Shown here piece by piece: positions 1-64,000 of a DNA stretch of 64,000 bases. Source of the stretch: Saccharofermentans sp. (GTDB lineage Bacteria; Bacillota; Clostridia; Saccharofermentanales; Saccharofermentanaceae); assembly GCA_024403675.1 (NCBI GenBank), contig JAKSRH010000008.1, forward strand, positions 1 through 64,000, given 5' to 3'. The notes below the pieces were generated by a model. That model was given only the letters and a program-made list of their open reading frames with translations. It was not told the DNA's origin and searched no databases. Both the position numbers and the translations under genes were made by a program. How positions within the stretch are numbered: position 1 is the stretch's first letter; each line of letters begins with the position of its first letter.

Positions 1-377
1 TCTCAATGGGAGGACATCTTGCTACATGTAATGACTCAATGGAGTTTGGTTATAGCCAGTCTGTGAGTAGAAATAGTGACCACACAGATGGTGTTTTCTA
101 TCTTGGTGGTGAGCAGCTTAGAGATACTGGTGCTTATGTGTGGACATCTGATGGATCAGGGGTTCCAATTAATACTTATGATTGGCGTGACGGTGAGCCT
201 ACATATACTGGCTCTACAGAAGATGGTAGAACTGTCGACGAATATTGCATTGTAGTTGCGCCATATAACACTCAGTATGGTGTGAGATATGTCCTTATGG
301 ATGTGCCTGATGATACACTCGATGCTGCACCATCTTATAGTGGCAAGCTTGGATTTATTCTTGAGATAGAGCGCTAA
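1..377 (+). CDS. C-type lectin-like domain protein, C-terminal fragment
   Basis: The frame is open to the left edge of the window, so the real start lies outside. The visible residues fit the second half of a C-type lectin fold: a GGHLAT motif at the start, then YLGGEQ, a W-x-DG-S turn, a YDWRDGEPTYTG stretch and a closing GFILEIE strand. GGHLAT and W-x-x-GEP are hallmark positions of the family, which binds carbohydrates or proteins, usually outside the cell. Bacterial members often sit at the end of longer secreted or membrane proteins, so the missing N-terminus may carry a signal or another domain. Ends in TAA. The fold call is from motif recognition only. Confidence 0.6.
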   Translation, partial: SMGGHLATCNDSMEFGYSQSVSRNSDHTDGVFYLGGEQLRDTGAYVWTSDGSGVPINTYDWRDGEPTYTGSTEDGRTVDEYCIVVAPYNTQYGVRYVLMDVPDDTLDAAPSYSGKLGFILEIER

Positions 378-460
378 TACCTTACTAATATCTATTGTTC
401 GCTAGACGCTTGAGCCCCTGTTTTTTCATGGATTAGTAACATTATTGTATTAATACCTGT

Positions 461-466
461 GATAAT
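461..466 (+). promoter_or_regulatory. Extended -10 element next to a start codon
   Basis: TGTGATAAT gives an extended -10 (GATAAT with TG one base upstream), and the ATG of the next gene begins only 9 bases after it. No Shine-Dalgarno sequence lies between. Transcription should start at about the ATG, which suggests a leaderless message. No clear -35 is visible. Confidence 0.4.
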
Positions 467-474
467 ATTTAATC

Positions 475-3400
475 ATGGGAAATACGACGCTTTCAATTAT
501 TTACATAACAATATCAGTCTTAGTTGTAATAATAGATATTATTACGGCTTGTTTTGTTTTTTCTGAAAAGAAAAATTATTCGCATGTATTGGGTCTTACG
601 TGTCTCGCATCAAGTATGGTTCAGATTATTTATCTCATATCAATATTTGCTGAGAGATATTTTTACGTATCATTCTTCTCGAGTTTGTATTTCTTGAGCA
701 TAGATTTTGCCGTTCTCGTAACATTGACGTTCATTAGAGCTGATGCGCAGAGGAAAAAGATTCATGCCCATGGTTTCTTTAAGTATTTAATTACTATATG
801 GTTTGTAGTGGATGTCATTATTATGATGACAAATCCATTTAAAGAAATTGCAGTTCACTATGCTTATGTTGGTGGCGGACTTGCAAAGTATGCATATGTT
901 CAAAAACCATTATTTTGGTTACATTTAATCTATGTTTACTTGATGGTTATTGTCATTATTTTCCATCTTGTTGTTAGAGCAGCGAATATGCCAAAGGAAT
1001 ATCGTAGGCAGTACAATACCACTATCATTAGTATTATTGCCATAGTTTTGCTTAATGCGTTATTCTTAATTAATCCTACTTTCTTCGGCAGTGATGCGCT
1101 TGATTTTTCTATTTGGGGTTATTCCATAGCTACACTTTCTCTTTATATGAATTTCTTTAGATATCCACTTAGAAAGATGAGAGGATATTATCATGAGTGG
1201 ATTGTAGAGAATGTAAATCAGGGTGTAGTTTTATTTAACTTTGAAAACTCTTTGATTATTCATAATGATAAGGTTCATACTATCTTCCCAGATGTTGAGA
1301 TTGCTGAGGAAATGAACATAGAAGAGTTCTTGAAGCAGTTGAATTTGGAAGTGCGTAAAGAGCAGTTTTATGATGACTATTCTTTCCAGCATTATGTAAA
1401 AAAGGATGACAGAGAAGTCCCTGTTAGATTTGACCATAGATGTCTTAAGAATGATCAAGGTATAGTTCTTGGACAGCTTTTCGTATTTACTGATGAGATT
1501 GGTGAGACAGATCTTCTTACTTCTTTCTACGGATGGGAGAAGTTTAAGCAGGTTCTTCGTGACGCACCAGATGTATTTGACCCACCTATTACTATTGCTG
1601 TATGTGATATTAATGGCCTTGGTGACATTAATAACAGATATGGTAAGAGTGCTGGTGACCAGGCAATTAAAATCTTGGCAAATGCTATTAGGAAGTATTT
1701 TACAGGACAGTCTTATTATGTTCGTGGCCAAGAAGCTAGTCTTATCGTATTGAGTTTTGACCTTGACGAAAAGCAAGCTAAGGAAAGACTTGAACTTGTG
1801 CAAAAAGAGGTACTATCTTCCCAGGAGCTCGATTGTATTATCAATATTCAGAGTGCTATAGGAATTGTTGATGATGAGAAAGACGATGTACTCGCTATCG
1901 TAAAGCAGGCATTCCAGAGCATGAAGAATAAGAAGCTTCTTGATGTTAAGTCTAGAAAGTCAGAGCTTGTTACTTCCCTTGTAAAGACTTTGGCTGAGTG
2001 TGATAACGATACAGAGGCTCATGTAAGAAGAACTCAGAAGATGGGTGAAGAGCTTGGTAAGCGTCTGGGCCTTACTGATGTTCAGCAGTCTGATTTGGCA
2101 CTTCTTTGTATTCTTCATGATATTGGTAAGATTGGTATCCCACTTGAGATTCTTAATAAGCCAAGTAGACTTAATGATTCTGAGTGGCGAATGATGAAAA
2201 CTCATACTGAGAAGGGTTACCAGATTGCCACAAGCTCCCAGGAGTTAACACATGTCGCAGATATGATTTTGCACCATCACGAGAGCTGGGATGGTCGTGG
2301 ATATCCTGACGGACTTTCTAAGGAGTCTATCCCTCTTTTGTCTAGAATTATTGCAGTTGTAGATTCATATGATGCCATGGTAAATGATCGTGCATATAGA
2401 CCAGCAATGCCGGTAGAGGATGCGATTAGAGAGCTTAAGCGATGCGCAGGTACTCAGTTCGATCCAAGCATTGTAAATGAGTTTATTAGAATGCTTCCTG
2501 AGATTGGTGAAATCGATAGCGACGAGAATCTTGAGATATTTAATAGCGCACCTGCGGAAGTATCTTCTGATGATAAAACTGTCGAAATAGTTAATAGCAA
2601 TGTTAATGTTCATGAAGTAACTTATTGTAGATATGTTCTTGATGAGAAGATGAAGATTATTCGTGTTGATGATCAGTTCGAGGCCCTCACTGGTTATACT
2701 AAGGAAGACATCAAGAATAATGATATCCTTCAGTTAGACCTTCTTCCTGAGGAAGATAGAACAGAGTATTTGCGTCTTGTAAATGAGCAGATAGGCCATA
2801 AGGGTTTGGCATATTTTGAGCATCGTATCAAACGTAAGGATGGCACAATTGTATTCGTATTCTGTTATGGAAAGGTATATTACGATTCTGCTGAGATGGC
2901 TGAGCGTTCTGAGATAATCGTATTTGATAGTGCAGATACATATGCTATGAGGCTCATGCTTAATGAGGAAAAGAGTAAGGCTGAGGTACGTCTTTCTAAG
3001 TGGGAAGATAAGTATAGATGTGACTCCTTAACAGGTCTTCTTAATCACGAAGCATATAAGAATGATATCGAGGGAAGACTGTTGGACGATAACTCCAAGA
3101 TTATGCTCCTCATGATGGATGTGGATAAGTTTAAGGGTTATAACGACACCTATGGTCATAAGGCTGGAGATGAATTCCTTATCATGTTGTCACATGCATT
3201 AACAGAGACTTTGCGTAAGGATGACTTGGCATGTCGTATGGGTGGAGATGAGTTCTCTGCAGCCCTTTTCTATAATAGTGATGTTTCTGATTCAATTATG
3301 ATTGATCGAGCTCAGCAGATATGTGATAAGTTGAATCTTATTCTTACTGCTGAAAAGGGTGGAACAAGTCTTTCTATGGGAGTTATTATTTCTTCTAAGG

Positions 3401-3495
3401 AAAAGAAGTCCTTTAATTTCTTGTATGAGCGAGCAGATCAGGCACTATATGAAGCAAAAGAAGCTGGACGTGCCAGAATGGTCGTATATAAATAA
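475..3495 (+). CDS. Membrane c-di-GMP protein: 7TM, degenerate GGDEF, HD-GYP, PAS, GGDEF
   Basis: A 1006-residue multidomain signalling protein. Residues 1-230 are a seven-helix membrane region like histidine-kinase N-terminal 7TM modules. A PAS-like stretch follows. A degenerate GGDEF domain comes next (about 343-480), whose signature is RGQEA (417-421), so it should not make c-di-GMP. The HD-GYP phosphodiesterase domain has HD at 548-549 and GYP at 609-611 with all main metal-ligand motifs. A PAS domain (about 705-825) leads into an intact GGDEF domain (GGDEF 923-927) with an RxxD inhibitory site (R914-D917). It probably both makes and degrades c-di-GMP in response to a membrane or cytosolic cue. 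There is no ribosome binding site before the ATG. The next gene starts 70 bases downstream with its own promoter. Confidence 0.9.
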   Translation: MGNTTLSIIYITISVLVVIIDIITACFVFSEKKNYSHVLGLTCLASSMVQIIYLISIFAERYFYVSFFSSLYFLSIDFAVLVTLTFIRADAQRKKIHAHGFFKYLITIWFVVDVIIMMTNPFKEIAVHYAYVGGGLAKYAYVQKPLFWLHLIYVYLMVIVIIFHLVVRAANMPKEYRRQYNTTIISIIAIVLLNALFLINPTFFGSDALDFSIWGYSIATLSLYMNFFRYPLRKMRGYYHEWIVENVNQGVVLFNFENSLIIHNDKVHTIFPDVEIAEEMNIEEFLKQLNLEVRKEQFYDDYSFQHYVKKDDREVPVRFDHRCLKNDQGIVLGQLFVFTDEIGETDLLTSFYGWEKFKQVLRDAPDVFDPPITIAVCDINGLGDINNRYGKSAGDQAIKILANAIRKYFTGQSYYVRGQEASLIVLSFDLDEKQAKERLELVQKEVLSSQELDCIINIQSAIGIVDDEKDDVLAIVKQAFQSMKNKKLLDVKSRKSELVTSLVKTLAECDNDTEAHVRRTQKMGEELGKRLGLTDVQQSDLALLCILHDIGKIGIPLEILNKPSRLNDSEWRMMKTHTEKGYQIATSSQELTHVADMILHHHESWDGRGYPDGLSKESIPLLSRIIAVVDSYDAMVNDRAYRPAMPVEDAIRELKRCAGTQFDPSIVNEFIRMLPEIGEIDSDENLEIFNSAPAEVSSDDKTVEIVNSNVNVHEVTYCRYVLDEKMKIIRVDDQFEALTGYTKEDIKNNDILQLDLLPEEDRTEYLRLVNEQIGHKGLAYFEHRIKRKDGTIVFVFCYGKVYYDSAEMAERSEIIVFDSADTYAMRLMLNEEKSKAEVRLSKWEDKYRCDSLTGLLNHEAYKNDIEGRLLDDNSKIMLLMMDVDKFKGYNDTYGHKAGDEFLIMLSHALTETLRKDDLACRMGGDEFSAALFYNSDVSDSIMIDRAQQICDKLNLILTAEKGGTSLSMGVIISSKEKKSFNFLYERADQALYEAKEAGRARMVVYK

Positions 3496-3498
3496 TCC

Positions 3499-3527
3499 TT
3501 TTCAAATTGAAGGGTACTCTCTATAAT
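3499..3527 (+). promoter_or_regulatory. Predicted promoter
   Basis: TTTTCA and TATAAT are separated by 17 bases, upstream of the small membrane protein at 3565. The -35 matches the consensus at four of six positions. Confidence 0.4.
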
Positions 3528-3564
3528 ATAAAATAATTTTTATTGTGTCGAAGGATGGATAGGT

Positions 3565-4155
3565 ATGAGTGATCAGCTTACTTTTGATGAACTATTTGAA
3601 AGCGAATTAAAAAATTATCCACAGTTACTCGTGTGGAATAATTTGACAAAAATTATTTCTATTGTCCCAGCAATTCTTTATTTGATAATTCTTGCAGTTA
3701 TTAAAATTGAAAGTCCAGATGCTTTAATGAGCTATACACTTAGAGGATTTTTATATTTTGCATGTTATGGAGGATTTCTAAAAACATTCTTCGAACTAGA
3801 AAAAGCAGATTTGTTTGTAATTGTTTTTGGAATTGGTAACTTATTTTTCTTTGTAAATAATCTTTTTTATACAGGTGTTCCATCCATTATCGGAATTCTT
3901 ATTGATATGGTTATGGTTTGGATTGCTGTTAGTGTATACAATTACTGCAAGGCTAAGGAGAATGCACAGAATAGAGCATTTGAGTTTAATCGTTACCAGC
4001 TTAATAAGAAGACAGAGCAGGCTGAAAAAGATCTCGAAAATGAGAAAAAAGAAGCTCGTAAGGAGAGTTCACAGAGAGCTTCTGATACAGTTAAGGATCT
4101 TGAGTTAAATACTACATTTTCCAAGGCATTCGAAGACTTCCAGAAGAATAAGTAA
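3565..4155 (+). CDS. Four-helix membrane protein with coiled-coil tail, unknown function
   Basis: A 196-residue protein I cannot place in a named family. Four hydrophobic segments at about residues 28-48, 57-75, 83-103 and 106-128 are followed by a charged, Glu/Lys-rich tail (about 130-190) that should form a coiled coil in the cytoplasm. The start is supported by the sequence AAGGATGGATAGGT just upstream. The gene has its own promoter and ends at a strong bidirectional terminator, so it looks monocistronic. Possible roles, such as scaffolding or stress sensing, would be guesses. Confidence 0.7.
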   Translation: MSDQLTFDELFESELKNYPQLLVWNNLTKIISIVPAILYLIILAVIKIESPDALMSYTLRGFLYFACYGGFLKTFFELEKADLFVIVFGIGNLFFFVNNLFYTGVPSIIGILIDMVMVWIAVSVYNYCKAKENAQNRAFEFNRYQLNKKTEQAEKDLENEKKEARKESSQRASDTVKDLELNTTFSKAFEDFQKNK

Positions 4156-4175
4156 TTTTAATTTTTACGCATTAA

Positions 4176-4204
4176 AAATGCCTCCGATATTTTCGGAGGC
4201 ATTT
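4176..4204. terminator. Bidirectional intrinsic terminator
   Basis: A perfect 12-base-pair stem (AAATGCCTCCGA pairing with its complement, 5-base loop) lies between two convergent genes, with A- and T-rich flanks that serve both strands. Confidence 0.85.
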
Positions 4205-4223
4205 AGTTTGCTTTGAAAAAGGA

Positions 4224-4709
4224 TTACATCTCGATACCGTTCTTCTTAAGAATCATCTTCATGTAAAGTGGCTGGAAGATAAAGATAAGAATCCAACCAA
4301 CAATAAAGCAAATTACAAGTGAGCTAAGGAACATGATGATAAATGGTGGCATGTGTTCCAAAGCTGCAGGATCATTTTTTGATGCCTGCACACGTGCAAG
4401 AGCAACCATAGCAAGAGTAATGATTGGTGTGTAAATTGCATCTGAAGCAAGAGCAGATAATGCTTTACCCTTAAATGTGTTGCTTGATGTTTTTGCCTTA
4501 GCGCACACTGAATCTCCAACCTTCTTCATAGGTACAATAAGGCCAATAATGATAGAGATAATGAAACTAGCAATAAAGCTAATAACAATACCAATAATGA
4601 TTGCTGGCACAGGTCTTTGGCCGCCACCTGTGATGTTACCGACGATAGACAAACCAAGGCTCATAGTAGCGCCCATAAGTAGGCTCATCTGCATTCCAAT
4701 TTTTTTCAT
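4224..4709 (-). CDS. Four-helix membrane protein, DUF2798-like
   Basis: A 161-residue membrane protein with hydrophobic segments at about 8-25, 35-60, 85-105 and 122-148. The second helix ends in IVPMKKVGD and a similar turn recurs near the C-terminus (IFQPLYMK), so it looks like a tandem of a two-helix unit of the DUF2798 type. This assignment is tentative. A strong AGGGAGGA ribosome site precedes the ATG. It lies 34 bases downstream of the flavodoxin-like gene on the same strand and may be cotranscribed with it, and it ends at the shared terminator. The function is unknown. Confidence 0.65.
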   Translation of the reverse strand: MKKIGMQMSLLMGATMSLGLSIVGNITGGGQRPVPAIIIGIVISFIASFIISIIIGLIVPMKKVGDSVCAKAKTSSNTFKGKALSALASDAIYTPIITLAMVALARVQASKNDPAALEHMPPFIIMFLSSLVICFIVGWILIFIFQPLYMKMILKKNGIEM

Positions 4710-4743
4710 ATAATTTCCTCCCTGCTTATATAAAAAATATTAT

Positions 4744-6138
4744 TTATTTTTTCTTTCCAAAAAGTCCAAGAAAACCGCCTTTCTCTGCTTTACCTTCGTC
4801 TCCATCACCCTTGCGAAGGTGTTCTACATAAGACATATCTCTGTATTTACGACGCTTAGTAAGTTTTGGTGTAGTGCCTTCCCCATTAAGTGTCATGTTG
4901 TATGGCATAAGTCTCATTTTGCATGCCATCTGACCGCCTTTGAGATCGTCAATATAACGCACATTAGTGTTCATTAACTGAGGCTTGTAGTAACCTTCTT
5001 TCTTGTAGTGAGCATAATCAATTGGACACATAATCTGAAGGTGATTTGCAAGCTCTGCGAATCGAGTATTAAGTGTTTCTGAGAAGAAATTTCTTTGTCC
5101 GATAAGCTCGTTATTCATGATGAGAATAGTGTCATTTACCTGAGAAGTAATATCGAATTCTTGATCCTTAATTCTTAGATAGTGAGTACCAGCCACGTAG
5201 CAGCGACCGATACCTACAGTTGCCTCTTCCCACTGTGTGAAGTCGTACATAGACTTCATGCGAGCTTCTGTATCCTCGTCACTTTCTACGAAGGAGATAT
5301 TAATAGTCTCATCACCAGTTCCTGCACGACCGAACTGAACATGGCGGTCGATATATGTCTTGTATTTCTGACCTAGCATACCGTACTTAAGGTTACCCAA
5401 ATTAACAAGCAAGTCAGTACCTGTACCAATCTTATCAACAAGATCTACGAAGTCATCCTTCATGCAGCAAATACGGTTACTGTAGCAGGCAAAACAAGCG
5501 GTACATGGAGCGATTTTGTATTCATCAAGATTGAAGCACTCTACGTCGCATCCGCGTGCCTTATATAGATTAGCTACTTTATCTACAGTGGATGCTGCAA
5601 GGCCAGCATTAATAATAGCTACACGGCGCTTCTCAGTAACCTGTGGAACGTTACCTGTTCTTCTGATATCGATAGTTTCCTTAGTGTACTGGAACCAGCG
5701 GTATACCTCTTCGCGGCCTGTCTCTGTAAGCATAGAATCATCTTTAAGAGAAAGGAAACGAAGTCCATTAAGCTTCTCGCCCTCGATCCAACGGGAAACA
5801 TATTTGTGCGCGCCTACATCATAAAGGAAATTACTAGAAGTGATATAAGTGAAGAACTTCTTGTTAATATCATCACCAAGCTTAGCCTTCATACCGGCAG
5901 CGAGCTGGTCTAACATGCTCATCATTTGTGAGTGAACGTTAAGGTGAAAAATACTAGACAAAATCATGATGAGATCTGATTCACATGCGCAGTCTATAAC
6001 ACTTTCTTCGCATGTTACTTTAGTTGTTAAGTGAACAATAAATTCATCATCTGGGTAGTACTTTTTCAAAAAATTAATTGTCTGTAAAGTGAGAGAAGTT
6101 TCTCCCTTAGGACTGCAAGAAAGAACACAAATTTTCAT
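4744..6138 (-). CDS. Double flavodoxin-like / iron-sulfur flavoprotein
   Basis: A 464-residue cytosolic protein with two consecutive flavodoxin-like folds. The first begins with KICVLSCSPKGETS, the loop that binds FMN phosphate in NADPH-dependent FMN reductases. The second begins at about residue 170 with RRVAIINAGLAAST and carries a PCTACFACYSNRICCMKDDF segment. This matches the compact cysteine motif of iron-sulfur flavoproteins (clustered Cys followed by Asp-Asp), so an iron-sulfur cluster next to the second flavin is likely. A Lys/Gly-rich tail (GLFGKKK) ends the protein. I start at the ATG with a GGGGGG site 8 bases upstream, rather than the GTG two codons earlier. The electron donor and acceptor cannot be told. 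Confidence 0.75.
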   Translation of the reverse strand: MKICVLSCSPKGETSLTLQTINFLKKYYPDDEFIVHLTTKVTCEESVIDCACESDLIMILSSIFHLNVHSQMMSMLDQLAAGMKAKLGDDINKKFFTYITSSNFLYDVGAHKYVSRWIEGEKLNGLRFLSLKDDSMLTETGREEVYRWFQYTKETIDIRRTGNVPQVTEKRRVAIINAGLAASTVDKVANLYKARGCDVECFNLDEYKIAPCTACFACYSNRICCMKDDFVDLVDKIGTGTDLLVNLGNLKYGMLGQKYKTYIDRHVQFGRAGTGDETINISFVESDEDTEARMKSMYDFTQWEEATVGIGRCYVAGTHYLRIKDQEFDITSQVNDTILIMNNELIGQRNFFSETLNTRFAELANHLQIMCPIDYAHYKKEGYYKPQLMNTNVRYIDDLKGGQMACKMRLMPYNMTLNGEGTTPKLTKRRKYRDMSYVEHLRKGDGDEGKAEKGGFLGLFGKKK

Positions 6139-6173
6139 AAACACATCCCCCCAAAAGTAATTCCTTTTTGATT

Positions 6174-6207
6174 ATAGCAATGATAGATGATATATATCAT
6201 TTGCTAT
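6174..6207. promoter_or_regulatory. Nested inverted repeat between divergent genes
   Basis: A perfect 14-base palindrome (ATGATATATATCAT, 6187-6200) is enclosed by ATAGCAA and TTGCTAT arms. It sits in the divergent region before the flavoprotein gene (minus) and the receiver gene (plus). It could be an operator. No regulator is assigned. Confidence 0.35.
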
Positions 6208-6268
6208 TTCCCACAATTTACAGAAGATTTATTTTGCACATTCACGAGTGAGGGCCAAAAGGTGATAT

Positions 6269-6274
6269 TATAAT
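6269..6274 (+). promoter_or_regulatory. -10 element (TATAAT)
   Basis: A consensus TATAAT lies 30 bases before the receiver-domain gene. No clear -35 is present at 16-18 bases upstream. Confidence 0.4.
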
Positions 6275-6303
6275 AAGAGATTTTATAGAGTAGGAAGGAC
6301 TTT

Positions 6304-6717
6304 ATGGTTACTATATATATCGTTGGTGATTCCGAGGGTATGAGAGGGATGATAAGTGATGGACTTATTGGTCTTGATTGTGCCGTAGTAGCGGAAGCAG
6401 ATAATGTGGATGCTGTTAATGGTTATAAGCAGTTCACACCAGATATCACATTCCTCGATTTGGCACTTCCTGGCATGAAGGAAATGCAGATATTAAAGAT
6501 GATCAAGAAAGTAAACCCAGATGCATATGTGGTTTGCTATGATTCCACTAACAATAAGAAGGCTGCGCTTGATGCCATGATGAGCGGTGCAAGATATGTG
6601 GTGCCAATTATTATCAAGCTTGAGGGTGGACGACTCATGTCCAATCGCGAAGGTATTCGTGGAGACATGATTGAAGTACTTAATGATTTTAATAAGCATA
6701 AAGGAGAGAGCAAATGA
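6304..6717 (+). CDS. Stand-alone response-regulator receiver domain
   Basis: A 137-residue CheY-like receiver with no output domain. The phosphoacceptor is D52 in TFLDLALPGMKE. Acidic residues D9 and E11 replace the usual adjacent acidic pair. The conserved Lys-Pro after beta strand 5 is not obvious, because the segment reads YVVPIIIKLEGG. Phosphorylation chemistry may therefore be weakened. The ribosome site AGGAAGGA is good. The stop overlaps the start of the acetyltransferase by four bases (ATGA), so the two are translationally coupled. No histidine kinase is adjacent. Confidence 0.75.
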   Translation: MVTIYIVGDSEGMRGMISDGLIGLDCAVVAEADNVDAVNGYKQFTPDITFLDLALPGMKEMQILKMIKKVNPDAYVVCYDSTNNKKAALDAMMSGARYVVPIIIKLEGGRLMSNREGIRGDMIEVLNDFNKHKGESK

Positions 6718-7265
6718 ACCAGAGAGATCAAATGTTAAATGGCGAGCCATTCAATGTAAATTTGGATGATAATCTTCTTAATGACAGAAGAAAGTGTCGT
6801 GAGCTTTGCTTTGAGTATAATCAGATAAGTCCAGCAAATGGTGCTGAGCGTAAGCAGCGTATTCGTGGAATTCTTGGTAGCACAGGAAAAGAAATTAATG
6901 TGGAGCCTCCTTTTTATTGCGATTATGGTTGGAATATTGAAGTAGGTGATGAGTTTAATTCTGAGTGCAATCTTGTTATTCAGGATGCAGGTGGGGTTAC
7001 ATTTGGAGACAATGTTTATATTGGTCCTAACTGCGGTTTTTATACTAAGGCACGTCCTTTTGATGTGGAGCGTCGTAATGAAGGTGTAGAGTTTGCGCGT
7101 CCTATCAAGGTTGGTAATAACGTTTGCTTTGGAGCAAATGTTCATGTATTCCAGGGCGTTACTATCGGTGATGGTGCAATGATTCTCGGAGGATCTATCG
7201 TTACTGATGATGTACCAGCCGGTGCAGTGGTTTCAGGTAATCCTTGTAAGCCTATTGGTGAGTAA
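6714..7265 (+). CDS. Maltose/galactoside O-acetyltransferase family protein, catalytic His replaced
   Basis: A 183-residue member of the LacA/Maa/NodL hexapeptide-repeat acetyltransferases. It has an N-terminal helical cap (MLNGEPF, RRKCRELCFEYN) and a left-handed beta-helix with I/V-G-x-x-x repeats, ending in the typical GNPCKPIG. In the family the catalytic His sits in a T-x-T-H-P segment. Here the aligned segment is YTKARPFD and the residue is Arg114. The usual W-I-G-G after the linker is CFGAN. Acetyl transfer may be lost or altered, and a sequencing error is unlikely to explain both changes. It overlaps the receiver gene and precedes a beta-glucosidase, suggesting a sugar-related operon. 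Confidence 0.8.
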   Translation: MNQRDQMLNGEPFNVNLDDNLLNDRRKCRELCFEYNQISPANGAERKQRIRGILGSTGKEINVEPPFYCDYGWNIEVGDEFNSECNLVIQDAGGVTFGDNVYIGPNCGFYTKARPFDVERRNEGVEFARPIKVGNNVCFGANVHVFQGVTIGDGAMILGGSIVTDDVPAGAVVSGNPCKPIGE

Positions 7266-7286
7266 AAAGTACTTAGGGGGTTATTT

Positions 7287-8633
7287 ATGTCTTTTTCAAA
7301 AGATTTTATTTGGGGAGCAGCGGCAGCAGCCTATCAGGTAGAGGGCGCTTGGAATGAGGACGGTAAAGGTCCTAATATCTGGGATGTAACTGCTAAATAT
7401 AATGAGCACATTAAGCATAGTGAGACAGGTGAAGTATCTGCTGATCACTATCATCACATGAAGGAAGATGTGGCTCTTATGAAGGAGATTGGTCTCAAGG
7501 CTTATCGTTTCTCCATAAGCTGGACACGTGTCCTTCCAGATGGTATTGGCAAGGTAAATGAGAAGGGATTGAAGTTCTATTCTGACCTTGTAGATGAGCT
7601 TCTCGCTAACGGTATCGAGCCGCTTGTTACTATCTATCACTGGGATTATCCATATGCACTTGAGCGTATTGGTGGATGGCGTAATAAGGACTCTTCTGAT
7701 TGGTTCCTCGAGTACACAAAGGTTATCGTAGACGCACTTTCTGATCGTGTTAAGTATTGGATGACATTAAATGAGCCACAGTGTTCACTTGGTTGTGGTT
7801 ACTTGGTGGGTGCTTTCGCGCCATTCCAGAAGTGCTCCACACCAGAGCTCCTCGAAATGGGTGCTAACATGCTCCTTGCTCATGGCAAGGCTGTTAAGTA
7901 TATTCGTGAGCACGCTAAGCAGGAGTCAAAGATTAGTATGGCACCTTATGCTGACTGCTATGCTCCTGAGAACGATTCTGAGGAAGCTTTCGAGAAGGCT
8001 TATAAAGAGTCATTTGTAAGTGAGGGCAGTCAGTTCCTTTTCTCCATGACTTATTGGTCTGATCCAATTTACCTTGGACATTACCCAGAGGACTTCATGG
8101 AGCAGTATGGTGACATGGTTCCTAAGTTCACTGATGAAGAGTGGGCTATGATTTCTGCACCTTTGGATTTCTATGGTGTTAATATCTACCGCGTAGGTTC
8201 TGGCAATGCTAGTCGTGGTGAATATGGTCGTGATTGGTATCAGGGACGTCCTCATACAGGTATTGGTTGGGCAGTAACTCCAGAGGCTTTGTACTGGGCT
8301 CCTAAGATGCTTTATAAGCGTTATGGTCTTCCTGTTATGATTACTGAAAATGGTATGAGTGAGCACGACTGGGTATCTCTTGATGGCAAGGTTCATGATA
8401 CATATAGAATCGACTTCACACATCGTTACCTTAGAGAGCTTAAGAAGGTATCTGAGGAGATCCCTCTTATTGGTTATATGCATTGGTCTGTAATGGATAA
8501 CTACGAGTGGGCTGACGGCTATGATGAGAGATTTGGTCTCATTTATGTTGATTACCAGACACAGAAGCGTACCATAAAGGACTCTGCATACTGGTACAAG
8601 AACGTTATCGAGAGTAACGGAGCTAATTTGTAA
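7287..8633 (+). CDS. bglA: Glycoside hydrolase family 1 beta-glucosidase
   Basis: A 448-residue cytosolic enzyme of the usual GH1 length that hydrolyses beta-linked glucosides such as cellobiose. Visible GH1 landmarks are the N-terminal FIWGAAAAAYQVEGAW, the RFSISWTRVLP motif, the acid/base Glu163 in TLNEP and the nucleophile Glu354 in ITENG, followed by Y-D-F-type MDNYEWADGY near the end. No signal peptide is present, and it lacks the phosphate-binding signature of 6-phospho-beta-glucosidases as far as I can tell, so free cellobiose or aryl glucosides are more likely substrates. The ribosome site AGGGGG is clear. It follows the acetyltransferase by 21 bases and ends at a terminator. Confidence 0.92.
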   Translation: MSFSKDFIWGAAAAAYQVEGAWNEDGKGPNIWDVTAKYNEHIKHSETGEVSADHYHHMKEDVALMKEIGLKAYRFSISWTRVLPDGIGKVNEKGLKFYSDLVDELLANGIEPLVTIYHWDYPYALERIGGWRNKDSSDWFLEYTKVIVDALSDRVKYWMTLNEPQCSLGCGYLVGAFAPFQKCSTPELLEMGANMLLAHGKAVKYIREHAKQESKISMAPYADCYAPENDSEEAFEKAYKESFVSEGSQFLFSMTYWSDPIYLGHYPEDFMEQYGDMVPKFTDEEWAMISAPLDFYGVNIYRVGSGNASRGEYGRDWYQGRPHTGIGWAVTPEALYWAPKMLYKRYGLPVMITENGMSEHDWVSLDGKVHDTYRIDFTHRYLRELKKVSEEIPLIGYMHWSVMDNYEWADGYDERFGLIYVDYQTQKRTIKDSAYWYKNVIESNGANL

Positions 8634-8642
8634 AAATATAAT

Positions 8643-8681
8643 GACATTATTCTCTCTAGCTGGGAGAATAATGTCTTTTTT
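8643..8681 (+). terminator. Intrinsic terminator after beta-glucosidase
   Basis: A 12-base-pair stem (GACATTATTCTC with its complement, 9-base loop) is followed by six T. Confidence 0.9.
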
Positions 8682-8719
8682 AAAAGTATAATTAATTTTG
8701 GAAAGTGGGCCGATTATAA

Positions 8720-9559
8720 ATGGAACATATTGATCAGCAGTTTCTAACTGGAGAAAGAGCTCTCTTCAGAGGGAAGGATCTCCTAATTACAAACACAGTA
8801 TTTGATGACGGGGAGTCACCATTAAAGCATAGCGAGAATATCGTAGCAGATGGATGTCTTTTCCGTTGGAAGTACCCATTCTGGTATAGCAAAAACATTG
8901 AGATAAAAAACAGTGTGTTGTTTGAAATGGCAAGAGCGGGTATCTGGTACACAGATAATGTGGTTGTAAAAGACACTATGATCGAGGCTCCAAAGGAATT
9001 TCGCAAGTGTAATGGGGTAACACTTGATAACGTATCAATTCCTAATGCAGCCGAGACTTTCTGGAATTGTAACAATGTTACACTCAATAAAGTGACTGCC
9101 AAGGGCGATTATTTTGCCATGGGTTGCACTGATGTGAAGCTTAAAGATTTTGAGCTTTATGGAAACTATTCATTTGATGGTGCTCGTAATGTCGAAGCAG
9201 ATAATTGCAAGTTCTTGTCCAAAGATTGTTTCTGGAATGCAGATAATATTGTCATTCGCAATTCCTTTATTTCAGGCGAATATTTCGGCTGGAATTCTAA
9301 GAACATTATATTGATTGACTGTACAGTAGAGAGCCTTCAGGGCATGTGCTTTATAGAGAATCTTGTAATGAAAAACTGCAAAATTATAAATACGACTTTG
9401 GCATTTGAATATTCTACTGTAGACATTGAATCTACTACTAGAATCGATAGTGTTAAGAATCCAATATCAGGAGTTATTAAAGCTCCTAGTATAGGAGAAT
9501 TGATTCTAGAGGCGGATTTAATTGATCCTAGTAAGACATCAATTATAGTGGAAGGCTAA
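8720..9559 (+). CDS. DUF3737 family protein (predicted beta-helix)
   Basis: A 279-residue protein of the DUF3737 family. It consists of short repeats of the form N-x-x-V/I-x-D/N-x-x-F, with W-Y-S-K-N-I and N-C-N-N-V-T turns. This pattern fits a right-handed parallel beta-helix like pectate-lyase-type folds. No signal peptide or membrane segment is present, so it is probably cytosolic. It lies 26 bases upstream of the first of three zinc-ribbon membrane proteins. The family has no established biochemical role that I know of. Confidence 0.8.
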   Translation: MEHIDQQFLTGERALFRGKDLLITNTVFDDGESPLKHSENIVADGCLFRWKYPFWYSKNIEIKNSVLFEMARAGIWYTDNVVVKDTMIEAPKEFRKCNGVTLDNVSIPNAAETFWNCNNVTLNKVTAKGDYFAMGCTDVKLKDFELYGNYSFDGARNVEADNCKFLSKDCFWNADNIVIRNSFISGEYFGWNSKNIILIDCTVESLQGMCFIENLVMKNCKIINTTLAFEYSTVDIESTTRIDSVKNPISGVIKAPSIGELILEADLIDPSKTSIIVEG

Positions 9560-9585
9560 GTCGTAAAAGTCTGTTTGGGGGCAAC

Positions 9586-11097
9586 ATGGCAATTTGGGAT
9601 CAGAAGGAAGAAGATTTAATTACTACAGAATCAGCAGATTCACATAAGTGTATATCTTGTGGTGGTAATTTAAGATTTAGTATCAAGGAAGGCATGCTTG
9701 TGTGTCTTTCTTGTGGTAACAGATTTTATCCAGAATCTTTTGAGATTAATGAGATGCTCTCTGAGCGTTTGGAGCTTGATATAAAGCCTGAAGATTTTGA
9801 GAATAAAGATGAAGTAGATAAGTTTAAAGTTGAGCGTGAAGAGAAGCAGGAAATCGTTTGTAATGCATGCGGCGCCGTAGTAGTTACTGACAAGAATACA
9901 ATGTCAACTTTCTGTGCTTTCTGTGGTTCGCCAGCAATTGTTGGTCGTCGTCTTCAAAAGCAGTTTAGACCAGACTATATTATTCCATTTAAGTTAACTC
10001 ATCAGCAGGCAGAGGATAATATTCGTGCTTGGGCAAAAGATCGCTCTTTCTTGCCAGGTTCTTTTAACACAAAGGCGACTTATAGCAAGATTACTGGTTT
10101 ATATGTGCCTTGCTGGCTTGTGGATGCCGATTGTAACATGAACGTTGGCGGTGTTGGTATTAAGAAGGACCCTACAATGATGGGAGAGGAACTTCTTTAC
10201 TATAACGTAAGACGTAAGGGCCTCTTTAAGATGAAGAATGTTCCATTTGATGGCACTAAGCGTATTAATAGTAAAATGATGGAGGCATTGGAGCCATTTG
10301 ATTACAAGGAGATGGTGCCTTTCGTTGACGGTTACTTACCTGGCTTTTATGCGGAGCGCTATGACCAGACTCCTAAGGATATGGTTTTCCGTATCGCAGA
10401 TCGTTTCAGAGATTATATGTATGAGGTTGGCTCTACCCTTGTTAAAAGTGGTGGATATAGAGAATTCCATCTTGAGGATGATTTATCCAAGCCAGAAAAC
10501 TACAAGTGTCACTATGCGTTAGTTCCAGTATGGCTTCTAAGCTTTAATTACAAAGGCTCAATTTACCGAGTAGGAGTAAATGGTCAGACAGGCGAGGTAG
10601 CAGGCAAGACTCCTGAAAGCGATATTAAGCGTGGACTATGGAAGTTCAAAGAAGGCCTTAAGGCGTATAGTTTGCTTCTATTAATCGCGACAATTGTTGG
10701 GTTTCTTATCGGAACATTTCTCTATCTAAATGCAAGCACTAGAAATTACGCATCAAGCTGGCTTTTCTGTTGTATTTTCTCTTGTGTATTTTGTTATGCA
10801 CTTGTTCTTTGTAATGCGCTGGGAATAAGATTTATGTCTGATAATGCAGTTGTTAATCTTTTTGAGAAACTGGTAATTCAAAGCAAGGTAAAAATGGAAG
10901 AGCAGGGTAATCAGATTAATAAAATGGACGAAATGCCAGACGTATATGAGTATCTAGACAAGACATGGAAGACACAAATCGAGGAGACAGATACTATAGC
11001 AGGCCATGGTATCGGACATGGTATTACACAGGATACAGGAACTCTTGTAAAGCAAGCGATATTTGAGTCAGCAGTAAATTCTGTTCGAAGATATTAA
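9586..11097 (+). CDS. Zinc-ribbon membrane protein, paralogue 1 of 3
   Basis: A 503-residue protein. It opens with MAIWDQKEED, then a first ribbon with CISCGG and CLSCG and a second with CNACG and CAFCG. A conserved soluble region follows with YVPCWLVD, VPFDGTK and YAERYDQ, then NGQTGEVAGKTP and two hydrophobic segments at about 360-378 and 388-412. The architecture matches TFIIB-type zinc-ribbon proteins that are often misnamed as PriA-like, and whose function is unknown. It is the most divergent of the three copies. Its Gly/His-rich tail (HGIGHGIT) is not shared. The ribosome site TTGGGGG precedes the ATG. Confidence 0.8.
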   Translation: MAIWDQKEEDLITTESADSHKCISCGGNLRFSIKEGMLVCLSCGNRFYPESFEINEMLSERLELDIKPEDFENKDEVDKFKVEREEKQEIVCNACGAVVVTDKNTMSTFCAFCGSPAIVGRRLQKQFRPDYIIPFKLTHQQAEDNIRAWAKDRSFLPGSFNTKATYSKITGLYVPCWLVDADCNMNVGGVGIKKDPTMMGEELLYYNVRRKGLFKMKNVPFDGTKRINSKMMEALEPFDYKEMVPFVDGYLPGFYAERYDQTPKDMVFRIADRFRDYMYEVGSTLVKSGGYREFHLEDDLSKPENYKCHYALVPVWLLSFNYKGSIYRVGVNGQTGEVAGKTPESDIKRGLWKFKEGLKAYSLLLLIATIVGFLIGTFLYLNASTRNYASSWLFCCIFSCVFCYALVLCNALGIRFMSDNAVVNLFEKLVIQSKVKMEEQGNQINKMDEMPDVYEYLDKTWKTQIEETDTIAGHGIGHGITQDTGTLVKQAIFESAVNSVRRY

Positions 11098-11130
11098 TGG
11101 GTATCATAACGAGGGGATAGAAACATATAA

Positions 11131-12555
11131 ATGGCAATCTGGGATAAGAAAGAGGGTAAGTCTACATTATTGGCAGATGCGCGTAAGTGTTTTGCTTGCG
11201 GTGATAACCTGAAGTTTTTTGTGAATGAAGGTTATCTCCAGTGCGTGTCATGTGGAAGTGTATTTTATCCAGATACCTTTGAGATTAACTCTATCCTTGA
11301 AGACCGCGTGGAGCACGAGATTGACTTTAACAAGGAGCAGCTTGATGAAGTTACTAGATTCTCCTTGGAGAAAAGACAGGAGATTATCTGTAATAGCTGT
11401 GGATCTGTAGTTGTCACAGGTAAGAATACAATCTCTACTTATTGTGCTTTCTGTGGTTCCCCAGCTATTGTGGGAAGACGAATTCAGAAGGCGTTTTTAC
11501 CAGACGTACTTATCCCCTTTAAGGTTAGTCGTGAAGAGGCTGAACAGAATGTAACTGACTGGGCCGAGAGAAGCTACAACACTCCTCGTTCTTTTTGGAG
11601 TAAGGCCAAGTTTACTAAGATGACTAGTCTTTACGTTCCGTTCTGGCTCGTAGATGCTGACTGCGAGATGAACGTTAGTGGTCAGTGTTATCTTAAGCAT
11701 AATGACGTCGAGTACGATGAGTATTTTGTAAGACGTAGGGGAAAGTTCCCTATGAGATTAGTTCCTTTTGATGGAAGTAAGAGAATCGCCGATAACCTTA
11801 TGGAGGGTATCGAGCCTTTTGACTACAGCGAGATTGTGGATTTTAATGATTCATATCTTAATGGAGTATATGCCGAGAGATACGACCAGTCTCCAAGTGA
11901 TTTGGCGCTTAGAATATCTAACAGATTCAGAGACTTTATGTACGAGGTCGCTGTGGATATGACTGAGAACAAAAACTACTCCATAAAAAATTTGAAGAAT
12001 AACTATTCTAGTTCTGCTAACCATAAGTGCTACTATGCGCTTCTTCCAGTGTGGCTTATTACCTACGAATATAAGGGCGATATCTATAAGGTTGCCGTTA
12101 ATGGACAGACTGGCAAGGTGGCAGGAAAAGTTCCGATAATTGAGATTAAGGATAATTCCTTGGATATCAATGCGACATCCATAGGAAATATAATAACTAG
12201 CGTGTTTCTCATGGTCTTTTTTGAAGGACTATTATCGTTATTATTACTCCTCTACACTAGTAACGTTGTATTAACCATAGTGGTCTTTGCAGTGCTTGTA
12301 ATAGCTAATATAGTTTTTGGTACTATTCTAGTAAGAGAGAAGCTAAGACTTAAGAAATTAGAAAAGGAAAAGGCATTACGTCCTACAAACGTTGAGAAGG
12401 CAGAAAAGGAAGTTGAAATTTTGACAGAGGCCTTTATCTACATAGATAAATCTAATATAAAAGATGTGGAGCGAACAGACGATTGTCTTGGCTTAACTCA
12501 GTTTGCTGATAATGGCAAGGGTAGAAATGTAGTTAATATTTTTGATATGGAGTAA
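11131..12555 (+). CDS. Zinc-ribbon membrane protein, paralogue 2 of 3
   Basis: A 474-residue paralogue of its neighbours with the same order: MAIWDKKEGK start, CFACGD...CVSCG, CNSCG...CAFCG, LYVPFWLVDADC, RLVPFDGSKRI, GVYAERYDQSP, NGQTGKVAGKVP, two hydrophobic segments (about 350-370 and 378-400), then a charged cytosolic tail with VEKAEKEVEILTEAFIYIDKS. The ending YIDKS...D.D.LG is shared with copy 3. The gap to copy 1 is 33 bases and to copy 3 only 3 bases, and the ribosome site of copy 3 lies in its last codons, so the three form one operon created by tandem duplication. The substrate or partner is unknown. Confidence 0.8.
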   Translation: MAIWDKKEGKSTLLADARKCFACGDNLKFFVNEGYLQCVSCGSVFYPDTFEINSILEDRVEHEIDFNKEQLDEVTRFSLEKRQEIICNSCGSVVVTGKNTISTYCAFCGSPAIVGRRIQKAFLPDVLIPFKVSREEAEQNVTDWAERSYNTPRSFWSKAKFTKMTSLYVPFWLVDADCEMNVSGQCYLKHNDVEYDEYFVRRRGKFPMRLVPFDGSKRIADNLMEGIEPFDYSEIVDFNDSYLNGVYAERYDQSPSDLALRISNRFRDFMYEVAVDMTENKNYSIKNLKNNYSSSANHKCYYALLPVWLITYEYKGDIYKVAVNGQTGKVAGKVPIIEIKDNSLDINATSIGNIITSVFLMVFFEGLLSLLLLLYTSNVVLTIVVFAVLVIANIVFGTILVREKLRLKKLEKEKALRPTNVEKAEKEVEILTEAFIYIDKSNIKDVERTDDCLGLTQFADNGKGRNVVNIFDME

Positions 12556-12558
12556 CAA

Positions 12559-13980
12559 ATGGCGATTTGGGATAAAAAACCTGGCACAACAGAATTATCT
12601 GCAGACGCACGTAAGTGTTTGTCTTGTGGCGATAACCTAAGATATGATGCTGAAGAGGAAAAACTCATTTGTAATTGTTGTGGTAGCAAATACTACCCTG
12701 ACGTATTTGAAATCAATCAGATTTTGGAAGATAGGGTAGAGCATACTATAGATTTTGAGAAGGCAAAACTGGACGAAGTTGCTAGATTTTCTCTCGAGAA
12801 AAGACATGAGATTATTTGTAATAGCTGCGGTTCTGTAGTTGTTGCAGGTCATAATACAATCTCAACCTTTTGTGCGTTTTGTGGTTCACCTGCAATTGTT
12901 GAGAGACGCATTCAAAAGGAGTTTTTGCCAGATGTAATAATACCTTTTAAAGTATCTCGTGAAGAGGCGGAGAAGAAGATTAGTACTTGGGCCAAGACAC
13001 AGACAGTTGCACCAAAAGATTTTATGAGCAAGTCTACTTTTGGCAAGATGACAGCTCTTTATGTTCCATTTTGGCTTGTAGATGCAGAATGTTATATGAA
13101 CGTTAGTGGTCAGTGTTACCTTGATAGAGCTGATGGCAATTTGGACGAGTTCCAGGTGGTGCGCAAAGGTCATTTCCCAATGCGATTGGTGCCTTTTGAT
13201 GGTAGTAAGAAAATTAGCGACAGATTGATGGAGGCCATCGAACCATTTGATTATAGTGATCTTGTTGATTTTAATGATTCATATCTTAGTGGTTATTATG
13301 CTGAGAGATATGATCAGTCACCAAGTGATATGGCAACTAGAATCTCTAATAGATTCAGAGATTATATGTACGATGCCGCTGTAGAAATGACTGAAATAAA
13401 AGATTATAAAATTAGAAATCTTAAGAATAATTATTCTACTGTTTCTGACTATAAGTGCTATTATGCTCTTTTGCCGGTATGGTTTATTAGTTGTAAATAT
13501 AAAGACTCCACTTATAACATCGCTTTAAATGGACAGACTGGAGAGGTCGCAGGACAAGCTCCTAAGAGTGGTTGGGTGAAAACAATGCATTCCCTCAAAC
13601 ATGGTGTAACATGGCTTAGTCTTATTATTGCTGGTCTTTTGTTATTATTCATAGCAGGTGGTGTTTATTTTTATAATACTGTTGGTGGTTTAATAAGAGT
13701 TTATGTTACATTGATACTTCCTGTTATCATAAGCCTCACAGTATTTTTTGCAACGCAACCGAGAGTTCGAGCGTGGTCACTACAAAGGGTAGGCGAGAGT
13801 ATAGGCTCGAAGAAAAAGAAGAAAACAATCACTCTCGAAGAGCGACTATCAATGGATAAGATGCCAGATCCTTATACATATATTGATAAGTCTGGAATTA
13901 CTGATATAGTTAGAGACGATGATTATCTTGGCGTAACAGTTCTTAATGAAGATAATAGACGTCGAGGAATTCGCTTTTAA
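12559..13980 (+). CDS. Zinc-ribbon membrane protein, paralogue 3 of 3
   Basis: A 473-residue third copy, clearly closest to copy 2: both share DARKC, FEINxILEDRVEH, DEVxRFSLEKR and SGQCYL. Two ribbon pairs are followed by the conserved YVPFWLVD region, then two membrane segments at about 352-372 and 380-400, and a basic patch (KKKKK) next to the membrane that should face the cytosol. The GGAG ribosome site overlaps the stop region of copy 2. The downstream DUF3592-like gene starts 12 bases later, so it likely belongs to the same transcript. Confidence 0.8.
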   Translation: MAIWDKKPGTTELSADARKCLSCGDNLRYDAEEEKLICNCCGSKYYPDVFEINQILEDRVEHTIDFEKAKLDEVARFSLEKRHEIICNSCGSVVVAGHNTISTFCAFCGSPAIVERRIQKEFLPDVIIPFKVSREEAEKKISTWAKTQTVAPKDFMSKSTFGKMTALYVPFWLVDAECYMNVSGQCYLDRADGNLDEFQVVRKGHFPMRLVPFDGSKKISDRLMEAIEPFDYSDLVDFNDSYLSGYYAERYDQSPSDMATRISNRFRDYMYDAAVEMTEIKDYKIRNLKNNYSTVSDYKCYYALLPVWFISCKYKDSTYNIALNGQTGEVAGQAPKSGWVKTMHSLKHGVTWLSLIIAGLLLLFIAGGVYFYNTVGGLIRVYVTLILPVIISLTVFFATQPRVRAWSLQRVGESIGSKKKKKTITLEERLSMDKMPDPYTYIDKSGITDIVRDDDYLGVTVLNEDNRRRGIRF

Positions 13981-13992
13981 AAAGGATTGATT

Positions 13993-14448
13993 ATGAGTGG
14001 AACAGTAAAGGGAATTGGTTTAGTAATCGGGTGCTTTCTTTTTCTTTTAGCAGTGTTTTTTATGGGCTTTTTTGACTCACTGTCTGAGGTTATTAATGCA
14101 GATCACGTCGAGACCCATTACAGAACACAAATCGACAGTATTCACGAAGAAAGTCAGGAAGCACATATACTTTTCTGGGAAACCACAGTTTATGTTTCTA
14201 CATATGATGTTACTTATGAAGACGGTAGCAAGGATACTATTCAGGTAGAATACCCTGTACCTCAAAGTAGCAAGCATTATGTTGGTGAGAAATTAACAGT
14301 TTTTAAAAGTGATGATAGATATGCCTTTGAAAGAAGTAAATTATTTGAGCATCCAGCACTTCATCGTACTGGTCTAGGAATAATAATTCTTGAGGCAGCA
14401 ATTGTTTTGACAATTATTTTCCCAGGCAGACGCAGATTCAGATTTTAA
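13993..14448 (+). CDS. DUF3592-like membrane protein
   Basis: A 151-residue protein with an N-terminal membrane helix (about 5-27), a beta-rich middle with TYDVTYEDGSKDTIQVEYPVP and Y-x-G-E-K-L-T-V, and a second helix near the C-terminus (about 125-145). This is the layout of DUF3592 proteins, which are small envelope proteins of unknown role. I choose the ATG with AAAGGA 7 bases upstream, not the TTG two codons earlier. Two more proteins of this type are encoded in the window (17329 and 25839). Confidence 0.7.
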   Translation: MSGTVKGIGLVIGCFLFLLAVFFMGFFDSLSEVINADHVETHYRTQIDSIHEESQEAHILFWETTVYVSTYDVTYEDGSKDTIQVEYPVPQSSKHYVGEKLTVFKSDDRYAFERSKLFEHPALHRTGLGIIILEAAIVLTIIFPGRRRFRF

Positions 14449-14467
14449 TAAAAATGGGCAATAAAAA

Positions 14468-14752
14468 TTCTCCGACCTCCGCACAAGCGTTAGCGCGGAG
14501 GACCGGAGGAGAAATAATCAATAAAATAAAAGGGGATAATAAAGAAAATTCTCCGACCTCCGCACAAGTGAAGCGCGGAGGACCGGAGGAGAAATAATCA
14601 ATATAATAAAAGGGGATAATAAAGAAAATTCTCCGACCTCCGCACAAGCGAAGCGCGGAGGACCGGAGGAGAATAATCAACAAAATAAAAGAGGATAATA
14701 AAGAAAATTCTCCGACCTCCGCACAAGTGAAGCGCGGAGGACCGGAGGAGAA
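14468..14752. repeat. Four tandem GC-rich hairpin repeats
   Basis: Four near-identical hairpins lie at 14468-14513, 14549-14593, 14629-14673 and 14708-14752, spaced 81, 80 and 79 bases apart. Each has a CTCCGACCTCCGC arm and a GCGGAGGACCGGAG arm around a short ACAAGYGAA-type loop (longer in the first copy). The spacers are also repeated: AT-rich and containing GGATAATAAAG. The array separates convergent genes, so it may end transcription or protect mRNA ends, like REP elements. It has no coding potential of its own. Confidence 0.9.
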
Positions 14753-14763
14753 TTTTACCTTTA

Positions 14764-17181
14764 TTATCCTTTTACTACGAAGTTCAAAATCTTACCAGGA
14801 ACGTAGATTTCCTTAACGAGTTCCTTACCTTCCATGAAGGAAGCAACCTTTTCGTCTGCCTTAGCAAGAGCAATAACCTCTTCCTTAGTAGCGTCAGCTG
14901 GGAACTCTACTGTACCACGTACCTTACCGTTAACCTGAACACCAATCTTGAGTGTAGCATCAACGAGCTTGCTCTCGTCGTATGTAGGCCAAGCTGCCAT
15001 AGTACAGAATGTCTTTCCGTCTGGGTTGTTACCAAGTGTCTCCCAGATTTCCTCAGTGATATGAGGAGCAAATGGTGAGAGGAGCTTGATGAAGTTCTCG
15101 AGGTCGAACTTAGTAATGGAACCAGCCTTGTAGAAGTCATTAATGAGAGCCATCAATGTAGCAATAGCTGTGTTGAACTTCATGTTCTCGATATCCTCGG
15201 ATACCTTCTTGATTGCCTTGTGGAGCTTGTTCTCGATGTCAGCATTCTCTTCTGTTGCTGTAGCGATATCAACGAGACCAACTACTCTCTCGAGGAATCT
15301 CTTACATCCACGTGTAGCCTCGTCAGACCATGGAGTAGCGGATGTGTAGTCACCCATGAACATTACGTATGTTCTAAGTGTATCAGCACCGTACTTCTCT
15401 ACGATGTCGAGTGGGTCTACTACGTTACCCTTAGACTTACTCATCTTCTCGCCATCTGGTCCAAGGATGAGGCCCTGGTATGTTCTCTTAGCATATGGCT
15501 CTGGTGTGTTAACCTCTCCGATATCGTAGAGGAACTGATGCCAGAATCTGGAGTAGAGAAGGTGACGTGTAACGTGCTCCATACCACCGTTATAGTGGTC
15601 AACTGGCATCCAGTACTCGAGCTTCTTCTTGTCAGCAAAAGCCTCTGCGTTGTTAGCGTCGCAGAATCGGAGGAAGTACCATGAGGAACCAGCCCACTGT
15701 GGCATTGTATCTGTCTCGCGCTTTGCATCGCCGCCGCACTTAGGGCACTTGCAGTTAACAAAAGACTCGATCTCAGCGAGAGGAGACTTACCTTCCTGAC
15801 CTGGCTCGAAGTTCTCAACATCTGGAAGTGTGAGTGGGAGCTCAGATTCAGGTACGCCTACTGTACCACAGCATGGGCAGTGAATGAGAGGGATTGGCTC
15901 ACCCCAATATCTCTGACGGTTAAATGCCCAGTCCTTCATCTTGTACTGAACACCCTTATGACCGATACCCATCTCTTCGAGCTTCTCGAGCATCTTAGCA
16001 ATGGAATCCTTCTTATTTGTAAAGCCATCAAGGAAACCGGAGTTAATCATCTCACCGTCGCCTGTGTAAGCTTCCTTGGAGATATCACCACCCTTAATTA
16101 CTTCGATAATGTCTACGCCAAATGCTTTAGCGAAGTCGTAGTCACGCTGATCGTGTGCAGGAACTGCCATGATAGCACCTGTACCATAACCCATCATTAC
16201 GTAGTCAGCGATAAAGAGTGGAATTTCCTTACCTGTGATAGGGTTAATAGCTGTAAGGCCATCAATCTTAACACCAGTCTTATCCTTAACGAGCTGTGTT
16301 CTCTCGAACTCGGACTTCTTAGCGCACTCCTCACGGTAAGCCTCTACCTTGTCCCAGTTAGAAATCTGAGCCTTGTACTTGTCGAGGATTGGGTGCTCAG
16401 GAGCAACTACCATGAAAGTAACACCATAAAGTGTGTCGCATCTTGTTGTATAAATCTCGAGGTTGTCGTCTGTGCCAGCTACCTTGAAGTTAACGAAAGC
16501 ACCTGTGGAACGACCAATCCAGGAAACTTCCTGCTGCTTAACAGAATCAGGATAGTCAACATCGTTAAGACCATCGAGGAGTCTGTCAGCATAGTCAGTA
16601 ATTCTAAGGAACCAAACGTCCTTACTGAGCTGAACTACGTCGCTGTGGCAAACGTCGCACTTACCACCCTGGGAGTCCTCGTTGGAAAGAACTACCTTAC
16701 ACTGTGGGCAGTAGTTAACGAGAGTCTTGGAACGGAAAACGAGTCCCTTCTCGAAAAGCTTAAGGAAAATCCACTGTGTCCACTTATAGTAATCTGCACG
16801 GGAAGTAGCGAACTCACGGGACCAGTCAAAGGAGAAACCTGCCTGCTTAAGCTGATCAGAGAAATGAGCGATGTTCTTCTCTGTGATGATGTGTGGATGT
16901 GTATTTGTCTTAATAGCATAGTTCTCTGCAGGAAGACCGAAGGAGTCAAATCCGATAGGGAAGAGAACGTTATAGCCCTGCATTCTTCTCTTACGTGAGA
17001 GAACCTCTACTGAGGAATAAGCCTTAATATGACCAACGTGCATACCAGCTCCAGATGGGTAAGGGAACTCTACGAGACCGTACCACTTAGGACGAGAATC
17101 GAAGTCAACAGCTTCGAAAATCTTTGCATCGGCCCAAGCTTTCTGCCACTTTGGTTCGATATTTGCAAAATCAAACTTCAT
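14764..17181 (-). CDS. leuS: Leucyl-tRNA synthetase
   Basis: An 805-residue class I synthetase that charges tRNA-Leu. HVGH (48-51) is the HIGH-type signature and KMSKS is at 579-583. Between them lie the zinc ribbon (CPQCKVVLSNED...CDVC), the CP1 editing domain with TTRCDTLYGVTF and the AVPAHDQRDYDFA region. The C-terminal VNGKVRG motif and the final IYVPGKILNFVV are typical. The length is normal for bacteria. It is read from its own promoter (17228-17256). No T-box leader is visible in the short upstream region. Its stop codon lies inside an extended palindrome formed with the hairpin repeats. Confidence 0.98.
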   Translation of the reverse strand: MKFDFANIEPKWQKAWADAKIFEAVDFDSRPKWYGLVEFPYPSGAGMHVGHIKAYSSVEVLSRKRRMQGYNVLFPIGFDSFGLPAENYAIKTNTHPHIITEKNIAHFSDQLKQAGFSFDWSREFATSRADYYKWTQWIFLKLFEKGLVFRSKTLVNYCPQCKVVLSNEDSQGGKCDVCHSDVVQLSKDVWFLRITDYADRLLDGLNDVDYPDSVKQQEVSWIGRSTGAFVNFKVAGTDDNLEIYTTRCDTLYGVTFMVVAPEHPILDKYKAQISNWDKVEAYREECAKKSEFERTQLVKDKTGVKIDGLTAINPITGKEIPLFIADYVMMGYGTGAIMAVPAHDQRDYDFAKAFGVDIIEVIKGGDISKEAYTGDGEMINSGFLDGFTNKKDSIAKMLEKLEEMGIGHKGVQYKMKDWAFNRQRYWGEPIPLIHCPCCGTVGVPESELPLTLPDVENFEPGQEGKSPLAEIESFVNCKCPKCGGDAKRETDTMPQWAGSSWYFLRFCDANNAEAFADKKKLEYWMPVDHYNGGMEHVTRHLLYSRFWHQFLYDIGEVNTPEPYAKRTYQGLILGPDGEKMSKSKGNVVDPLDIVEKYGADTLRTYVMFMGDYTSATPWSDEATRGCKRFLERVVGLVDIATATEENADIENKLHKAIKKVSEDIENMKFNTAIATLMALINDFYKAGSITKFDLENFIKLLSPFAPHITEEIWETLGNNPDGKTFCTMAAWPTYDESKLVDATLKIGVQVNGKVRGTVEFPADATKEEVIALAKADEKVASFMEGKELVKEIYVPGKILNFVVKG

Positions 17182-17227
17182 AAAAATACCTCTTTATTAA
17201 AATAAATAATTATTAACCACAGAACAG

Positions 17228-17256
17228 TATATACCATTTTTTGACGGTCGTTTCAA
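17228..17256 (-). promoter_or_regulatory. leuS promoter
   Basis: On the minus strand TTGAAA (17251-17256) and TATATA (17228-17233) are 17 bases apart, with a TGG just before the -10. An AAAGAGG ribosome site follows before leuS. Confidence 0.6.
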
Positions 17257-17328
17257 ACTATTTGTAGTTTATAAAGAAAATAAACATGGGTATAATAGGC
17301 GTAATCAATTATTTTTAAGGTGGATATT

Positions 17329-17808
17329 ATGGGTAAGAAAAGTCCAGATGTTCTAACAATTATTGCGATTATTTTTATTCCATTGGGATTGATGCTTATG
17401 ATTCCTGGAATAATTGCAGGAGTACTTACAGGGGAATTGTTTTTTGCAATTATATTTAGTGCCTGCGGATTGCCTTTTGTTATCGTGGGAATAGTACTTC
17501 TTGTAATCCGTTCCAATAAGCGCAAGCTCATTGCAGAGCTTAAGGAAAGCGGTCAAAGAATTTATGCCAAGTTTGATAGAGTCGATCTTAATTACAATAT
17601 TGAGATAAACCATGCGCACCCTTTTATTGTGTATGCTAGATATGAGGATCAGATGGGTACAATTCACATGTACAAGAGTTCAAACCTTAATTACGATCCT
17701 ACATCCTATCTTGAAGGCAAAGAGATTCCTATTTATGTGGATCCAAATAATCCTAAGCTTTACTTTATGGATGTTGATTCTGTTATGCCAACTATCGAAT
17801 ATCACTAA
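17329..17808 (+). CDS. DUF3592-like membrane protein
   Basis: A 159-residue protein with two adjacent membrane helices at about 8-30 and 36-60, then a soluble beta-rich region with FIVYARYEDQMGTIHMYKS, the Y-L-E-G-K-E-I-P-I-Y-V-D-P motif and a short tail. The motif I-x-V-Y-x-D-P-x-N-P-x is typical of DUF3592-type proteins. The start is the ATG with AAGGTGG five bases upstream. A consensus TATAAT (17291-17296) precedes it. It is 27 bases from the first GT-C glycosyltransferase and may be cotranscribed. The function is unknown. Confidence 0.7.
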   Translation: MGKKSPDVLTIIAIIFIPLGLMLMIPGIIAGVLTGELFFAIIFSACGLPFVIVGIVLLVIRSNKRKLIAELKESGQRIYAKFDRVDLNYNIEINHAHPFIVYARYEDQMGTIHMYKSSNLNYDPTSYLEGKEIPIYVDPNNPKLYFMDVDSVMPTIEYH

Positions 17809-17835
17809 TTAATTCATTAATTGTGGGGGAGTTAT

Positions 17836-19047
17836 ATGAGAGAAAAAGAAAGATGGATTGATGAATTTTTAGGGAAGAAGTACAAATTGGCTGGCGTTGA
17901 AATCTCCATGCTTAATATGCTTTTTATGTTATGTGTGGCTGTTTTGGCATTTTTGGCCAGAAAGAGTTTTTTTACCATACCATCTGGTGATTTTAGAGGC
18001 TTTTTACAGCCTTGGATGGATCAGATTAGGCAAAAAGGTGGAATAGCTTCACTTAAGTACGAAATTACAAATTATCCTGTAGCATATGTTTATATTTTGA
18101 CGTTCCTTTCATACATTTCTTCTAATGACTTAGTTGCTATTAAGATGGTGTCAATTGTTTTCGATTATGTAACAGCTTTTGCCATTTTCTTAATCGTGTT
18201 GGAGTTAACAAAATCAGTCAATAAATCAATTTTTGGCGCAGCTATGGCACTAGTTGCACCAGGCGTGATACTTGATAGCGCTTTATGGGCTCAGTGCGAT
18301 AGTATATATTCTTCATTTGTTCTTTTTGCTATTTATTATCTATTGAAAAACAAGGGAAATACATCAGGAATTTTTCTTGGTATAGCTTTTTGTTTTAAGC
18401 TTCAAACTGTTTTTATTTTGCCATTTTTTATAATCATGTGGCTTAAGAAAAAAGGCTTTAATTTATATCATTTGGCGTGGATTCCAGTTATGTACTTTAT
18501 AAGCATTCTTCCAGCATGGATTGTCGGTAGAAGCATGAAGGATTTGCTTCTTATTTACTATGATCAGTCCAAGACATATCCTTGGGGAACACTTAATTAT
18601 CCTAATGCTTATATGTTTGTTGATGAGTATCTTCCTTATTACCATATTCCAGAATTAATCTCTAATGCTGGTATGTACTTTGCCATAATAATGGTTGGAT
18701 TTATCGCATACTATATTTATCAGAAAAAGGCTGAACTTGATGATAATGCTGTCATTTCTCTAGCTATTTTGACACTTGGAGTGGTTGTTTATTTTATGCC
18801 ACATATGCATGATAGATATGGATTCTTGTTAGATCTATTAGCAATTGTTTATGTTATGTTAAACCCAAAGAAAATACTGGTGTTTATTGGATTTAGTGTA
18901 ATAACAGTATGTACTTTCATGATTTTCTTGATTGGTGTATATCCGATTCCAATGATATATATGGCTTTGATGCTTGGTGGCCTGATTTTTTATGTAGGGT
19001 TTGATTTGTATAAAAACCTAAATAAAGAATTAAGTGTAAAGAATTAA
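17836..19047 (+). CDS. GT-C type membrane glycosyltransferase (Gpi18-related family)
   Basis: A 403-residue protein with about ten membrane helices. The first outside loop has PSGDFRGFLQPWMDQI, whose Asp fits the catalytic position of GT-C enzymes, followed by NYPVAYVY, LWAQCDSIYSS, KLQTVFILP and MHDRYGFL. These resemble mannosyltransferases related to Gpi18 (COG5542). Such enzymes use a polyprenyl-phosphate sugar donor on the outer face of the membrane. I start at the ATG after GGGGGA. The next gene, a GT39 homologue, begins 17 bases later, so the pair very likely acts together in protein or polymer glycosylation. The sugar and acceptor are unknown. Confidence 0.75.
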   Translation: MREKERWIDEFLGKKYKLAGVEISMLNMLFMLCVAVLAFLARKSFFTIPSGDFRGFLQPWMDQIRQKGGIASLKYEITNYPVAYVYILTFLSYISSNDLVAIKMVSIVFDYVTAFAIFLIVLELTKSVNKSIFGAAMALVAPGVILDSALWAQCDSIYSSFVLFAIYYLLKNKGNTSGIFLGIAFCFKLQTVFILPFFIIMWLKKKGFNLYHLAWIPVMYFISILPAWIVGRSMKDLLLIYYDQSKTYPWGTLNYPNAYMFVDEYLPYYHIPELISNAGMYFAIIMVGFIAYYIYQKKAELDDNAVISLAILTLGVVVYFMPHMHDRYGFLLDLLAIVYVMLNPKKILVFIGFSVITVCTFMIFLIGVYPIPMIYMALMLGGLIFYVGFDLYKNLNKELSVKN

Positions 19048-19064
19048 TTCGGCAGGGAAATTAT

Positions 19065-21173
19065 ATGTTGTCAGTAACGATTTATAGCATTTTATTTGCG
19101 GTATTAGCATATTATATTGCTGTGTCCAAGGATGAGGACATAAGTTATGGCGCGTCTGCTTATATATTAGTGCTTTTATTTGGACGACTTTTTCCTTACT
19201 TAATCTTGGAAGATAAGTCTCATGTTTTTTACGCAGGATATTTAATCGAAGTTGTAAGTTTATTTGCAGTATATTTGATAGAAAATAATTTCAAGTTTAC
19301 AAAACCAGGCAAGGTTTTAATTTATACATTGGTTCAGCCGATAACGTCCCTAGCAATCTTAAGTGGAAACATCCGCTTTATGGTTGTTGCATTCGCTGGA
19401 GCATTAATTGTACCTGTTGTATGTATTCTATATTTTAGGAAAACTACAGTTACTAAGTTAGCTCCTGAGGCAAAGAAAGAGACAGTAACCAAGTTAATTA
19501 CAGATAGATTAAAGCCAGTAGATGCATTTGCACTTTTGGTTTTTACAGCGCTTTATGCGGTATTGCTTTTCTATAATCTTGGATCACATGTGGCACCTGA
19601 AACAGGTTATGTATTAAGTTCGGATGTTAATTCCAATGAGATTGTTCTTGACCTGGGGGAGAGAAAAGAGGTTTCTCAGATATGGATTTGGCTTGATTAT
19701 CAGAACACTAAATGTTCTTTTTCTTGGTATAGCGAGAATGAATCCACTTGGAAAGAACTAGAGTATAACCATGAATTTAAAGGTGTTTTCCATTGGCACA
19801 AAATATCCTTAACAGGTTCACTTCGTTATCTTGGTATGGTATTTCCAGATAGTGGAGCAATTATCGATGAGATAGTATTAATTGGTCCAGATGGAAATCG
19901 CATATTCCCTGATAACAGGTATGAATATATGTCTTTGTTTGATGAGCAGGATACATTTCCAGGAGTTCCTACTTATTATGATCAAATGATGTTTGATGAA
20001 GTTTATCATGCTAGAACAGCGTATGAATTCATCAACAATTATTCTATCTATGAGACAACTCATCCACCTCTCGGAAAAATCATTATGGAAAGTGGTATTA
20101 AGCTTTTTGGAATGAATCCATTTGGATGGAGATTTATGTCTGCGATATTTGGAATCATGCTTATTCCAATGACATTCGCTTTGGCGTATGTAATCACAGG
20201 CAAAAGAAAAGAAACTTATATTACTACCATTCTTATGAGCGTAGGCTTTATGAATTACACTCTTAGTAGAATAGGTACGATTGATATCATAGTAGCTATA
20301 TTTATTCTTTTGATGTTCTTTTTCATGATTCTTTATGTGAAGAACATATCAGAAGGTGTATTTACCAAAAATCAGATTATTCGCTTGTTACTATGTGGTA
20401 TTTCCATGGGTCTAGCTATTGCTACAAAGTGGACAGGTGTTTATGCGGCAGTAGGTATTGCAATTATGTTCTTCTATAGTCTTTATGGGTTTTACAAAGA
20501 ACATCCATCTAAGAATATGATTAAGGAACTTACTAAATTAGGCCTGTTCTGTGTAGGCGTTTTTGTCCTTATTCCAGCACTCTTTTATGTCGTGTCGTAC
20601 TATGAGTTTGTTCAGTCATATCCTGAAAAAGGTCTTATCCAATCAGTAATCGACAACAATAAATATATTTTCACCTATCATAGTGGAGTTAAAGATAAGC
20701 ATAATTATGAATCCGAGTGGTATCAGTGGATTATAGACTATAGACCTTTGTTGGATTCTAGAACAAATTTCGGAGACAAGATAAGTATTGTGAGTACGTT
20801 TGCAAATCCGCTTATTTGTTTTGCAGGAATAATTGCATTGATAGATAACATCTATTTATGGAGAAACCGTAGTAATAAAAATGCAGGTATGCTTGTTATC
20901 GCTTATTTTTCAGTCCTTTTGCCATGGTTGATGGTTCACAGAACTGTTTTTATCTATCAGTATTTTGTTCCTGAAATAATTCTTGTTTTGATGCTTGGTA
21001 ACAGTTTTTCATATCGCAGCGACAAGAATAAGAAAGCCTGGATTGGGTATGCAGTATTAACTGCTTTGGCGGTGATTTTGTTTATCTATTTCTATCCAGT
21101 TATTTCTGGACAAGCTGTCTCGGTTAATCACTTAAAGAATTTGCGTTGGTTTAATAGCTGGGAATTTAGATAA
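19065..21173 (+). CDS. Protein O-mannosyltransferase homologue (GT39) with inserted sugar-binding-like domain
   Basis: A 702-residue polytopic protein. Residues 1-180 hold about six helices. An outside beta-rich domain (about 185-290) with VLDLGERKEVSQIWIWL and a closing RYLGMVF looks like an F5/8-type (discoidin) fold. Then come the catalytic acidic pair D311-E312 in FDEVYHARTAYEF and THPPLGK (332-338), the PMT/GT39 signature, and about eight more helices. GT39 enzymes transfer mannose from polyprenyl-phosphate mannose to Ser/Thr of exported proteins. No polyprenyl-phosphate mannose synthase is nearby. The operon probably ends at the hairpin at 21212. Confidence 0.85.
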   Translation: MLSVTIYSILFAVLAYYIAVSKDEDISYGASAYILVLLFGRLFPYLILEDKSHVFYAGYLIEVVSLFAVYLIENNFKFTKPGKVLIYTLVQPITSLAILSGNIRFMVVAFAGALIVPVVCILYFRKTTVTKLAPEAKKETVTKLITDRLKPVDAFALLVFTALYAVLLFYNLGSHVAPETGYVLSSDVNSNEIVLDLGERKEVSQIWIWLDYQNTKCSFSWYSENESTWKELEYNHEFKGVFHWHKISLTGSLRYLGMVFPDSGAIIDEIVLIGPDGNRIFPDNRYEYMSLFDEQDTFPGVPTYYDQMMFDEVYHARTAYEFINNYSIYETTHPPLGKIIMESGIKLFGMNPFGWRFMSAIFGIMLIPMTFALAYVITGKRKETYITTILMSVGFMNYTLSRIGTIDIIVAIFILLMFFFMILYVKNISEGVFTKNQIIRLLLCGISMGLAIATKWTGVYAAVGIAIMFFYSLYGFYKEHPSKNMIKELTKLGLFCVGVFVLIPALFYVVSYYEFVQSYPEKGLIQSVIDNNKYIFTYHSGVKDKHNYESEWYQWIIDYRPLLDSRTNFGDKISIVSTFANPLICFAGIIALIDNIYLWRNRSNKNAGMLVIAYFSVLLPWLMVHRTVFIYQYFVPEIILVLMLGNSFSYRSDKNKKAWIGYAVLTALAVILFIYFYPVISGQAVSVNHLKNLRWFNSWEFR

Positions 21174-21211
21174 TAGGCATTGACAACGTAAGTTAGCACG
21201 AGTAAAGTATG

Positions 21212-21250
21212 GTCACAAATTGAAAATGAAAACCGTTTTCAATTTGTGAC
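21212..21250. promoter_or_regulatory. 15-bp inverted repeat containing a 7-1-7 Fur-family box; also terminator-like
   Basis: Perfect 15-base arms (21212-21226 and 21236-21250) enclose a 9-base loop and are followed by a T-rich stretch, so the hairpin could terminate the glycosyltransferase operon. Within it, TGAAAAC-C-GTTTTCA (21227-21241) is a perfect 7-1-7 inverted repeat of the Fur/Zur/PerR operator form. It lies 41 bases before the Fur-family gene, suggesting autoregulation. Confidence 0.6.
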
Positions 21251-21281
21251 TTTTATATTACAGTGATGATTACGAGGATTC

Positions 21282-21728
21282 ATGAACAATCGCGGTAACT
21301 ACAAGACAAAGCAGTACGATGAGCTTTTGGAATACCTTTCTACTATTGAAGGTAAGCATTTTAACGTGTGTGATATTCATGACCATTTCCTTAGTAGTGG
21401 TAAAAACATCGGTACTACAACTATCTACAGACAGCTTGACCGTATGGTAGATGAGGGACTTGTATCAAAGTATGTTTTGGAACCGGGAAGTCCAGCATGT
21501 TATGAGTACATGTCTCCAGAAAAGCATGTACATGGTGGTGTTTGTTTTCACTTAAGGTGTGAGATTTGTGGAAGACTTATCCACATGCAGTGTGAGGAAT
21601 TATCCTCTATCACAAACCATATTATGGAGGAGCATGGTTTCCGTGTGGATCCAATGAGAACTGTATTTTATGGTGTGTGCCAGGAATGTATGGATGATGA
21701 AGAGGAGGGCAAGAAGTTATGCCGTTAA
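21282..21728 (+). CDS. Fur-family metal regulator, probably Zur-like
   Basis: A 148-residue repressor. It has an N-terminal winged helix with GTTTIYRQLDRMVDEGLV (DNA recognition) and a dimerisation/metal domain with H82, H84, H90, C93-x-x-C96 and C133-x-x-C136, which make the structural zinc site and part of the sensory site. The last codons overlap the start of a ZIP transporter by 10 bases, so the regulated metal is most likely zinc, with manganese or iron as alternatives. A GAGGA ribosome site is present, and a Fur-type box lies in the upstream region. Confidence 0.88.
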   Translation: MNNRGNYKTKQYDELLEYLSTIEGKHFNVCDIHDHFLSSGKNIGTTTIYRQLDRMVDEGLVSKYVLEPGSPACYEYMSPEKHVHGGVCFHLRCEICGRLIHMQCEELSSITNHIMEEHGFRVDPMRTVFYGVCQECMDDEEEGKKLCR

Positions 21729-22447
21729 TTATTACACTTATTGCTGGTCTTTTTATTCTTCTTGGCGCAGTTGCAATTAAATTTTTTAAGGAGACTCATA
21801 AGGTAGAGGTTATCTCTTTCGCCTTGGCTCTTGGTGCGCTTGTTTCCCTTATGATTTTTGACCTTATTCCTGATATGTTTGAGGGCGAGATAAAGTGGTA
21901 TTTAGTTATTGTATTTGTGGTAGTCGGATTTGGTTTACTTTTCCTTCTTGATATTTTGGCACCTGACCATGAGGACCATCACGACACTGAGGAAAATCAC
22001 GACGAAGAGAACTCTGCTCATATCGGAATCATGTCCGCATTAGCAGTCATTCTTCATAACATCGTGGAGGGTATGACAGTGTACACCATGTCCATGGATG
22101 ATGCTAAGCAGGGACTTATCCTTGCTATCGGAATCGGACTTCATAACATCCCTATGGGTATGCTCATTTTTTCCACTCTTGCTCATAAGTCAAAAAAAGA
22201 TAAGTACATTCTTACTTCCGCTGTAGTTCTTTCTACACCTATCGGCGGTCTTCTTATGATGCTTTTAAGCGGACTTCTTACAGAGACAATTATCGCCGCT
22301 TTGGTGTGTGTAGCAGCTGGCATGATCGTGTATCTTGTTGCTATGGAGCTCGCACCTCATGTCATAAAAACAAAACCAGCAAAGCTTTCCGTTATCGGTA
22401 GCATTACTGGCTTTGTAGTTGTATTAATTAGTTGTCTTCTGGGGTAA
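21719..22447 (+). CDS. ZIP family metal transporter
   Basis: A 242-residue protein with eight predicted helices. Helices 4 and 5 carry the metal-binding HNIVEG and HNIPMG motifs. The usual Glu of the second motif is Met here. A His/Asp/Glu-rich cytosolic loop (about 82-100, DHEDHHDTEE...) lies between helices 3 and 4, as in zinc ZIPs. Translational coupling to the Fur-family gene argues for metal uptake under that repressor, though some bacterial ZIPs act as broad divalent channels. The 3' end overlaps the convergent zinc-ribbon gene by 20 bases. Confidence 0.9.
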   Translation: MPLIITLIAGLFILLGAVAIKFFKETHKVEVISFALALGALVSLMIFDLIPDMFEGEIKWYLVIVFVVVGFGLLFLLDILAPDHEDHHDTEENHDEENSAHIGIMSALAVILHNIVEGMTVYTMSMDDAKQGLILAIGIGLHNIPMGMLIFSTLAHKSKKDKYILTSAVVLSTPIGGLLMMLLSGLLTETIIAALVCVAAGMIVYLVAMELAPHVIKTKPAKLSVIGSITGFVVVLISCLLG

Positions 22448-23297
22448 GCTTGCGCGCATCCTGCATAGCGTATTTTATCTTGTCGTATATCTTATCGCGC
22501 TCTGCTTCCATTACCTTTTTTTCTTCGAGAATTTTGTCAACTTCTTCGTTAAGTGCTGGATTAACACTTAGGAGATCTTTTATTGATTTCATCGCTCCAA
22601 TGGAGTAACCCATAGGAACTAGAATAAGAAGCAGGAAGAGGATCATGAAGCCGATGCTTGATGCAATGCCTTCGCCACCTGCCTTGGCAAACACGGTGAT
22701 GAAATATGCAATAAATAAAACAAGGCCAACAAGAGTAATATAAAACAGATATTTTGGATGGTAGTAGTAACCGCTCTTATTTCTAAGATATTGTCTTTCA
22801 GAAGCGTCTTTATTACCTTGGATTTTGGTTTGAAGTTTACGTGCTTCTGCTGATTTGCTGGCGATTTTATTGCTTAAATCTGCGTGCTTACGAGCATTTA
22901 CTATAATGTCTTCAGCTGTTTCAAAATAAGCTTTTTTATCTTCCTGACAATTTGTCTTAAATCTCTCGAAATCCTTTTCTTCTGTAGAGAAAGTACCCTT
23001 ATTAAGTAGGGTCGTTATGTCAGACAAGGCATTAATCTTGTTTTCACAAAGCATAAGTCCATTAAGTGCACGGAAGTTATGAGGCTCCTTATCTAACATA
23101 AAGGAATACATTTCAGCTGCGGACTCATATTCACCATGTTTGCGGGAAAGGTCAGCCATATCAAGCAACTTATCTTCACGGAAATAATCGTAATCATAGA
23201 TGTTGCCACATGATTTACAAACCATAACTTTGCGCTCGTCATTAGTAGCAAGATGACTTCCGCAACTAGGACAAAGATACTGAAAAAGTGTATTCAT
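22428..23297 (-). CDS. Zinc-ribbon, coiled-coil, two-helix membrane protein
   Basis: A 289-residue protein. Residues 9-30 form a zinc ribbon (CPSCG...CKSCG). A helical stretch resembling one or two TPR units follows (KHGEYESAAEMYSFMLDKEPHNFRALNGL), then a charged coiled coil, two membrane helices (about 183-203 and 213-235), and a second coiled coil (LEEKKVMEAERDKIYDKI). It is unrelated in sequence to the triple zinc-ribbon cluster but has a similar plan. The ribosome site GGGGAGG is strong. The function is unknown. Confidence 0.75.
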   Translation of the reverse strand: MNTLFQYLCPSCGSHLATNDERKVMVCKSCGNIYDYDYFREDKLLDMADLSRKHGEYESAAEMYSFMLDKEPHNFRALNGLMLCENKINALSDITTLLNKGTFSTEEKDFERFKTNCQEDKKAYFETAEDIIVNARKHADLSNKIASKSAEARKLQTKIQGNKDASERQYLRNKSGYYYHPKYLFYITLVGLVLFIAYFITVFAKAGGEGIASSIGFMILFLLLILVPMGYSIGAMKSIKDLLSVNPALNEEVDKILEEKKVMEAERDKIYDKIKYAMQDARKLTPEDN

Positions 23298-23372
23298 ACT
23301 GACCTCCCCAAATTGTGTATAGGTTAAATTATACGGAAAATGGTATCTTTTTACTCTCTTTTATATAAAAAT

Positions 23373-23397
23373 AAGAGAAACAAATTGGGTTTCTCTT
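23373..23397. promoter_or_regulatory. Inverted repeat upstream of the aconitase-like gene
   Basis: AAGAGAAAC and GTTTCTCTT pair over nine bases around a 7-base loop. A second, weaker repeat (GTCATA...TATGAC, 23410-23429) follows. Either could be an operator or a short terminator-like hairpin. No regulator is assigned. Confidence 0.3.
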
Positions 23398-23465
23398 GAT
23401 GATTATGGAGTCATAAACTAAACTATGACCATCGGGAAATATTTTTTGTAAAGGTGGTAAAAGAC

Positions 23466-25751
23466 ATGAAGCTTTACGACTCAGGAGTTTATCTTGTAAA
23501 CGGCTGTGAAATCGTACCAGAGGCTGAGGCTGCTAAGGTGCAGTCCATGACAGGTACAGTTGCCGTAAAGGACGAGGCTAAGAAGGGTACAATCGCATAT
23601 GGTATCCTCGAAGCGCACAACACTAATGACAACATGGATGCCCTTAAGATTAAGTTCGATGCAATGGCATCCCACGATATCACTTATGTAGGTATCATCC
23701 AGACATCTAGAGCATCTGGTATGGAGGAGTTCCCACTTCCTTATGTTCTTACATGTTGCCACAACTCACTTTGTGCTGTTGGTGGAACAATCAATGATGA
23801 TGATCACCTCTTTGGTCTTTCTGCTGCTAAGAAGTACGGCGGAATTTATGTTCCACCTCATATCGCAGTTATTCACCAGTATATGCGTGAAATGTTTGCT
23901 GGTTGTGGCAAGATGATTCTTGGTTCTGACTCCCACACACGTTATGGTGCCCTCGGTACTATGGCTATCGGTGAGGGTGGTGGAGAGCTCTCTAAGCAGC
24001 TTCTCAAGCAGACTTACGATGTAGCTTATCCAGGTGTAGTTGCTATTTACCTCAAGGGTAAGCCAGCAGCTTGCGTAGGACCACACGACGTAGCACTTGC
24101 TATCATCAAGGAAGTATTTAAGAACGGTTACGTTAAGAATAAGGTAATGGAGTTTGTAGGTCCTGGTGTTTCTTCCATGTCTACTGACTACAGAATCGGT
24201 ATCGACGTAATGACAACAGAGACAACATGTTTGTCCTCTATCTGGAGAACTGATAGCGATACACAGGAGTACCTTGCTAAGCACGGTCGTATCGGTGATT
24301 ATAAGGAGCTCGAGCCAGCTACTATCGCTTACTATGATGGATGTCTTGAGATTGACCTTAGTGAGATTAAGCCAATGATCGCTCTCCCATTCCACCCATC
24401 TAATGCTTATACAATTAGCGAGCTCTATGAGAACCTCGAGGATATCCTCCGTGAGACAGAGAAGGCAGCTGATGAGGTTGCTGGTGGTCGTGCAGAGTTT
24501 AAGCTCCTCGATAAGGTTGTTGATGGTAAGCTTATGGTACAGCAGGGTGTTATCGGAGGATGTTCCGGTGGATCTTACTCCTCTATCGTAGAGGCAGCTA
24601 ACGCTATCAAGGGTAAGTCCATTGGTAACGGTGAGTTCTATCTCTCCATTTACCCAGCTTCCCAGCCTGTATTTACAGACCTTGATCGTAAGGGTTATCT
24701 CGCAGACCTTATGGATGCTGGTGCAATTATCAGAACAGCTTTCTGTGGACCTTGCTTTGGTGCTGGTGATACACCTGCTAACAACGCACTTTCCATTCGT
24801 CATGCTACACGTAACTTCCCTAACAGAGAAGGTTCCAAGCCAGGTAATGGTCAGCTCGCAGCAGTTGCTCTTATGGATGCTCGTTCTATCGCAGCTACAG
24901 CGGCTAACGGCGGCGTTCTTACATCCGCTGAGGAGCTCGATTGCTGGGGTGATGTTCCAGAGTACAACTTTGACGATAGATCCTATAAGTCTCGTGTATA
25001 TAACGGTTACAAAGCAGCTAATAAGGATGCAGACTTGAGATTTGGTCCTAACATCAAGGACTGGCCAGAGATGGAGGCACTTGCAGATAACATTCTCCTT
25101 AAGGTTGCTTCTAAGATTTTGGACGATGTAACAACAACTGATGAGCTTATCCCATCTGGTGAGACATCTTCCTTCCGTTCCAACCCACTTGGTCTTGCTG
25201 AGTTCACACTCTCTAGAAGAGATCCTGACTATGTAGCAAAGGCAAAGGCAGTACGTAGCTTAGAGGATGCTCGTCTCGCTGGTAACACAGACGCTTCTAT
25301 CGCTGAGGCATTTAAGGTAATCAACACAATCCCAGGTCAGGCTGATGTTAAGGCTTCTGACGTAGAGATTGGTTCTGTAGTATATGCTAACAAGCCAGGT
25401 GACGGTTCTGCTCGTGAGCAGGCTGCTTCCTGCCAGAGAGTTCTCGGTGCTCTTGCTAACATTACTCAGGAGTACGCTACTAAGAGATATAGATCCAACT
25501 GTATGAACTGGGGTATGGTTCCATTCCATCTTAAGGGTGAGCCAACAGCATTCGACGTTGATGATCTCATCTATGTTCCAGGCATCCGTAAGTTCCTCGA
25601 TGACAATAATCTCGATTCTATCCCAGCTTATGTAATCAAGGACGGTAAGGCTACAAGAATTGAGCTTTACATCCAGCCAATGACTGAGAATGAGCGTAAG
25701 ATTGTTAAGGCAGGCTGCCTCATCAACTACAACAGAAACGGTCAGCAGTAA
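23466..25751 (+). CDS. Aconitase-family hydratase
   Basis: A 761-residue single-chain protein of the aconitase family. The three cluster ligands are visible: C366 (GGCSGGS), C427 and C430 (CGPC). Active-site elements [10 protein letters not shown] and [10 protein letters not shown] in the swivel domain are also present. Members reversibly hydrate/dehydrate tricarboxylic acids using a [4Fe-4S] cluster. The sequence is divergent from standard AcnA, so citrate/isocitrate is the likely but not certain substrate. No citrate synthase or isocitrate dehydrogenase gene is adjacent. The ATG is preceded by AAGGTGG at good spacing. Codon use is rich in preferred codons (GGT, CTC, ATC), which suggests high expression. 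Confidence 0.85.
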
Positions 25752-25777
25752 TTAATAGCTAACTTAGTTAACAACAA

Positions 25778-25810
25778 TAATGCCCCAGGTAACTTCTACC
25801 TGGGGCATTA
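25778..25810. terminator. Bidirectional intrinsic terminator
   Basis: A perfect 14-base-pair stem (TAATGCCCCAGGTA and complement, 5-base loop) lies between the convergent hydratase and DUF3592-like genes. Confidence 0.9.
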
Positions 25811-25838
25811 CTATTAGTAAATTTAATTGGTGGAAATA

Positions 25839-26291
25839 TTAGTAACCACCGTTGTTTTTATTAGAGAGATAATTCTTTGTTGTTACTCCACCAGCAATTA
25901 CGAACACTATGCCAAAAAGTGCAAATACGCCACAAAGTGTATTTGTATTGGAAGAAGAAATAACCTCCGTGTTTCCGTTAGGATTCTCGTAGATATTTAA
26001 AGTAATATCTTTGCCTTCGTGCATTGAAGCTGAGTAGAAGTTAAGTCTATAATTCTCATATTCATGGCCATCATATTCAAAGTCTACATAAGCGACGTGT
26101 TTGGTTCTGCTTTTTCCTTTTCTTATTTCGTGTTTAGTTTCGATGTTAGTTACTGTAGCTGTTACTTCAACGGATTTCTCAATTTTTGCTTTAGTAGTTG
26201 TGAAAAATAAAACGCTTGCGGCAAGCATTATGATTCCAACGATGATAAATACGATACATGTTGATAAGCTAATCTGTGTGTTGGTTCTCAT
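25839..26291 (-). CDS. DUF3592-like membrane protein
   Basis: A 150-residue protein with helices at about 10-32 and 117-137 flanking a soluble domain with VTATVTNIETKHEIRKGKSRTKHVAYVDFEYDGHEYENYRL. The phrase A-T-V-T-x-I followed by a basic loop and V-x-F-x-Y-x-G is typical of DUF3592. GGGGAGGA precedes the ATG. It shares a divergent promoter region with the AlkD-like gene. The function is unknown. Confidence 0.75.
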   Translation of the reverse strand: MRTNTQISLSTCIVFIIVGIIMLAASVLFFTTTKAKIEKSVEVTATVTNIETKHEIRKGKSRTKHVAYVDFEYDGHEYENYRLNFYSASMHEGKDITLNIYENPNGNTEVISSSNTNTLCGVFALFGIVFVIAGGVTTKNYLSNKNNGGY

Positions 26292-26418
26292 TTTGTTCCT
26301 CCCCCTGTGAACGATAAATATTTAATGTAATTTTATATATTATTTTTGCTTAATAATAGATATTCGTAGTGATTTAGTGTTCTAATATATTCAAGACAGG
26401 AGAGAAAGGACAATATTT

Positions 26419-27105
26419 ATGGATAGTATGGTAGAAAGTGTAAGAAAAGAACTATTTACTCTTCAGGACAAGAAGTATGCAGATTTCTCGGCAAATCTTT
26501 CTCCAACTATGAGTAGAGAAAACTTTATTGGTGTTCGTACCCCTGACTTAAAGAATTTAGCTAAAACTATGGTCAAGACTGGTACAGGAAGCGAGTATAT
26601 TAAAACTCTTCCACATAAATATTTTGAAGAGAATCAGCTTCATGCATTTATTATTTCTCTCGAGAAAGACTTTGACGTGGCAATAGAAGAGGTGGAGAAA
26701 TTTCTTCCATTTATTGATAACTGGGCCACTTGCGACCAGCTTAGAAGCAGGGCTTTTGCCAAATATCCGGACAGATTATTGCCTTACATTGATAAATGGC
26801 TCGCTTCAGATAAAACATATACGATACGATTTGGTATAGGAGCCCTTATGTGTTATTTCCTGGATGACAAATTTAAGCCGGAGTATCTTAGTAAGGTTGC
26901 TGCCGTTAAGTCTGAAGAGTATTACATCAACATGATGATTGCGTGGTATTTTGCCACGGCACTTGCCAAGCAATACGAGGCTACAATTCCATATATCGAG
27001 CAGCACAAACTCTCGGACTGGGTTCATCGTAAGACTATTCAGAAAGCAGTAGAAAGTTTCCGTGTAACTGATGAGCACAAGGCCTATCTTAAGACTTTCA
27101 GATAA
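26419..27105 (+). CDS. DNA alkylation repair protein, AlkD-like
   Basis: A 228-residue all-helical HEAT-like repeat protein. MSRENFIGVRTPDLKNLAK, HKYFEENQLHAFII, FIDNWATCDQLRSRAF and the C-terminal SDWVHRKTIQKAVESFR are recognisable in AlkD-type enzymes, which remove 3- and 7-alkylated purines. The D-x-W-x-x-x-D segment (DNWATCD) contains the conserved aspartate that faces the lesion. The ribosome site AGGAGAGAAAGGA is strong. Its stop codon ends exactly at the -35 element of the copper operon promoter, so the two genes are packed without spare sequence. Confidence 0.88.
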   Translation: MDSMVESVRKELFTLQDKKYADFSANLSPTMSRENFIGVRTPDLKNLAKTMVKTGTGSEYIKTLPHKYFEENQLHAFIISLEKDFDVAIEEVEKFLPFIDNWATCDQLRSRAFAKYPDRLLPYIDKWLASDKTYTIRFGIGALMCYFLDDKFKPEYLSKVAAVKSEEYYINMMIAWYFATALAKQYEATIPYIEQHKLSDWVHRKTIQKAVESFRVTDEHKAYLKTFR

Positions 27106-27134
27106 TTGACAAATACCCCCAGGGGGTATATAAC
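27106..27134 (+). promoter_or_regulatory. copA promoter with CsoR operator filling the spacer
   Basis: TTGACA (27106-27111) and TATAAC (27129-27134) are 17 bases apart. The palindrome ATACCCCCAGGGGGTAT (27113-27129) fills almost the whole spacer. It has the form of known CsoR operators (TACCCC...GGGGTA). Bound CsoR would block RNA polymerase, and copper would relieve it. The predicted transcription start falls on or next to the copA ATG. Confidence 0.88.
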
Positions 27135-27140
27135 AAGGGC

Positions 27141-29633
27141 ATGGAAAAGTACAATGTTACAGGCATGACCTGCTCTGCGTGCCAGGCTCACGTGGAGAAA
27201 GCAGTAAATAAAGTTCCTGGAGTAGAGAAGGTGGAGGTTTCCCTTCTTACTAATTCTATGCAAGTAGAGGGAACAGCTTCATCTGAGGAGATCATTAAAG
27301 CAGTAGTTAGTGCTGGTTACGGCGCTAGCCTTTATGGTGCGGCTAAGAATAAGCCACAGGATGATAGCCTTTCGGAGGAAAATTCAGAAGTTAAAATTAT
27401 GATTCGCCGTCTTGTCTTGTCGGTGATTTTTCTTGTGATTCTTATGTATATTTCCATGGGACACAATATGCTTGGTTGGTGGGTTCCATCACCACTTGTG
27501 CATAACCATATTGGTCTTGCGACTTTGCAGATGCTTCTTTGCATCATAATCATGTACATAAACAAGAAGTTTTTTGTATCAGGTACCAAGTCCGTACTTA
27601 ATGGCGCACCTAATATGGACACATTAGTTGCTATGGGTTCGGGTGTGAGTTTTTTGTGGTCACTTTTTGTGTTTTTTAAAATGACAGTTATGGTAACAAA
27701 TGGTGCTCCTAATATGGAACTCATGGACTTGTACCATAATTCACTTTATTTCGAGTCTGCAGCTACAATTCCAGCTCTTATTACTGTAGGTAAGACCTTG
27801 GAGGCATATTCCAAGGGACGCACTACAGATGCCCTTAAGGCACTCATGAAGCTTGCCCCTAACAAGGCAAATGTAGAGCGTGAAGGAACTATAACAGAGG
27901 TATCTATTGAAGAAGTGGTAGTGGGTGACATCGTGGTGGTAAAGCCAGGAGAGTCCTTCCCAGTAGACGGCGACATTATAGAGGGTACAACCTCCGCTGA
28001 TGAGTCTGCACTTACAGGTGAGTCAATGCCAGTTGATAAGACGGTGGGTGACAGTGTAAGCGCAGCTACAATTAACACTACTGGTTACGTTAAAATCCGC
28101 GCCACCAAAGTCGGTGGAGATACTGCTTTTTCAAAGATTGTGCAGATGGTTACAGATGCATCTTCATCCAAGGCACCTATTGCTAGAATCGCGGATAAGG
28201 TGTCAGGAGTTTTTGTACCAGCAGTAATAGTTATTGCTTTTAGCACAATGATTTGCTGGCTTACTATTGGTCACGCTACTACAGCAGTCGCTCTGGAGCA
28301 TGCCATCGCAGTTCTTGTTATTTCTTGTCCTTGCGCACTTGGCCTTGCGACACCTGTTGCCATTATGGTGGGAAATGGTGTTGGTGCACGTCATGGCATT
28401 CTTTTTAAGACAGGAGAATCCTTGGAAAATGCTGGTCGCATCAAGACGGTAGTTTTTGATAAAACAGGAACAATTACCGAGGGTAGCCCTGAGGTCACAG
28501 ACGTTATTGCATTTGGCGCATCTAAGGAAGATCTTCTTAAAGTGGCAAGTGCTGTGGAAAGTAGAAGTGAGCATCCTTTAGCAAAGGCGGTAGTAGCTTA
28601 CGCGGGTAGTTCATCATGTGCTGTAACTGATTATGAAGCACTTCCAGGAAACGGTCTTCGCGCTAAGGTTGATGGCAAGGAAGTAGTAGCAGGATCTAGT
28701 AAGTTTATCGAAAGTGTAATTACACTTTCTGAGGAGCAGAAAGATAAGGTTAATGCTTTATCAGAGCAGGGTAAGACACCAATGCTTTTTGTGGAAGAGG
28801 GTAAACTTCTGGGAATTATTGCCGCCTCTGATGTGATTAAGAGTGACTCTAAGGACGCTATTACTAAGCTAAATAGTATGGGCATTAAGACGGTAATGCT
28901 TACTGGTGATAATGAGCGCGTGGCAAAGGCTATCGCAGCTCAGGCGGGTATTAGCGAAGTGATTGCTGAAGTATTACCTGACGCCAAGGCTGAGGCGGTA
29001 GATAAATATAAGCAAAGCGGTAAAGTCGCCATGGTGGGAGACGGCATAAATGATGCCCCTGCTCTTACTTCTGCTGATACTGGTATGGCAATTGGTGCAG
29101 GCACAGATGTGGCTATTGATTCTGCCGATGTGGTGCTCATGGGTTCACACCTTACAGATGTGGTAAATGCAGTTCGTCTGTCAAAGGCAACACTTCGCAA
29201 TATTCATCAGAATTTGTTCTGGGCATTTGGATATAACGTACTTCTTATTCCAATGGCAGCAGGTGTATACCCAGGAATTCACATCAATCCTATGTGGGGT
29301 GCAGCAGCCATGGCGTTGTCTAGTTTCTGCGTGTGTATGAATGCCTTAAGACTTAACCTAATTAAGCTTGAGAAAATAGAAGAGGAAAATAAAAAACAAA
29401 TTATAAAAACGGAGGAAATCAAAATGGAAAAGACAATCGTAATTGAAGGAATGATGTGCCCAATGTGTGAGAAGCACACACGTGAGGCTTTGTCTGATAT
29501 GGCAGGTGTAGAAGTTAAATCCGTATCTCACCAGGATAATAAGGCTGTAGTAGAAATTACTGGTGATGTAACAGACGAGGCTCTCATGGCTACAGTTAAT
29601 GGTGCTGGATATAAGGCTATCGAGGTTAAGTAA
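27141..29633 (+). CDS. copA: Copper-exporting P1B-type ATPase with C-terminal HMA domain
   Basis: An 830-residue membrane ATPase. It has an N-terminal HMA domain with GMTCSAC (C11, C14) and eight membrane helices including the transport motif C396-P-C398. The phosphorylation motif DKTGT starts at D440, and SEHPLAKAV and GDGINDAPAL mark the nucleotide and hinge regions. A second HMA domain lies at the very C-terminus (GMMCPMC, C773 and C776), joined by a Glu/Lys/Ile-rich linker. CPC marks Cu(I) export. The C-terminal HMA also has its own ribosome site and start (29424). No Shine-Dalgarno fits the first ATG. The gene is cotranscribed with csoR, which overlaps its stop codon. Confidence 0.96.
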   Translation: MEKYNVTGMTCSACQAHVEKAVNKVPGVEKVEVSLLTNSMQVEGTASSEEIIKAVVSAGYGASLYGAAKNKPQDDSLSEENSEVKIMIRRLVLSVIFLVILMYISMGHNMLGWWVPSPLVHNHIGLATLQMLLCIIIMYINKKFFVSGTKSVLNGAPNMDTLVAMGSGVSFLWSLFVFFKMTVMVTNGAPNMELMDLYHNSLYFESAATIPALITVGKTLEAYSKGRTTDALKALMKLAPNKANVEREGTITEVSIEEVVVGDIVVVKPGESFPVDGDIIEGTTSADESALTGESMPVDKTVGDSVSAATINTTGYVKIRATKVGGDTAFSKIVQMVTDASSSKAPIARIADKVSGVFVPAVIVIAFSTMICWLTIGHATTAVALEHAIAVLVISCPCALGLATPVAIMVGNGVGARHGILFKTGESLENAGRIKTVVFDKTGTITEGSPEVTDVIAFGASKEDLLKVASAVESRSEHPLAKAVVAYAGSSSCAVTDYEALPGNGLRAKVDGKEVVAGSSKFIESVITLSEEQKDKVNALSEQGKTPMLFVEEGKLLGIIAASDVIKSDSKDAITKLNSMGIKTVMLTGDNERVAKAIAAQAGISEVIAEVLPDAKAEAVDKYKQSGKVAMVGDGINDAPALTSADTGMAIGAGTDVAIDSADVVLMGSHLTDVVNAVRLSKATLRNIHQNLFWAFGYNVLLIPMAAGVYPGIHINPMWGAAAMALSSFCVCMNALRLNLIKLEKIEEENKKQIIKTEEIKMEKTIVIEGMMCPMCEKHTREALSDMAGVEVKSVSHQDNKAVVEITGDVTDEALMATVNGAGYKAIEVK
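29424..29633 (+). CDS. copZ: CopZ-like copper chaperone, internal in-frame gene within copA
   Basis: A perfect GGAGG (29411-29415) stands 8 bases before an in-frame ATG inside copA. Translation from there would give a 69-residue HMA protein starting MEKTIVIEGMMCPMCEKH, the size and form of CopZ. Linker codons just upstream are A-rich and look like a former intergenic region now read through. The chaperone would thus exist both fused to the pump and free. CopZ proteins carry Cu(I) to CopA and to CsoR. Whether the internal site is used is inferred. Confidence 0.6.
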   Translation: MEKTIVIEGMMCPMCEKHTREALSDMAGVEVKSVSHQDNKAVVEITGDVTDEALMATVNGAGYKAIEVK

Positions 29634-29929
29634 TGGCTGATTGCTGTAGACATAAAAAAGATCCTCGTGATGAGGAAGAAATAAAGGCAATAATTAATCG
29701 TCTTAACCGAATCGAAGGCCAGATTGGTGGTATTCGTAAGATGGTGGAGGATAACCGTTATTGTCCCGACATTATCACTCAAGTAAGTGCTGTACAGTCC
29801 AGTCTAAATTCACTTACAAAAGAAATCATGGCGACACATATTAAGTCCTGCGTTGTAGATGATATCAAGGCGGGAAAAGTAGAGGCCGTTGATGAGCTAT
29901 GTGAGCTTTTGAAGAAGACTATGAAGTGA
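29633..29929 (+). CDS. csoR: CsoR family copper-sensing repressor
   Basis: A 98-residue helical repressor. The Cu(I) ligands C44, H69 and C73 have exactly the spacing of CsoR (25 and 4 residues). INRLNRIEGQIGGIRKMVEDNRYC is the family core. An extra CCRH cluster sits at residues 4-7. The start overlaps the copA stop (TAATG), so it is translationally coupled and autoregulated through the operator upstream of copA. The x-C-H-C pattern fits copper sensing better than the RcnR or FrmR branches. Confidence 0.95.
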   Translation: MADCCRHKKDPRDEEEIKAIINRLNRIEGQIGGIRKMVEDNRYCPDIITQVSAVQSSLNSLTKEIMATHIKSCVVDDIKAGKVEAVDELCELLKKTMK

Positions 29930-29934
29930 TAGTG

Positions 29935-29943
29935 TGGTATAAT
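29935..29943 (+). promoter_or_regulatory. Extended -10 of the rubrerythrin gene
   Basis: TGGTATAAT is an extended -10 with a consensus TATAAT (29938-29943). No -35 is seen at the standard distance. A CGGAGG ribosome site follows. Confidence 0.6.
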
Positions 29944-29980
29944 ATCCAAGTAAAATTTCTATATTCGGAGGTATAGTCCC

Positions 29981-30520
29981 ATGGCTAATAAGTACGCTGG
30001 TACAAAGACAGAAAAGAACCTCGAGGCTGCATTTGCAGGTGAGTCTCAGGCTCGTAATAAGTATACATATTTTGCATCTAAGGCTAAGAAGGAAGGTTAT
30101 GAGCAGATTGCAGCTCTTTTCCTTAAGACAGCTGATAACGAGAAGGAGCACGCTAAGTTGTGGTTCAAGGAGCTCGGCGGTATTGGTAATACAATCGAGA
30201 ACTTGAATGCAGCAGCTGATGGTGAGAACTTCGAGTGGACAGACATGTATGAGCAGTTCGCTAAGGACGCTGAGGAGGAAGGTTTCCCAGCTCTCGCAGC
30301 TAAGTTCAGAGGTGTTGCTGCTATCGAGAAGAATCACGAAGAGAGATATCGTGCACTTCTTTCTAACGTAGAAGCTCAGAAGGTATTCGAGAAGAGCGAG
30401 GTTAAGGTATGGGAGTGCCGTAACTGTGGTCATATTTGTGTTGGTACAAAGGCACCAGAGGTTTGCCCAGTATGCGCTCACCCACAGGCTTACTTCGAGG
30501 TAGAAGAGAAGAATTATTAA
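29981..30520 (+). CDS. rbr: Rubrerythrin
   Basis: A 179-residue non-haem iron peroxidase that detoxifies hydrogen peroxide in anaerobes. The N-terminal four-helix domain has the di-iron ligand motifs ([35 protein letters not shown]). The C-terminal rubredoxin domain has CRNCGH and CPVCAHP for its single iron. The length is normal. It has its own extended -10 promoter and ribosome site and ends at a terminator, so it is monocistronic. Codons are strongly biased, as for an abundant protein. Confidence 0.97.
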
Positions 30521-30544
30521 TAGATTTACTAATAAATTTATTAT

Positions 30545-30580
30545 CCGCGCTTGTCCTTTTGGGATGGGCGCGGTTTTTTA
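30545..30580 (+). terminator. Intrinsic terminator after rubrerythrin
   Basis: CCGCGC and GCGCGG arms with a partly paired interior are followed by six T. Confidence 0.85.
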
Positions 30581-30650
30581 TACTCTTCCAATTCACACCC
30601 ATTGAGTGTATTATTCATGGGTATTTATAAATATCGGAACAGGTGTATAT

Positions 30651-31487
30651 ATGGGAAATATTACTGAGGAATTCAATAAAGGTGGTTCTCGTTTTGCTAT
30701 AAGCATGGCAAAGAGAGTAGTAGTTAAGGTAGGTACTTCTTCTCTTACTTATGAGAACGGCAGAATGAATTTTGGAAATATTGATAAGCTTTGTCGAGCT
30801 ATTGCTGATCTTTGGAATAGTGGCAAGGAAGTAGTACTTGTTACATCAGGTGCTATCGGTGTAGGTATCGGATGCCTTAAGCTTACAGAGCGCCCTCAGG
30901 AAACTCGTGACAAGCAGGCTGTAGCTGCTGTAGGTCAGTGTGAGCTCATGAATATTTATTCTAGAAGCTTTAGCGAGTATCAGTACAACTGTGGTCAGAT
31001 TCTCCTTACAAGAGATGATCTTACAGATAGACTTACACGTTCCAACATTATGAATACAATGGAAGCTCTTCTTGAGCGTAATATTATTCCGATTATTAAC
31101 GAGAATGACTCTGTATCCACACGAGAGATTATGCACAATGGTACTTTCGGTGATAACGATACTTTGTCTGCGCATGTAGCTTGTCTTATAAATGCAGACC
31201 TTCTCGTAATTCTTTCTGATATTGATGGTCTTTATGACGATAACCCACGTACTAACCCAGAGGCTAAGCGTATTTCCTTTGTAGAGGATATTACAGATGA
31301 GATGCTTGGATTCTCTTCAGGTGCAGGTAGTAAGCTTGGTACAGGTGGTATGTACACAAAGGTTACAGCTATGCAGCGTGTAACAAGTAATGGTATTAAT
31401 GGTGTTATCGCAGACAGTTCTGAGCCACAGATTCTCGAGAGAATCATGGACCAGGAAGACGTAGGAACTTTCTTCAACGCAAAATAA
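30651..31487 (+). CDS. proB: Glutamate 5-kinase, short form without PUA domain
   Basis: A 278-residue enzyme that phosphorylates glutamate in the first step of proline synthesis. The amino-acid kinase fold shows KRVVVKVGTSSLT (phosphate binding), VTSGAIGVGIG, INENDSVS and FGDNDTLSAHVA, and GAGSKLGTGGMYTK. The C-terminal PUA domain found in E. coli ProB is absent, as in several Firmicutes. I start at the ATG after AGGTG; an in-frame ATG 15 codons upstream has no ribosome site. proA is not next to it: the following gene is on the other strand. Confidence 0.93.
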   Translation: MGNITEEFNKGGSRFAISMAKRVVVKVGTSSLTYENGRMNFGNIDKLCRAIADLWNSGKEVVLVTSGAIGVGIGCLKLTERPQETRDKQAVAAVGQCELMNIYSRSFSEYQYNCGQILLTRDDLTDRLTRSNIMNTMEALLERNIIPIINENDSVSTREIMHNGTFGDNDTLSAHVACLINADLLVILSDIDGLYDDNPRTNPEAKRISFVEDITDEMLGFSSGAGSKLGTGGMYTKVTAMQRVTSNGINGVIADSSEPQILERIMDQEDVGTFFNAK

Positions 31488-31514
31488 AAAATCGGCTCTA
31501 TTAGTTAGAGCCGA
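31485..31514 (-). terminator. Intrinsic terminator overlapping the end of the small minus-strand gene
   Basis: Nine-base arms TCGGCTCTA/TAGAGCCGA (31492-31500 and 31506-31514) are followed, on the minus strand, by a T-rich run. The last codons and the stop of the gene at 31501 lie inside the hairpin. It may also stop proB transcription from the other side. Confidence 0.7.
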
Positions 31515-31752
31515 ATGGATGCTTAATCTTTTCTTTCATTGCCTGTGCAATGATGTCGTATGCTGTGTTTGAAATCTCATCAGCTCTTGTGAAATCTACG
31601 CCAAGTGCAGCGCCCATTTCTTCTGTAGCTGCTAACTTGCTTTTCTTACCGATAAGGCTATGTGCCTCGATAATCTCGTTTACTTTTGTAGCTTCATCAA
31701 TAGTGATGTTTGCCTTCTCTGCTAATGTTTCAATAAAGTCATGTTTTCTCAT
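31501..31752 (-). CDS. Small helical protein, unknown function
   Basis: An 83-residue protein, probably all helical, without membrane segments. The N-terminal MRKHDFIETLAEKANITIDEATKVNEII slightly recalls the first helices of HU-type DNA-binding proteins, but the DNA-binding arm is missing, so I do not assign it. The GGAGAGAG ribosome site and a terminator hairpin built from its last codons support a real gene. It is read alone on the minus strand, in the opposite direction to proB and downstream of the exchanger gene. Confidence 0.6.
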   Translation of the reverse strand: MRKHDFIETLAEKANITIDEATKVNEIIEAHSLIGKKSKLAATEEMGAALGVDFTRADEISNTAYDIIAQAMKEKIKHPFGSN

Positions 31753-31837
31753 AATCTCTCTCCTTGTTGCTTGTTATTTGTTGTTTGTTATAAGCAGATT
31801 ATAAGTCGCAAATTATTAAACAAACCTTAAATCCAAA

Positions 31838-32785
31838 TTAGTGAGTCAAAATGGTGTATACGAGGTATGCTGCGTAACCAATGAGCATGATGATACCAGA
31901 TTTCTTACCAAGCTTCTTCTTAGGGAGAGCGCATAAGAATAAAAGGATAATTGTAGCGATAGCTACGTATGCATCAATCTCAAACGTATCTGAGCAAGGA
32001 ATAGGTCTAATAATTGAAGTAACACCAAGTACAAATACGATATTAAAGAAGTTGGAACCAACGATGTTACCAATAGCGATATCTGTTTCCTTCTTACGAG
32101 CAGCAGTCACGCTAGTAACAAGCTCAGGAAGGGAAGTGCCAAAGGCTACCATTGTCAGTCCGATGATTCTCTGACTTAATCCGAAATAAGTAGCTAAAGA
32201 TACAGCGCCCTTAACAGTGATATGGCTACCAAAGGCAATCATGGCACCACCAAGAATAATGAGCAAAATGATAAGAGGTGCCTTCATTGGCTTATCTCCG
32301 CCAGGGATTTCCTCTAATTCATCACCTTTCTTTACTCTGTGACCAAGATATAAAACGTAAACAATCATGATGCCTACAAGCATAACGCCGTTAATTCGGC
32401 TAATCATGTTGTCGTAAAGACCAAGGTAAACTAAGAAAATAGTTACGAGTATTACGAAAGGAATATCGAATCTGATAGCTTTTTTGGAAACAGGGATTAC
32501 ACAAATTAAAGATGTAAGACCTAAGATAAGAAGGACATTGATGATATTTGATCCAAGAATGTTACCGACGGACAGGTCGGAGGCACCTTGTATAGCTGAG
32601 TTAATACTTACAGCCGCTTCAGGAAGAGAAGTTCCTAGCGCAACAACCGTAAGACCGATAATGATCTGTGGGATACCAAATTTTAAAGCAGCCTTAGCTG
32701 CACCTTCAACGAACCAGTCAGCACCCTTCATGAGAAGGACAAAGCCGACAATAACCAGCGCCGCTGGAATTAAAATCTCTGTCAT
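31838..32785 (-). CDS. CaCA family sodium/calcium exchanger
   Basis: A 315-residue inner-membrane antiporter with two inverted halves of five helices. Each half has the alpha-repeat: GTSLPEAAVSINSAI with GNILGSNIINV, and GTSLPELVTSV with GNIVGSNFFNI. These Glu, Asn and Ser residues bind the ions. A basic and acidic loop (KKGDELEEIPGGDK) joins the halves in the cytosol. The length and motifs are those of YrbG-type exchangers. It likely expels calcium in exchange for sodium or protons. A GAAGG ribosome site precedes the ATG. Confidence 0.93.
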   Translation of the reverse strand: MTEILIPAALVIVGFVLLMKGADWFVEGAAKAALKFGIPQIIIGLTVVALGTSLPEAAVSINSAIQGASDLSVGNILGSNIINVLLILGLTSLICVIPVSKKAIRFDIPFVILVTIFLVYLGLYDNMISRINGVMLVGIMIVYVLYLGHRVKKGDELEEIPGGDKPMKAPLIILLIILGGAMIAFGSHITVKGAVSLATYFGLSQRIIGLTMVAFGTSLPELVTSVTAARKKETDIAIGNIVGSNFFNIVFVLGVTSIIRPIPCSDTFEIDAYVAIATIILLFLCALPKKKLGKKSGIIMLIGYAAYLVYTILTH

Positions 32786-32934
32786 AAAATAACCTTCTTA
32801 ACCTTTTTATCTCTTATTATTATCAATTACGCAAAGTATTATACACGGATTAAGTGCAGTGTACTCACAGATTCTGGGTATTATATAGGTATTTTTGTGT
32901 AGCATTTCGTAGATAGAGGCGTATTATTATCCAT

Positions 32935-34284
32935 ATGAGAAATGACCACGACATGACAAAGGGTAATATTACTCGTCACATTATTGCTTATGCCATCCCA
33001 ATGATTTTGGGAAACATTTTGCAACTTACATATAATGCCGTAGATTCTATGATTATTAGTAAATACATAGGCGAGACGGCATTGGCTGCAGTTTCTACAT
33101 CTAATCCAATTATGACAATCATGATTCTTGGTGCTTCTGGTGTAGGTATGGGTGCTTCGATTATCATCAGCAGACTTTATGGCGCGGGTGAAAAGGAAAG
33201 GGTTAAAAGAGAGTTTTCTACTACAGCTATTTTTGGTTTGTTTTTCTCACTTGCCGTTTTTCTTTTAGGTTTTGCCCTCAGTGGCTTTATTCTTAACCTT
33301 ATAAATACCCCTAGAGATGTTTTTCCTGAAGCTAATACATACCTCAGAATAATGTTTGTAGGCTTCCTTTTTACTTTCCAATATAACATCATGTCTAATT
33401 GCCTTAGAGGTATAGGCGATTCTAGGACGCCAGTGGTTTTCCTTGGTATTTCCTGTGTGATTAATGTTTGCCTTGATTTGCTTTTCGTAGCAAAGCTTGG
33501 CATGGGGGTAATGGGTGCTGGTCTCGCGACCGTTATCGCGGAGGCAGTGTCTGTAATCCTTAGCCTTATATATATCTACTACAAGGTGCCATTATTAAGT
33601 TTATCTCGAAAAGACTTTGTGGTAGATCGACGCCTTCTTAAGGAGACAGTTTCTTTTGGTTTTTTGACAGCACTTCAGCAGGCTGCGCAGCCTATTGGAA
33701 AGGTGTTTATTCAGGGTGCGATTAATGCGCAAGGTATTGCTGCCATGGGTGCTTTTAATGCTGTGTGTAGGGTAGATGATTTTGCTTGTATTCCTGCGCA
33801 AAGTATAGGAAGTGGCATCATGACAGGCACAGCGCAGAATCGCGGCGCGGGTAATTATGAGAGAGTTAATAAGACGCTTCGAAATGGTTTTATTGTTGGT
33901 TTGTTTTATTTCCCAATTATTCTTTCAGTAACGCTTCTTTTCCGCACACCTATAGTAAAAGCACTTACACCAGATGATAGCGTAGAGATGATCGCTATGG
34001 CGGTAACCGCCCTCGGAGTTAAGGCGTGGGTGTTCTCGCTTGCCACAGTTGTTAATGCTATTCAGGGACATTTCCGTGGCATGGGAAAAATGAATATTGT
34101 TTTGATGTCTACAATCCTTCAAATCGGTATTAGAGCTATCGTGGTATTTGCGTGGGTTCCTAGTATGGGTATTGTAGCTGAGGCTTATGGTACTTTCATC
34201 GGATGGGCGGCTCAAACCGTCTTTGAATACGGCCTTTATTTCTATTTGAAACGAGGATATGGCAAAACTGCAATCTCAAAGTAA
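32935..34284 (+). CDS. MATE family efflux transporter
   Basis: A 449-residue protein with twelve membrane helices in two homologous halves. The MATE landmarks are MTKGNITRHIIAYAIPMILGNILQLTYNAVDSMIISKYIG at the start and the NCLRGIGDSRTPV segment in the first half. Such transporters export drugs or metabolites with sodium or proton gradients. No ribosome site lies near the ATG, while TATTAT sits 8 bases upstream, so the message may be leaderless. No regulator of the MarR type is adjacent. Confidence 0.92.
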   Translation: MRNDHDMTKGNITRHIIAYAIPMILGNILQLTYNAVDSMIISKYIGETALAAVSTSNPIMTIMILGASGVGMGASIIISRLYGAGEKERVKREFSTTAIFGLFFSLAVFLLGFALSGFILNLINTPRDVFPEANTYLRIMFVGFLFTFQYNIMSNCLRGIGDSRTPVVFLGISCVINVCLDLLFVAKLGMGVMGAGLATVIAEAVSVILSLIYIYYKVPLLSLSRKDFVVDRRLLKETVSFGFLTALQQAAQPIGKVFIQGAINAQGIAAMGAFNAVCRVDDFACIPAQSIGSGIMTGTAQNRGAGNYERVNKTLRNGFIVGLFYFPIILSVTLLFRTPIVKALTPDDSVEMIAMAVTALGVKAWVFSLATVVNAIQGHFRGMGKMNIVLMSTILQIGIRAIVVFAWVPSMGIVAEAYGTFIGWAAQTVFEYGLYFYLKRGYGKTAISK

Positions 34285-34358
34285 TGTAGTTCATATATTG
34301 GCAAAATATTAGTGATAGACTTAAGGTATATTATTATGTTTTGAAAGGTATGTTTGCC

Positions 34359-36197
34359 ATGATTATTGATGTTTCAGGATATACAAATGTCGGTCTGGTA
34401 AGAAGCACTAACCAAGATTCTGTTCTTGTTCGTGCAGAGAAGAACTACGGATTATTTGTAGTAGCAGATGGAATGGGTGGCCATAGTGGCGGTGATTATG
34501 CTAGCCAGACTATAATCAGAACTCTTGCTTCATGGTGGGATGGTGGAGCATACAAAAAGGTTTCAGATATTGAAGGTCTTGCTTCTGAGTGTAAACAGCA
34601 GCTCGAGACAGTAAGTAATGAAATTCATAGCCAGTTCAAGCAGGCTGGACTTGTAGGTGGTAGTACAGTTGTAGTAGTTATCGTAAACGAGACACAGTTT
34701 GCCACACTTACTTTGGGAGATAGTCATATCTATCGTCTTTGTAGCGGTAACATGATTCCATTAAGTGTAGATGATGTATGGGAGAACTTACCATCTACTC
34801 GTGAATCCATGACAGATGAAGAAATCGCTAATGATTCTAGAAAAGGAAAGCTCACTGCAGCTATTGGTGCTGTCGAGAGTGTAGATGTTCATGTCCAGAT
34901 TTTTGAGCAGGGCGAAGAAGAATACTTGATGCTTTGTTCTGACGGCATCTACAAGTATATCGGTGCAGATGAGTTGTCACAGGGATTCGCATCTGGTGCT
35001 ATCAATGCTTCTGCTAAGGAGCTTTCTGATATGCTTTCTCAGTATGTTTTGGCAAATGGTGCAAGTGATAATTTTACAGTAGCTATTTGTCGCACAAAGA
35101 AATCCAGTGGTCTTGGTTACGTACCTTCCGCTAATCATTCAGAGGTGGTTACTGAGGCTAATTGTGATATTAAAATTGCATCTGAGATTTATAACAAGGT
35201 TGAAATTTTTAAGTCTAAGCTAACAAATGTATCTACTGAAGAATCTGTAGAGACTCCAGTAGCCGAGACCGCGTCAGAGCCAGCAGAGGAGAAGCCAGTT
35301 TCTACACCAGTCGCTACTCCTGTAGCAACTGAAGAGAAGAAACCAACTGACTCAAAGATAGCAAATTACTTAGAATTAATTAAACAGAAAAACGCTATCC
35401 TTATTATGATTATTGCTGCACTTGTAATCATGGCAATAATTATCGGTGCGGTTATCGCAAATAAGAGTAAGAAGAAAAAACCAACTATAGAAGAGACTGA
35501 TGTAGTAGAGTCAACAGAAGCTATAGAGGAGACTACAGAGGCTACTATCGAGACAACTGTACCTGTAGAGACATTTAGTACAGTCAACGATAATATCCCA
35601 CTTATCATTACTGGTAATCCAGATGATGTTAATGCTACAGCTCTCGAGTCTACTTGTAAGTATTTTGGTGACTTTGATGGTGATGGTATAACAGATGGAA
35701 TCAAAGTAAGTTTTGCTCAGACAGATTTTGGTGTGGAGCCAATTCTTACACTTTTGGATTCTAATGGTGAGGATATTGTCGGTACAAATCGTCCACTTAA
35801 GGAGATCGTAAATCTTCAGTATAGTGAGAGCGATATTGTTGGCTTGTTGTCCACATCAATTGGTGGAAGAACTACATTGTTTATGACTGTTGTTAATCAT
35901 GATGGCAAAGATGTTCTTGTAGCATACTATGCAGGTCTTGGCCTTAATGGAAACAAGATTGTATCTGTTATTGGACGTGTGGAGACAAGTTATAACTTAA
36001 TCAATATGTATACAAATATTGGTGGTTCAATGCAGGTAATGTTCCCAATTCCAGGTGCTAACCCAGAACTTAGTCCAGTAGATCAGATGTGCAACCAGCA
36101 TCTTGGTATGGATTATGACAATGTTGGGGAAGAGGAAATGAATTCTGGTGTATGGGCAATGGGTACACAGATTGTTGGAATAGTTTATAATGAATGA
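34359..36197 (+). CDS. Membrane PP2C phosphatase with outside Ca-loop-like domain
   Basis: A 612-residue protein. Residues 1-240 are a PP2C Ser/Thr phosphatase with RSTNQDS (D20), VADGMGGHSGG (D37), GDSHIYRL, LCSDGIYKYI and GASDNFTVAI, all metal-binding Asp present. A Pro/Thr linker and one membrane helix (about 345-366) with a KSKKKKP stop follow. The outside part starts with a Thr/Glu-rich stretch and then a domain holding DFDGDGITDG (D438 to D446), a calcium-loop form seen in FG-GAP and dockerin-like modules. It should reverse the action of the kinase at 38685. I start at the ATG 10 bases after AAAGG. Confidence 0.88.
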   Translation: MIIDVSGYTNVGLVRSTNQDSVLVRAEKNYGLFVVADGMGGHSGGDYASQTIIRTLASWWDGGAYKKVSDIEGLASECKQQLETVSNEIHSQFKQAGLVGGSTVVVVIVNETQFATLTLGDSHIYRLCSGNMIPLSVDDVWENLPSTRESMTDEEIANDSRKGKLTAAIGAVESVDVHVQIFEQGEEEYLMLCSDGIYKYIGADELSQGFASGAINASAKELSDMLSQYVLANGASDNFTVAICRTKKSSGLGYVPSANHSEVVTEANCDIKIASEIYNKVEIFKSKLTNVSTEESVETPVAETASEPAEEKPVSTPVATPVATEEKKPTDSKIANYLELIKQKNAILIMIIAALVIMAIIIGAVIANKSKKKKPTIEETDVVESTEAIEETTEATIETTVPVETFSTVNDNIPLIITGNPDDVNATALESTCKYFGDFDGDGITDGIKVSFAQTDFGVEPILTLLDSNGEDIVGTNRPLKEIVNLQYSESDIVGLLSTSIGGRTTLFMTVVNHDGKDVLVAYYAGLGLNGNKIVSVIGRVETSYNLINMYTNIGGSMQVMFPIPGANPELSPVDQMCNQHLGMDYDNVGEEEMNSGVWAMGTQIVGIVYNE

Positions 36198-36292
36198 GTT
36201 TAATATTTCTGTAGGGATTGAACCTTATGGAAAGATAAACTGTCTTATAAGTATAAAAGCGAAATAACTTAATGATAAAGGAGAGGTTAGTT

Positions 36293-36940
36293 ATGAGTAT
36301 GTATCAGTTAGTTAATTTGGCAGGAATATTGGCAAGACGTCGTAGAAGTAGTGGCATAGATTCAGATACAATCATGCTCATTGCAGGTATTGCTGTAGCA
36401 GTTATCGTTGTAATTGTTATTGTTGCAATCGTAGCTTCCAAGAAGAAGTCTAAGAAGAAGCAGGCAGTTCAGCCTGTTGAATATCAGGGATATGCAGAAC
36501 CAGTGGTTAACACACCAGTAGCTCCAATTGTAGATATTCCAATGGCCCCTGTAGTAAACACACCAGTAGTGGAAACTCCAGTTGCTCCAGTTGCTCCAGT
36601 AGTAGAGACACCTGCTGCTCCAGTAGTTGAAGAAGCTCCTAAGAAGACATATGTAAAACTTGTTAATGTACAGAATGGTGCTACATACGAGGCTCCTATG
36701 GATGAGCAGGTAACTATTGGTAAGCGTGACTGCACAATTAACATTGCTGATGATAATTCTATTTCTGGTAAGCACTGTCAGATTTATATGTATGAGACAA
36801 ACTACGTTCTTGCTGACATGGAATCCACAAACGGTACAAAGCTTAATGATTATAAGATTGATGTACCTGTTTTCATTGAGAATGGAAGCATTCTTGGCAT
36901 CGGTAAGCAGAAGTTTACTGTAACTTTTGAGCAGAAGTAA
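36293..36940 (+). CDS. Membrane-anchored FHA domain protein
   Basis: A 215-residue protein. A short N-terminal part with an Arg cluster is followed by one membrane helix (about 23-44), a basic KKSKKK stretch (inside face), a Pro/Val/Ala repeat linker of P-V-V-x-T-P type, and a C-terminal FHA domain (about 118-213). FHA core residues are present: TIGKRD, ISGKHCQIYM and STNGT. FHA domains bind phosphothreonine with a preferred residue three places later. It lies 95 bases after the phosphatase and 25 before a protein with five T-E-L/I-L motifs, its probable ligand. The AAAGGAGAGG site fixes the start. Confidence 0.9.
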   Translation: MSMYQLVNLAGILARRRRSSGIDSDTIMLIAGIAVAVIVVIVIVAIVASKKKSKKKQAVQPVEYQGYAEPVVNTPVAPIVDIPMAPVVNTPVVETPVAPVAPVVETPAAPVVEEAPKKTYVKLVNVQNGATYEAPMDEQVTIGKRDCTINIADDNSISGKHCQIYMYETNYVLADMESTNGTKLNDYKIDVPVFIENGSILGIGKQKFTVTFEQK

Positions 36941-36965
36941 TTGCTTATAGGTTTTGGAGGCAAAA

Positions 36966-38672
36966 ATGATTACTTGTAGTAAGTGTGGTGCTCAGAATAC
37001 AGATGATTCTTTATTCTGCAGCACATGTGGAAATAAAATTGAAGTTGTAACTTATATTCCATGTCCTAATTGTGGTAATGGTGTAAAGGCAGATGCTCGT
37101 TTCTGTGCTAAGTGCGGAAATGCAATGGGTAGCAATTTGAATATGTTATTTACTCCTCAGGCGGGAGCAGCTCCTGCTTCAGAACCAGTTAATGAGACTC
37201 CAGTTAGTGAGACTCCAGCTGAGCCTGTGGTTGATCCATTTGCTGCATTTATGGAAGCTACTAATAATGAGCCATATGAAGCTACAGAATTGTTGGTTGA
37301 GCCAGATCCTGCTCCGGTAGTTGAGCCTGAGCCTATCGTTGAGCCTGAACCTATCGTGGAGCCTGAGCCAATCGTAGAGCCTGAGCCTATCGTTGAAGCA
37401 GAGCCAGTTGCAGAGCCGGTAGTTGAGCCAGAACCAATCATGGAGCCAGTTGTAGAAGCTGCTCCAGAATATGAAGCTACTGAACTTTTGGTAGCACCAG
37501 AAGTTACAGCTCCTGTAGCTACTCCAGTTGATGATGCTACAGAGATTCTTACAGAAGCTGAAGCTGTAGCTACTCCAGTTCAGGAGACTACAGACGCTGT
37601 TGTAGATCCATTTGCTGCATATGAGAATATACCAGATAATTCTCAGCCAGCTTATGAGGCTACTGAGCTTTTAACAGAGGCAGATTCTGCACCTCAGGTA
37701 GACCCTTTTGCTGCTTTTATGAATACTACTGCTACACCTATTAACGAAGATAAGACAGAACTTCTTATAGATGATCAGCCTGCTTATGTACCACCAGTAG
37801 ATATTGGAAATAATGGTGAAGACTATAGCTATGCTCAGGCAGCAGTACCTACTCAGAATTATCAGGAAGAGATTCCTGTCGAGAAGAAAAACAAGAAGAA
37901 AAAGAAGAGCAAGGCACCAGTAGTTATTATTGTTATCCTTATTATTCTTGCAGTTCTTGGTGGCGGCGGATATTTCGCTTATTCTCAGGGGTATCTTGAT
38001 GGCCCTATCGCTACTATAAAGGAAAAACTTGGTATGGATGCTGATGATGAATCGGAAGATGGCGAAGAGGAAGAATTGTCTTTTGACAATATCGAATTGC
38101 CAGCAATTCCAGATCAGTACTATACAGGTTCAGAGGTAATTCCTGCACTTAACATGAAGCTTGGTGAAGATGAGCTCAAGGAAGGTGAAGATTACACTGT
38201 TGAGTGCACAAACAATATCTTTGGTGGAACAGCTACAATTACTATCACTGGTACAGGTGATATTAAGGGTTCAGCTAGTGGTGAGTTTAAGATTATCTAT
38301 GGTAGTGATATCGCTGATGATCCAAATAACGCTACTATGGTTAACTACGTTATTAACTTGTATACACAGTTCTATCATCGTAATCCTACTGCTTCTGAAG
38401 TAGTTAATGATTGTGCAAATATCAGAAGCGAAAACTTTGATATGAATGCATATTTCTTAGGCTTTATTGATAACTTTGATGGTACTACACGTAGTACAGA
38501 GGATTTTGCTTCTAATTGCCTCTATCTTGGAATTATGGGACATGAAGGTGATCCAGATGGAATTCAGTCATGGGGTGGTTACGCAGACGCAAATGGTATC
38601 CATGCTACAGGCGAGCTTTTCCTCTCTGATCCTAACGTAAATGCAGCTATTAGAGAGAATCTTGGTATTTAA
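36966..38672 (+). CDS. Zinc-ribbon protein with repeated Thr motifs, membrane helix and DUF4214-like outside domain
   Basis: A 568-residue protein. Two zinc ribbons (CSKCG...CSTCG and CPNCG...CAKCG) occupy residues 4-50. A long acidic Pro-rich linker (about 60-310) includes E-P-E-P-I-V repeats and three DPFAAF/Y motifs. It also carries five threonines in ATELL/ATEIL/KTELL contexts: T107, T172, T192, T233 and T264. A lysine block precedes one membrane helix (about 320-340). The outside part has a beta-rich domain and then a DUF4214-like helical domain (about 455-565). The threonines, all with Leu at +3, look like kinase sites read by the FHA protein. Confidence 0.8.
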   Translation: MITCSKCGAQNTDDSLFCSTCGNKIEVVTYIPCPNCGNGVKADARFCAKCGNAMGSNLNMLFTPQAGAAPASEPVNETPVSETPAEPVVDPFAAFMEATNNEPYEATELLVEPDPAPVVEPEPIVEPEPIVEPEPIVEPEPIVEAEPVAEPVVEPEPIMEPVVEAAPEYEATELLVAPEVTAPVATPVDDATEILTEAEAVATPVQETTDAVVDPFAAYENIPDNSQPAYEATELLTEADSAPQVDPFAAFMNTTATPINEDKTELLIDDQPAYVPPVDIGNNGEDYSYAQAAVPTQNYQEEIPVEKKNKKKKKSKAPVVIIVILIILAVLGGGGYFAYSQGYLDGPIATIKEKLGMDADDESEDGEEEELSFDNIELPAIPDQYYTGSEVIPALNMKLGEDELKEGEDYTVECTNNIFGGTATITITGTGDIKGSASGEFKIIYGSDIADDPNNATMVNYVINLYTQFYHRNPTASEVVNDCANIRSENFDMNAYFLGFIDNFDGTTRSTEDFASNCLYLGIMGHEGDPDGIQSWGGYADANGIHATGELFLSDPNVNAAIRENLGI

Positions 38673-38684
38673 TCGGAAGTAACT

Positions 38685-40724
38685 ATGAGTTTATTTACAC
38701 AATATTCTGTAGAAGAGTTTCAAAGAGCGTATACAGTTAAGGAACAAATCGGTAAAGGTGGTGCCGGCGTCGTATTCCGTGCGCAGCATAACCGCCTCCT
38801 TAAGGACGTAGTAATTAAAAAGCTCAATGATGTTATTAAGGATGATGGTCAGCAAAGAGCTGAGGTTGATATCCTTAAGAACTTGAGACATCCTTATTTG
38901 CCTCAGGTATACGACTTTTTCACAATGAATGGAAGTTGTTTTACGGTAATGGAGTTTATTAAAGGCTCCTCCATTAAGCAACTAATTGACCAGAATATGC
39001 GTTTTTCTGAGCAGCAGATTATTAAGTATTCTAGACAGCTCAGTGAAGTTGTAAGTTATCTTCATTCTCAGGCTTTGCCAGTTATTCACGGTGATATTAA
39101 GCCTGATAATATTATCATCACACCTGAGGATAATATTTGTCTTATTGATTTTAATATTTCATCTGTATCCACTGGTGGCGTGGCGTGGACATTTGGTTGT
39201 ACACGTGGTTATAGTGCGCCTGAGCAGGTTAGCGCTTACGAAAGACTTAAGGCTATTGGTGGTAACCCAAGCAATTCTCAGGGTGTTCGTATCGATAAGA
39301 GAAGTGACGTTTTTAGTATCGGTGCGACAATGTACCATATGTACGCAGGAGAGCGTCTTGATAAAAGTTCTGGCATTAAGGTATCCGATGTTCAAAGTGA
39401 TGCTCTCGTAAATATTATAAATACTGCCCTTAGAAGCAATCCAAATGAGCGTTATCAGGACGCTGGGGAGCTTTATGATGCAATTTGTCAGATTAATAAT
39501 AAAGATAATGAAATTAAGAGAATTAGCGTTGCCTTTGGTGTAATTAGATTTCTTTTTGCACTCCTAGCCATGGTAGGTATTTTGCTCATAATTTATGGTT
39601 ACACATCCCTTGATGGTGAGCGTAATGAGCGCTATTACGACTATATTGGCGAAATGGAAGATGCACGTGAAGACGGAGATGAAGATGCTCTTCTAAAGTA
39701 CTATAAACTTGCTATTTCTATGCAGCCAGAAAATGCACAGGCATATTATCAGGTGGCAGCTTATTATTACGATATTGGTGATTACTATAAGGCTATCGAT
39801 TATATTCATGGTGAAGTTCCAAGTGATTCTTATTTGACTGAGGATGACTATATTGCAGGTATTAATGATATTTATGCAGAGTGCTTCTTTGAGGAACAGA
39901 ACTATGAAGATGCCTGCGATGCATGGGAAACTGCTATCAAGTATAACGATGAGGTTCCTGCATACTACCGTAATCTCGCAGTATCTTATACTTTGTGTGG
40001 AAATGCTGATGATGCCAGGGATATCCTTGATAAAGCAGATAAGTATGGCATTTCTGATGATGGTATTTATCTCATTAGAGGTGAGATTAATAATGCTGAA
40101 GGCGAATACGAGGACGCAATCGATGACTTCGAAGAGTGTATCGATATAACTGAAGATGATAGAACTATGTACCTCGCCTATGTAGGATATAGTGAAGCTA
40201 TTACTGGTCTTGCTGAAGGCGAAGCTAATGCTAATACTTACTATGAGCAGAATATAGCACTTCTTAATCGTGGTGCATCTCAGGTATCTGATCAGTATAG
40301 ACTTTCCCTTCTTAAGAGAACGGCTGATATTGCTAGAATCGCATATCTAGCGAATCAGGACAATGAAGTATACGCAAATGAGTTCCTCTTAGACGCTACA
40401 TCTGCATATTCTCAGATCGAGAATACTGGTTGGATGAATGAAGTAGAGTATTACAACTACATTGATCTATATATTAAGACTAAGAATTTTGATAAGGCTA
40501 TGGAAATTCAGCTCAGAATGGATAATGCATTTGAGGAAAGTCTTTTGGCTGCTGAAAGTCATGCATTCCTCGAAAGACAGATTCAGCTTGATAAGCCTGT
40601 AGACCAGCGCGATTATACAGAGTTTTGTAATTATTATCGAAGAGCTCAGAGCATTGCCGATACAAATGGAACTAGTGATGAGAGACTTGTAAGACTCGCT
40701 GAGATCTATAGAGAAGTAGTTTAA
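38685..40724 (+). CDS. Ser/Thr protein kinase with membrane helix and outside TPR domain
   Basis: A 679-residue Hanks-type kinase. The kinase domain (about 1-270) has GKGGAGVVF (23-31), the ATP-binding K45 and the catalytic loop HGDIKPDN with D137. The metal motif is DFN (155-157) instead of DFG, and the loop is HGD instead of HRD, so activation may not need activation-loop phosphorylation. The catalytic Lys, Asp, Asn and metal Asp are all kept, so it should be active. One membrane helix (about 284-307) leads to an outside region with about six TPR-like units (YYKLAISMQPENAQAYYQVAAYYYDIGDY). It is 12 bases after the zinc-ribbon gene, its probable substrate. Confidence 0.9.
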   Translation: MSLFTQYSVEEFQRAYTVKEQIGKGGAGVVFRAQHNRLLKDVVIKKLNDVIKDDGQQRAEVDILKNLRHPYLPQVYDFFTMNGSCFTVMEFIKGSSIKQLIDQNMRFSEQQIIKYSRQLSEVVSYLHSQALPVIHGDIKPDNIIITPEDNICLIDFNISSVSTGGVAWTFGCTRGYSAPEQVSAYERLKAIGGNPSNSQGVRIDKRSDVFSIGATMYHMYAGERLDKSSGIKVSDVQSDALVNIINTALRSNPNERYQDAGELYDAICQINNKDNEIKRISVAFGVIRFLFALLAMVGILLIIYGYTSLDGERNERYYDYIGEMEDAREDGDEDALLKYYKLAISMQPENAQAYYQVAAYYYDIGDYYKAIDYIHGEVPSDSYLTEDDYIAGINDIYAECFFEEQNYEDACDAWETAIKYNDEVPAYYRNLAVSYTLCGNADDARDILDKADKYGISDDGIYLIRGEINNAEGEYEDAIDDFEECIDITEDDRTMYLAYVGYSEAITGLAEGEANANTYYEQNIALLNRGASQVSDQYRLSLLKRTADIARIAYLANQDNEVYANEFLLDATSAYSQIENTGWMNEVEYYNYIDLYIKTKNFDKAMEIQLRMDNAFEESLLAAESHAFLERQIQLDKPVDQRDYTEFCNYYRRAQSIADTNGTSDERLVRLAEIYREVV

Positions 40725-40743
40725 TCATTCGGAGGATACTTGA

Positions 40744-40881
40744 ATGGAAATCTATAGGGGTTATATAATTATGGCGATAGGAGTGGCTGTTGTTTTAGTA
40801 GCTATTATTGGCTTTATTGCAATGACACTTGTATATCACAAGAAGAAAGACAGACTCATGAATGGTACATATGAGGAGTAA
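40744..40881 (+). CDS. 45-residue single-helix membrane peptide
   Basis: A small gene with a strong ribosome site (CGGAGGA) between the kinase and the TPR protein. The product begins MEIYRGYIIMAIG, has one membrane helix (about 8-30) and ends in a basic, polar tail (HKKKDRLMNGTYEE) that should face the cytosol. Gaps of 19 and 5 bases to its neighbours place it inside the operon. Small membrane peptides often adjust a partner kinase or transporter; here the kinase is an obvious candidate, but this is inference. No known family is recognised. Confidence 0.7.
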   Translation: MEIYRGYIIMAIGVAVVLVAIIGFIAMTLVYHKKKDRLMNGTYEE

Positions 40882-40886
40882 AGGAT

Positions 40887-43151
40887 ATGAGTATAAAGAA
40901 TTTTTTTACAAATAAAGCTAACCGTAAAAAGGTAATTATTGCTTCTTCCGCACTTTCACTCGTTCTTGTAGTGGGTATTGGAGCAACAGTATTCGCTGTA
41001 TCACAGAATACTCGTTCCAAGAGATATAGCAATATGATTAAGACAGCTGAGAAGGAGCTCGATAAGAAGGATTATGACGAGGCTATTTCTATGTATGAGG
41101 AAGCTATCGAACTTAATCCACAGGATCCAGATGCTTATCTTGGACTTGTTGATCTCTATTTGGAGACTGGTGATATTGATAAGGCATTTGAAGTTCTTGA
41201 CCAGGCTGTAGAGAATGTTCCAGAGGAGCAGCAAGAAGAGATTCAGGAAGCAATTCAGGAAGTTGAAGCTGTTTCTAGTGCAACAGTAGCACCTGCTGTA
41301 ACTGAGCCAACTGGTGGAAATAGCAATGTAACTGAGACCACAGCTGCTCCAACAGAGACAACAGTTGTAGAAACAGAGCCAATTGTAGAGACAGACCCAG
41401 TAGTAGAGACTGATCCAGTAGTAGAGACTGACCCAGTAGTAGAGACTGAACCAGTAGCAGAGACAGATCCTGCTGTGGAGACTGAGCCTACAGAAACTAC
41501 TATCCCAGAAGATATTACTATTTCTGGACAGTATGATGTAGCTACAGAAGATATCATTATTTCTTATCTTACTAACTATGCAGATGACTTTGGTGGTTAT
41601 TCTGTAATCGGTAAGGTGTTTGGTAGCGAAGCATTTGAGAATATTGGTGGTGAGATTTGTCCTCCTGCACTTAGCGAGCTTCAGGCAGCTAAGAGTGGAG
41701 TTGCTACTTATGTTCTTTATGATGTTGACGCTGATGATGAACTCGAGGCAATCGTACTCTTCTATAACACAGATGTTGAAAGTGTAGATAATGAGATTAC
41801 AGCAGTTCTCGAAGCAGCTGTAATTGATGTTGTGAATAATGAAGCAGTTGTTTCTGATTCCACAGACCTCTGGACAATGGATAAGAGTAATGGCGAAGTA
41901 GTTATTTACTTCATGGACGGCACAATCGTAGTTGAGCAGGGTTCAGCTTTGATACCATACACACCAACAGTTGATGGCGTTTTAGTTGGAGAATTTGAAG
42001 AAGAGCCTGAGATGGATGTAGAAGATGTTATCTTCTGTGATCAGATTGCTTATGAGACTATCGATTCAGATGATCAGCTTGAGATGGCATATTCTTCAAT
42101 TAGTATGGATTATGCAGATACAGCTGCTATTGGAAATGTTTATGAGAGATTCAATAATCCTGCAGCATATGTAGATGGTAATACTATCGTATTCGATAAT
42201 GAGCGTTATCCAGAACTTCAGGCTTCTGTAAACGAGGCTATTATGGATCTCGATGAAGATGCAAAGATTGTTATCACTCGTTCTGATATTGAGGCTTTCA
42301 GCTTTGTTGTCATTAATGATGTTTATACAGGTTATAACTTTAACCCAATTACTGGTGAAGAGTACACAGCTGAGATGCTTGGTATCGAAGATGTGATGAC
42401 AAGTTTCGTAATGCTCCCAGTTGATCATTATGCGATGATTTTCAATGACGATGATTTCCCATATATAGGTAGCTTTGATGCTATTTCAGACGTTTATAAT
42501 TATGTTATTGACGTAACTGACTTCGGTGTATTCATTTATGAATGTGGTGAGTCAAACCTTGCAACTTTTGAAATCGTTGAAGGTTCACTTGTAGTAAGAA
42601 CAAACATTACTCCTGAGATTGATGGTTTTACACTTGATATGGCAGATATTAACCTTGATACACTTAAGGTAATGCTCGCAGGTGTAAATGGTCATAATTA
42701 TCTTTATGTTATTGGCGAAGCTAATGATGGTTCTGAGGTAATTGTTTACACTGTTGATTTGGTAGTTGAGTCAGATGCTGAGGAATACGATATTTCTACT
42801 TCATCTTTTGAATCTAATCCATTTGGTTTGATGTGTTATACACCTAGCATGTTAAAGTCACAGAGTAATTACTTTGGTAAGGACAATGCTACAGCTTATT
42901 ATCACATTAGTCGTGATGGTCAGATTGCTCTTGATAGCATTTGGGTAAGTAGTGATGAGCCAGTAGAGGCTACAACTGTTGCTGATATCAATGTGGCTAA
43001 CGCACTTGATTACTCTGTAGTTGAGGTGCCAGCAGATACTACAATTACATTGCTTTTCGAGCAGTTTAATAGAATTTACTTTATGGTAAATGATAACGCA
43101 TATTTCGTACCAGTATCTGGTGATTATAGTGAGATGTTTGCTCTTAACTAA
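40887..43151 (+). CDS. Outside TPR protein with Thr/Glu-rich linker
   Basis: A 754-residue protein. A short basic N-terminus and one membrane helix (about 16-37) work as a signal anchor. Two TPR units follow (about 50-115: YDEAISMYEEAIELNPQDPDAY), then a low-complexity linker with repeated V-V-E-T-D/E-P units (about 135-210). A large acidic C-terminal region of about 540 residues, which I cannot assign, completes it. The whole part after the helix should be outside. The TPRs resemble those on the outside of the kinase, so both may bind one another or a common partner. It is the last gene of the operon; a terminator follows. Confidence 0.75.
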   Translation: MSIKNFFTNKANRKKVIIASSALSLVLVVGIGATVFAVSQNTRSKRYSNMIKTAEKELDKKDYDEAISMYEEAIELNPQDPDAYLGLVDLYLETGDIDKAFEVLDQAVENVPEEQQEEIQEAIQEVEAVSSATVAPAVTEPTGGNSNVTETTAAPTETTVVETEPIVETDPVVETDPVVETDPVVETEPVAETDPAVETEPTETTIPEDITISGQYDVATEDIIISYLTNYADDFGGYSVIGKVFGSEAFENIGGEICPPALSELQAAKSGVATYVLYDVDADDELEAIVLFYNTDVESVDNEITAVLEAAVIDVVNNEAVVSDSTDLWTMDKSNGEVVIYFMDGTIVVEQGSALIPYTPTVDGVLVGEFEEEPEMDVEDVIFCDQIAYETIDSDDQLEMAYSSISMDYADTAAIGNVYERFNNPAAYVDGNTIVFDNERYPELQASVNEAIMDLDEDAKIVITRSDIEAFSFVVINDVYTGYNFNPITGEEYTAEMLGIEDVMTSFVMLPVDHYAMIFNDDDFPYIGSFDAISDVYNYVIDVTDFGVFIYECGESNLATFEIVEGSLVVRTNITPEIDGFTLDMADINLDTLKVMLAGVNGHNYLYVIGEANDGSEVIVYTVDLVVESDAEEYDISTSSFESNPFGLMCYTPSMLKSQSNYFGKDNATAYYHISRDGQIALDSIWVSSDEPVEATTVADINVANALDYSVVEVPADTTITLLFEQFNRIYFMVNDNAYFVPVSGDYSEMFALN

Positions 43152-43173
43152 GACTTAGTAAAAGTAATAAACA

Positions 43174-43210
43174 AAATGCCTTCTGAATTTCAAATTCAGG
43201 AGGCATTTTT
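43174..43210 (+). terminator. Intrinsic terminator of the phospho-signalling operon
   Basis: A 15-base-pair stem (AAATGCCTTCTGAAT, one G-T pair) ends in a T run. Confidence 0.9.
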
Positions 43211-43227
43211 ATTGATTGAATACGAAT

Positions 43228-43276
43228 GTCATCAAAACCGTCATCAAAAACAAAAAATGATGACAAAATCGATGAC
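43228..43276. repeat. Four symmetric GTCATC/GATGAC half-sites
   Basis: GTCATC at 43228 and 43240 and GATGAC at 43259 and 43271 form a mirror arrangement: N6 inside each pair and N13 at the centre. It lies between convergent genes just after a terminator. It could be a protein-binding site or a secondary hairpin for the minus-strand gene. Confidence 0.4.
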
Positions 43277-43308
43277 ACTACCTCCTAACTTATAGCAAAA
43301 CAAGTTAA

Positions 43309-44160
43309 TTATGTGATTTCTAAGAACTTCTTAATTGCACCCAAGTTATCGACCCCTGCTTTGCGTCCTAGATCGTAAACTGATTGAAGTTTTTGCGGGT
43401 CGTTTTCGAGGGCACTCACACCGAGACTTTGTGGAGGTCTTATAACAAATGCTGAGCCTTCTGCTTCGCGTGTTCTTACATAAGCAGTCTCGGCATTATA
43501 CATTTCGTGGCGATTCCTAATGGCCTCTACTGTGTTTGGGAACTTACGCAGGGAGGCCTTTATTATTGGCATGATTTTGTAAGCGCTTTTTACGTAGTCA
43601 GCAGGCTGTGTGAGGATAACGAGACTTTTGTCACACCCCTGTTTCTCTGCAAACTCGAGGGGGATGGAATCACTAATGCCACCGTCTAGAAGTTTATGGC
43701 CATCTACCTCAACCACCTTGGAAGCCAAAGGCATGGAAGCAGACGCGCGCATCCATTCAAGTTCAGCAAAGTCACACTGAGGAAGACTCTTATACATAGG
43801 CTTACCAGTTTCCATGTCAGTAACTACAGCATAGAACTCCATTGGGTTTTGACGATATGCTTCGTAGTCAAAAGGGTCAAGCTCGTCAGGAAGTTTGTGG
43901 TAACAAAAGTCTCCGCCATAAAGGTCGCCTGTTACCAAAAGTGAGCGAAAACTACGGTAACGCCAATCCTTGGCAAATCTAAGGTTATATCTGATAACTC
44001 GACCGATCTGTCCAGACTTATAGTTACATCCAAAGGCAGCACCAGCAGACACGCCAACCGCCATGTCAAATTTGATTCCGCTTTCCATGAGGACATCTAG
44101 CACGCCCGCTGTAAACAGTCCTCTCATAGCTCCGCCTTCCAAAACAAGACCTGTCTTCAT
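43309..44160 (-). CDS. Patatin-like phospholipase
   Basis: A 283-residue serine hydrolase of the patatin/YjjU type. The N-terminal GLVLEGGAMRGLFTAGVLD is the oxyanion glycine loop, S38 in GVSAG is the nucleophile, and D159 in LLDGG completes the catalytic dyad. No signal peptide is seen, so it probably acts on membrane lipids from inside. The length is normal. AGAGGAA precedes the ATG. It is convergent with the signalling operon and divergent from the ABC transporter. Confidence 0.92.
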   Translation of the reverse strand: MKTGLVLEGGAMRGLFTAGVLDVLMESGIKFDMAVGVSAGAAFGCNYKSGQIGRVIRYNLRFAKDWRYRSFRSLLVTGDLYGGDFCYHKLPDELDPFDYEAYRQNPMEFYAVVTDMETGKPMYKSLPQCDFAELEWMRASASMPLASKVVEVDGHKLLDGGISDSIPLEFAEKQGCDKSLVILTQPADYVKSAYKIMPIIKASLRKFPNTVEAIRNRHEMYNAETAYVRTREAEGSAFVIRPPQSLGVSALENDPQKLQSVYDLGRKAGVDNLGAIKKFLEIT

Positions 44161-44238
44161 AATTCCTCTTCCATTTCTATATAAAGTCTTTAATTTTACT
44201 TAATTCTACACGAAAACTATTGATGATAAAGTATTGTC

Positions 44239-46938
44239 ATGCTTCAGATTAAGAATATTTGTAAACAGTACAAGACAGGTGATCTTGTACAGAACGCACT
44301 TAATGACGTATCTGTTAGCTTTAGGGATAATGAGTTTGTGGCTATTCTTGGACCTTCTGGTTCGGGTAAAACAACGCTGCTTAATATTATTGGAGGATTA
44401 GATCGCTACGACAGCGGCAATCTCATTATCGATAATATTGCTACAGATAAGTATAAGGATAGAGATTGGGATTCATATAGAAACCATACTATTGGTTTTG
44501 TTTTTCAGAGTTATTATCTTATTCCGCATCAGTCAGTGCTTGCTAATGTAGAGCTTGCACTTACACTTTCTGGTGTGTCTAAGGCAGAGCGCAGAGAGCG
44601 TGCTTTGGAAGCTCTTGATAAGGTTGGACTTAAGGATCACGCACATAAAAAGCCAACACAGATGTCTGGTGGACAGATGCAGCGTGTTGCTATCGCACGT
44701 GCTCTTATAAATAATCCAAGCATTCTTTTGGCAGATGAGCCTACAGGTGCTCTTGATACTAAGACTTCTATCCAGGTTATGGAGCTTTTGAAAGAAGTTG
44801 CCAAGGATCGTCTCGTAATTATGGTTACACATAACCCTGAGCTTGCTACTGAGTATGCATCTCGTATTATTAAGCTCAAGGATGGAGAGATTATTGACGA
44901 TAGTTGTCCATTTGAGTCTGAGAAAGAAGAAAAGGCAGATGAGGCGCAGGCACATGTTCATAAGAATATGGGCAAGGCCAAAATGTCTCGAGCAACTTCT
45001 TTGCAGTTATCATTTAATAACCTTAGAACTAAGAAGGGAAGAACTTTCCTTACAGCATTTGCTGGTTCTATCGGTATTATTGGTATCGCTCTTATTCTTG
45101 CTATTTCTACAGGTGTAGATAACTACATTGATGATATTCAGAAGAATACAATGAATTCTTACCCTATTTCTATCCAGGAGCAGTCAATGGATTTGTCGGC
45201 ATTCCTTGGACAGCATAGGGATGATATGGTAAACGCTAGCGCGGAGGATGATAGAACTCTCGATCGAGTTTATTCCGATTCTAGTAGACTTCAGATGGCA
45301 ACAACTATGGCATCTACTGTGTCTACTAATAACCTCGCTGCATTTAAGGAATACCTTGATGATGAGAATAGTGAAATTAGAAAGTATATAAGTGATGACG
45401 GTATTGTTTATTCTTATAATACTTCTTTTGATATTTATTCTATCGATTCTACAGGAGAGTTCTTTAATACTAACCCTTATGTAGGCGGTCAGACAATTAG
45501 TAGTTCTATGGTTTCTTATACTATGGAGACTAGTACTAACCAGGACTTTTCTGAGATGCTTCCAGGTGGTAGCGAAGCGCTTGTTAGTGGAGCTATTACT
45601 GACAACTATGATGTAGTAAGTGGTAGATGGCCAACAGCTTATAACGAGGTAGTAGTTGTTGTTAATGATCGTAACGAAGTTGAACTTACTGTTTTATATG
45701 AACTTGGTTATCTTCCACATGAGAAGTACATAGAGATGACAGATGAGTTTGTTAACTTGGAAGAGATTGACTTTGAGGATGTAGAGTTTTCTTATGATGA
45801 GATTATTGGTCACAAGTTCTATCTCTTTACTGCAGCAGATTACTATGTAGAAAATGAAGATGGTCATTTTGAGTATCAGGGAGACAATATATATAAGATT
45901 GAAAACATGCGTGATGATGCTATCGAGCTTGAGGTAGTAGGTATTGTTAGAGCTACTTCTGAAGGTGGAATTAATTCTCCTGTAGGATATACTCATGCAC
46001 TTACTGAGTACATTATTGACCATACAGCTAATAGTGATGTAGTTGTGGCGCAGCAGAATAATCCTAATGTTAACGTGATTACAGGATTGCCATTTAGCAA
46101 CGCTTCTGATGAAGAGAAACTTGAAGCAGTACGTGCTTACCTTGAAGATATAGATGCTTCTGAAGTCTATGACATGGTTATGGAGCAGATTGGCAATAAT
46201 CCACAGTACTCACAGTATTTGGAAGGCATGACAGAAGAACAGCTTGTGAGCATGCTCGAAAGTCAGTTTGATAACATGAGTGATGAAGAGCTTATTGAAC
46301 TTTACGATTCTCAGATGGAAGCTGGTAGTTACGACAATAACATGAAGGAATTTGGATTTGTTGATGTTAATAAGCCTTCTTCCATAAGCATCTATACAGA
46401 TAGCTTCGAGAATAAGGATCAGATAGCTAGATGTATCGAGGATTACAATAAGACTGTAAAGGAAGAGGATAAGATTACATATACAGACTATATTGGTCTC
46501 CTTCTTTCTTCTGTAACAACAATCATTAATGTAATTTCTTATGTGCTTATTGCGTTTGTGTCTGTGTCTCTTATCGTTTCTTCAATTATGATTGGAATTA
46601 TTACTTTCATTTCTGTACTTGAGAGAACAAAGGAGATTGGTATCCTTCGTGCTATCGGTGCTTCTAAGAAGAATATTTCTCAGGTATTTAATGCAGAGAC
46701 ATTTATTGTAGGACTTCTTTCAGGTGTAATTGGAATTGGCGTGACAGAACTTCTATTAATACCAATTAACCTTGTTATCCATCTTGTTGCTGGCAGTAGC
46801 AATGTGAATGCTGTACTTGGTGTAGGAGCAGCTATCGTTCTTATTATCCTTAGCACATGCCTCACACTTATTGGTGGTATTATCCCATCTAGAAAAGCAG
46901 CTAAGATGGATCCTGTAGCAGCACTTAGAACTGAGTAA
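44239..46938 (+). CDS. ABC transporter, fused ATPase and FtsX/MacB-type permease
   Basis: An 899-residue single-chain half transporter. The ATPase (about 1-225) has Walker A GPSGSGKT (38-45), the MSGGQ signature (142-146) and Walker B ILLADEP. An acidic linker leads to the first membrane helix (about 273-293). A large outside domain (about 294-750) and three C-terminal helices follow, with the conserved VLERTKEIGILRAIGASKKNISQVF of MacB/FtsX permeases. Such proteins act as mechanical transducers or export lipoproteins, peptides or antibiotics. There is no clear ribosome site before the ATG, and it ends at its own terminator. Confidence 0.92.
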   Translation: MLQIKNICKQYKTGDLVQNALNDVSVSFRDNEFVAILGPSGSGKTTLLNIIGGLDRYDSGNLIIDNIATDKYKDRDWDSYRNHTIGFVFQSYYLIPHQSVLANVELALTLSGVSKAERRERALEALDKVGLKDHAHKKPTQMSGGQMQRVAIARALINNPSILLADEPTGALDTKTSIQVMELLKEVAKDRLVIMVTHNPELATEYASRIIKLKDGEIIDDSCPFESEKEEKADEAQAHVHKNMGKAKMSRATSLQLSFNNLRTKKGRTFLTAFAGSIGIIGIALILAISTGVDNYIDDIQKNTMNSYPISIQEQSMDLSAFLGQHRDDMVNASAEDDRTLDRVYSDSSRLQMATTMASTVSTNNLAAFKEYLDDENSEIRKYISDDGIVYSYNTSFDIYSIDSTGEFFNTNPYVGGQTISSSMVSYTMETSTNQDFSEMLPGGSEALVSGAITDNYDVVSGRWPTAYNEVVVVVNDRNEVELTVLYELGYLPHEKYIEMTDEFVNLEEIDFEDVEFSYDEIIGHKFYLFTAADYYVENEDGHFEYQGDNIYKIENMRDDAIELEVVGIVRATSEGGINSPVGYTHALTEYIIDHTANSDVVVAQQNNPNVNVITGLPFSNASDEEKLEAVRAYLEDIDASEVYDMVMEQIGNNPQYSQYLEGMTEEQLVSMLESQFDNMSDEELIELYDSQMEAGSYDNNMKEFGFVDVNKPSSISIYTDSFENKDQIARCIEDYNKTVKEEDKITYTDYIGLLLSSVTTIINVISYVLIAFVSVSLIVSSIMIGIITFISVLERTKEIGILRAIGASKKNISQVFNAETFIVGLLSGVIGIGVTELLLIPINLVIHLVAGSSNVNAVLGVGAAIVLIILSTCLTLIGGIIPSRKAAKMDPVAALRTE

Positions 46939-46970
46939 ATAATTAACAATAGGTTCATACAATACCCCGT

Positions 46971-46994
46971 TAGCTTTATTGCTTTCGGGGTATT
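46971..46994 (+). terminator. Intrinsic terminator after the ABC gene
   Basis: AATACCCCG and CGGGGTATT arms (9 base pairs) are followed by TTTTG-rich sequence. Confidence 0.7.
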
Positions 46995-47041
46995 TTGTTT
47001 AGTAGAATAAAGGGCAAATTATATGTGGGCGAGGGTCATAT

Positions 47042-48322
47042 ATGGCAGACGAAATCACACAGCTTTCTGTTCTTCAGTCTATTGCAGATGTTTTCTACAG
47101 CATGCATCTTATTAATCTGAAAGAAAATACTGTACAGGTGTATTCTGCGCGCAATCAGGTTAAAGATGTTGTAACCCACGCAGACGGCGCAGACAAGATG
47201 ATGTCGCAGGTTATGGCAGTTACTATAAGAGAAGAGCAACTGGATGAAGCGCTTTCTTTTACTGATTTGACTACACTGGCTGATAGAATGCAGGGCAAGA
47301 AAATCATATCCAAGGAATTACATGGGAGTAATATTGGCTGGATTGTTGCATCTTTTATTGTTGTAGATGCAGATGAAGATGGAAAGCCAGTACATGTTAT
47401 ATGCACAACCAGAAGCATCGAGAAAGAGAAGCAGAAAGAAGAGAAACTTCTTAGTGAGTCTAATACAGATGAGTTAACAGGTTTTTTCAACAGACGAGCT
47501 TACGAAGATAATATTAAAGAATATAACGATACCGCTACAGAAGAAGATTTTGTTTATATCTCCCTGGATGTTAATGAGCTTAAGGTTGTAAATGATACAT
47601 TGGGACATGCAGCAGGTGATGAACTTTTGCAGGGTGCAGCAGAATGCATGAGAAGATGCATTGGTCCTTATGGCCGTCTTTTCAGAACTGGTGGTGACGA
47701 GTTTGCAGCTATTATTTTTGCCAGTAAAGAAAAGCTCGATTTTATTCTGAATGACTTTCGCGAGGCTATCCTTAACTGGTCTGGCAAGCTTGTTGACAGC
47801 GTGTCAATTGCATTTGGATATATAACACTTAAAGATACAGATGAGCGTTCTGTCCGTAAGATTGCTGAGCTTGCTGAAGCGAAGATGTATGAAGACAAGA
47901 CACGTCACTATCAGCAGAAGGGTGTAAATAGAAGAGGACAGAAAGAGGCGCACTCTGCTTTGTGTGAACTTTATACCAAGATTCTTAAGATTAATCTTAC
48001 TGATGACAGCTATCAGATTGTTAACATGGACCTTGGTGAGCAAATAGCAGAGAAGGGCTTCTCAGATAAGATTTCTACTTGGCTTCATGATTTTGGTACA
48101 TCAGGTCAGGTACATAAGGACGATCTTGATGAGTATTTAAAACATACGGATTCTGAATATATTAAAAAGTATTTTGCTGAAGGTAAGACATCTCTTCATA
48201 TATTCTACAGGCGCAATTACGATGGTGTTTATAAGCAGGTAATGATGGAGATGATTCCTGCCAAGGATTATGCTGATGATAATCAGAGCTTCTACCTTTA
48301 TGTAAAGGATATTGACAGATAA
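47042..48322 (+). CDS. Soluble diguanylate cyclase with flanking PAS-like domains
   Basis: A 426-residue cytosolic protein. A PAS-like domain (about 10-130) is followed by a GGDEF domain (about 143-305) with DELTGFFNRRAYE and the active GGDEF (217-221). The usual RxxD inhibitory site upstream is missing, so product inhibition may be weak. The C-terminal 110 residues (LCELYTKILKINLTDDSYQIVN...) resemble the N-terminal domain (FYSMHLINLKENTVQVYS), giving a sensor-output-sensor layout. It makes c-di-GMP. The ribosome site CGAGGG is present. It is not part of the aromatic operon, which has its own promoter downstream. Confidence 0.88.
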   Translation: MADEITQLSVLQSIADVFYSMHLINLKENTVQVYSARNQVKDVVTHADGADKMMSQVMAVTIREEQLDEALSFTDLTTLADRMQGKKIISKELHGSNIGWIVASFIVVDADEDGKPVHVICTTRSIEKEKQKEEKLLSESNTDELTGFFNRRAYEDNIKEYNDTATEEDFVYISLDVNELKVVNDTLGHAAGDELLQGAAECMRRCIGPYGRLFRTGGDEFAAIIFASKEKLDFILNDFREAILNWSGKLVDSVSIAFGYITLKDTDERSVRKIAELAEAKMYEDKTRHYQQKGVNRRGQKEAHSALCELYTKILKINLTDDSYQIVNMDLGEQIAEKGFSDKISTWLHDFGTSGQVHKDDLDEYLKHTDSEYIKKYFAEGKTSLHIFYRRNYDGVYKQVMMEMIPAKDYADDNQSFYLYVKDIDR

Positions 48323-48334
48323 AGTGGCTCTAGC

Positions 48335-48363
48335 TTGACACACATAAACACAGGTGATTTAAT
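48335..48363 (+). promoter_or_regulatory. Promoter of the aromatic amino acid operon
   Basis: TTGACA (48335-48340) and TTTAAT (48358-48363) are 17 bases apart, with an extended TG at 48355-48356. Transcription should begin near 48370, about 23 bases before the leader peptide. Confidence 0.82.
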
Positions 48364-48392
48364 ACACGTAGCCTTTTTATCGGAGTAAAGAG

Positions 48393-48455
48393 ATGAACAA
48401 TAAGTTTTACGCAAATGCATATTATTACTATTATTACTTTAGCGACATGAAGTAA
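48393..48455 (+). CDS. Tyr/Phe-rich attenuator leader peptide
   Basis: A 20-codon gene with GGAG 7 bases upstream. Its product contains seven Tyr and two Phe, with the run Y-Y-Y-Y-Y-Y-F encoded at 48420-48440, and ends in TAA. It lies between a good promoter and an intrinsic terminator, and the first gene after it is DAHP synthase, the first enzyme of aromatic synthesis. This is the layout of a ribosome-mediated attenuator: a shortage of charged tRNA-Tyr (or Phe) stalls the ribosome on the run and lets transcription continue. The peptide itself probably has no other job. I do not recognise a described homologue. Confidence 0.85.
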   Translation: MNNKFYANAYYYYYYFSDMK

Positions 48456-48457
48456 TA

Positions 48458-48543
48458 GTGATAGTGCACGACTAGAAAAGGTTAAAGATTAGAATATAAA
48501 CACAAGGCGCCGCACGAATCACGATTTCGAGCGGTGCTTTTTT
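48458..48543 (+). promoter_or_regulatory. Attenuator: antiterminator and terminator
   Basis: The terminator arms are 48507-48518 and 48526-48537: GCGCCGC and GCGGTGC with an inner CGAA/TTCG, followed by six T (48538-48543). A competing pairing is visible: GTGAT-A-GTGC (48458-48467) with GCAC-GA-ATCAC (48512-48522). It uses most of the terminator's left arm. The first strand begins three bases after the leader stop codon, so a ribosome at the stop would cover it, while one stalled at the Tyr codons would leave it free. Confidence 0.78.
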
Positions 48544-48579
48544 GTTCACGGCTCGTAGGCGCCTAGAAACGAGGAGTAT

Positions 48580-49578
48580 ATGATAGCAGTATTAAAGAAG
48601 ACAGCGACAAGACAGCAGATTGATAACCTTACAGGTTGGTTCGAGAAGCAGGGTCTTCGAGTAAATGAATCTCAGGGCGAGTTCTGCACAGTACTTGGTC
48701 TTATTGGAAATACAGCGGGAATAGATGTGGATCTTCTTCAAGGTCTCGATATCATCGAGACTGTGACGAGAATCTCAGATTCATTCAAGCAGGTAAATAG
48801 AAAGTTTCAGCCAGAAGCTACAGTAGTAGATATTGGTGGCGTAAAGATTGGTGGCGGTAATTTCGCAGTTATTGCTGGCCCATCTTCTATCGAGAGTGAA
48901 GAGCAGATTATGAACGCAGCCATGATTGCTAAGGTAGGTGGCGCTAACATTCTTCAGGGTGGCACATTCAAGTCTAGAACATCTCCTTATGATTTCCAGG
49001 GGCTTCACGAGGAAGGCATTAGCTTTCTTGTAAAGGCTGGTAAGGAAGTTGGTCTTCCTGTAGTAACAGAGATTTTATCCGCTGAGCAGCTTCCTCTTTT
49101 TGACGAGGTGGATGCACTTCAGATTGGCGCACGTAACATGCAGAACTATGAGCTTCTTCGTGCACTTGGTAAGTCTAGTAAGCCTGTTATCCTTAAGCGT
49201 GGCCAGGCTGCTACAGTTAAAGAGCTTCTTATGAGCGCAGAATATATAATGTCTGAGGGTAATGAAAATATTATTCTTTGTGAGCGCGGTATCAGAACAT
49301 ACGAGACATATACAAAGAATACTTTTGATATTTCAGCTATTCCTACACTTAAGGAACTTACACACCTTCCTGTTATCGCAGATCCTTCACAGGCAACAGG
49401 TAAGGCAAGCCTTGTAAAGAGAATGGCTATGGCTTCAGTAGTGGCAGGTAGTGATGGACTTGAGATGGATGTACATCCTAATCCAGAATCTGCTAAGAGT
49501 GATGGAGCACAGTCTCTTACTGGCGTACAGTTTACTGAGGTAATGGAAGCAACTAATAAAGCAAGAAGCATTTTGTAA
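48580..49578 (+). CDS. aroF: DAHP synthase, type I-beta with N-terminal regulatory domain
   Basis: A 332-residue enzyme that joins phosphoenolpyruvate and erythrose 4-phosphate in the first shikimate step. Residues 1-68 form a ferredoxin-like domain, which binds Tyr or Phe for feedback control in related enzymes such as that of Thermotoga. The barrel shows AGPSSIES, ILQGGTFKSRTSPYDFQGL, ILKRGQAAT, LCERGIRTYE, ADPSQATGK and the metal-binding D-x-H (MDVHPNP). It is the first gene of a seven-gene operon after the attenuator. GAGGAG precedes the ATG. Confidence 0.96.
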   Translation: MIAVLKKTATRQQIDNLTGWFEKQGLRVNESQGEFCTVLGLIGNTAGIDVDLLQGLDIIETVTRISDSFKQVNRKFQPEATVVDIGGVKIGGGNFAVIAGPSSIESEEQIMNAAMIAKVGGANILQGGTFKSRTSPYDFQGLHEEGISFLVKAGKEVGLPVVTEILSAEQLPLFDEVDALQIGARNMQNYELLRALGKSSKPVILKRGQAATVKELLMSAEYIMSEGNENIILCERGIRTYETYTKNTFDISAIPTLKELTHLPVIADPSQATGKASLVKRMAMASVVAGSDGLEMDVHPNPESAKSDGAQSLTGVQFTEVMEATNKARSIL

Positions 49579-49592
49579 TTAGGAGAAAGAAT

Positions 49593-50444
49593 ATGGGTAT
49601 TACAGTTGGCGTAGTTGGTCTAGGACTTATTGGAGCATCCTTTTGTAAGGCATACAAGACATATGCAGAGGACTCCACTGTATATGGATGGAACAGAACT
49701 CAGAGCACTGCTGAGATGGCAAAGATGCAGGGAGTAATTGATGATTATCTTACAGACGATAATCTTGGTGAGTGCGATCTTGTAATTCTTAGCCTTTATC
49801 CAGCAGCTTCTATTAAGTGGATGGAGGAGCGTAAGGACAAGTTCAATAAGAATGGTCTTGTTATTGATGCTTGCGGTACTAAGAGAACTATCTGCGAAGA
49901 GGGATTTAGAATCGCAGCAGAGGCTGGATTCGAGTTTGTAGGTTGCCACCCAATGGCAGGAACACAGTTCTCTGGCCTTGCTTATTCCAAGCCAAATATG
50001 TACAAGGGTGCGCCAATGGTTGTATGTCCTAATAGATTCGACGACATGGCACTTATCGATAGAGTTAAGGAGCTTCTCGCACCTTGTGGTTTTGGTAAGT
50101 TCCAGTTGTCACATCCTGATGAGCATGACCGCATGATTGGTTTCACATCTCAGATGGCTCACCTTGTAAGTAATGCTTATATTAAGAGTCCTAACTCTAG
50201 AGGCCATAAGGGTTTCTCCGCAGGTAGTTATAAGGATATGACTCGTGTAGCATGGCTTAACCCTGGCATGTGGACACAGCTCTTTATGGAGAATAAGGAC
50301 AATCTTATTTTCGAGGTGGATTTCCTTATGGCAGAACTTCAGAAGTATAGAGATGCTATGGTAAATGATGACGCAGACACTCTCTATAAGCTTTTGGAAG
50401 AGGGTAAGAATATTAAAGAAGAAGTGGATGGTAGCGGAAAATGA
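49593..50444 (+). CDS. tyrA: Prephenate dehydrogenase
   Basis: A 283-residue NAD(P)-dependent enzyme that turns prephenate into 4-hydroxyphenylpyruvate, the tyrosine precursor. GVVGLGLIGASF is the nucleotide-binding loop, GCHPMAGTQFSG is the substrate motif, and HDRMIGFTSQMAHL contains the catalytic His region. No ACT domain is attached, so tyrosine feedback is not built into this protein, consistent with control by the leader peptide. Its stop overlaps aroB (ATGA). Confidence 0.95.
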   Translation: MGITVGVVGLGLIGASFCKAYKTYAEDSTVYGWNRTQSTAEMAKMQGVIDDYLTDDNLGECDLVILSLYPAASIKWMEERKDKFNKNGLVIDACGTKRTICEEGFRIAAEAGFEFVGCHPMAGTQFSGLAYSKPNMYKGAPMVVCPNRFDDMALIDRVKELLAPCGFGKFQLSHPDEHDRMIGFTSQMAHLVSNAYIKSPNSRGHKGFSAGSYKDMTRVAWLNPGMWTQLFMENKDNLIFEVDFLMAELQKYRDAMVNDDADTLYKLLEEGKNIKEEVDGSGK

Positions 50445-51526
50445 GTGTAGTTAATGTTAAAGCTTCTCGTGATTATAAAGTAACAATTGGTTCAGGTGTA
50501 ATTAATCAGGTAGGACCTATCCTTAAGGAAGTTGCTCCTGGTATTACTAAGGCTCTTGTTGTAAGTGATACAAATACTAAAGCTCTCTATGCGGATAAGG
50601 TAAAGGCTCTTATTGAAGCAGAGGGTATCGAGGTTAGTGAGTATACTTTCGAGGCAGGCGAGCAGAGTAAAAATATTGACACTATCGCAGCAATGTGGGG
50701 CGTTATGGCAAAGGCAGGCTTCACTAGAACAGATGCTATCGTTTCTGTTGGTGGCGGTGTTGCTGGTGATATGAGTGGTTTTGCTGCAGCTACTTTCCTT
50801 AGAGGAATTAAGGTAGTACAGGTTCCTACTTCACTTCTCGCTATGGTTGATGCATGTGTCGGAGGTAAGACAGGAATTGATCTTAAGGAGGGAAAGAACC
50901 TTGCAGGTGCTTTCCACCAGCCTTCTGCAGTTATTGAGGATGCTGACTGTCTCGCTACACTTCCTGATGAAGTATTTACTGAGGGTATGGCAGAAGTTAT
51001 TAAGTATGCATGCATTATGGATACTGAGTTATATGACATTCTTAATGAGAATAGCGGCAGAGGAATTGCTATCCGCGATGACAGCGAGCTCATGGATAAA
51101 ATCGTTACCAAGTGCGTAGCAGATAAGGCATATGTAATCGAGGTAGATGAGCACGATAACGGCCTTCGCCAGACACTTAATTTTGGTCATACAATCGGTC
51201 ACGTAATCGAGCGCAATAGTAACTTTACTCTCGCTCATGGCGTAAGTGTTGCTAAGGGTATGGGCATCATTATTGATAGCGCACTTGCTAATGGAACACT
51301 TGGTGCAGAAGACGCAGTTAAGATGAAGAACCTCATTATGGCTTATGGTCTTCCAGTAAGTGATTCCATCACTCCGGAGGACGCTGTGAGTGGTGCCCTT
51401 AATGACAAGAAGAAGCGTGGTAATACTATTTCTCTTATTGTTGTTAATAGCATTGGTAAGGCAGATATCGTTAAGATGACTCCAGATGAGCTTCTCGTAT
51501 TCCTTAAGGGTGGTTATAAGGCATGA
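50441..51526 (+). CDS. aroB: 3-dehydroquinate synthase
   Basis: A 361-residue enzyme converting DAHP to 3-dehydroquinate with NAD and a divalent metal. Visible elements are the VGGGVAGDMSGFAAATFLRGI nucleotide-binding region, GGKTGIDL, the metal ligands in the segment EVIKYA and in the LNFGHTIGHVIE motif. The length is normal. It overlaps both neighbours by four bases, showing tight translational coupling in the operon. Confidence 0.97.
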   Translation: MSVVNVKASRDYKVTIGSGVINQVGPILKEVAPGITKALVVSDTNTKALYADKVKALIEAEGIEVSEYTFEAGEQSKNIDTIAAMWGVMAKAGFTRTDAIVSVGGGVAGDMSGFAAATFLRGIKVVQVPTSLLAMVDACVGGKTGIDLKEGKNLAGAFHQPSAVIEDADCLATLPDEVFTEGMAEVIKYACIMDTELYDILNENSGRGIAIRDDSELMDKIVTKCVADKAYVIEVDEHDNGLRQTLNFGHTIGHVIERNSNFTLAHGVSVAKGMGIIIDSALANGTLGAEDAVKMKNLIMAYGLPVSDSITPEDAVSGALNDKKKRGNTISLIVVNSIGKADIVKMTPDELLVFLKGGYKA

Positions 51527-52731
51527 AGATAAATTTTGCTGATAATAAGCTTCAAGGCACAATTCAGGCGCCACCTTCTAAGTCTATTTACCATAGAGAG
51601 TTGATAGTGCGTTTCCTTTGTGGTGACCGCGATAACTTAGAGGTATTACCTGGAGATAATGATGACGTCCAGGCTACTAAGGCTTGCCTCAAGGCACTTA
51701 AAGATGCTGTTGATGGCACAAATAAGGGTGATGTTATTCTCCCTTGTAATGAGAGCGGTTCCACAATTAGATTTATGATTCCAGTGGCATCTGCTTTCCT
51801 TTTGCGTGATGGCGCGAAAGTATCAAGTAAGCTTGTATTTACTACCAAGGGTCGTCTTTGTGATAGACCTCTCGGCGAGCTTGCTGATGCTATGGCTCCT
51901 CATGGTATTTCTATAACAAAAAATATGGAAGATCGTACTGTAATCGTAGAAGGTACAATGACTTCCGGTACATATACAATTGATGGAAGCGTATCATCCC
52001 AGTATATTTCTGGTCTTATTATGGCGCTTCCTCTTTTTGGTGATGAAAGCAAAATTGACGTCACTGGTGGCATTAAGTCCGTGCACTACATAGAGCTTAC
52101 AGAGAATGTTCTTCGTAAGTATGGTTGTGGCATTAAGCGCGTGGATGATACTTACCTCCCAGAAGCAGGTGGTTATAAGACAAAGCCTACTGATGACTTT
52201 CAGGTCGAGGGCGATTGGAGTAACGGTGCATTCCTTCTTTGCCTTAAGGAGTTTACTGGCATAGAAGTTACTAACCTTAACCCAGATTCTGCTCAGGGCG
52301 ACAAGGCAATCGTAGATTTTCTTAAGGCTGTGGAAGATAGCAAGGGCGGTGAAGTTACTTTCGACTGTGCAGATATCCCTGATATCGCGCCTTACATGGC
52401 AGTGTTAGCAGCATTTAAAACAAGCAAGACAACACTTACTAGTACAGGTCGTCTCCGTATAAAGGAAAGTGACAGATCAAAGGCTGTATGTGAGCAGCTA
52501 GCCGCTATTGGCGTAAAGACCGAGGAGAACGAAGACTCTATTGTAATTTATGCCTACGAAAATACTGCACCTTCAGATATAATTTTAGAGTCTTATCATG
52601 ATCACAGAATGGCAATGTGTGCAGTTCTTATTGCAGCTGCCCTTAAGACATGTGTGGAGATTGATGAGATTGATTGCATGAACAAATCATTCCCTGAGCT
52701 TAGGGAGTTATGTATAAAGGAGTTATGCTAA
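51523..52731 (+). CDS. aroA: EPSP synthase (3-phosphoshikimate 1-carboxyvinyltransferase)
   Basis: A 402-residue enzyme that adds enolpyruvate to shikimate 3-phosphate. Recognisable are PPSKSIYHR near the start, the NESGSTIRFMIPVA core, SQYISGLIMALPL, EGDWSNGAFLL and the C-terminal LRIKESDR and DHRMAM motifs. It is a little shorter than the E. coli enzyme. It starts inside the aroB stop region (ATGA), and its TAA shares bases with the aroC start. Confidence 0.96.
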   Translation: MKINFADNKLQGTIQAPPSKSIYHRELIVRFLCGDRDNLEVLPGDNDDVQATKACLKALKDAVDGTNKGDVILPCNESGSTIRFMIPVASAFLLRDGAKVSSKLVFTTKGRLCDRPLGELADAMAPHGISITKNMEDRTVIVEGTMTSGTYTIDGSVSSQYISGLIMALPLFGDESKIDVTGGIKSVHYIELTENVLRKYGCGIKRVDDTYLPEAGGYKTKPTDDFQVEGDWSNGAFLLCLKEFTGIEVTNLNPDSAQGDKAIVDFLKAVEDSKGGEVTFDCADIPDIAPYMAVLAAFKTSKTTLTSTGRLRIKESDRSKAVCEQLAAIGVKTEENEDSIVIYAYENTAPSDIILESYHDHRMAMCAVLIAAALKTCVEIDEIDCMNKSFPELRELCIKELC

Positions 52732-53828
52732 TGAGCATGAGTAGTTTGTATAGAGGCGAAGTATTGAGCCTTGAGATTTATGGTGAGTCCCATAGCCCAA
52801 CTATCGGCGTATATATTGAGGGCCTTCCTGAGGGTGTTAGTCCAGATGAGGAAAAGACTGCTGCCCTTATGGCAAGACGTGCACCTGGTCAGAATGCTTG
52901 GTCCACACCTCGTAAGGAAAAGGATGCGGTTATCTTCGAGAAGGAAGGTGACAAGCTTCACGGCTACATCGTAAATACAAACACAAAGCCAAAGGACTAT
53001 GCTTCTATTATGAACATGCCACGTCCTTCTCATGCTGACTTCACTGCAAGAATTAAGTACGGTGATGAGGCTTCTAAGTCTGGTGGTGGAATCTTCTCCG
53101 GCAGAATGACAGCTCCACTTTGTATTGCAGGTTCTATTGCTCTTAATGAGCTTAATAAGAGAGGTATCGAGATTTATTCTCACGTTAAGTCCATTGCTGG
53201 CGTAAGTGATGAGACATATTTTGATAACTCACCACTTTCTAATGAATTTAAGTCCAAGCTCGAGACAGTTAAGACAAAGGAATTCCCTGTTGTTGATGAT
53301 GCTAAGGGCGAGGCAATGAAGGAGAAAATTGCTGCTGCTAGAGAAGAACTCGATTCTGTAGGTGGTATTATCGAGACTGTGGTTTATGGTATGCCAGCAG
53401 GTATTGGCGGGCCAATTTTCGGAGGAATCGAAGCTAAGGTTGCTACACTTCTTTATGCAATTCCTGCTGTAAAGGGTGTGGAGTTTGGTAACGGCTACGA
53501 AGTTGCTAACCTTAAGGGTTCTGAAAATAATGACTCATTTGTTATGTGTGATGGCAAGGTAACTATGGAGACTAACCATAGTGGTGGAATTCTCGGAGGC
53601 ATTTCCGTCGGTGGTAGTGTGGCACCAATCGTTGTTGACTGCGCTATTAAGCCTACACCTTCTATCTCAAGAGAGCAGAAGACAGTAGATATCTCTAAGC
53701 AGGAGAATGCTGTTATAGCTATTCATGGTAGACACGATCCATGCATTGTACCAAGAGCAGTACCAGTTACAGAGGCTGCAGTGGCAATCGCACTTTATGA
53801 TATGATTTTAGCTACGGAGGGTAAGTAA
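52731..53828 (+). CDS. aroC: Chorismate synthase
   Basis: A 365-residue FMN-dependent enzyme that makes chorismate. GESHSPTIGVYIEGLPEG, RRAPGQNAWSTPRKEKD, HADFTARIKYG and SGRMTAPLC are family motifs, as are ETNHSGGILGGISVG and the C-terminal GRHDPCIVPRAVPV. I choose the ATG that shares the A of the aroA stop, with AAAGGAG 8 bases upstream; earlier in-frame ATGs are too close to that site or upstream of it. It ends one base before the fused gene. Confidence 0.96.
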   Translation: MSMSSLYRGEVLSLEIYGESHSPTIGVYIEGLPEGVSPDEEKTAALMARRAPGQNAWSTPRKEKDAVIFEKEGDKLHGYIVNTNTKPKDYASIMNMPRPSHADFTARIKYGDEASKSGGGIFSGRMTAPLCIAGSIALNELNKRGIEIYSHVKSIAGVSDETYFDNSPLSNEFKSKLETVKTKEFPVVDDAKGEAMKEKIAAAREELDSVGGIIETVVYGMPAGIGGPIFGGIEAKVATLLYAIPAVKGVEFGNGYEVANLKGSENNDSFVMCDGKVTMETNHSGGILGGISVGGSVAPIVVDCAIKPTPSISREQKTVDISKQENAVIAIHGRHDPCIVPRAVPVTEAAVAIALYDMILATEGK

Positions 53829-53829
53829 T

Positions 53830-55356
53830 ATGACACTTGACGAACTTAGAATTGAAATTGATGCTGCTGATAGAGAGCTTCTCGCAGCTCTTGCAAAGAG
53901 AACAGCAGTTGCACGTAAGATTGGTGAAGTAAAGAAGCTCGAGGGTAAGCCTGTATATGACAAGGCACGTGAGGAGAAGAAGCTCGAAAGCCTTAAGAAT
54001 CAGGCTGCTGATGAAATTAAGCCTTACGTAGAAGAGTTCTATAATACGGTATTTGATGTTTCTCGTAAGCATCAGGAGAAGCCACTTTTCGCTGTTCTTG
54101 GTCAGCATCTCCCACACACATATTCTCCTGCTATCCATAACATTTTTACTTCCGATTACACATATACAATTATCGAGAAGGAGCCAGAAGAGCTTGATGC
54201 TCTCTTTAACAGTGGTGCTTATGGTGGATTCAATGTAACTATCCCTTATAAGAGAGAAGCTGCAGCAAGATGCGACGTTCTCGAGAAGGATGCTGAGGAT
54301 TGTAACTCCGTAAATACTGTAGTATTTGGTAAGGACGGCAAGACTTACGGATATAACACAGATATTTTTGGTTTCTGCTTCATGCTTACATCTGCTGGTA
54401 TCGACCCTAAGGGCAAGAAGTGTCTTGTATTAGGTCATGGTGGTGCAGCTTCTGCTGTAGGTTATGGTCTTAATAAGATGGGCGCTGCTGATATTAAGTT
54501 CAGTGATCTCTATGAGGAAATTAACTACGAAAATGTTTATGACGTTTGCGCTGACGCAGAGGTTATTATTAACTGCACACCTGTAGGAATGTTCCCTAAG
54601 GTAGATAATCAGGTAGTTGACCTTAGCCGTTTTACTAAGTGTGATTCTTTCGCAGATGTTGTTTATAACCCATCAAGAACAAAGCTTTTGCAGCAGGCTA
54701 AGTCTCTTGGCATGAAGACTGCTGGTGGTCTTACAATGCTCGTTGCACAGGCTTATAAGTCATATAAGTTCTTTATTGGCGACAACGAGGGTGCAGATAA
54801 GATTACTCCTGAAGCTGGTGAGATGATTAAGAAGGTTGTTACTACACTTGAGAACCGTATGATGAACATCACACTTATCGGTATGCCAGGTTGTGGTAAG
54901 TCCACACTTGCTAAGGAGATTGCTCGTCTTACAGGTCGTGAGCTTATTGATCTTGATGAAGCTTATTCCGAGGAATATGGTGAGTCCCCTTCTACAACAA
55001 TTACACAGAAGGGTGAGGATGCTTTCCGTGCTAATGAGACAAAGCTCGCTAGTAAGTATCTCCCTGAGAGTGGAAGAATCCTTTCTACTGGTGGTGGAAT
55101 CGTAACACGTGACGAGAATTACTTCTGGCTAAGAAATAACTCCAGAATTATTTATGTAAAGCGTCCTCTCGATGTACTTGCTTCTGAGGATCGTCCTCTT
55201 ACAGCACGTGATGGTGTAGAGAAGCTTTATGCTCAGCGTAAGGATAGATACGAAGGCCTTGCTGATATCACAGTTGATGTTGCTAAGAAGGAAGACAAGG
55301 CTGCATTCCTTTCTGAGGCTATTGATATTCTTCGTAAGGAAGGCTTCGAGTTATGA
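53830..55356 (+). CDS. Trifunctional chorismate mutase - shikimate dehydrogenase - shikimate kinase
   Basis: A 508-residue three-domain fusion. Residues 1-82 are an AroQ-type chorismate mutase (LRIEIDAADRELLAALAKR, ARKIGEVKK). About 87-340 is shikimate dehydrogenase (AroE), with the substrate motif TYSPAIHN, NVTIPYKR, VLGHGGAASAV and INCTPVGM. About 345-508 is shikimate kinase (AroK), with GMPGCGKST, DLDEAY, STGGGIV and RPLTA. All three active sites look intact. The order joins steps 4, 5 and the post-chorismate branch point in one chain, which is unusual. It has GGAGGG before the start and overlaps aroQ by four bases. Confidence 0.93.
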   Translation: MTLDELRIEIDAADRELLAALAKRTAVARKIGEVKKLEGKPVYDKAREEKKLESLKNQAADEIKPYVEEFYNTVFDVSRKHQEKPLFAVLGQHLPHTYSPAIHNIFTSDYTYTIIEKEPEELDALFNSGAYGGFNVTIPYKREAAARCDVLEKDAEDCNSVNTVVFGKDGKTYGYNTDIFGFCFMLTSAGIDPKGKKCLVLGHGGAASAVGYGLNKMGAADIKFSDLYEEINYENVYDVCADAEVIINCTPVGMFPKVDNQVVDLSRFTKCDSFADVVYNPSRTKLLQQAKSLGMKTAGGLTMLVAQAYKSYKFFIGDNEGADKITPEAGEMIKKVVTTLENRMMNITLIGMPGCGKSTLAKEIARLTGRELIDLDEAYSEEYGESPSTTITQKGEDAFRANETKLASKYLPESGRILSTGGGIVTRDENYFWLRNNSRIIYVKRPLDVLASEDRPLTARDGVEKLYAQRKDRYEGLADITVDVAKKEDKAAFLSEAIDILRKEGFEL

Positions 55357-55781
55357 GAATTCTTGTATTAAATGGTCCTAACCTTAACATGCTTGGTATA
55401 AGAGAGCCTGATATCTACGGTAAGGCAACATATGATGACTTGGTTTCTATGATTACTGAGCATTGTGCCAAGAAAAATATTGAAGTACAGTGCCTTCAGA
55501 GTAATCACGAGGGAACACTTGTTGATTATATTCAGCAGGCTTTCTTCGACAAGGTAGACGGTATCGTTATCAATCCTGGTGCATATACTCATACTTCGGT
55601 TGCTTTGCTTGACGCTCTTAAAGCAGTGCACATCCCTACAGTAGAGGTTCATATCTCTGCAGTAAATGAACGTGAGGCATTTAGACAGATTTCTTATGTA
55701 TCCTACTATGCGTCTAAAACAATTATGGGTAAGGGTTTTGACGGATATATTGAGGCAATTGATTTCCTGGCACAAGCATAA
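55353..55781 (+). CDS. aroQ: 3-dehydroquinate dehydratase, type II
   Basis: A 142-residue enzyme removing water from 3-dehydroquinate. NGPNLNMLGIREPDIYG holds the catalytic Tyr, QSNHEG and INPGAYTHTSVA the substrate residues, and VEVHISAVNERE the catalytic His. It is the last gene of the aromatic operon; with it every step from DAHP synthesis to chorismate is encoded here. A new promoter lies directly after it. Confidence 0.97.
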   Translation: MRILVLNGPNLNMLGIREPDIYGKATYDDLVSMITEHCAKKNIEVQCLQSNHEGTLVDYIQQAFFDKVDGIVINPGAYTHTSVALLDALKAVHIPTVEVHISAVNEREAFRQISYVSYYASKTIMGKGFDGYIEAIDFLAQA

Positions 55782-55782
55782 T

Positions 55783-55811
55783 TTGGTGTTTGTGGCAGGT
55801 ATTGTTATAAT
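55783..55811 (+). promoter_or_regulatory. Predicted promoter of the SseB-like gene
   Basis: TTGGTG and consensus TATAAT (55806-55811) are 17 bases apart. A T-rich run and an AGGTAAG ribosome site follow. Confidence 0.5.
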
Positions 55812-55849
55812 TAACTGATATTAATTTTTTTTTTGCTATGAGGTAAGTT

Positions 55850-57199
55850 ATGGCTTTATTTGGAAAGAAAAACGAAGATAATTCTTCTGAAAATATTGAA
55901 GATCTTGACGCGAAGATTCTTGCTGCAATTGAAGAAACAGATGCAGAAGAAGAACAGCGTAAGGCGGATCGTCGTCAGGCAGAGGCTGAACGTGTTGCTA
56001 ATCGTGACAAGGAAACAGAGGTTCCAGTTACAAAGACTACTTCTGACGTAAAGCATATTGGAAGAAGATTTTTCCTTATGCCAACAGAGACAGAGGTTGG
56101 TGATAATGTAATCAAAGCTACTGGTGCAGTGTTTGGTCAGGCAAATGTTGGTGATAAGGTTTATATCTATCGTCCAAATGGTCAGGTAGTTATGTCCTCT
56201 ATCCTTTCTATTACACCTGCTGGTGGAGAAGAGCAGACAGTACCAGAGGGTACACCTAATGGAGCTAAGAACACTCTCGCTACTTTGGAGCTTGGCTTTA
56301 AGTTTGCAAATGTTGGTTTTGAGCCAGACAATATCATTCCATCATATTCTGTGCTCACTAATGTACAGCCATCTGTTCCATCTCGTAGAACAGTAGAGAA
56401 TCCAGCTATTCTTGGTCTCACACTTCTTTATAATAAGTATGGTCAGGAAAAGGACTTTAATAGAGTTCTTGTAAACCATATGGTAAATACAAGTTTTATG
56501 GTGCCAGTATATGTTAAGGGTAAGGGTGCAGATGGTAACCCATCCATGCAGATTATTACTCTTGAAGATAATGAGAATAAGGTATTAAGAAATCTTCCTA
56601 TTTTTACAGATGCAGTAGCTCTTAAGAGTTGGAAGGAATTTTTCGGCGATTCTAATAAGCCAACAGTTGCGATTCTTACATTCCAGGAAATCACAAAGAT
56701 TATTAGCGCTGATAAGCTTTCCCTTATTATCAATCCATATGGACCTATCGCTGTAAAGATTCCATTTGACTTTGTTAATAAGCTTACAAAGTCTGAGTCT
56801 TACATCAATCGTTTTGGTGAGGACGGCGAGAAGAGAAAGAAGTATCGCAAGGAGAATGTAACTGATGGTTCTAAGATTGCCGTTGGTGTTCCACCTCAGA
56901 TCGAGGAGGTTAAGGCAATTCGTCAGGCAATTAAGAATTGTTGTTCAGGATATTCTTCTGTAAAGACAGCAGGCCTTTTGTGTAAGGTAAAGAAGGGGGA
57001 GAAGCCAGGATATCTTTGTATTGTAGATTGTCCTAAGGCTGATGCTCGTGATGTATTTACAGCTATTAACGCAGCTGTAAAGCCATTCCTTAATAAAATC
57101 ACAAAGATTGAGTTCTCTAGATATGAGGAGACAATCTTTGCTGATCAGTATTTTTCTAACGAGCCTTTTGATTACGTAAAGAATCCTAATCAGGATTAA
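55850..57199 (+). CDS. SseB-like protein
   Basis: A 449-residue soluble protein. It starts MALFGKKNED, then a Glu/Arg-rich coiled segment (about 20-60). A small beta-barrel-like part (about 66-160: RRFFLMPTETEVGDNVIKATGAVFGQANVGDKVYIYRPNG) resembles domain 2 of translation factors. SseB-type domains follow: LPIFTDAVALKSWKEFF with LIINPYGP, and a C-terminal SseB_C-like region (VGVPPQIEEVKAIRQAIKNC). SseB-family domains are poorly characterised and occur in varied contexts. It is the only gene between the aromatic operon and the secreted pair, and may be cotranscribed with them (gap 41 bases). Confidence 0.7.
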   Translation: MALFGKKNEDNSSENIEDLDAKILAAIEETDAEEEQRKADRRQAEAERVANRDKETEVPVTKTTSDVKHIGRRFFLMPTETEVGDNVIKATGAVFGQANVGDKVYIYRPNGQVVMSSILSITPAGGEEQTVPEGTPNGAKNTLATLELGFKFANVGFEPDNIIPSYSVLTNVQPSVPSRRTVENPAILGLTLLYNKYGQEKDFNRVLVNHMVNTSFMVPVYVKGKGADGNPSMQIITLEDNENKVLRNLPIFTDAVALKSWKEFFGDSNKPTVAILTFQEITKIISADKLSLIINPYGPIAVKIPFDFVNKLTKSESYINRFGEDGEKRKKYRKENVTDGSKIAVGVPPQIEEVKAIRQAIKNCCSGYSSVKTAGLLCKVKKGEKPGYLCIVDCPKADARDVFTAINAAVKPFLNKITKIEFSRYEETIFADQYFSNEPFDYVKNPNQD

Positions 57200-57240
57200 G
57201 ATACAAGCACATACGATAGAGTTCTGAGGGGGAGGATATC

Positions 57241-58959
57241 GTGAATAATTTTAAAAGACTAATTAGCGCAGCTATTGCTGTGACTATGTTGTCATCTTCT
57301 GTGTATGGCGGTGTGGTTATGGCAGACGAGTCTGATGAGGTAATGGAGAACCCACAGACTGAGGAAACTAGTGACGATAGTGATAAAACAGAAGATTTTA
57401 TTTCTCGTTTGTATACCGTTGCGCTTAATCGTGATTATGATGAAAAAGGCTTGAATGACTGGGTTGATGCTATTAAAACATCTACTTATTCGATTAATCA
57501 GGTCGCAGAATTATTTATTTTAAGTCCTGAATTTGAAGCCCATGAGTACACAGATGAAGAGTATGTTCTTATCTTGTATTCTACTTTTATGAATAGAATT
57601 CCTTCACAAGATGAGTTGGATTTCTGGGTTGATTATCTTAAAGAAGGTAACAGCAGAGAGTTGGTTTTATCCGGTTTTACTTATTCTATTGAGTGGAGCA
57701 ATATTTGCGCTGAATACGGAATTGGAAATATTAGTGAAGCTGAAGATGAAGAGGTTTCACCAAGCCCAGAAGTTACAGTAAATGAGGAAGATGTAAGAGC
57801 TTTCGTTAATCGTTTTTATAATTGCTTCCTTGGTAGAGATGCAGACCCAGAAGGAATGGAAACTTGGACTAAGGCATTGGTATCTGGTGAATTTACTGCA
57901 TGTGAAGTAGCGACTGGATTTATTTATAGTACTGAGTTCCAGAACAGTAATCTTTCACCTGAGGAATTTATAGAGAGATTTTATACAGCATTCCTTAATC
58001 GTGAATCTGATAAGGCTGGTCTTGATACATGGCTTTATTATTATGATTATGGCTTTTCAACAGACTTTATTATTAGTGGCTTTGCTCACTCTGAAGAATT
58101 TTCCAATCTTTGTAAAGAGTATGGAATCACTAGAGGTGAGATAGTTTTACGCGAGCCAAGAGATCTCAATCCTTCTAAGCAGATGTTTGTTTATGATGTA
58201 TATTCTGCATTAGGTAGAGATGTAGCTCCTGCTGTATGGAATGACGCCATTGTTGCCATGAATACTAGAACTGATGCAGCAGGTTATGGTGCTTATTATG
58301 TAAGACAGGTATTCTGTTCAGATGAGTATGTAGCTCGTAATAGAACAGATGACGAATTCATTCAGGATTTGTATACACTTTTACTTTGTAGAGAAGCAAC
58401 AGCAGATGAGATTAATAATATTAAGGCAACTCTTTCTAATGGTGGCAATAGAAATTCTGTAATAGATACTATTATTGATAGCTCTGAGTTTGAGACTCGT
58501 TGTGCAAATTCAGGTGTACCTTATAGAAGAGGTGTTGCTCCAGGATATTTGAGTCCTGAACTTCAGGCTTCTATCAATAGTCAGGTAACAGACCTTAGAA
58601 GTGCGTTTAATTATGCAGCAACTATGACTTACTACAGACACGATGTTGATCCTAATGTAGGTACAAGAGTATTTGCAGAAGAATCATTTAATTCTCGTCA
58701 GGGTAACTGTTACGGTATGGCAGCAGTATTCCTTGAGCTTGCTAAGAATCTTGGTTATAACGGAGTACAGATTACAGGTGCCGTTCCTTCTAGAAGAGGT
58801 GGTATGGCAGTTCATTCATGGGTAGAACTTAATATTGATGGTGTAATTTATGTATGTGACCCAGACTTTACTTACGGAACAGGTAGAGATGGATTGTTGA
58901 TTCAGTATGGACAGTCCGGTACATGGATGTATGCACGAGAAGCTGAGATGAGACCATAA
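57241..58959 (+). CDS. Secreted protein with DUF4214 repeats and a transglutaminase-like domain
   Basis: A 572-residue exported protein starting at GTG after GGGGGAGGA. The signal peptide (about 1-28) ends VMA-DES. Three tandem DUF4214 units follow, each with L-Y-x-x-x-L-x-R-x-x-D-x-x-G-x-x-x-W (about 50-160, 180-295, 305-420). The C-terminal domain has a papain-like triad: C490 (GNCYG), H525 (HSWVE) and D540 (CDPDF), typical of transglutaminase-like proteases or cross-linkers. DUF4214 domains are found on surface proteins. The substrate is unknown. A lipoprotein gene follows 13 bases later. Confidence 0.85.
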   Translation: MNNFKRLISAAIAVTMLSSSVYGGVVMADESDEVMENPQTEETSDDSDKTEDFISRLYTVALNRDYDEKGLNDWVDAIKTSTYSINQVAELFILSPEFEAHEYTDEEYVLILYSTFMNRIPSQDELDFWVDYLKEGNSRELVLSGFTYSIEWSNICAEYGIGNISEAEDEEVSPSPEVTVNEEDVRAFVNRFYNCFLGRDADPEGMETWTKALVSGEFTACEVATGFIYSTEFQNSNLSPEEFIERFYTAFLNRESDKAGLDTWLYYYDYGFSTDFIISGFAHSEEFSNLCKEYGITRGEIVLREPRDLNPSKQMFVYDVYSALGRDVAPAVWNDAIVAMNTRTDAAGYGAYYVRQVFCSDEYVARNRTDDEFIQDLYTLLLCREATADEINNIKATLSNGGNRNSVIDTIIDSSEFETRCANSGVPYRRGVAPGYLSPELQASINSQVTDLRSAFNYAATMTYYRHDVDPNVGTRVFAEESFNSRQGNCYGMAAVFLELAKNLGYNGVQITGAVPSRRGGMAVHSWVELNIDGVIYVCDPDFTYGTGRDGLLIQYGQSGTWMYAREAEMRP

Positions 58960-58972
58960 GGAGAGAGAAATA

Positions 58973-59668
58973 ATGAAGAAGTCTTTGATTAAGGTTTGTG
59001 CACCAGTAATTGCTGTATGTATGTTGGCAGCTTGTTCTTCTGATACATCAGAGTCCGTGCCAGCAGGTGATGGACTTTTTGATGATGCTGTAGAGACTAC
59101 TGTGGAAACAACTGTCCAGGAGACAGAAGCTACAGAAAAGGCAACAGAAACTACAGTAGAAACAGATGTAGAGGAAGAGGTTCTTGTAATTGGAGAACCT
59201 TCTGATGATTCTTTGTCTGTAGTACTTATAAATGATACAGATGAAGACATAATAGCTGTTGCTCTTAAGTATGATGATGGTGAGTATTCTGATAATCTCC
59301 TTGAGGGAACATTTAAGACTGGTGAAGAACGAGTTTTATATAGTGATATTTGGGTAAAGCCAGACGATGCTGATAAGTTTACAGTTAAAATCACTTTTGC
59401 TTCTGGCACAGAGGATGAGCTTCATAATTTTGATTTTGAAGCATTTGAGTCTGCTAGCATTTCTTATGATGATTATCAGGCATTTATCGTTTACGAAGAT
59501 GAGAATGGAGATGAGGTATCTACTTTTGATGATGAGTACGATATTGATCATCCAACCTCAACAGTTTCCGCGCCAGCTCCTGCACCAGTAGCTCCTGCTG
59601 AGCCTGTAGAAACTGCTGCACCTAATGCCGATGGCGGATGTATTGGTGACGATGGCCTCTTCTACTGA
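58973..59668 (+). CDS. Lipoprotein with Thr-rich linker
   Basis: A 231-residue lipoprotein with a signal peptide ending in the lipobox LAAC (Cys21). A Thr/Glu-rich linker (about 40-75), a small beta domain (about 80-185) and a Pro/Ala stretch lead to a terminal CIGDDGLFY that repeats the GDGLFDD found just after the lipid site. I recognise no family. It is 13 bases after the DUF4214/transglutaminase gene, so the two should act together at the surface. Its last 17 bases overlap the probable start of the acyltransferase gene. Confidence 0.75.
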   Translation: MKKSLIKVCAPVIAVCMLAACSSDTSESVPAGDGLFDDAVETTVETTVQETEATEKATETTVETDVEEEVLVIGEPSDDSLSVVLINDTDEDIIAVALKYDDGEYSDNLLEGTFKTGEERVLYSDIWVKPDDADKFTVKITFASGTEDELHNFDFEAFESASISYDDYQAFIVYEDENGDEVSTFDDEYDIDHPTSTVSAPAPAPVAPAEPVETAAPNADGGCIGDDGLFY

Positions 59669-60692
59669 TAAAAGAGTTGTATATTTTAGTCGCTTGAAGG
59701 CGATTGCCTGCTTGGCAGTTGTTGTTCTGCACACTTTTTATGCTGCAGATGCTTTTGCAGGCACACTTGATAGACACATGCTTGCTCTTAGCGTGCGTAA
59801 CTTGATGATGTGGGCAGTGCCATGTTTTGTTATGGTAACGGGTGCGCTTTTGCTTAACCCTAAGCACGAAGTGACTATTAATAAAATTTTTCGCAAGTAT
59901 TTGCCTCGCGTGATTATTGCTCTTGTATTTTATTCCATTGCTTTTGCAATTTTTGACGCAGTGCTTCTTAAAAAGCCTATGGGAGAAGCATTTACCACTG
60001 GTTTAAAAGCTATCGTTTATGGTACAGGCTGGAAACACATGTGGTATTTGTACCTTATGATTGCTATTTATCTAGTGCTTCCTTTCTTTCGCATGGCTGT
60101 TCGTAGTGCGACTGACACGGAGATTAGATATACATTAGGCGTGCTTTTTGTGTTCCAGTCAATCGTTCCAATGATTCCTATTATTTGGAATGTGGAAATG
60201 CCGTTTTATATTTTGTTCTTCTCTATTTATCCAGTATTTCTTCTCGGCGGATATGCTATTCATAATGACATCATTTAGATTAAAAATTGGATTAGTGTTT
60301 TGATGGTAGTTGTAGGTGTCGCTTTGATAGTGCTTCTTACTTACCTTGGAATTTATAAGGGCAATGTGGCAGCTACTTCCATGGTTGGACTTTATTCATT
60401 CCCTGGAACAGTTCTTATGTCCGTGGGTGTCTTTTCCTTGTTTAAGTCCTTTGAAGGCAAAAAGAAACCTATTGATACATTAATGGTTATTGTTGATAAA
60501 AATTCATTTGGTATTTATCTACTTCACATGGCGGTTCTTAAAGTATTTGCTCTTAAAGTTAGACCAGATATTTTTGGAAAACCTTATTGGATCCTTGTGG
60601 AAGTGGCGCTTTCCTTCGTAATCCCTTTCGTTTTGATGATAATTTATTCGTTTATAGCAAAAAATGTTAAAAAACTTGTGAAAGCTAGTTAA
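59652..60692 (+). pseudogene. Acyltransferase-3 family gene interrupted by in-frame TAG
   Basis: The two halves, 59652-60275 and 60279-60692, are in one frame and separated only by TAG at 60276-60278. Together they give about 345 codons with around ten membrane helices and the acyltransferase-3 signature near the start (RLKAIACLAVVVLHTFYA, with catalytic His), and KNSFGIYLLHM in the second half. Such enzymes O-acetylate cell-wall or extracellular polysaccharides. The second half has no good ribosome site, so it is not an independent gene. Either a recent nonsense mutation has inactivated the gene, or TAG is read through; see findings. Confidence 0.8.
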
Positions 60693-60770
60693 AAAACTAT
60701 AGTAATTCTGTTATGCTATATGAGTTTTTATGGCAGTCCATATAAATTTGTATATAACAGGAGGGTTATT

Positions 60771-62138
60771 ATGGGTAACGCAGCATCCACAAAGGGCGGA
60801 TGGCGTACAAACAAGTGGTTTAGAGCGGCTATTCCTGGTTTGTTACTTCACTGCAGTATCGGTACAGTTTATTGCTGGTCTTATGTAAGCGAAGGTATCG
60901 CTGATCAGATTGGTTACAGCACAAAGACAGTTGGTTGGGCATTCAGCTTGGCTATTCTCTTCCTCGGTTTGTCAGCAGCATTCCTTGGTAACGTAGTAGA
61001 GAAGGATATTCACAAGTCATCTCTTATCGCTACTATCTGCTTCGCAGCAGGTATGATTGGTACAGGTTTCTTTGTTAATTATGGTGCAAAGCAGTACAAC
61101 GGGGGCGCTGGTTCTGCTAGTTTGTTAGCACTTATCGGAATCTTTGTATGTTATGGTTTCATCATGGGTATTGGTCTTGGTACAGGTTACCTTTCTCCTG
61201 TTAAGACATTGATGCTCTGGTTCGAGGATCGTAAGGGTCTCGCTACTGGTCTTGCTGTAGCAGGTTTTGGTGCTGCTAAGGCTATCGGTGCTCCTATCAT
61301 GACAGAGATGCAGAATCACATGTCTATCGACAAGATGTTCTACATCCTCGGTGCAGTTTACTTCGTAATGATGTTCACAGGTCACCTTCTCCTTAAGAAG
61401 CCAGAGGGTTGGCACGAGCCAGCTGCAGGCGAGAAGAAGCCTTCTATCATGGAGACTCTCAAGACAAAGCCTCTTACAAACTATATCGGTATCTGGCTCA
61501 TGTTCTTCCTTAACATCACATGCGGTCTCGCAATCATCTCTTACGAGAAGCAGCTTTTTGCAGCTGCTGGTTACGCAGCAATCGTAGGTACTCTCGGTGC
61601 TATTTCAGCTGTATTTAATGCAGGCGGTCGTCTTGGTTTCTCTGCTTGGGCTGACACAATGAAGGATAGAAATACAATCTATAAGATGATCTTCGTCCTT
61701 TCCATTGCTTTCACAGCTATCGTTCTTTTCACAAACGGCTTTATTAATGCCCGTGAAAGTGCAGTTCTTGCGTTCCTCGTAGTAGCACTCATTATGGTTG
61801 TAAATGCTGGTTACGGCGGAGGATTCTCCAATGTTCCAACACTTCTTTCCGACCACTACGGTATGGGTTCTATCTCAGCTATCCATGGTATTACACTTTC
61901 TGCTTGGGGTTTTGCTGGTATCGCTGGTCCTCAGCTCGCTGCATTCATCATCGAGCATAGCACAAATGAGACTAATGCTTTTGAGTTCCATGAGAAGATG
62001 GTATACCCAGGTAAGATGCAGAATATTCTTATTGCTACATTGATTCTTTATGTTGTTTCACTTGTAATCGCTCTTATACTTGTTAAGCCAACAGATAAGG
62101 CTCTCGAGGCTAAGGCAGCAAAGAAGGCAGCTAAGTAA
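60771..62138 (+). CDS. MFS transporter, oxalate/formate antiporter (OFA) family
   Basis: A 455-residue carrier with twelve helices. AGGAGGG five bases before the ATG fixes the start. GIGLGTGYLSPVKTLMLWFEDRKGLATGLAVAGFG is the OFA-type central motif; the second half has VNAGYGGGFSNVPTLLSDHYG. The substrate may be a small carboxylate, as in OxlT, but no decarboxylase or CoA-transferase gene is nearby to confirm it. Codon use is highly biased (GGT, CTC, ATC), suggesting high expression. It ends at a terminator. Confidence 0.9.
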   Translation: MGNAASTKGGWRTNKWFRAAIPGLLLHCSIGTVYCWSYVSEGIADQIGYSTKTVGWAFSLAILFLGLSAAFLGNVVEKDIHKSSLIATICFAAGMIGTGFFVNYGAKQYNGGAGSASLLALIGIFVCYGFIMGIGLGTGYLSPVKTLMLWFEDRKGLATGLAVAGFGAAKAIGAPIMTEMQNHMSIDKMFYILGAVYFVMMFTGHLLLKKPEGWHEPAAGEKKPSIMETLKTKPLTNYIGIWLMFFLNITCGLAIISYEKQLFAAAGYAAIVGTLGAISAVFNAGGRLGFSAWADTMKDRNTIYKMIFVLSIAFTAIVLFTNGFINARESAVLAFLVVALIMVVNAGYGGGFSNVPTLLSDHYGMGSISAIHGITLSAWGFAGIAGPQLAAFIIEHSTNETNAFEFHEKMVYPGKMQNILIATLILYVVSLVIALILVKPTDKALEAKAAKKAAK

Positions 62139-62163
62139 TTAAGTTACTTTACATGTAATTTAC

Positions 62164-62200
62164 AAGACCGTTCACCTTATATGGTGGGCGGTCTTTTTTT
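62164..62200 (+). terminator. Intrinsic terminator after the OFA carrier
   Basis: A 13-base-pair stem (two G-T pairs) with AAGACCG and CGGTCTT ends is followed by seven T. Confidence 0.9.
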
Positions 62201-62243
62201 GCTGTGATATTATAGACACAAGTCTAATTAAAGGAGTCAGATT

Positions 62244-63578
62244 ATGGCTAATGAATTAGTTCCAGCAAAAGACAACAAGCCTGCCACCAAGAAGCAGGAA
62301 ATGGATATTGGCCGCGTGCCAAGTAATTTTTGGTATCACATTGTAGGTGAGGAGATTCTTGTAACTCTCATTGCCGCTTTCACACATATTAAGGTTAAGC
62401 CTGATCCTGATTATCTTAAGGAAGAGGGACCTGTGATTGTTATCGCTAACCACGCTTCATACCTTGACCCTATGGTTATGAGTAAGCTCACTCGTGGAAG
62501 ACCAGTGAATTTTGTCTGTGGAGAGTTTCTTTTCCGTAATCACTTCTGGGGTAACGCATTTAAAAAGGGTGGTGCGATTCCCAAGAAGCAGTTCGTGGTG
62601 GACGCTATTTCTGTTAAGTCAATGATGAAAGTGCTTAAGCGTAAGGGCGTGTTGCTTTTATTTCCAGAGGCCACAAGGTCTGTAGATGGTAGCACAATTG
62701 CCATAGATGACGGTGTGGCAAAGATGGCCAAGAAAGTTAATGCGGCTATATATATCGCTCATATCCACGGTGCATATGCTGCTATGCCAAGATGGGGCAG
62801 TGGTATCCGTAACGGTAAGATTACTGCGGAGTTTGTACGTAAGCTTCCTGCATCAAAAACAGCTGAGATGACTGCGGATGAACTTCAAAAATTTATTCTT
62901 GACGGCCTCAAGTACAACGAGAACGACTACCAGCGTGAGCATAAGCTTACCTATAAGGGCAAAAATCTTGCGAAGGGCCTTGATAACATTGCTTACCAGT
63001 GTCCGAAATGTAAGGAAGAGTTTTCTATGAAGTGGGCAGGCAACGGTAACGGCAATGCTATTGTGTGCGCGAAATGCGGTAATACTGCCGTTATGAACGT
63101 GTATGGACTTTTAGATAAGGCAAAGGAAGATGATGTAATCTTTGACGATCTTAAGAAGTGGACATCCTGGGAGAAACAGGAAGTTATGGATCAGCTTCGT
63201 CAGGGTGATTTTCATATGCAACTTAAGGCGGATCTTCATAAGGTGTTTGACGATACCACTTTCGCGAGAACTGGCGCAGGAGAAGTGACAATTACATCCA
63301 CTGAAATTATCTATGAAGGCACTGATTGTGATGGTAAAGATGGAATTCCATACAAGAAGGGAAAAGTTAAGAGTGGATACAAGAATAGAAGCCTTGATGG
63401 CGTAAGTAAGCCTTCTAAGCACGTCTTCGAGATTGCAAACATGAAGGGAATGGTTGCAGACTATGGTGAATATTTTGAGATTTACGATAGTAAGGGTGAA
63501 CTTTTCCGTTTTTATGTTGACGGTCAGAAAGTGTATAAAGCTCAGCTTGTAGTGCAGCTTCTAGGCAAGATACAATAA
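62244..63578 (+). CDS. PlsC-type acyltransferase with zinc ribbon
   Basis: A 444-residue protein. The N-terminal half is a glycerolphosphate acyltransferase with the NHASYLD (H-x4-D) catalytic motif and FPEATRS. It should add the second acyl chain to lysophosphatidate at the membrane. The C-terminal half carries a zinc ribbon (CPKCKEEFS...CAKCG) at about 250-280 and a further region of about 150 residues rich in beta strands, which I do not recognise. This extension is absent from ordinary PlsC. AAAGGAG precedes the ATG. It is monocistronic. Confidence 0.88.
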   Translation: MANELVPAKDNKPATKKQEMDIGRVPSNFWYHIVGEEILVTLIAAFTHIKVKPDPDYLKEEGPVIVIANHASYLDPMVMSKLTRGRPVNFVCGEFLFRNHFWGNAFKKGGAIPKKQFVVDAISVKSMMKVLKRKGVLLLFPEATRSVDGSTIAIDDGVAKMAKKVNAAIYIAHIHGAYAAMPRWGSGIRNGKITAEFVRKLPASKTAEMTADELQKFILDGLKYNENDYQREHKLTYKGKNLAKGLDNIAYQCPKCKEEFSMKWAGNGNGNAIVCAKCGNTAVMNVYGLLDKAKEDDVIFDDLKKWTSWEKQEVMDQLRQGDFHMQLKADLHKVFDDTTFARTGAGEVTITSTEIIYEGTDCDGKDGIPYKKGKVKSGYKNRSLDGVSKPSKHVFEIANMKGMVADYGEYFEIYDSKGELFRFYVDGQKVYKAQLVVQLLGKIQ

Positions 63579-63634
63579 TGTTTGATATATGAAAATATCA
63601 AGATTTTAACCTTTTATATCGCGCGAAAAGCATA

Positions 63635-63640
63635 TATAAT
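63635..63640 (+). promoter_or_regulatory. -10 element of pgk
   Basis: Consensus TATAAT lies 72 bases before the pgk start. No standard -35 is seen. A weak CCCG...CGGG hairpin (63661-63674) and a GAGGAG ribosome site follow. Confidence 0.5.
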
Positions 63641-63711
63641 TATTAATGGTTCATTGATGCCCCGTTAACTCGGGCGCGTGAAAATAAATTTTTTGAGGAG
63701 TGTATAGCAAC

Positions 63712-64000
63712 ATGGCATACTACAACAAGAAGAATGTTGAAGACCTCAAAGTAGCTGGTAAGAAGGTTATCGTTAGAGTTGACTTTAACGTACCTCTCGA
63801 TAAGGTTACAGGTGAGATCACAGACGACAAGCGTATCAAGGGCGCTCTCCCTACAATTAAGTATCTCGTAGATAACAATGCAAAGGTTATCCTCGTTTCC
63901 CACCTCGGACGTCCAAAGAATGGTCCAGAGGCTAAGTTCTCCATGAAGCCAGCAGCAGAGAGACTTGCTGAGCTCATCGGTAAGCCAGTAGTTCTCGCAG
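63712..64000 (+). CDS. pgk: Phosphoglycerate kinase, N-terminal part
   Basis: The first 96 codons of a glycolytic enzyme that transfers phosphate between 1,3-bisphosphoglycerate and [34 protein letters not shown] and SHLGRPKN are diagnostic. The gene runs off the right end. The ribosome site GAGGAG lies 13-18 bases upstream, slightly far, with the ATG in good family context. Codons are of the highly expressed type. Confidence 0.97.

Follow-up and report, generated by a model that had tools for sequence, protein, structure and literature searches.

A six-gene operon of Saccharofermentans with a candidate phosphothreonine array on a zinc-ribbon membrane protein

In this study, we describe an operon of Saccharofermentans sp. 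which probably encodes a trans-membrane kinase/phosphatase/FHA switch working through a multivalent phosphothreonine array. The operon lies in a window of 64,000 nucleotides, the whole stretch of DNA that was analysed, and its candidate array, five threonine motifs on the cytoplasmic linker of a zinc-ribbon membrane protein, resembles arrays found on other proteins in related operons.

Results

As the initial annotation had it, six genes lie between a MATE gene and a terminator, and all six ORFs as well as the 17-pair terminator stem were confirmed. The genes occupy positions 34359-43151 on the + strand in the order PP2C, FHA, zinc-ribbon/Ig/DUF4214-like, kinase-TPR, 45-aa membrane peptide and TPR protein (Table 1), with intergenic gaps of 95, 25, 12, 19, and 5 bases, and the FHA gene has a ribosome binding site, AAAGGAGAGG, ahead of its ATG at 36293. 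The promoter scan found 33 promoters against 34 expected, an Rfam scan of 30-48 kb gave no match to a riboswitch or other RNA, and neither the ORF list nor Pfam showed the operon to encode a regulator or a DNA-binding domain. Each of the six products has one hydrophobic helix. The initial annotation had assigned five of them a helix dividing two domains, which is only partly correct: the helices of the FHA and TPR proteins separate no two domains because only ~25 and ~15 residues, respectively, lie on the far side, and the outside placement of the C-terminal part of PP2C is uncertain by the positive-inside rule because KSKKKK directly follows its helix.

Table 1. Features of the operon, with positions in the window
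Feature	Position	Strand	Evidence or remark
PP2C-type phosphatase (aa 1-250), acidic linker, TM 347-365, C-terminal DFDGDG-containing domain	34359..36197	+	Pfam PP2C_2 5.6e-14
FHA protein: short N-terminus, TM, Pro/Val-rich linker, C-terminal FHA domain	36293..36940	+	Pfam FHA 3e-13
Zinc-ribbon protein: double zinc ribbon, disordered linker with five Thr motifs, TM 319-337, Ig-like and DUF4214-like domains	36966..38672	+	Pfam DZR 2.8e-11
Thr motif 1, EATELL (T107)	37278..37295	+	
Thr motif 2, EATELL (T172)	37473..37490	+	
Thr motif 3, DATEIL (T192)	37533..37550	+	
Thr motif 4, EATELL (T233)	37656..37673	+	
Thr motif 5, DKTELL (T264)	37749..37766	+	
Ser/Thr kinase (HGD/DFN), TM 285-303, TPR superhelix outside	38685..40724	+	Pkinase 1.4e-41
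Short helix-EF to helix-F loop of the kinase, 22 aa	39228..39293	+	residues 193-197 modelled with low confidence, flanked by helices 179-190 and 205-221
45-aa peptide with one helix and a basic C-terminal tail	40744..40881	+	44-57 aa single-TM genes adjoin the kinase in relatives
TPR protein: TM helix, TPR aa 39-115, E/T-rich stalk, outside domain with FG-GAP-like motif	40887..43151	+	TPR_19 6.6e-14
Intrinsic-terminator-like hairpin closing the operon	43173..43209	+	17 pairs, T tail

The catalytic residues of both enzymes are intact. The kinase retains K45, E60, D137, N142, and D155 (HGD, DFN), and its AlphaFold model (pLDDT 86) contains a kinase domain that matched PknB in a PDB search (Z 26.5, 239 residues, rmsd 2.7), the matches to the whole model being taken up by kinase domains. 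Identity as a PASTA kinase of the PrkC/PknB type was rejected, as the outside part consists of TPR rather than PASTA repeats; the score with NF033483 was 120.8 against a cut-off of 450. The phosphatase retains the metal-site residues D37, D121, D195, and D237, the Asp being invariant in four homologues, and matched the Stp1/IreP model NF033484 (2.8e-42) with 144.8 bits, under the curated cut-off of 230. Most ligand-contact residues of the FHA domain are also kept (S159, H162, N181, and G182), with GK replacing GR at one contact, and this gene is one of only three FHA genes in the 2.07 Mb genome.

The DUF4214-like domain noted in the initial annotation is under the Pfam cut-off in the window (E 0.0078), but DUF4214 is matched with 3.9e-19 in a homologous gene of the congeneric genome G067, where the zinc-ribbon protein is two separate genes. 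The model of the outside domain of the TPR protein, built from four sequences, reached only pLDDT 42 and was of insufficient quality for a structure search, and the FG-GAP-like motifs in its homologues are under cut-off. A likeness of this domain to RsiV/PdaC-type proteins, seen by eye, was dismissed, since Pfam, examined to an E of 10, gave no domain of this type and the PDB gave no match.

The genes travel together, in agreement with the conserved neighbourhood that had been suggested as a check. The closest complete copy belongs to a single second species (L058/G074), which has the whole operon, the same flanking genes, and a kinase of 68% identity, and two other genomes of the genus carry rearranged gene sets (G019, locus L047; G067, locus L090), that of G067 without a nearby FHA gene. 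The distribution is patchy, with the operon in four of 115 family genomes. Among 24 loci retrieved with the kinase that had 5 kb present on both sides (the window included), an FHA gene is nearby in 19, a TM-TPR gene in 15, a PP2C gene in 12, and an adjacent small single-helix gene also in 12. Related kinases adjoin EssC-like ATPases in five loci (L067, L073, L078, L118, and L120) and Tad genes in three (L065, L075, and L077). The operon had been described as self-contained, which is only half right because relatives of the module adjoin T7SS ATPases or Tad pili.

The five linker threonines pointed out initially all lie in T-E-(L/I)-L motifs, at residues 107, 172, 192, 233, and 264 of the zinc-ribbon protein. 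Genome-wide, four of the five DNA matches to (D/E)ATE(L/I) fall inside the zinc-ribbon gene in each of two genomes. By their sequence, the five motifs belong to a recurrent acidic-Thr motif, and this recurrence is not random. In cytoplasmic linkers the motif was seen 73 times against 21.3 expected, a number not reached in 2000 shuffles, whereas its Ser version was seen 15 times in the same linkers against 19.6 expected. The motif was defined after inspection of the first set of loci; in held-out loci, it occurred 11 times (2.8 expected) and the Ser version once (4.0 expected). In extracytoplasmic stalks, the strict motif occurred 5 times against 4.3 expected, and a loose Thr pattern was mildly raised (13 vs 7.9, p 0.037). 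These counts are not independent, given the common ancestry of the relatives and the growth of arrays through duplication.

Arrays of the motif were found in kinase inserts, FHA linkers, and membrane TPR proteins, one of which has a zinc ribbon in front. Kinase relatives have inserts of 43-175 aa at the helix-EF/helix-F loop, most with Thr motifs, and in sister kinases of the window's clade this insert carries the array. The kinases of the window and of L058 are without the insert, and in the window lineage the array is on the zinc-ribbon protein. In a label test on the kinase tree, insert arrays required at least two changes, and their clustering was not significant.

Discussion

The same row of Thr sites is found on other proteins in related operons, and therefore the Thr array is suggested, from sequence comparison, to be an interchangeable docking part. 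We lean, though by a small margin, toward the broader reading that Clostridia membrane kinases of the HGD/HSD, DFN kind have an interchangeable FHA-ligand Thr array, which in the window case moved from the kinase to the zinc-ribbon protein. Under this broader reading, a kinase with the array in its helix EF/F insert may bear its own docking array, the host of the array (insert, FHA linker, zinc-ribbon or TPR protein) may set which membrane protein the FHA protein clusters, and the scope may extend to T7SS, Tad-pilus, and stand-alone surface systems. Outside the genus, the array sits on kinase, FHA or TPR proteins, so that its function on the zinc-ribbon protein is inferred by extension.

For the operon itself, we infer the following course from signal to output. 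The outside TPR and DUF4214-like domains, together with the 45-residue helix, a putative partner of the kinase, would pick up a cue from the envelope or surface, and the kinase would phosphorylate the five TE(L/I)L threonines. The membrane-anchored FHA protein would then grip the phospho-sites multivalently and so gather the zinc-ribbon/DUF4214 surface protein into clusters with its partners, and PP2C would remove the phosphates. Rather than a change in transcription, the probable output is that a surface complex is assembled or positioned. The part of this proposed in the initial annotation, namely marking of the zinc-ribbon threonines by the kinase and their recognition by the FHA protein, is strongly supported on comparative grounds by the motif recurrence and the changes of host protein. 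As precedents, autophosphorylated Thr sites of PknG recruit the FHA protein GarA (PMC8546545), and in a T6SS, PpkA forms condensates and phosphorylates Fha (PMC12607579).

The initial annotation was aware of no described system that combines these genes. However, loci of T7SSe and T7SSj contain genes for PP2C and an FHA protein along with those for a membrane kinase, which in T7SSj is of the TPR type, and for a protein with a single helix (Garrett et al. 2024, PMC11217815), and beyond that paper we found no literature on the gene set or on FHA ligand arrays in clostridial kinases. The regulatory components TsxD/F/J/K share with the operon a membrane kinase with an outside helical/TPR domain, PP2C, FHA, and a small single-helix protein. 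Unlike in those loci, the FHA protein of the operon has no DUF6382 by Pfam but its own TM and linker, and the Thr array sits on a zinc-ribbon/DUF4214 membrane protein. T7SS membership of the operon was rejected because TsxC, the FHA-containing EssC-type ATPase, was found neither near the operon nor in its own genome (assembly 89% complete), and the WXG100 protein TsxA was found in none of six genomes of the genus, including three operon-bearing relatives.

Likenesses to other systems are more limited. T6SS PpkA-PppA-Fha also has a co-encoded membrane kinase, PP2C, and FHA reader (PMC5995506, PMC12607579) and is a reversible trans-envelope switch with phospho-dependent assembly, as is predicted for the operon; the operon, in contrast, is in Clostridia with no T6SS context, no T6SS structural gene being among the proteins scanned, and its array is on a separate zinc-ribbon membrane protein. 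PknG-GarA/OdhI likewise combines a kinase-TPR protein with an FHA domain that binds acidic Thr sites, a binding which is predicted for the operon, but it is soluble and controls metabolism (PMC8546545). Its few sites are located in the kinase N-terminus or flank the FHA domain, and neither a helix-EF/F insert nor a zinc-ribbon protein carries any. In Rv1747, the FHA-linker ABC transporter of Mycobacterium, disordered-linker phosphothreonines are bound by FHA domains; unlike in the operon, array and FHA are on one polypeptide, with no zinc ribbon.

An alternative suggested by the adjacency of related kinases to EssC-like ATPases and Tad genes is that the operon, as a detached regulatory module, acts in trans on a T7SSe/T7SSj-like secretion system or Tad pilus encoded elsewhere in the genome. 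On contig C20, this genome does encode a DUF6382-FHA protein within a Tad locus, but the absence of WXG100 from the genus genomes and of DUF6382 from the window FHA protein makes this unlikely, as does the sole FtsK/SpoIIIE match of the genome, which lies in a 1000-aa frame at C1 and has the size of the chromosome-partition type. Far less credible is a general envelope-stress kinase/phosphatase pair, PrkC/Stp-like, in which the FHA and zinc-ribbon proteins are unrelated passengers and the Thr motifs accidents of composition. PknB- and Stp1-like kinase and PP2C domains would fit such a pair, yet a separate, stronger Pkinase match is present at C34, and co-conservation and the Thr versus Ser statistics oppose passengers and accident. 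Marginally less plausible still is tuning of transcription by the array. In this reading, RNA polymerase or DNA would be contacted by the zinc ribbon, which FHA binding would set free or hold back at the membrane. Binding to nucleic acids or to the transcription machinery is common among zinc ribbons, but the operon is without a DNA-binding domain or regulator gene, and zinc ribbons of the window kind are common on membrane proteins of related loci.

The proposed trans-membrane switch turns an unannotated operon into a directly testable phospho-switch with a named candidate writer, eraser, and reader, and five predicted sites. It also offers a sequence rule, arrays of acidic-T-x-hydrophobic motifs, by which one could look for the physiological substrates of clostridial Ser/Thr kinases, few of which are known. 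Should the array truly change its host protein, this would account for one kinase family controlling different surface machines, and would provide a candidate mechanism for the regulatory parts of T7SSe/T7SSj.

Results

The six open reading frames of the initial annotation were all confirmed on the + strand, with intergenic gaps of 5-95 bases and a strong terminator-like hairpin 3' of the last gene, and the active-site residues of the kinase and phosphatase are intact.

Genes of the operon
Position	Strand	Product	Remark
34359-36197	+	PP2C protein	profile match
36293-36940	+	FHA protein	profile match
36966-38672	+	double zinc ribbon + Ig-like/DUF4214-like part	one polypeptide in window
38685-40724	+	Ser/Thr kinase + TPR	one polypeptide
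40744-40881	+	single-helix peptide, 45 residues	
40887-43151	+	TM-TPR protein with large outside domain	

Topology was assigned from hydrophobicity; in the PP2C protein (aa 347-375), KSKKKK comes after the helix, so that an outside location of the C-terminal DFDGDG domain would go against the positive-inside rule. For DUF4214, the match of the window protein falls below threshold (E 0.0078), and that of its homologue from genome G067 is clear (E 3.9e-19). The window's fusion of zinc ribbon and Ig/DUF4214 part corresponds to two separate genes in G067, a Rosetta-stone type hint that these parts may work together.

The search for conserved neighbourhoods proposed in the initial annotation revealed an identical operon in L058, a locus from a horse-faeces MAG (same record as G074:C18), with a kinase 68% identical to that of the window and the same flanks (Na/Ca-exchanger-like and MATE genes upstream, patatin-like and ABC transporter genes downstream). 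Genome G019 (L047/L064) contains DUF4214-LRR, zinc-ribbon, FHA, TM-less PP2C, kinase, 45-aa peptide and TPR genes plus a further zinc-ribbon protein; the outside part of the latter has a weak likeness to solute-binding proteins (SBP_bac_1, E 0.0028). G067 (L090) contains PP2C, kinase, 46-aa peptide, TPR, zinc-ribbon and DUF4214 genes, and no FHA gene was found near this set. The system is present in 4/115 genomes of the family, 4/188 of the order (all within one genus) and 13/391 of the class, the window's own genome included. Among 24 loci (window included, at least 5 kb per side), which were picked via the kinase so that counts describe neighbourhood rather than ascertainment-free frequency, FHA was found near the kinase in 19, TM-TPR in 15, PP2C in 12, an adjoining small single-helix gene in 12 and a zinc-ribbon membrane protein in 9. 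It is a real, conserved yet patchy accessory signalling operon.

The zinc-ribbon linker carries a row of five acidic-Thr-x-hydrophobic motifs (EATELL, EATELL, DATEIL, EATELL, DKTELL), as does its L058 counterpart (TEIL, TEIL, TEIL, TELL, TELL), with one motif position turned over per side. Identity is 16/20 in the motif cores versus 103/193 in the rest of the linker, which is suggestive only. In both genomes alike, the DNA pattern for (D/E)-A-T-E-(L/I) has five matches, four of them in the zinc-ribbon gene.

FHA domains favour phosphothreonine over phosphoserine, and a kinase-FHA docking array thus predicts enrichment limited to Thr. In 53 cytoplasmic linkers of at least 10 residues, 73 Thr motifs were observed versus 21.3 expected from 2000 composition-preserving shuffles (maximum 37), whereas the same pattern with Ser occurred 15 times versus 19.6. 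Since the motif was picked after viewing these loci, 11 further loci were held out as a test, and these gave 11 Thr motifs versus 2.8 (p < 0.0005) and 1 Ser motif versus 4.0. The held-out count omits the kinase inserts of L116 and L117, which the parser missed and whose inclusion could only raise it. Extracytoplasmic Thr-rich stalks were not above chance for the strict motif (5 versus 4.3) and slightly high for the loose one (13 versus 7.9). Owing to shared ancestry and tandem duplication, the p values of these comparisons do not count independent events. The recurrence of the Thr motif is non-random.

Similar motifs occur on other host proteins in related loci. The disordered kinase insert between helices EF and F carries arrays in L071 (EDATEVE, five), L075 (DDRTQID-type, five), L068 (DRTELF-type, five or more), L116 and L117, and motifs in L065 (DATEVV), L070 (TELL, two), L064 (TEIL/TEVI) and L090 (TELI). 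The linker ahead of the FHA domain bears them in L059 (DDETVIL), L060 (DDATVIL), L068 (DRTEFI array), L069, L070, L079, L082 and L083. In the small soluble FHA proteins of Coprobacillaceae (L059:897-1415, L060:1067-1618), paired DD(E/A)TVIL and DDEPT(M/I)(V/L)L motifs just N-terminal of the domain resemble the OdhI/GarA intramolecular switch. In T7SS-type loci (L118:10126-12237, L119:5437-7554, L120:11144-13294), the cytoplasmic tail of a membrane TPR protein contains seven near-identical repeats that include D-(E/D)-x-T-V-L-L (DEGTVLL in L118/L119; DDQTVLL, behind a zinc ribbon, in L120).

When a tree was built from kinase cores stripped of the insert, the window grouped with L058 in a clade that is nested with L064, L090 and L065; the kinases of these three all have the array in their insert. 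The window and L058 kinases have a 22-residue motif-free loop, and the array sits on the zinc-ribbon protein instead; in the window's kinase as modelled by AlphaFold (pLDDT 86), this short loop follows helix EF (179-190) and precedes helix F (205-221). The simplest reading of these sequences is that the docking array moved from kinase to zinc-ribbon protein.

Discussion

The initial annotation proposed a phospho-signalling locus in which the kinase marks the zinc-ribbon protein and the FHA protein binds it, and knew of no described system with this gene set. Its central step is strengthened by our results, whereas the novelty claim has to be corrected: in T7SSe/T7SSj loci, Garrett et al. 2024 describe a kinase (with TPR in T7SSj) together with PP2C, a DUF6382-FHA protein and a protein with a single helix, and they suggest that Thr phosphorylation has a regulatory role, the passages searched making no mention of a Thr array (PMC11217815). 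Membership of T7SSe/T7SSj was rejected, because searches of six genomes turned up no WXG100 protein, no EssC-like ATPase was found in the window's own genome, and the window FHA protein, unlike theirs, is without DUF6382. The operon's way of working may still be likened to that of T7SSe/T7SSj, and T6SS PpkA-PppA-Fha (PMC5995506, PMC12607579) and PknG-GarA (PMC8546545) are functional precedents.

Related parts occur elsewhere. In the window's genome, a Tad-type pilus locus (G000:C20 4996-9891, L051) with CpaF-like ATPase, TadB/C-like and Flp-like small proteins ends in a DUF6382-FHA gene with no kinase adjoining, and a zinc-ribbon/TM/TPR protein with carboxypeptidase-regulatory-like domains (G000:C45, L052:4128-5798), in make-up a combination of the window's zinc-ribbon protein and its TPR protein, lies away from any kinase. 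In G007, of the same genus, L048:6158-17019 encodes a different, HRD/DFG-type kinase, PP2C, DUF6382-FHA, a membrane protein of 160 aa in which ETTVL motifs occur, and an Ig-like surface protein of 2088 aa; the locus is T7SSe-like, yet WXG100 was not found in this genome.

We propose that the outside domains, along with the 45-residue helix, would gate the kinase, which would phosphorylate the Thr array; the FHA protein would bind the marked array multivalently at the membrane, and PP2C would strip the marks. As the most likely output, the zinc-ribbon/DUF4214 surface protein would be clustered or displayed.
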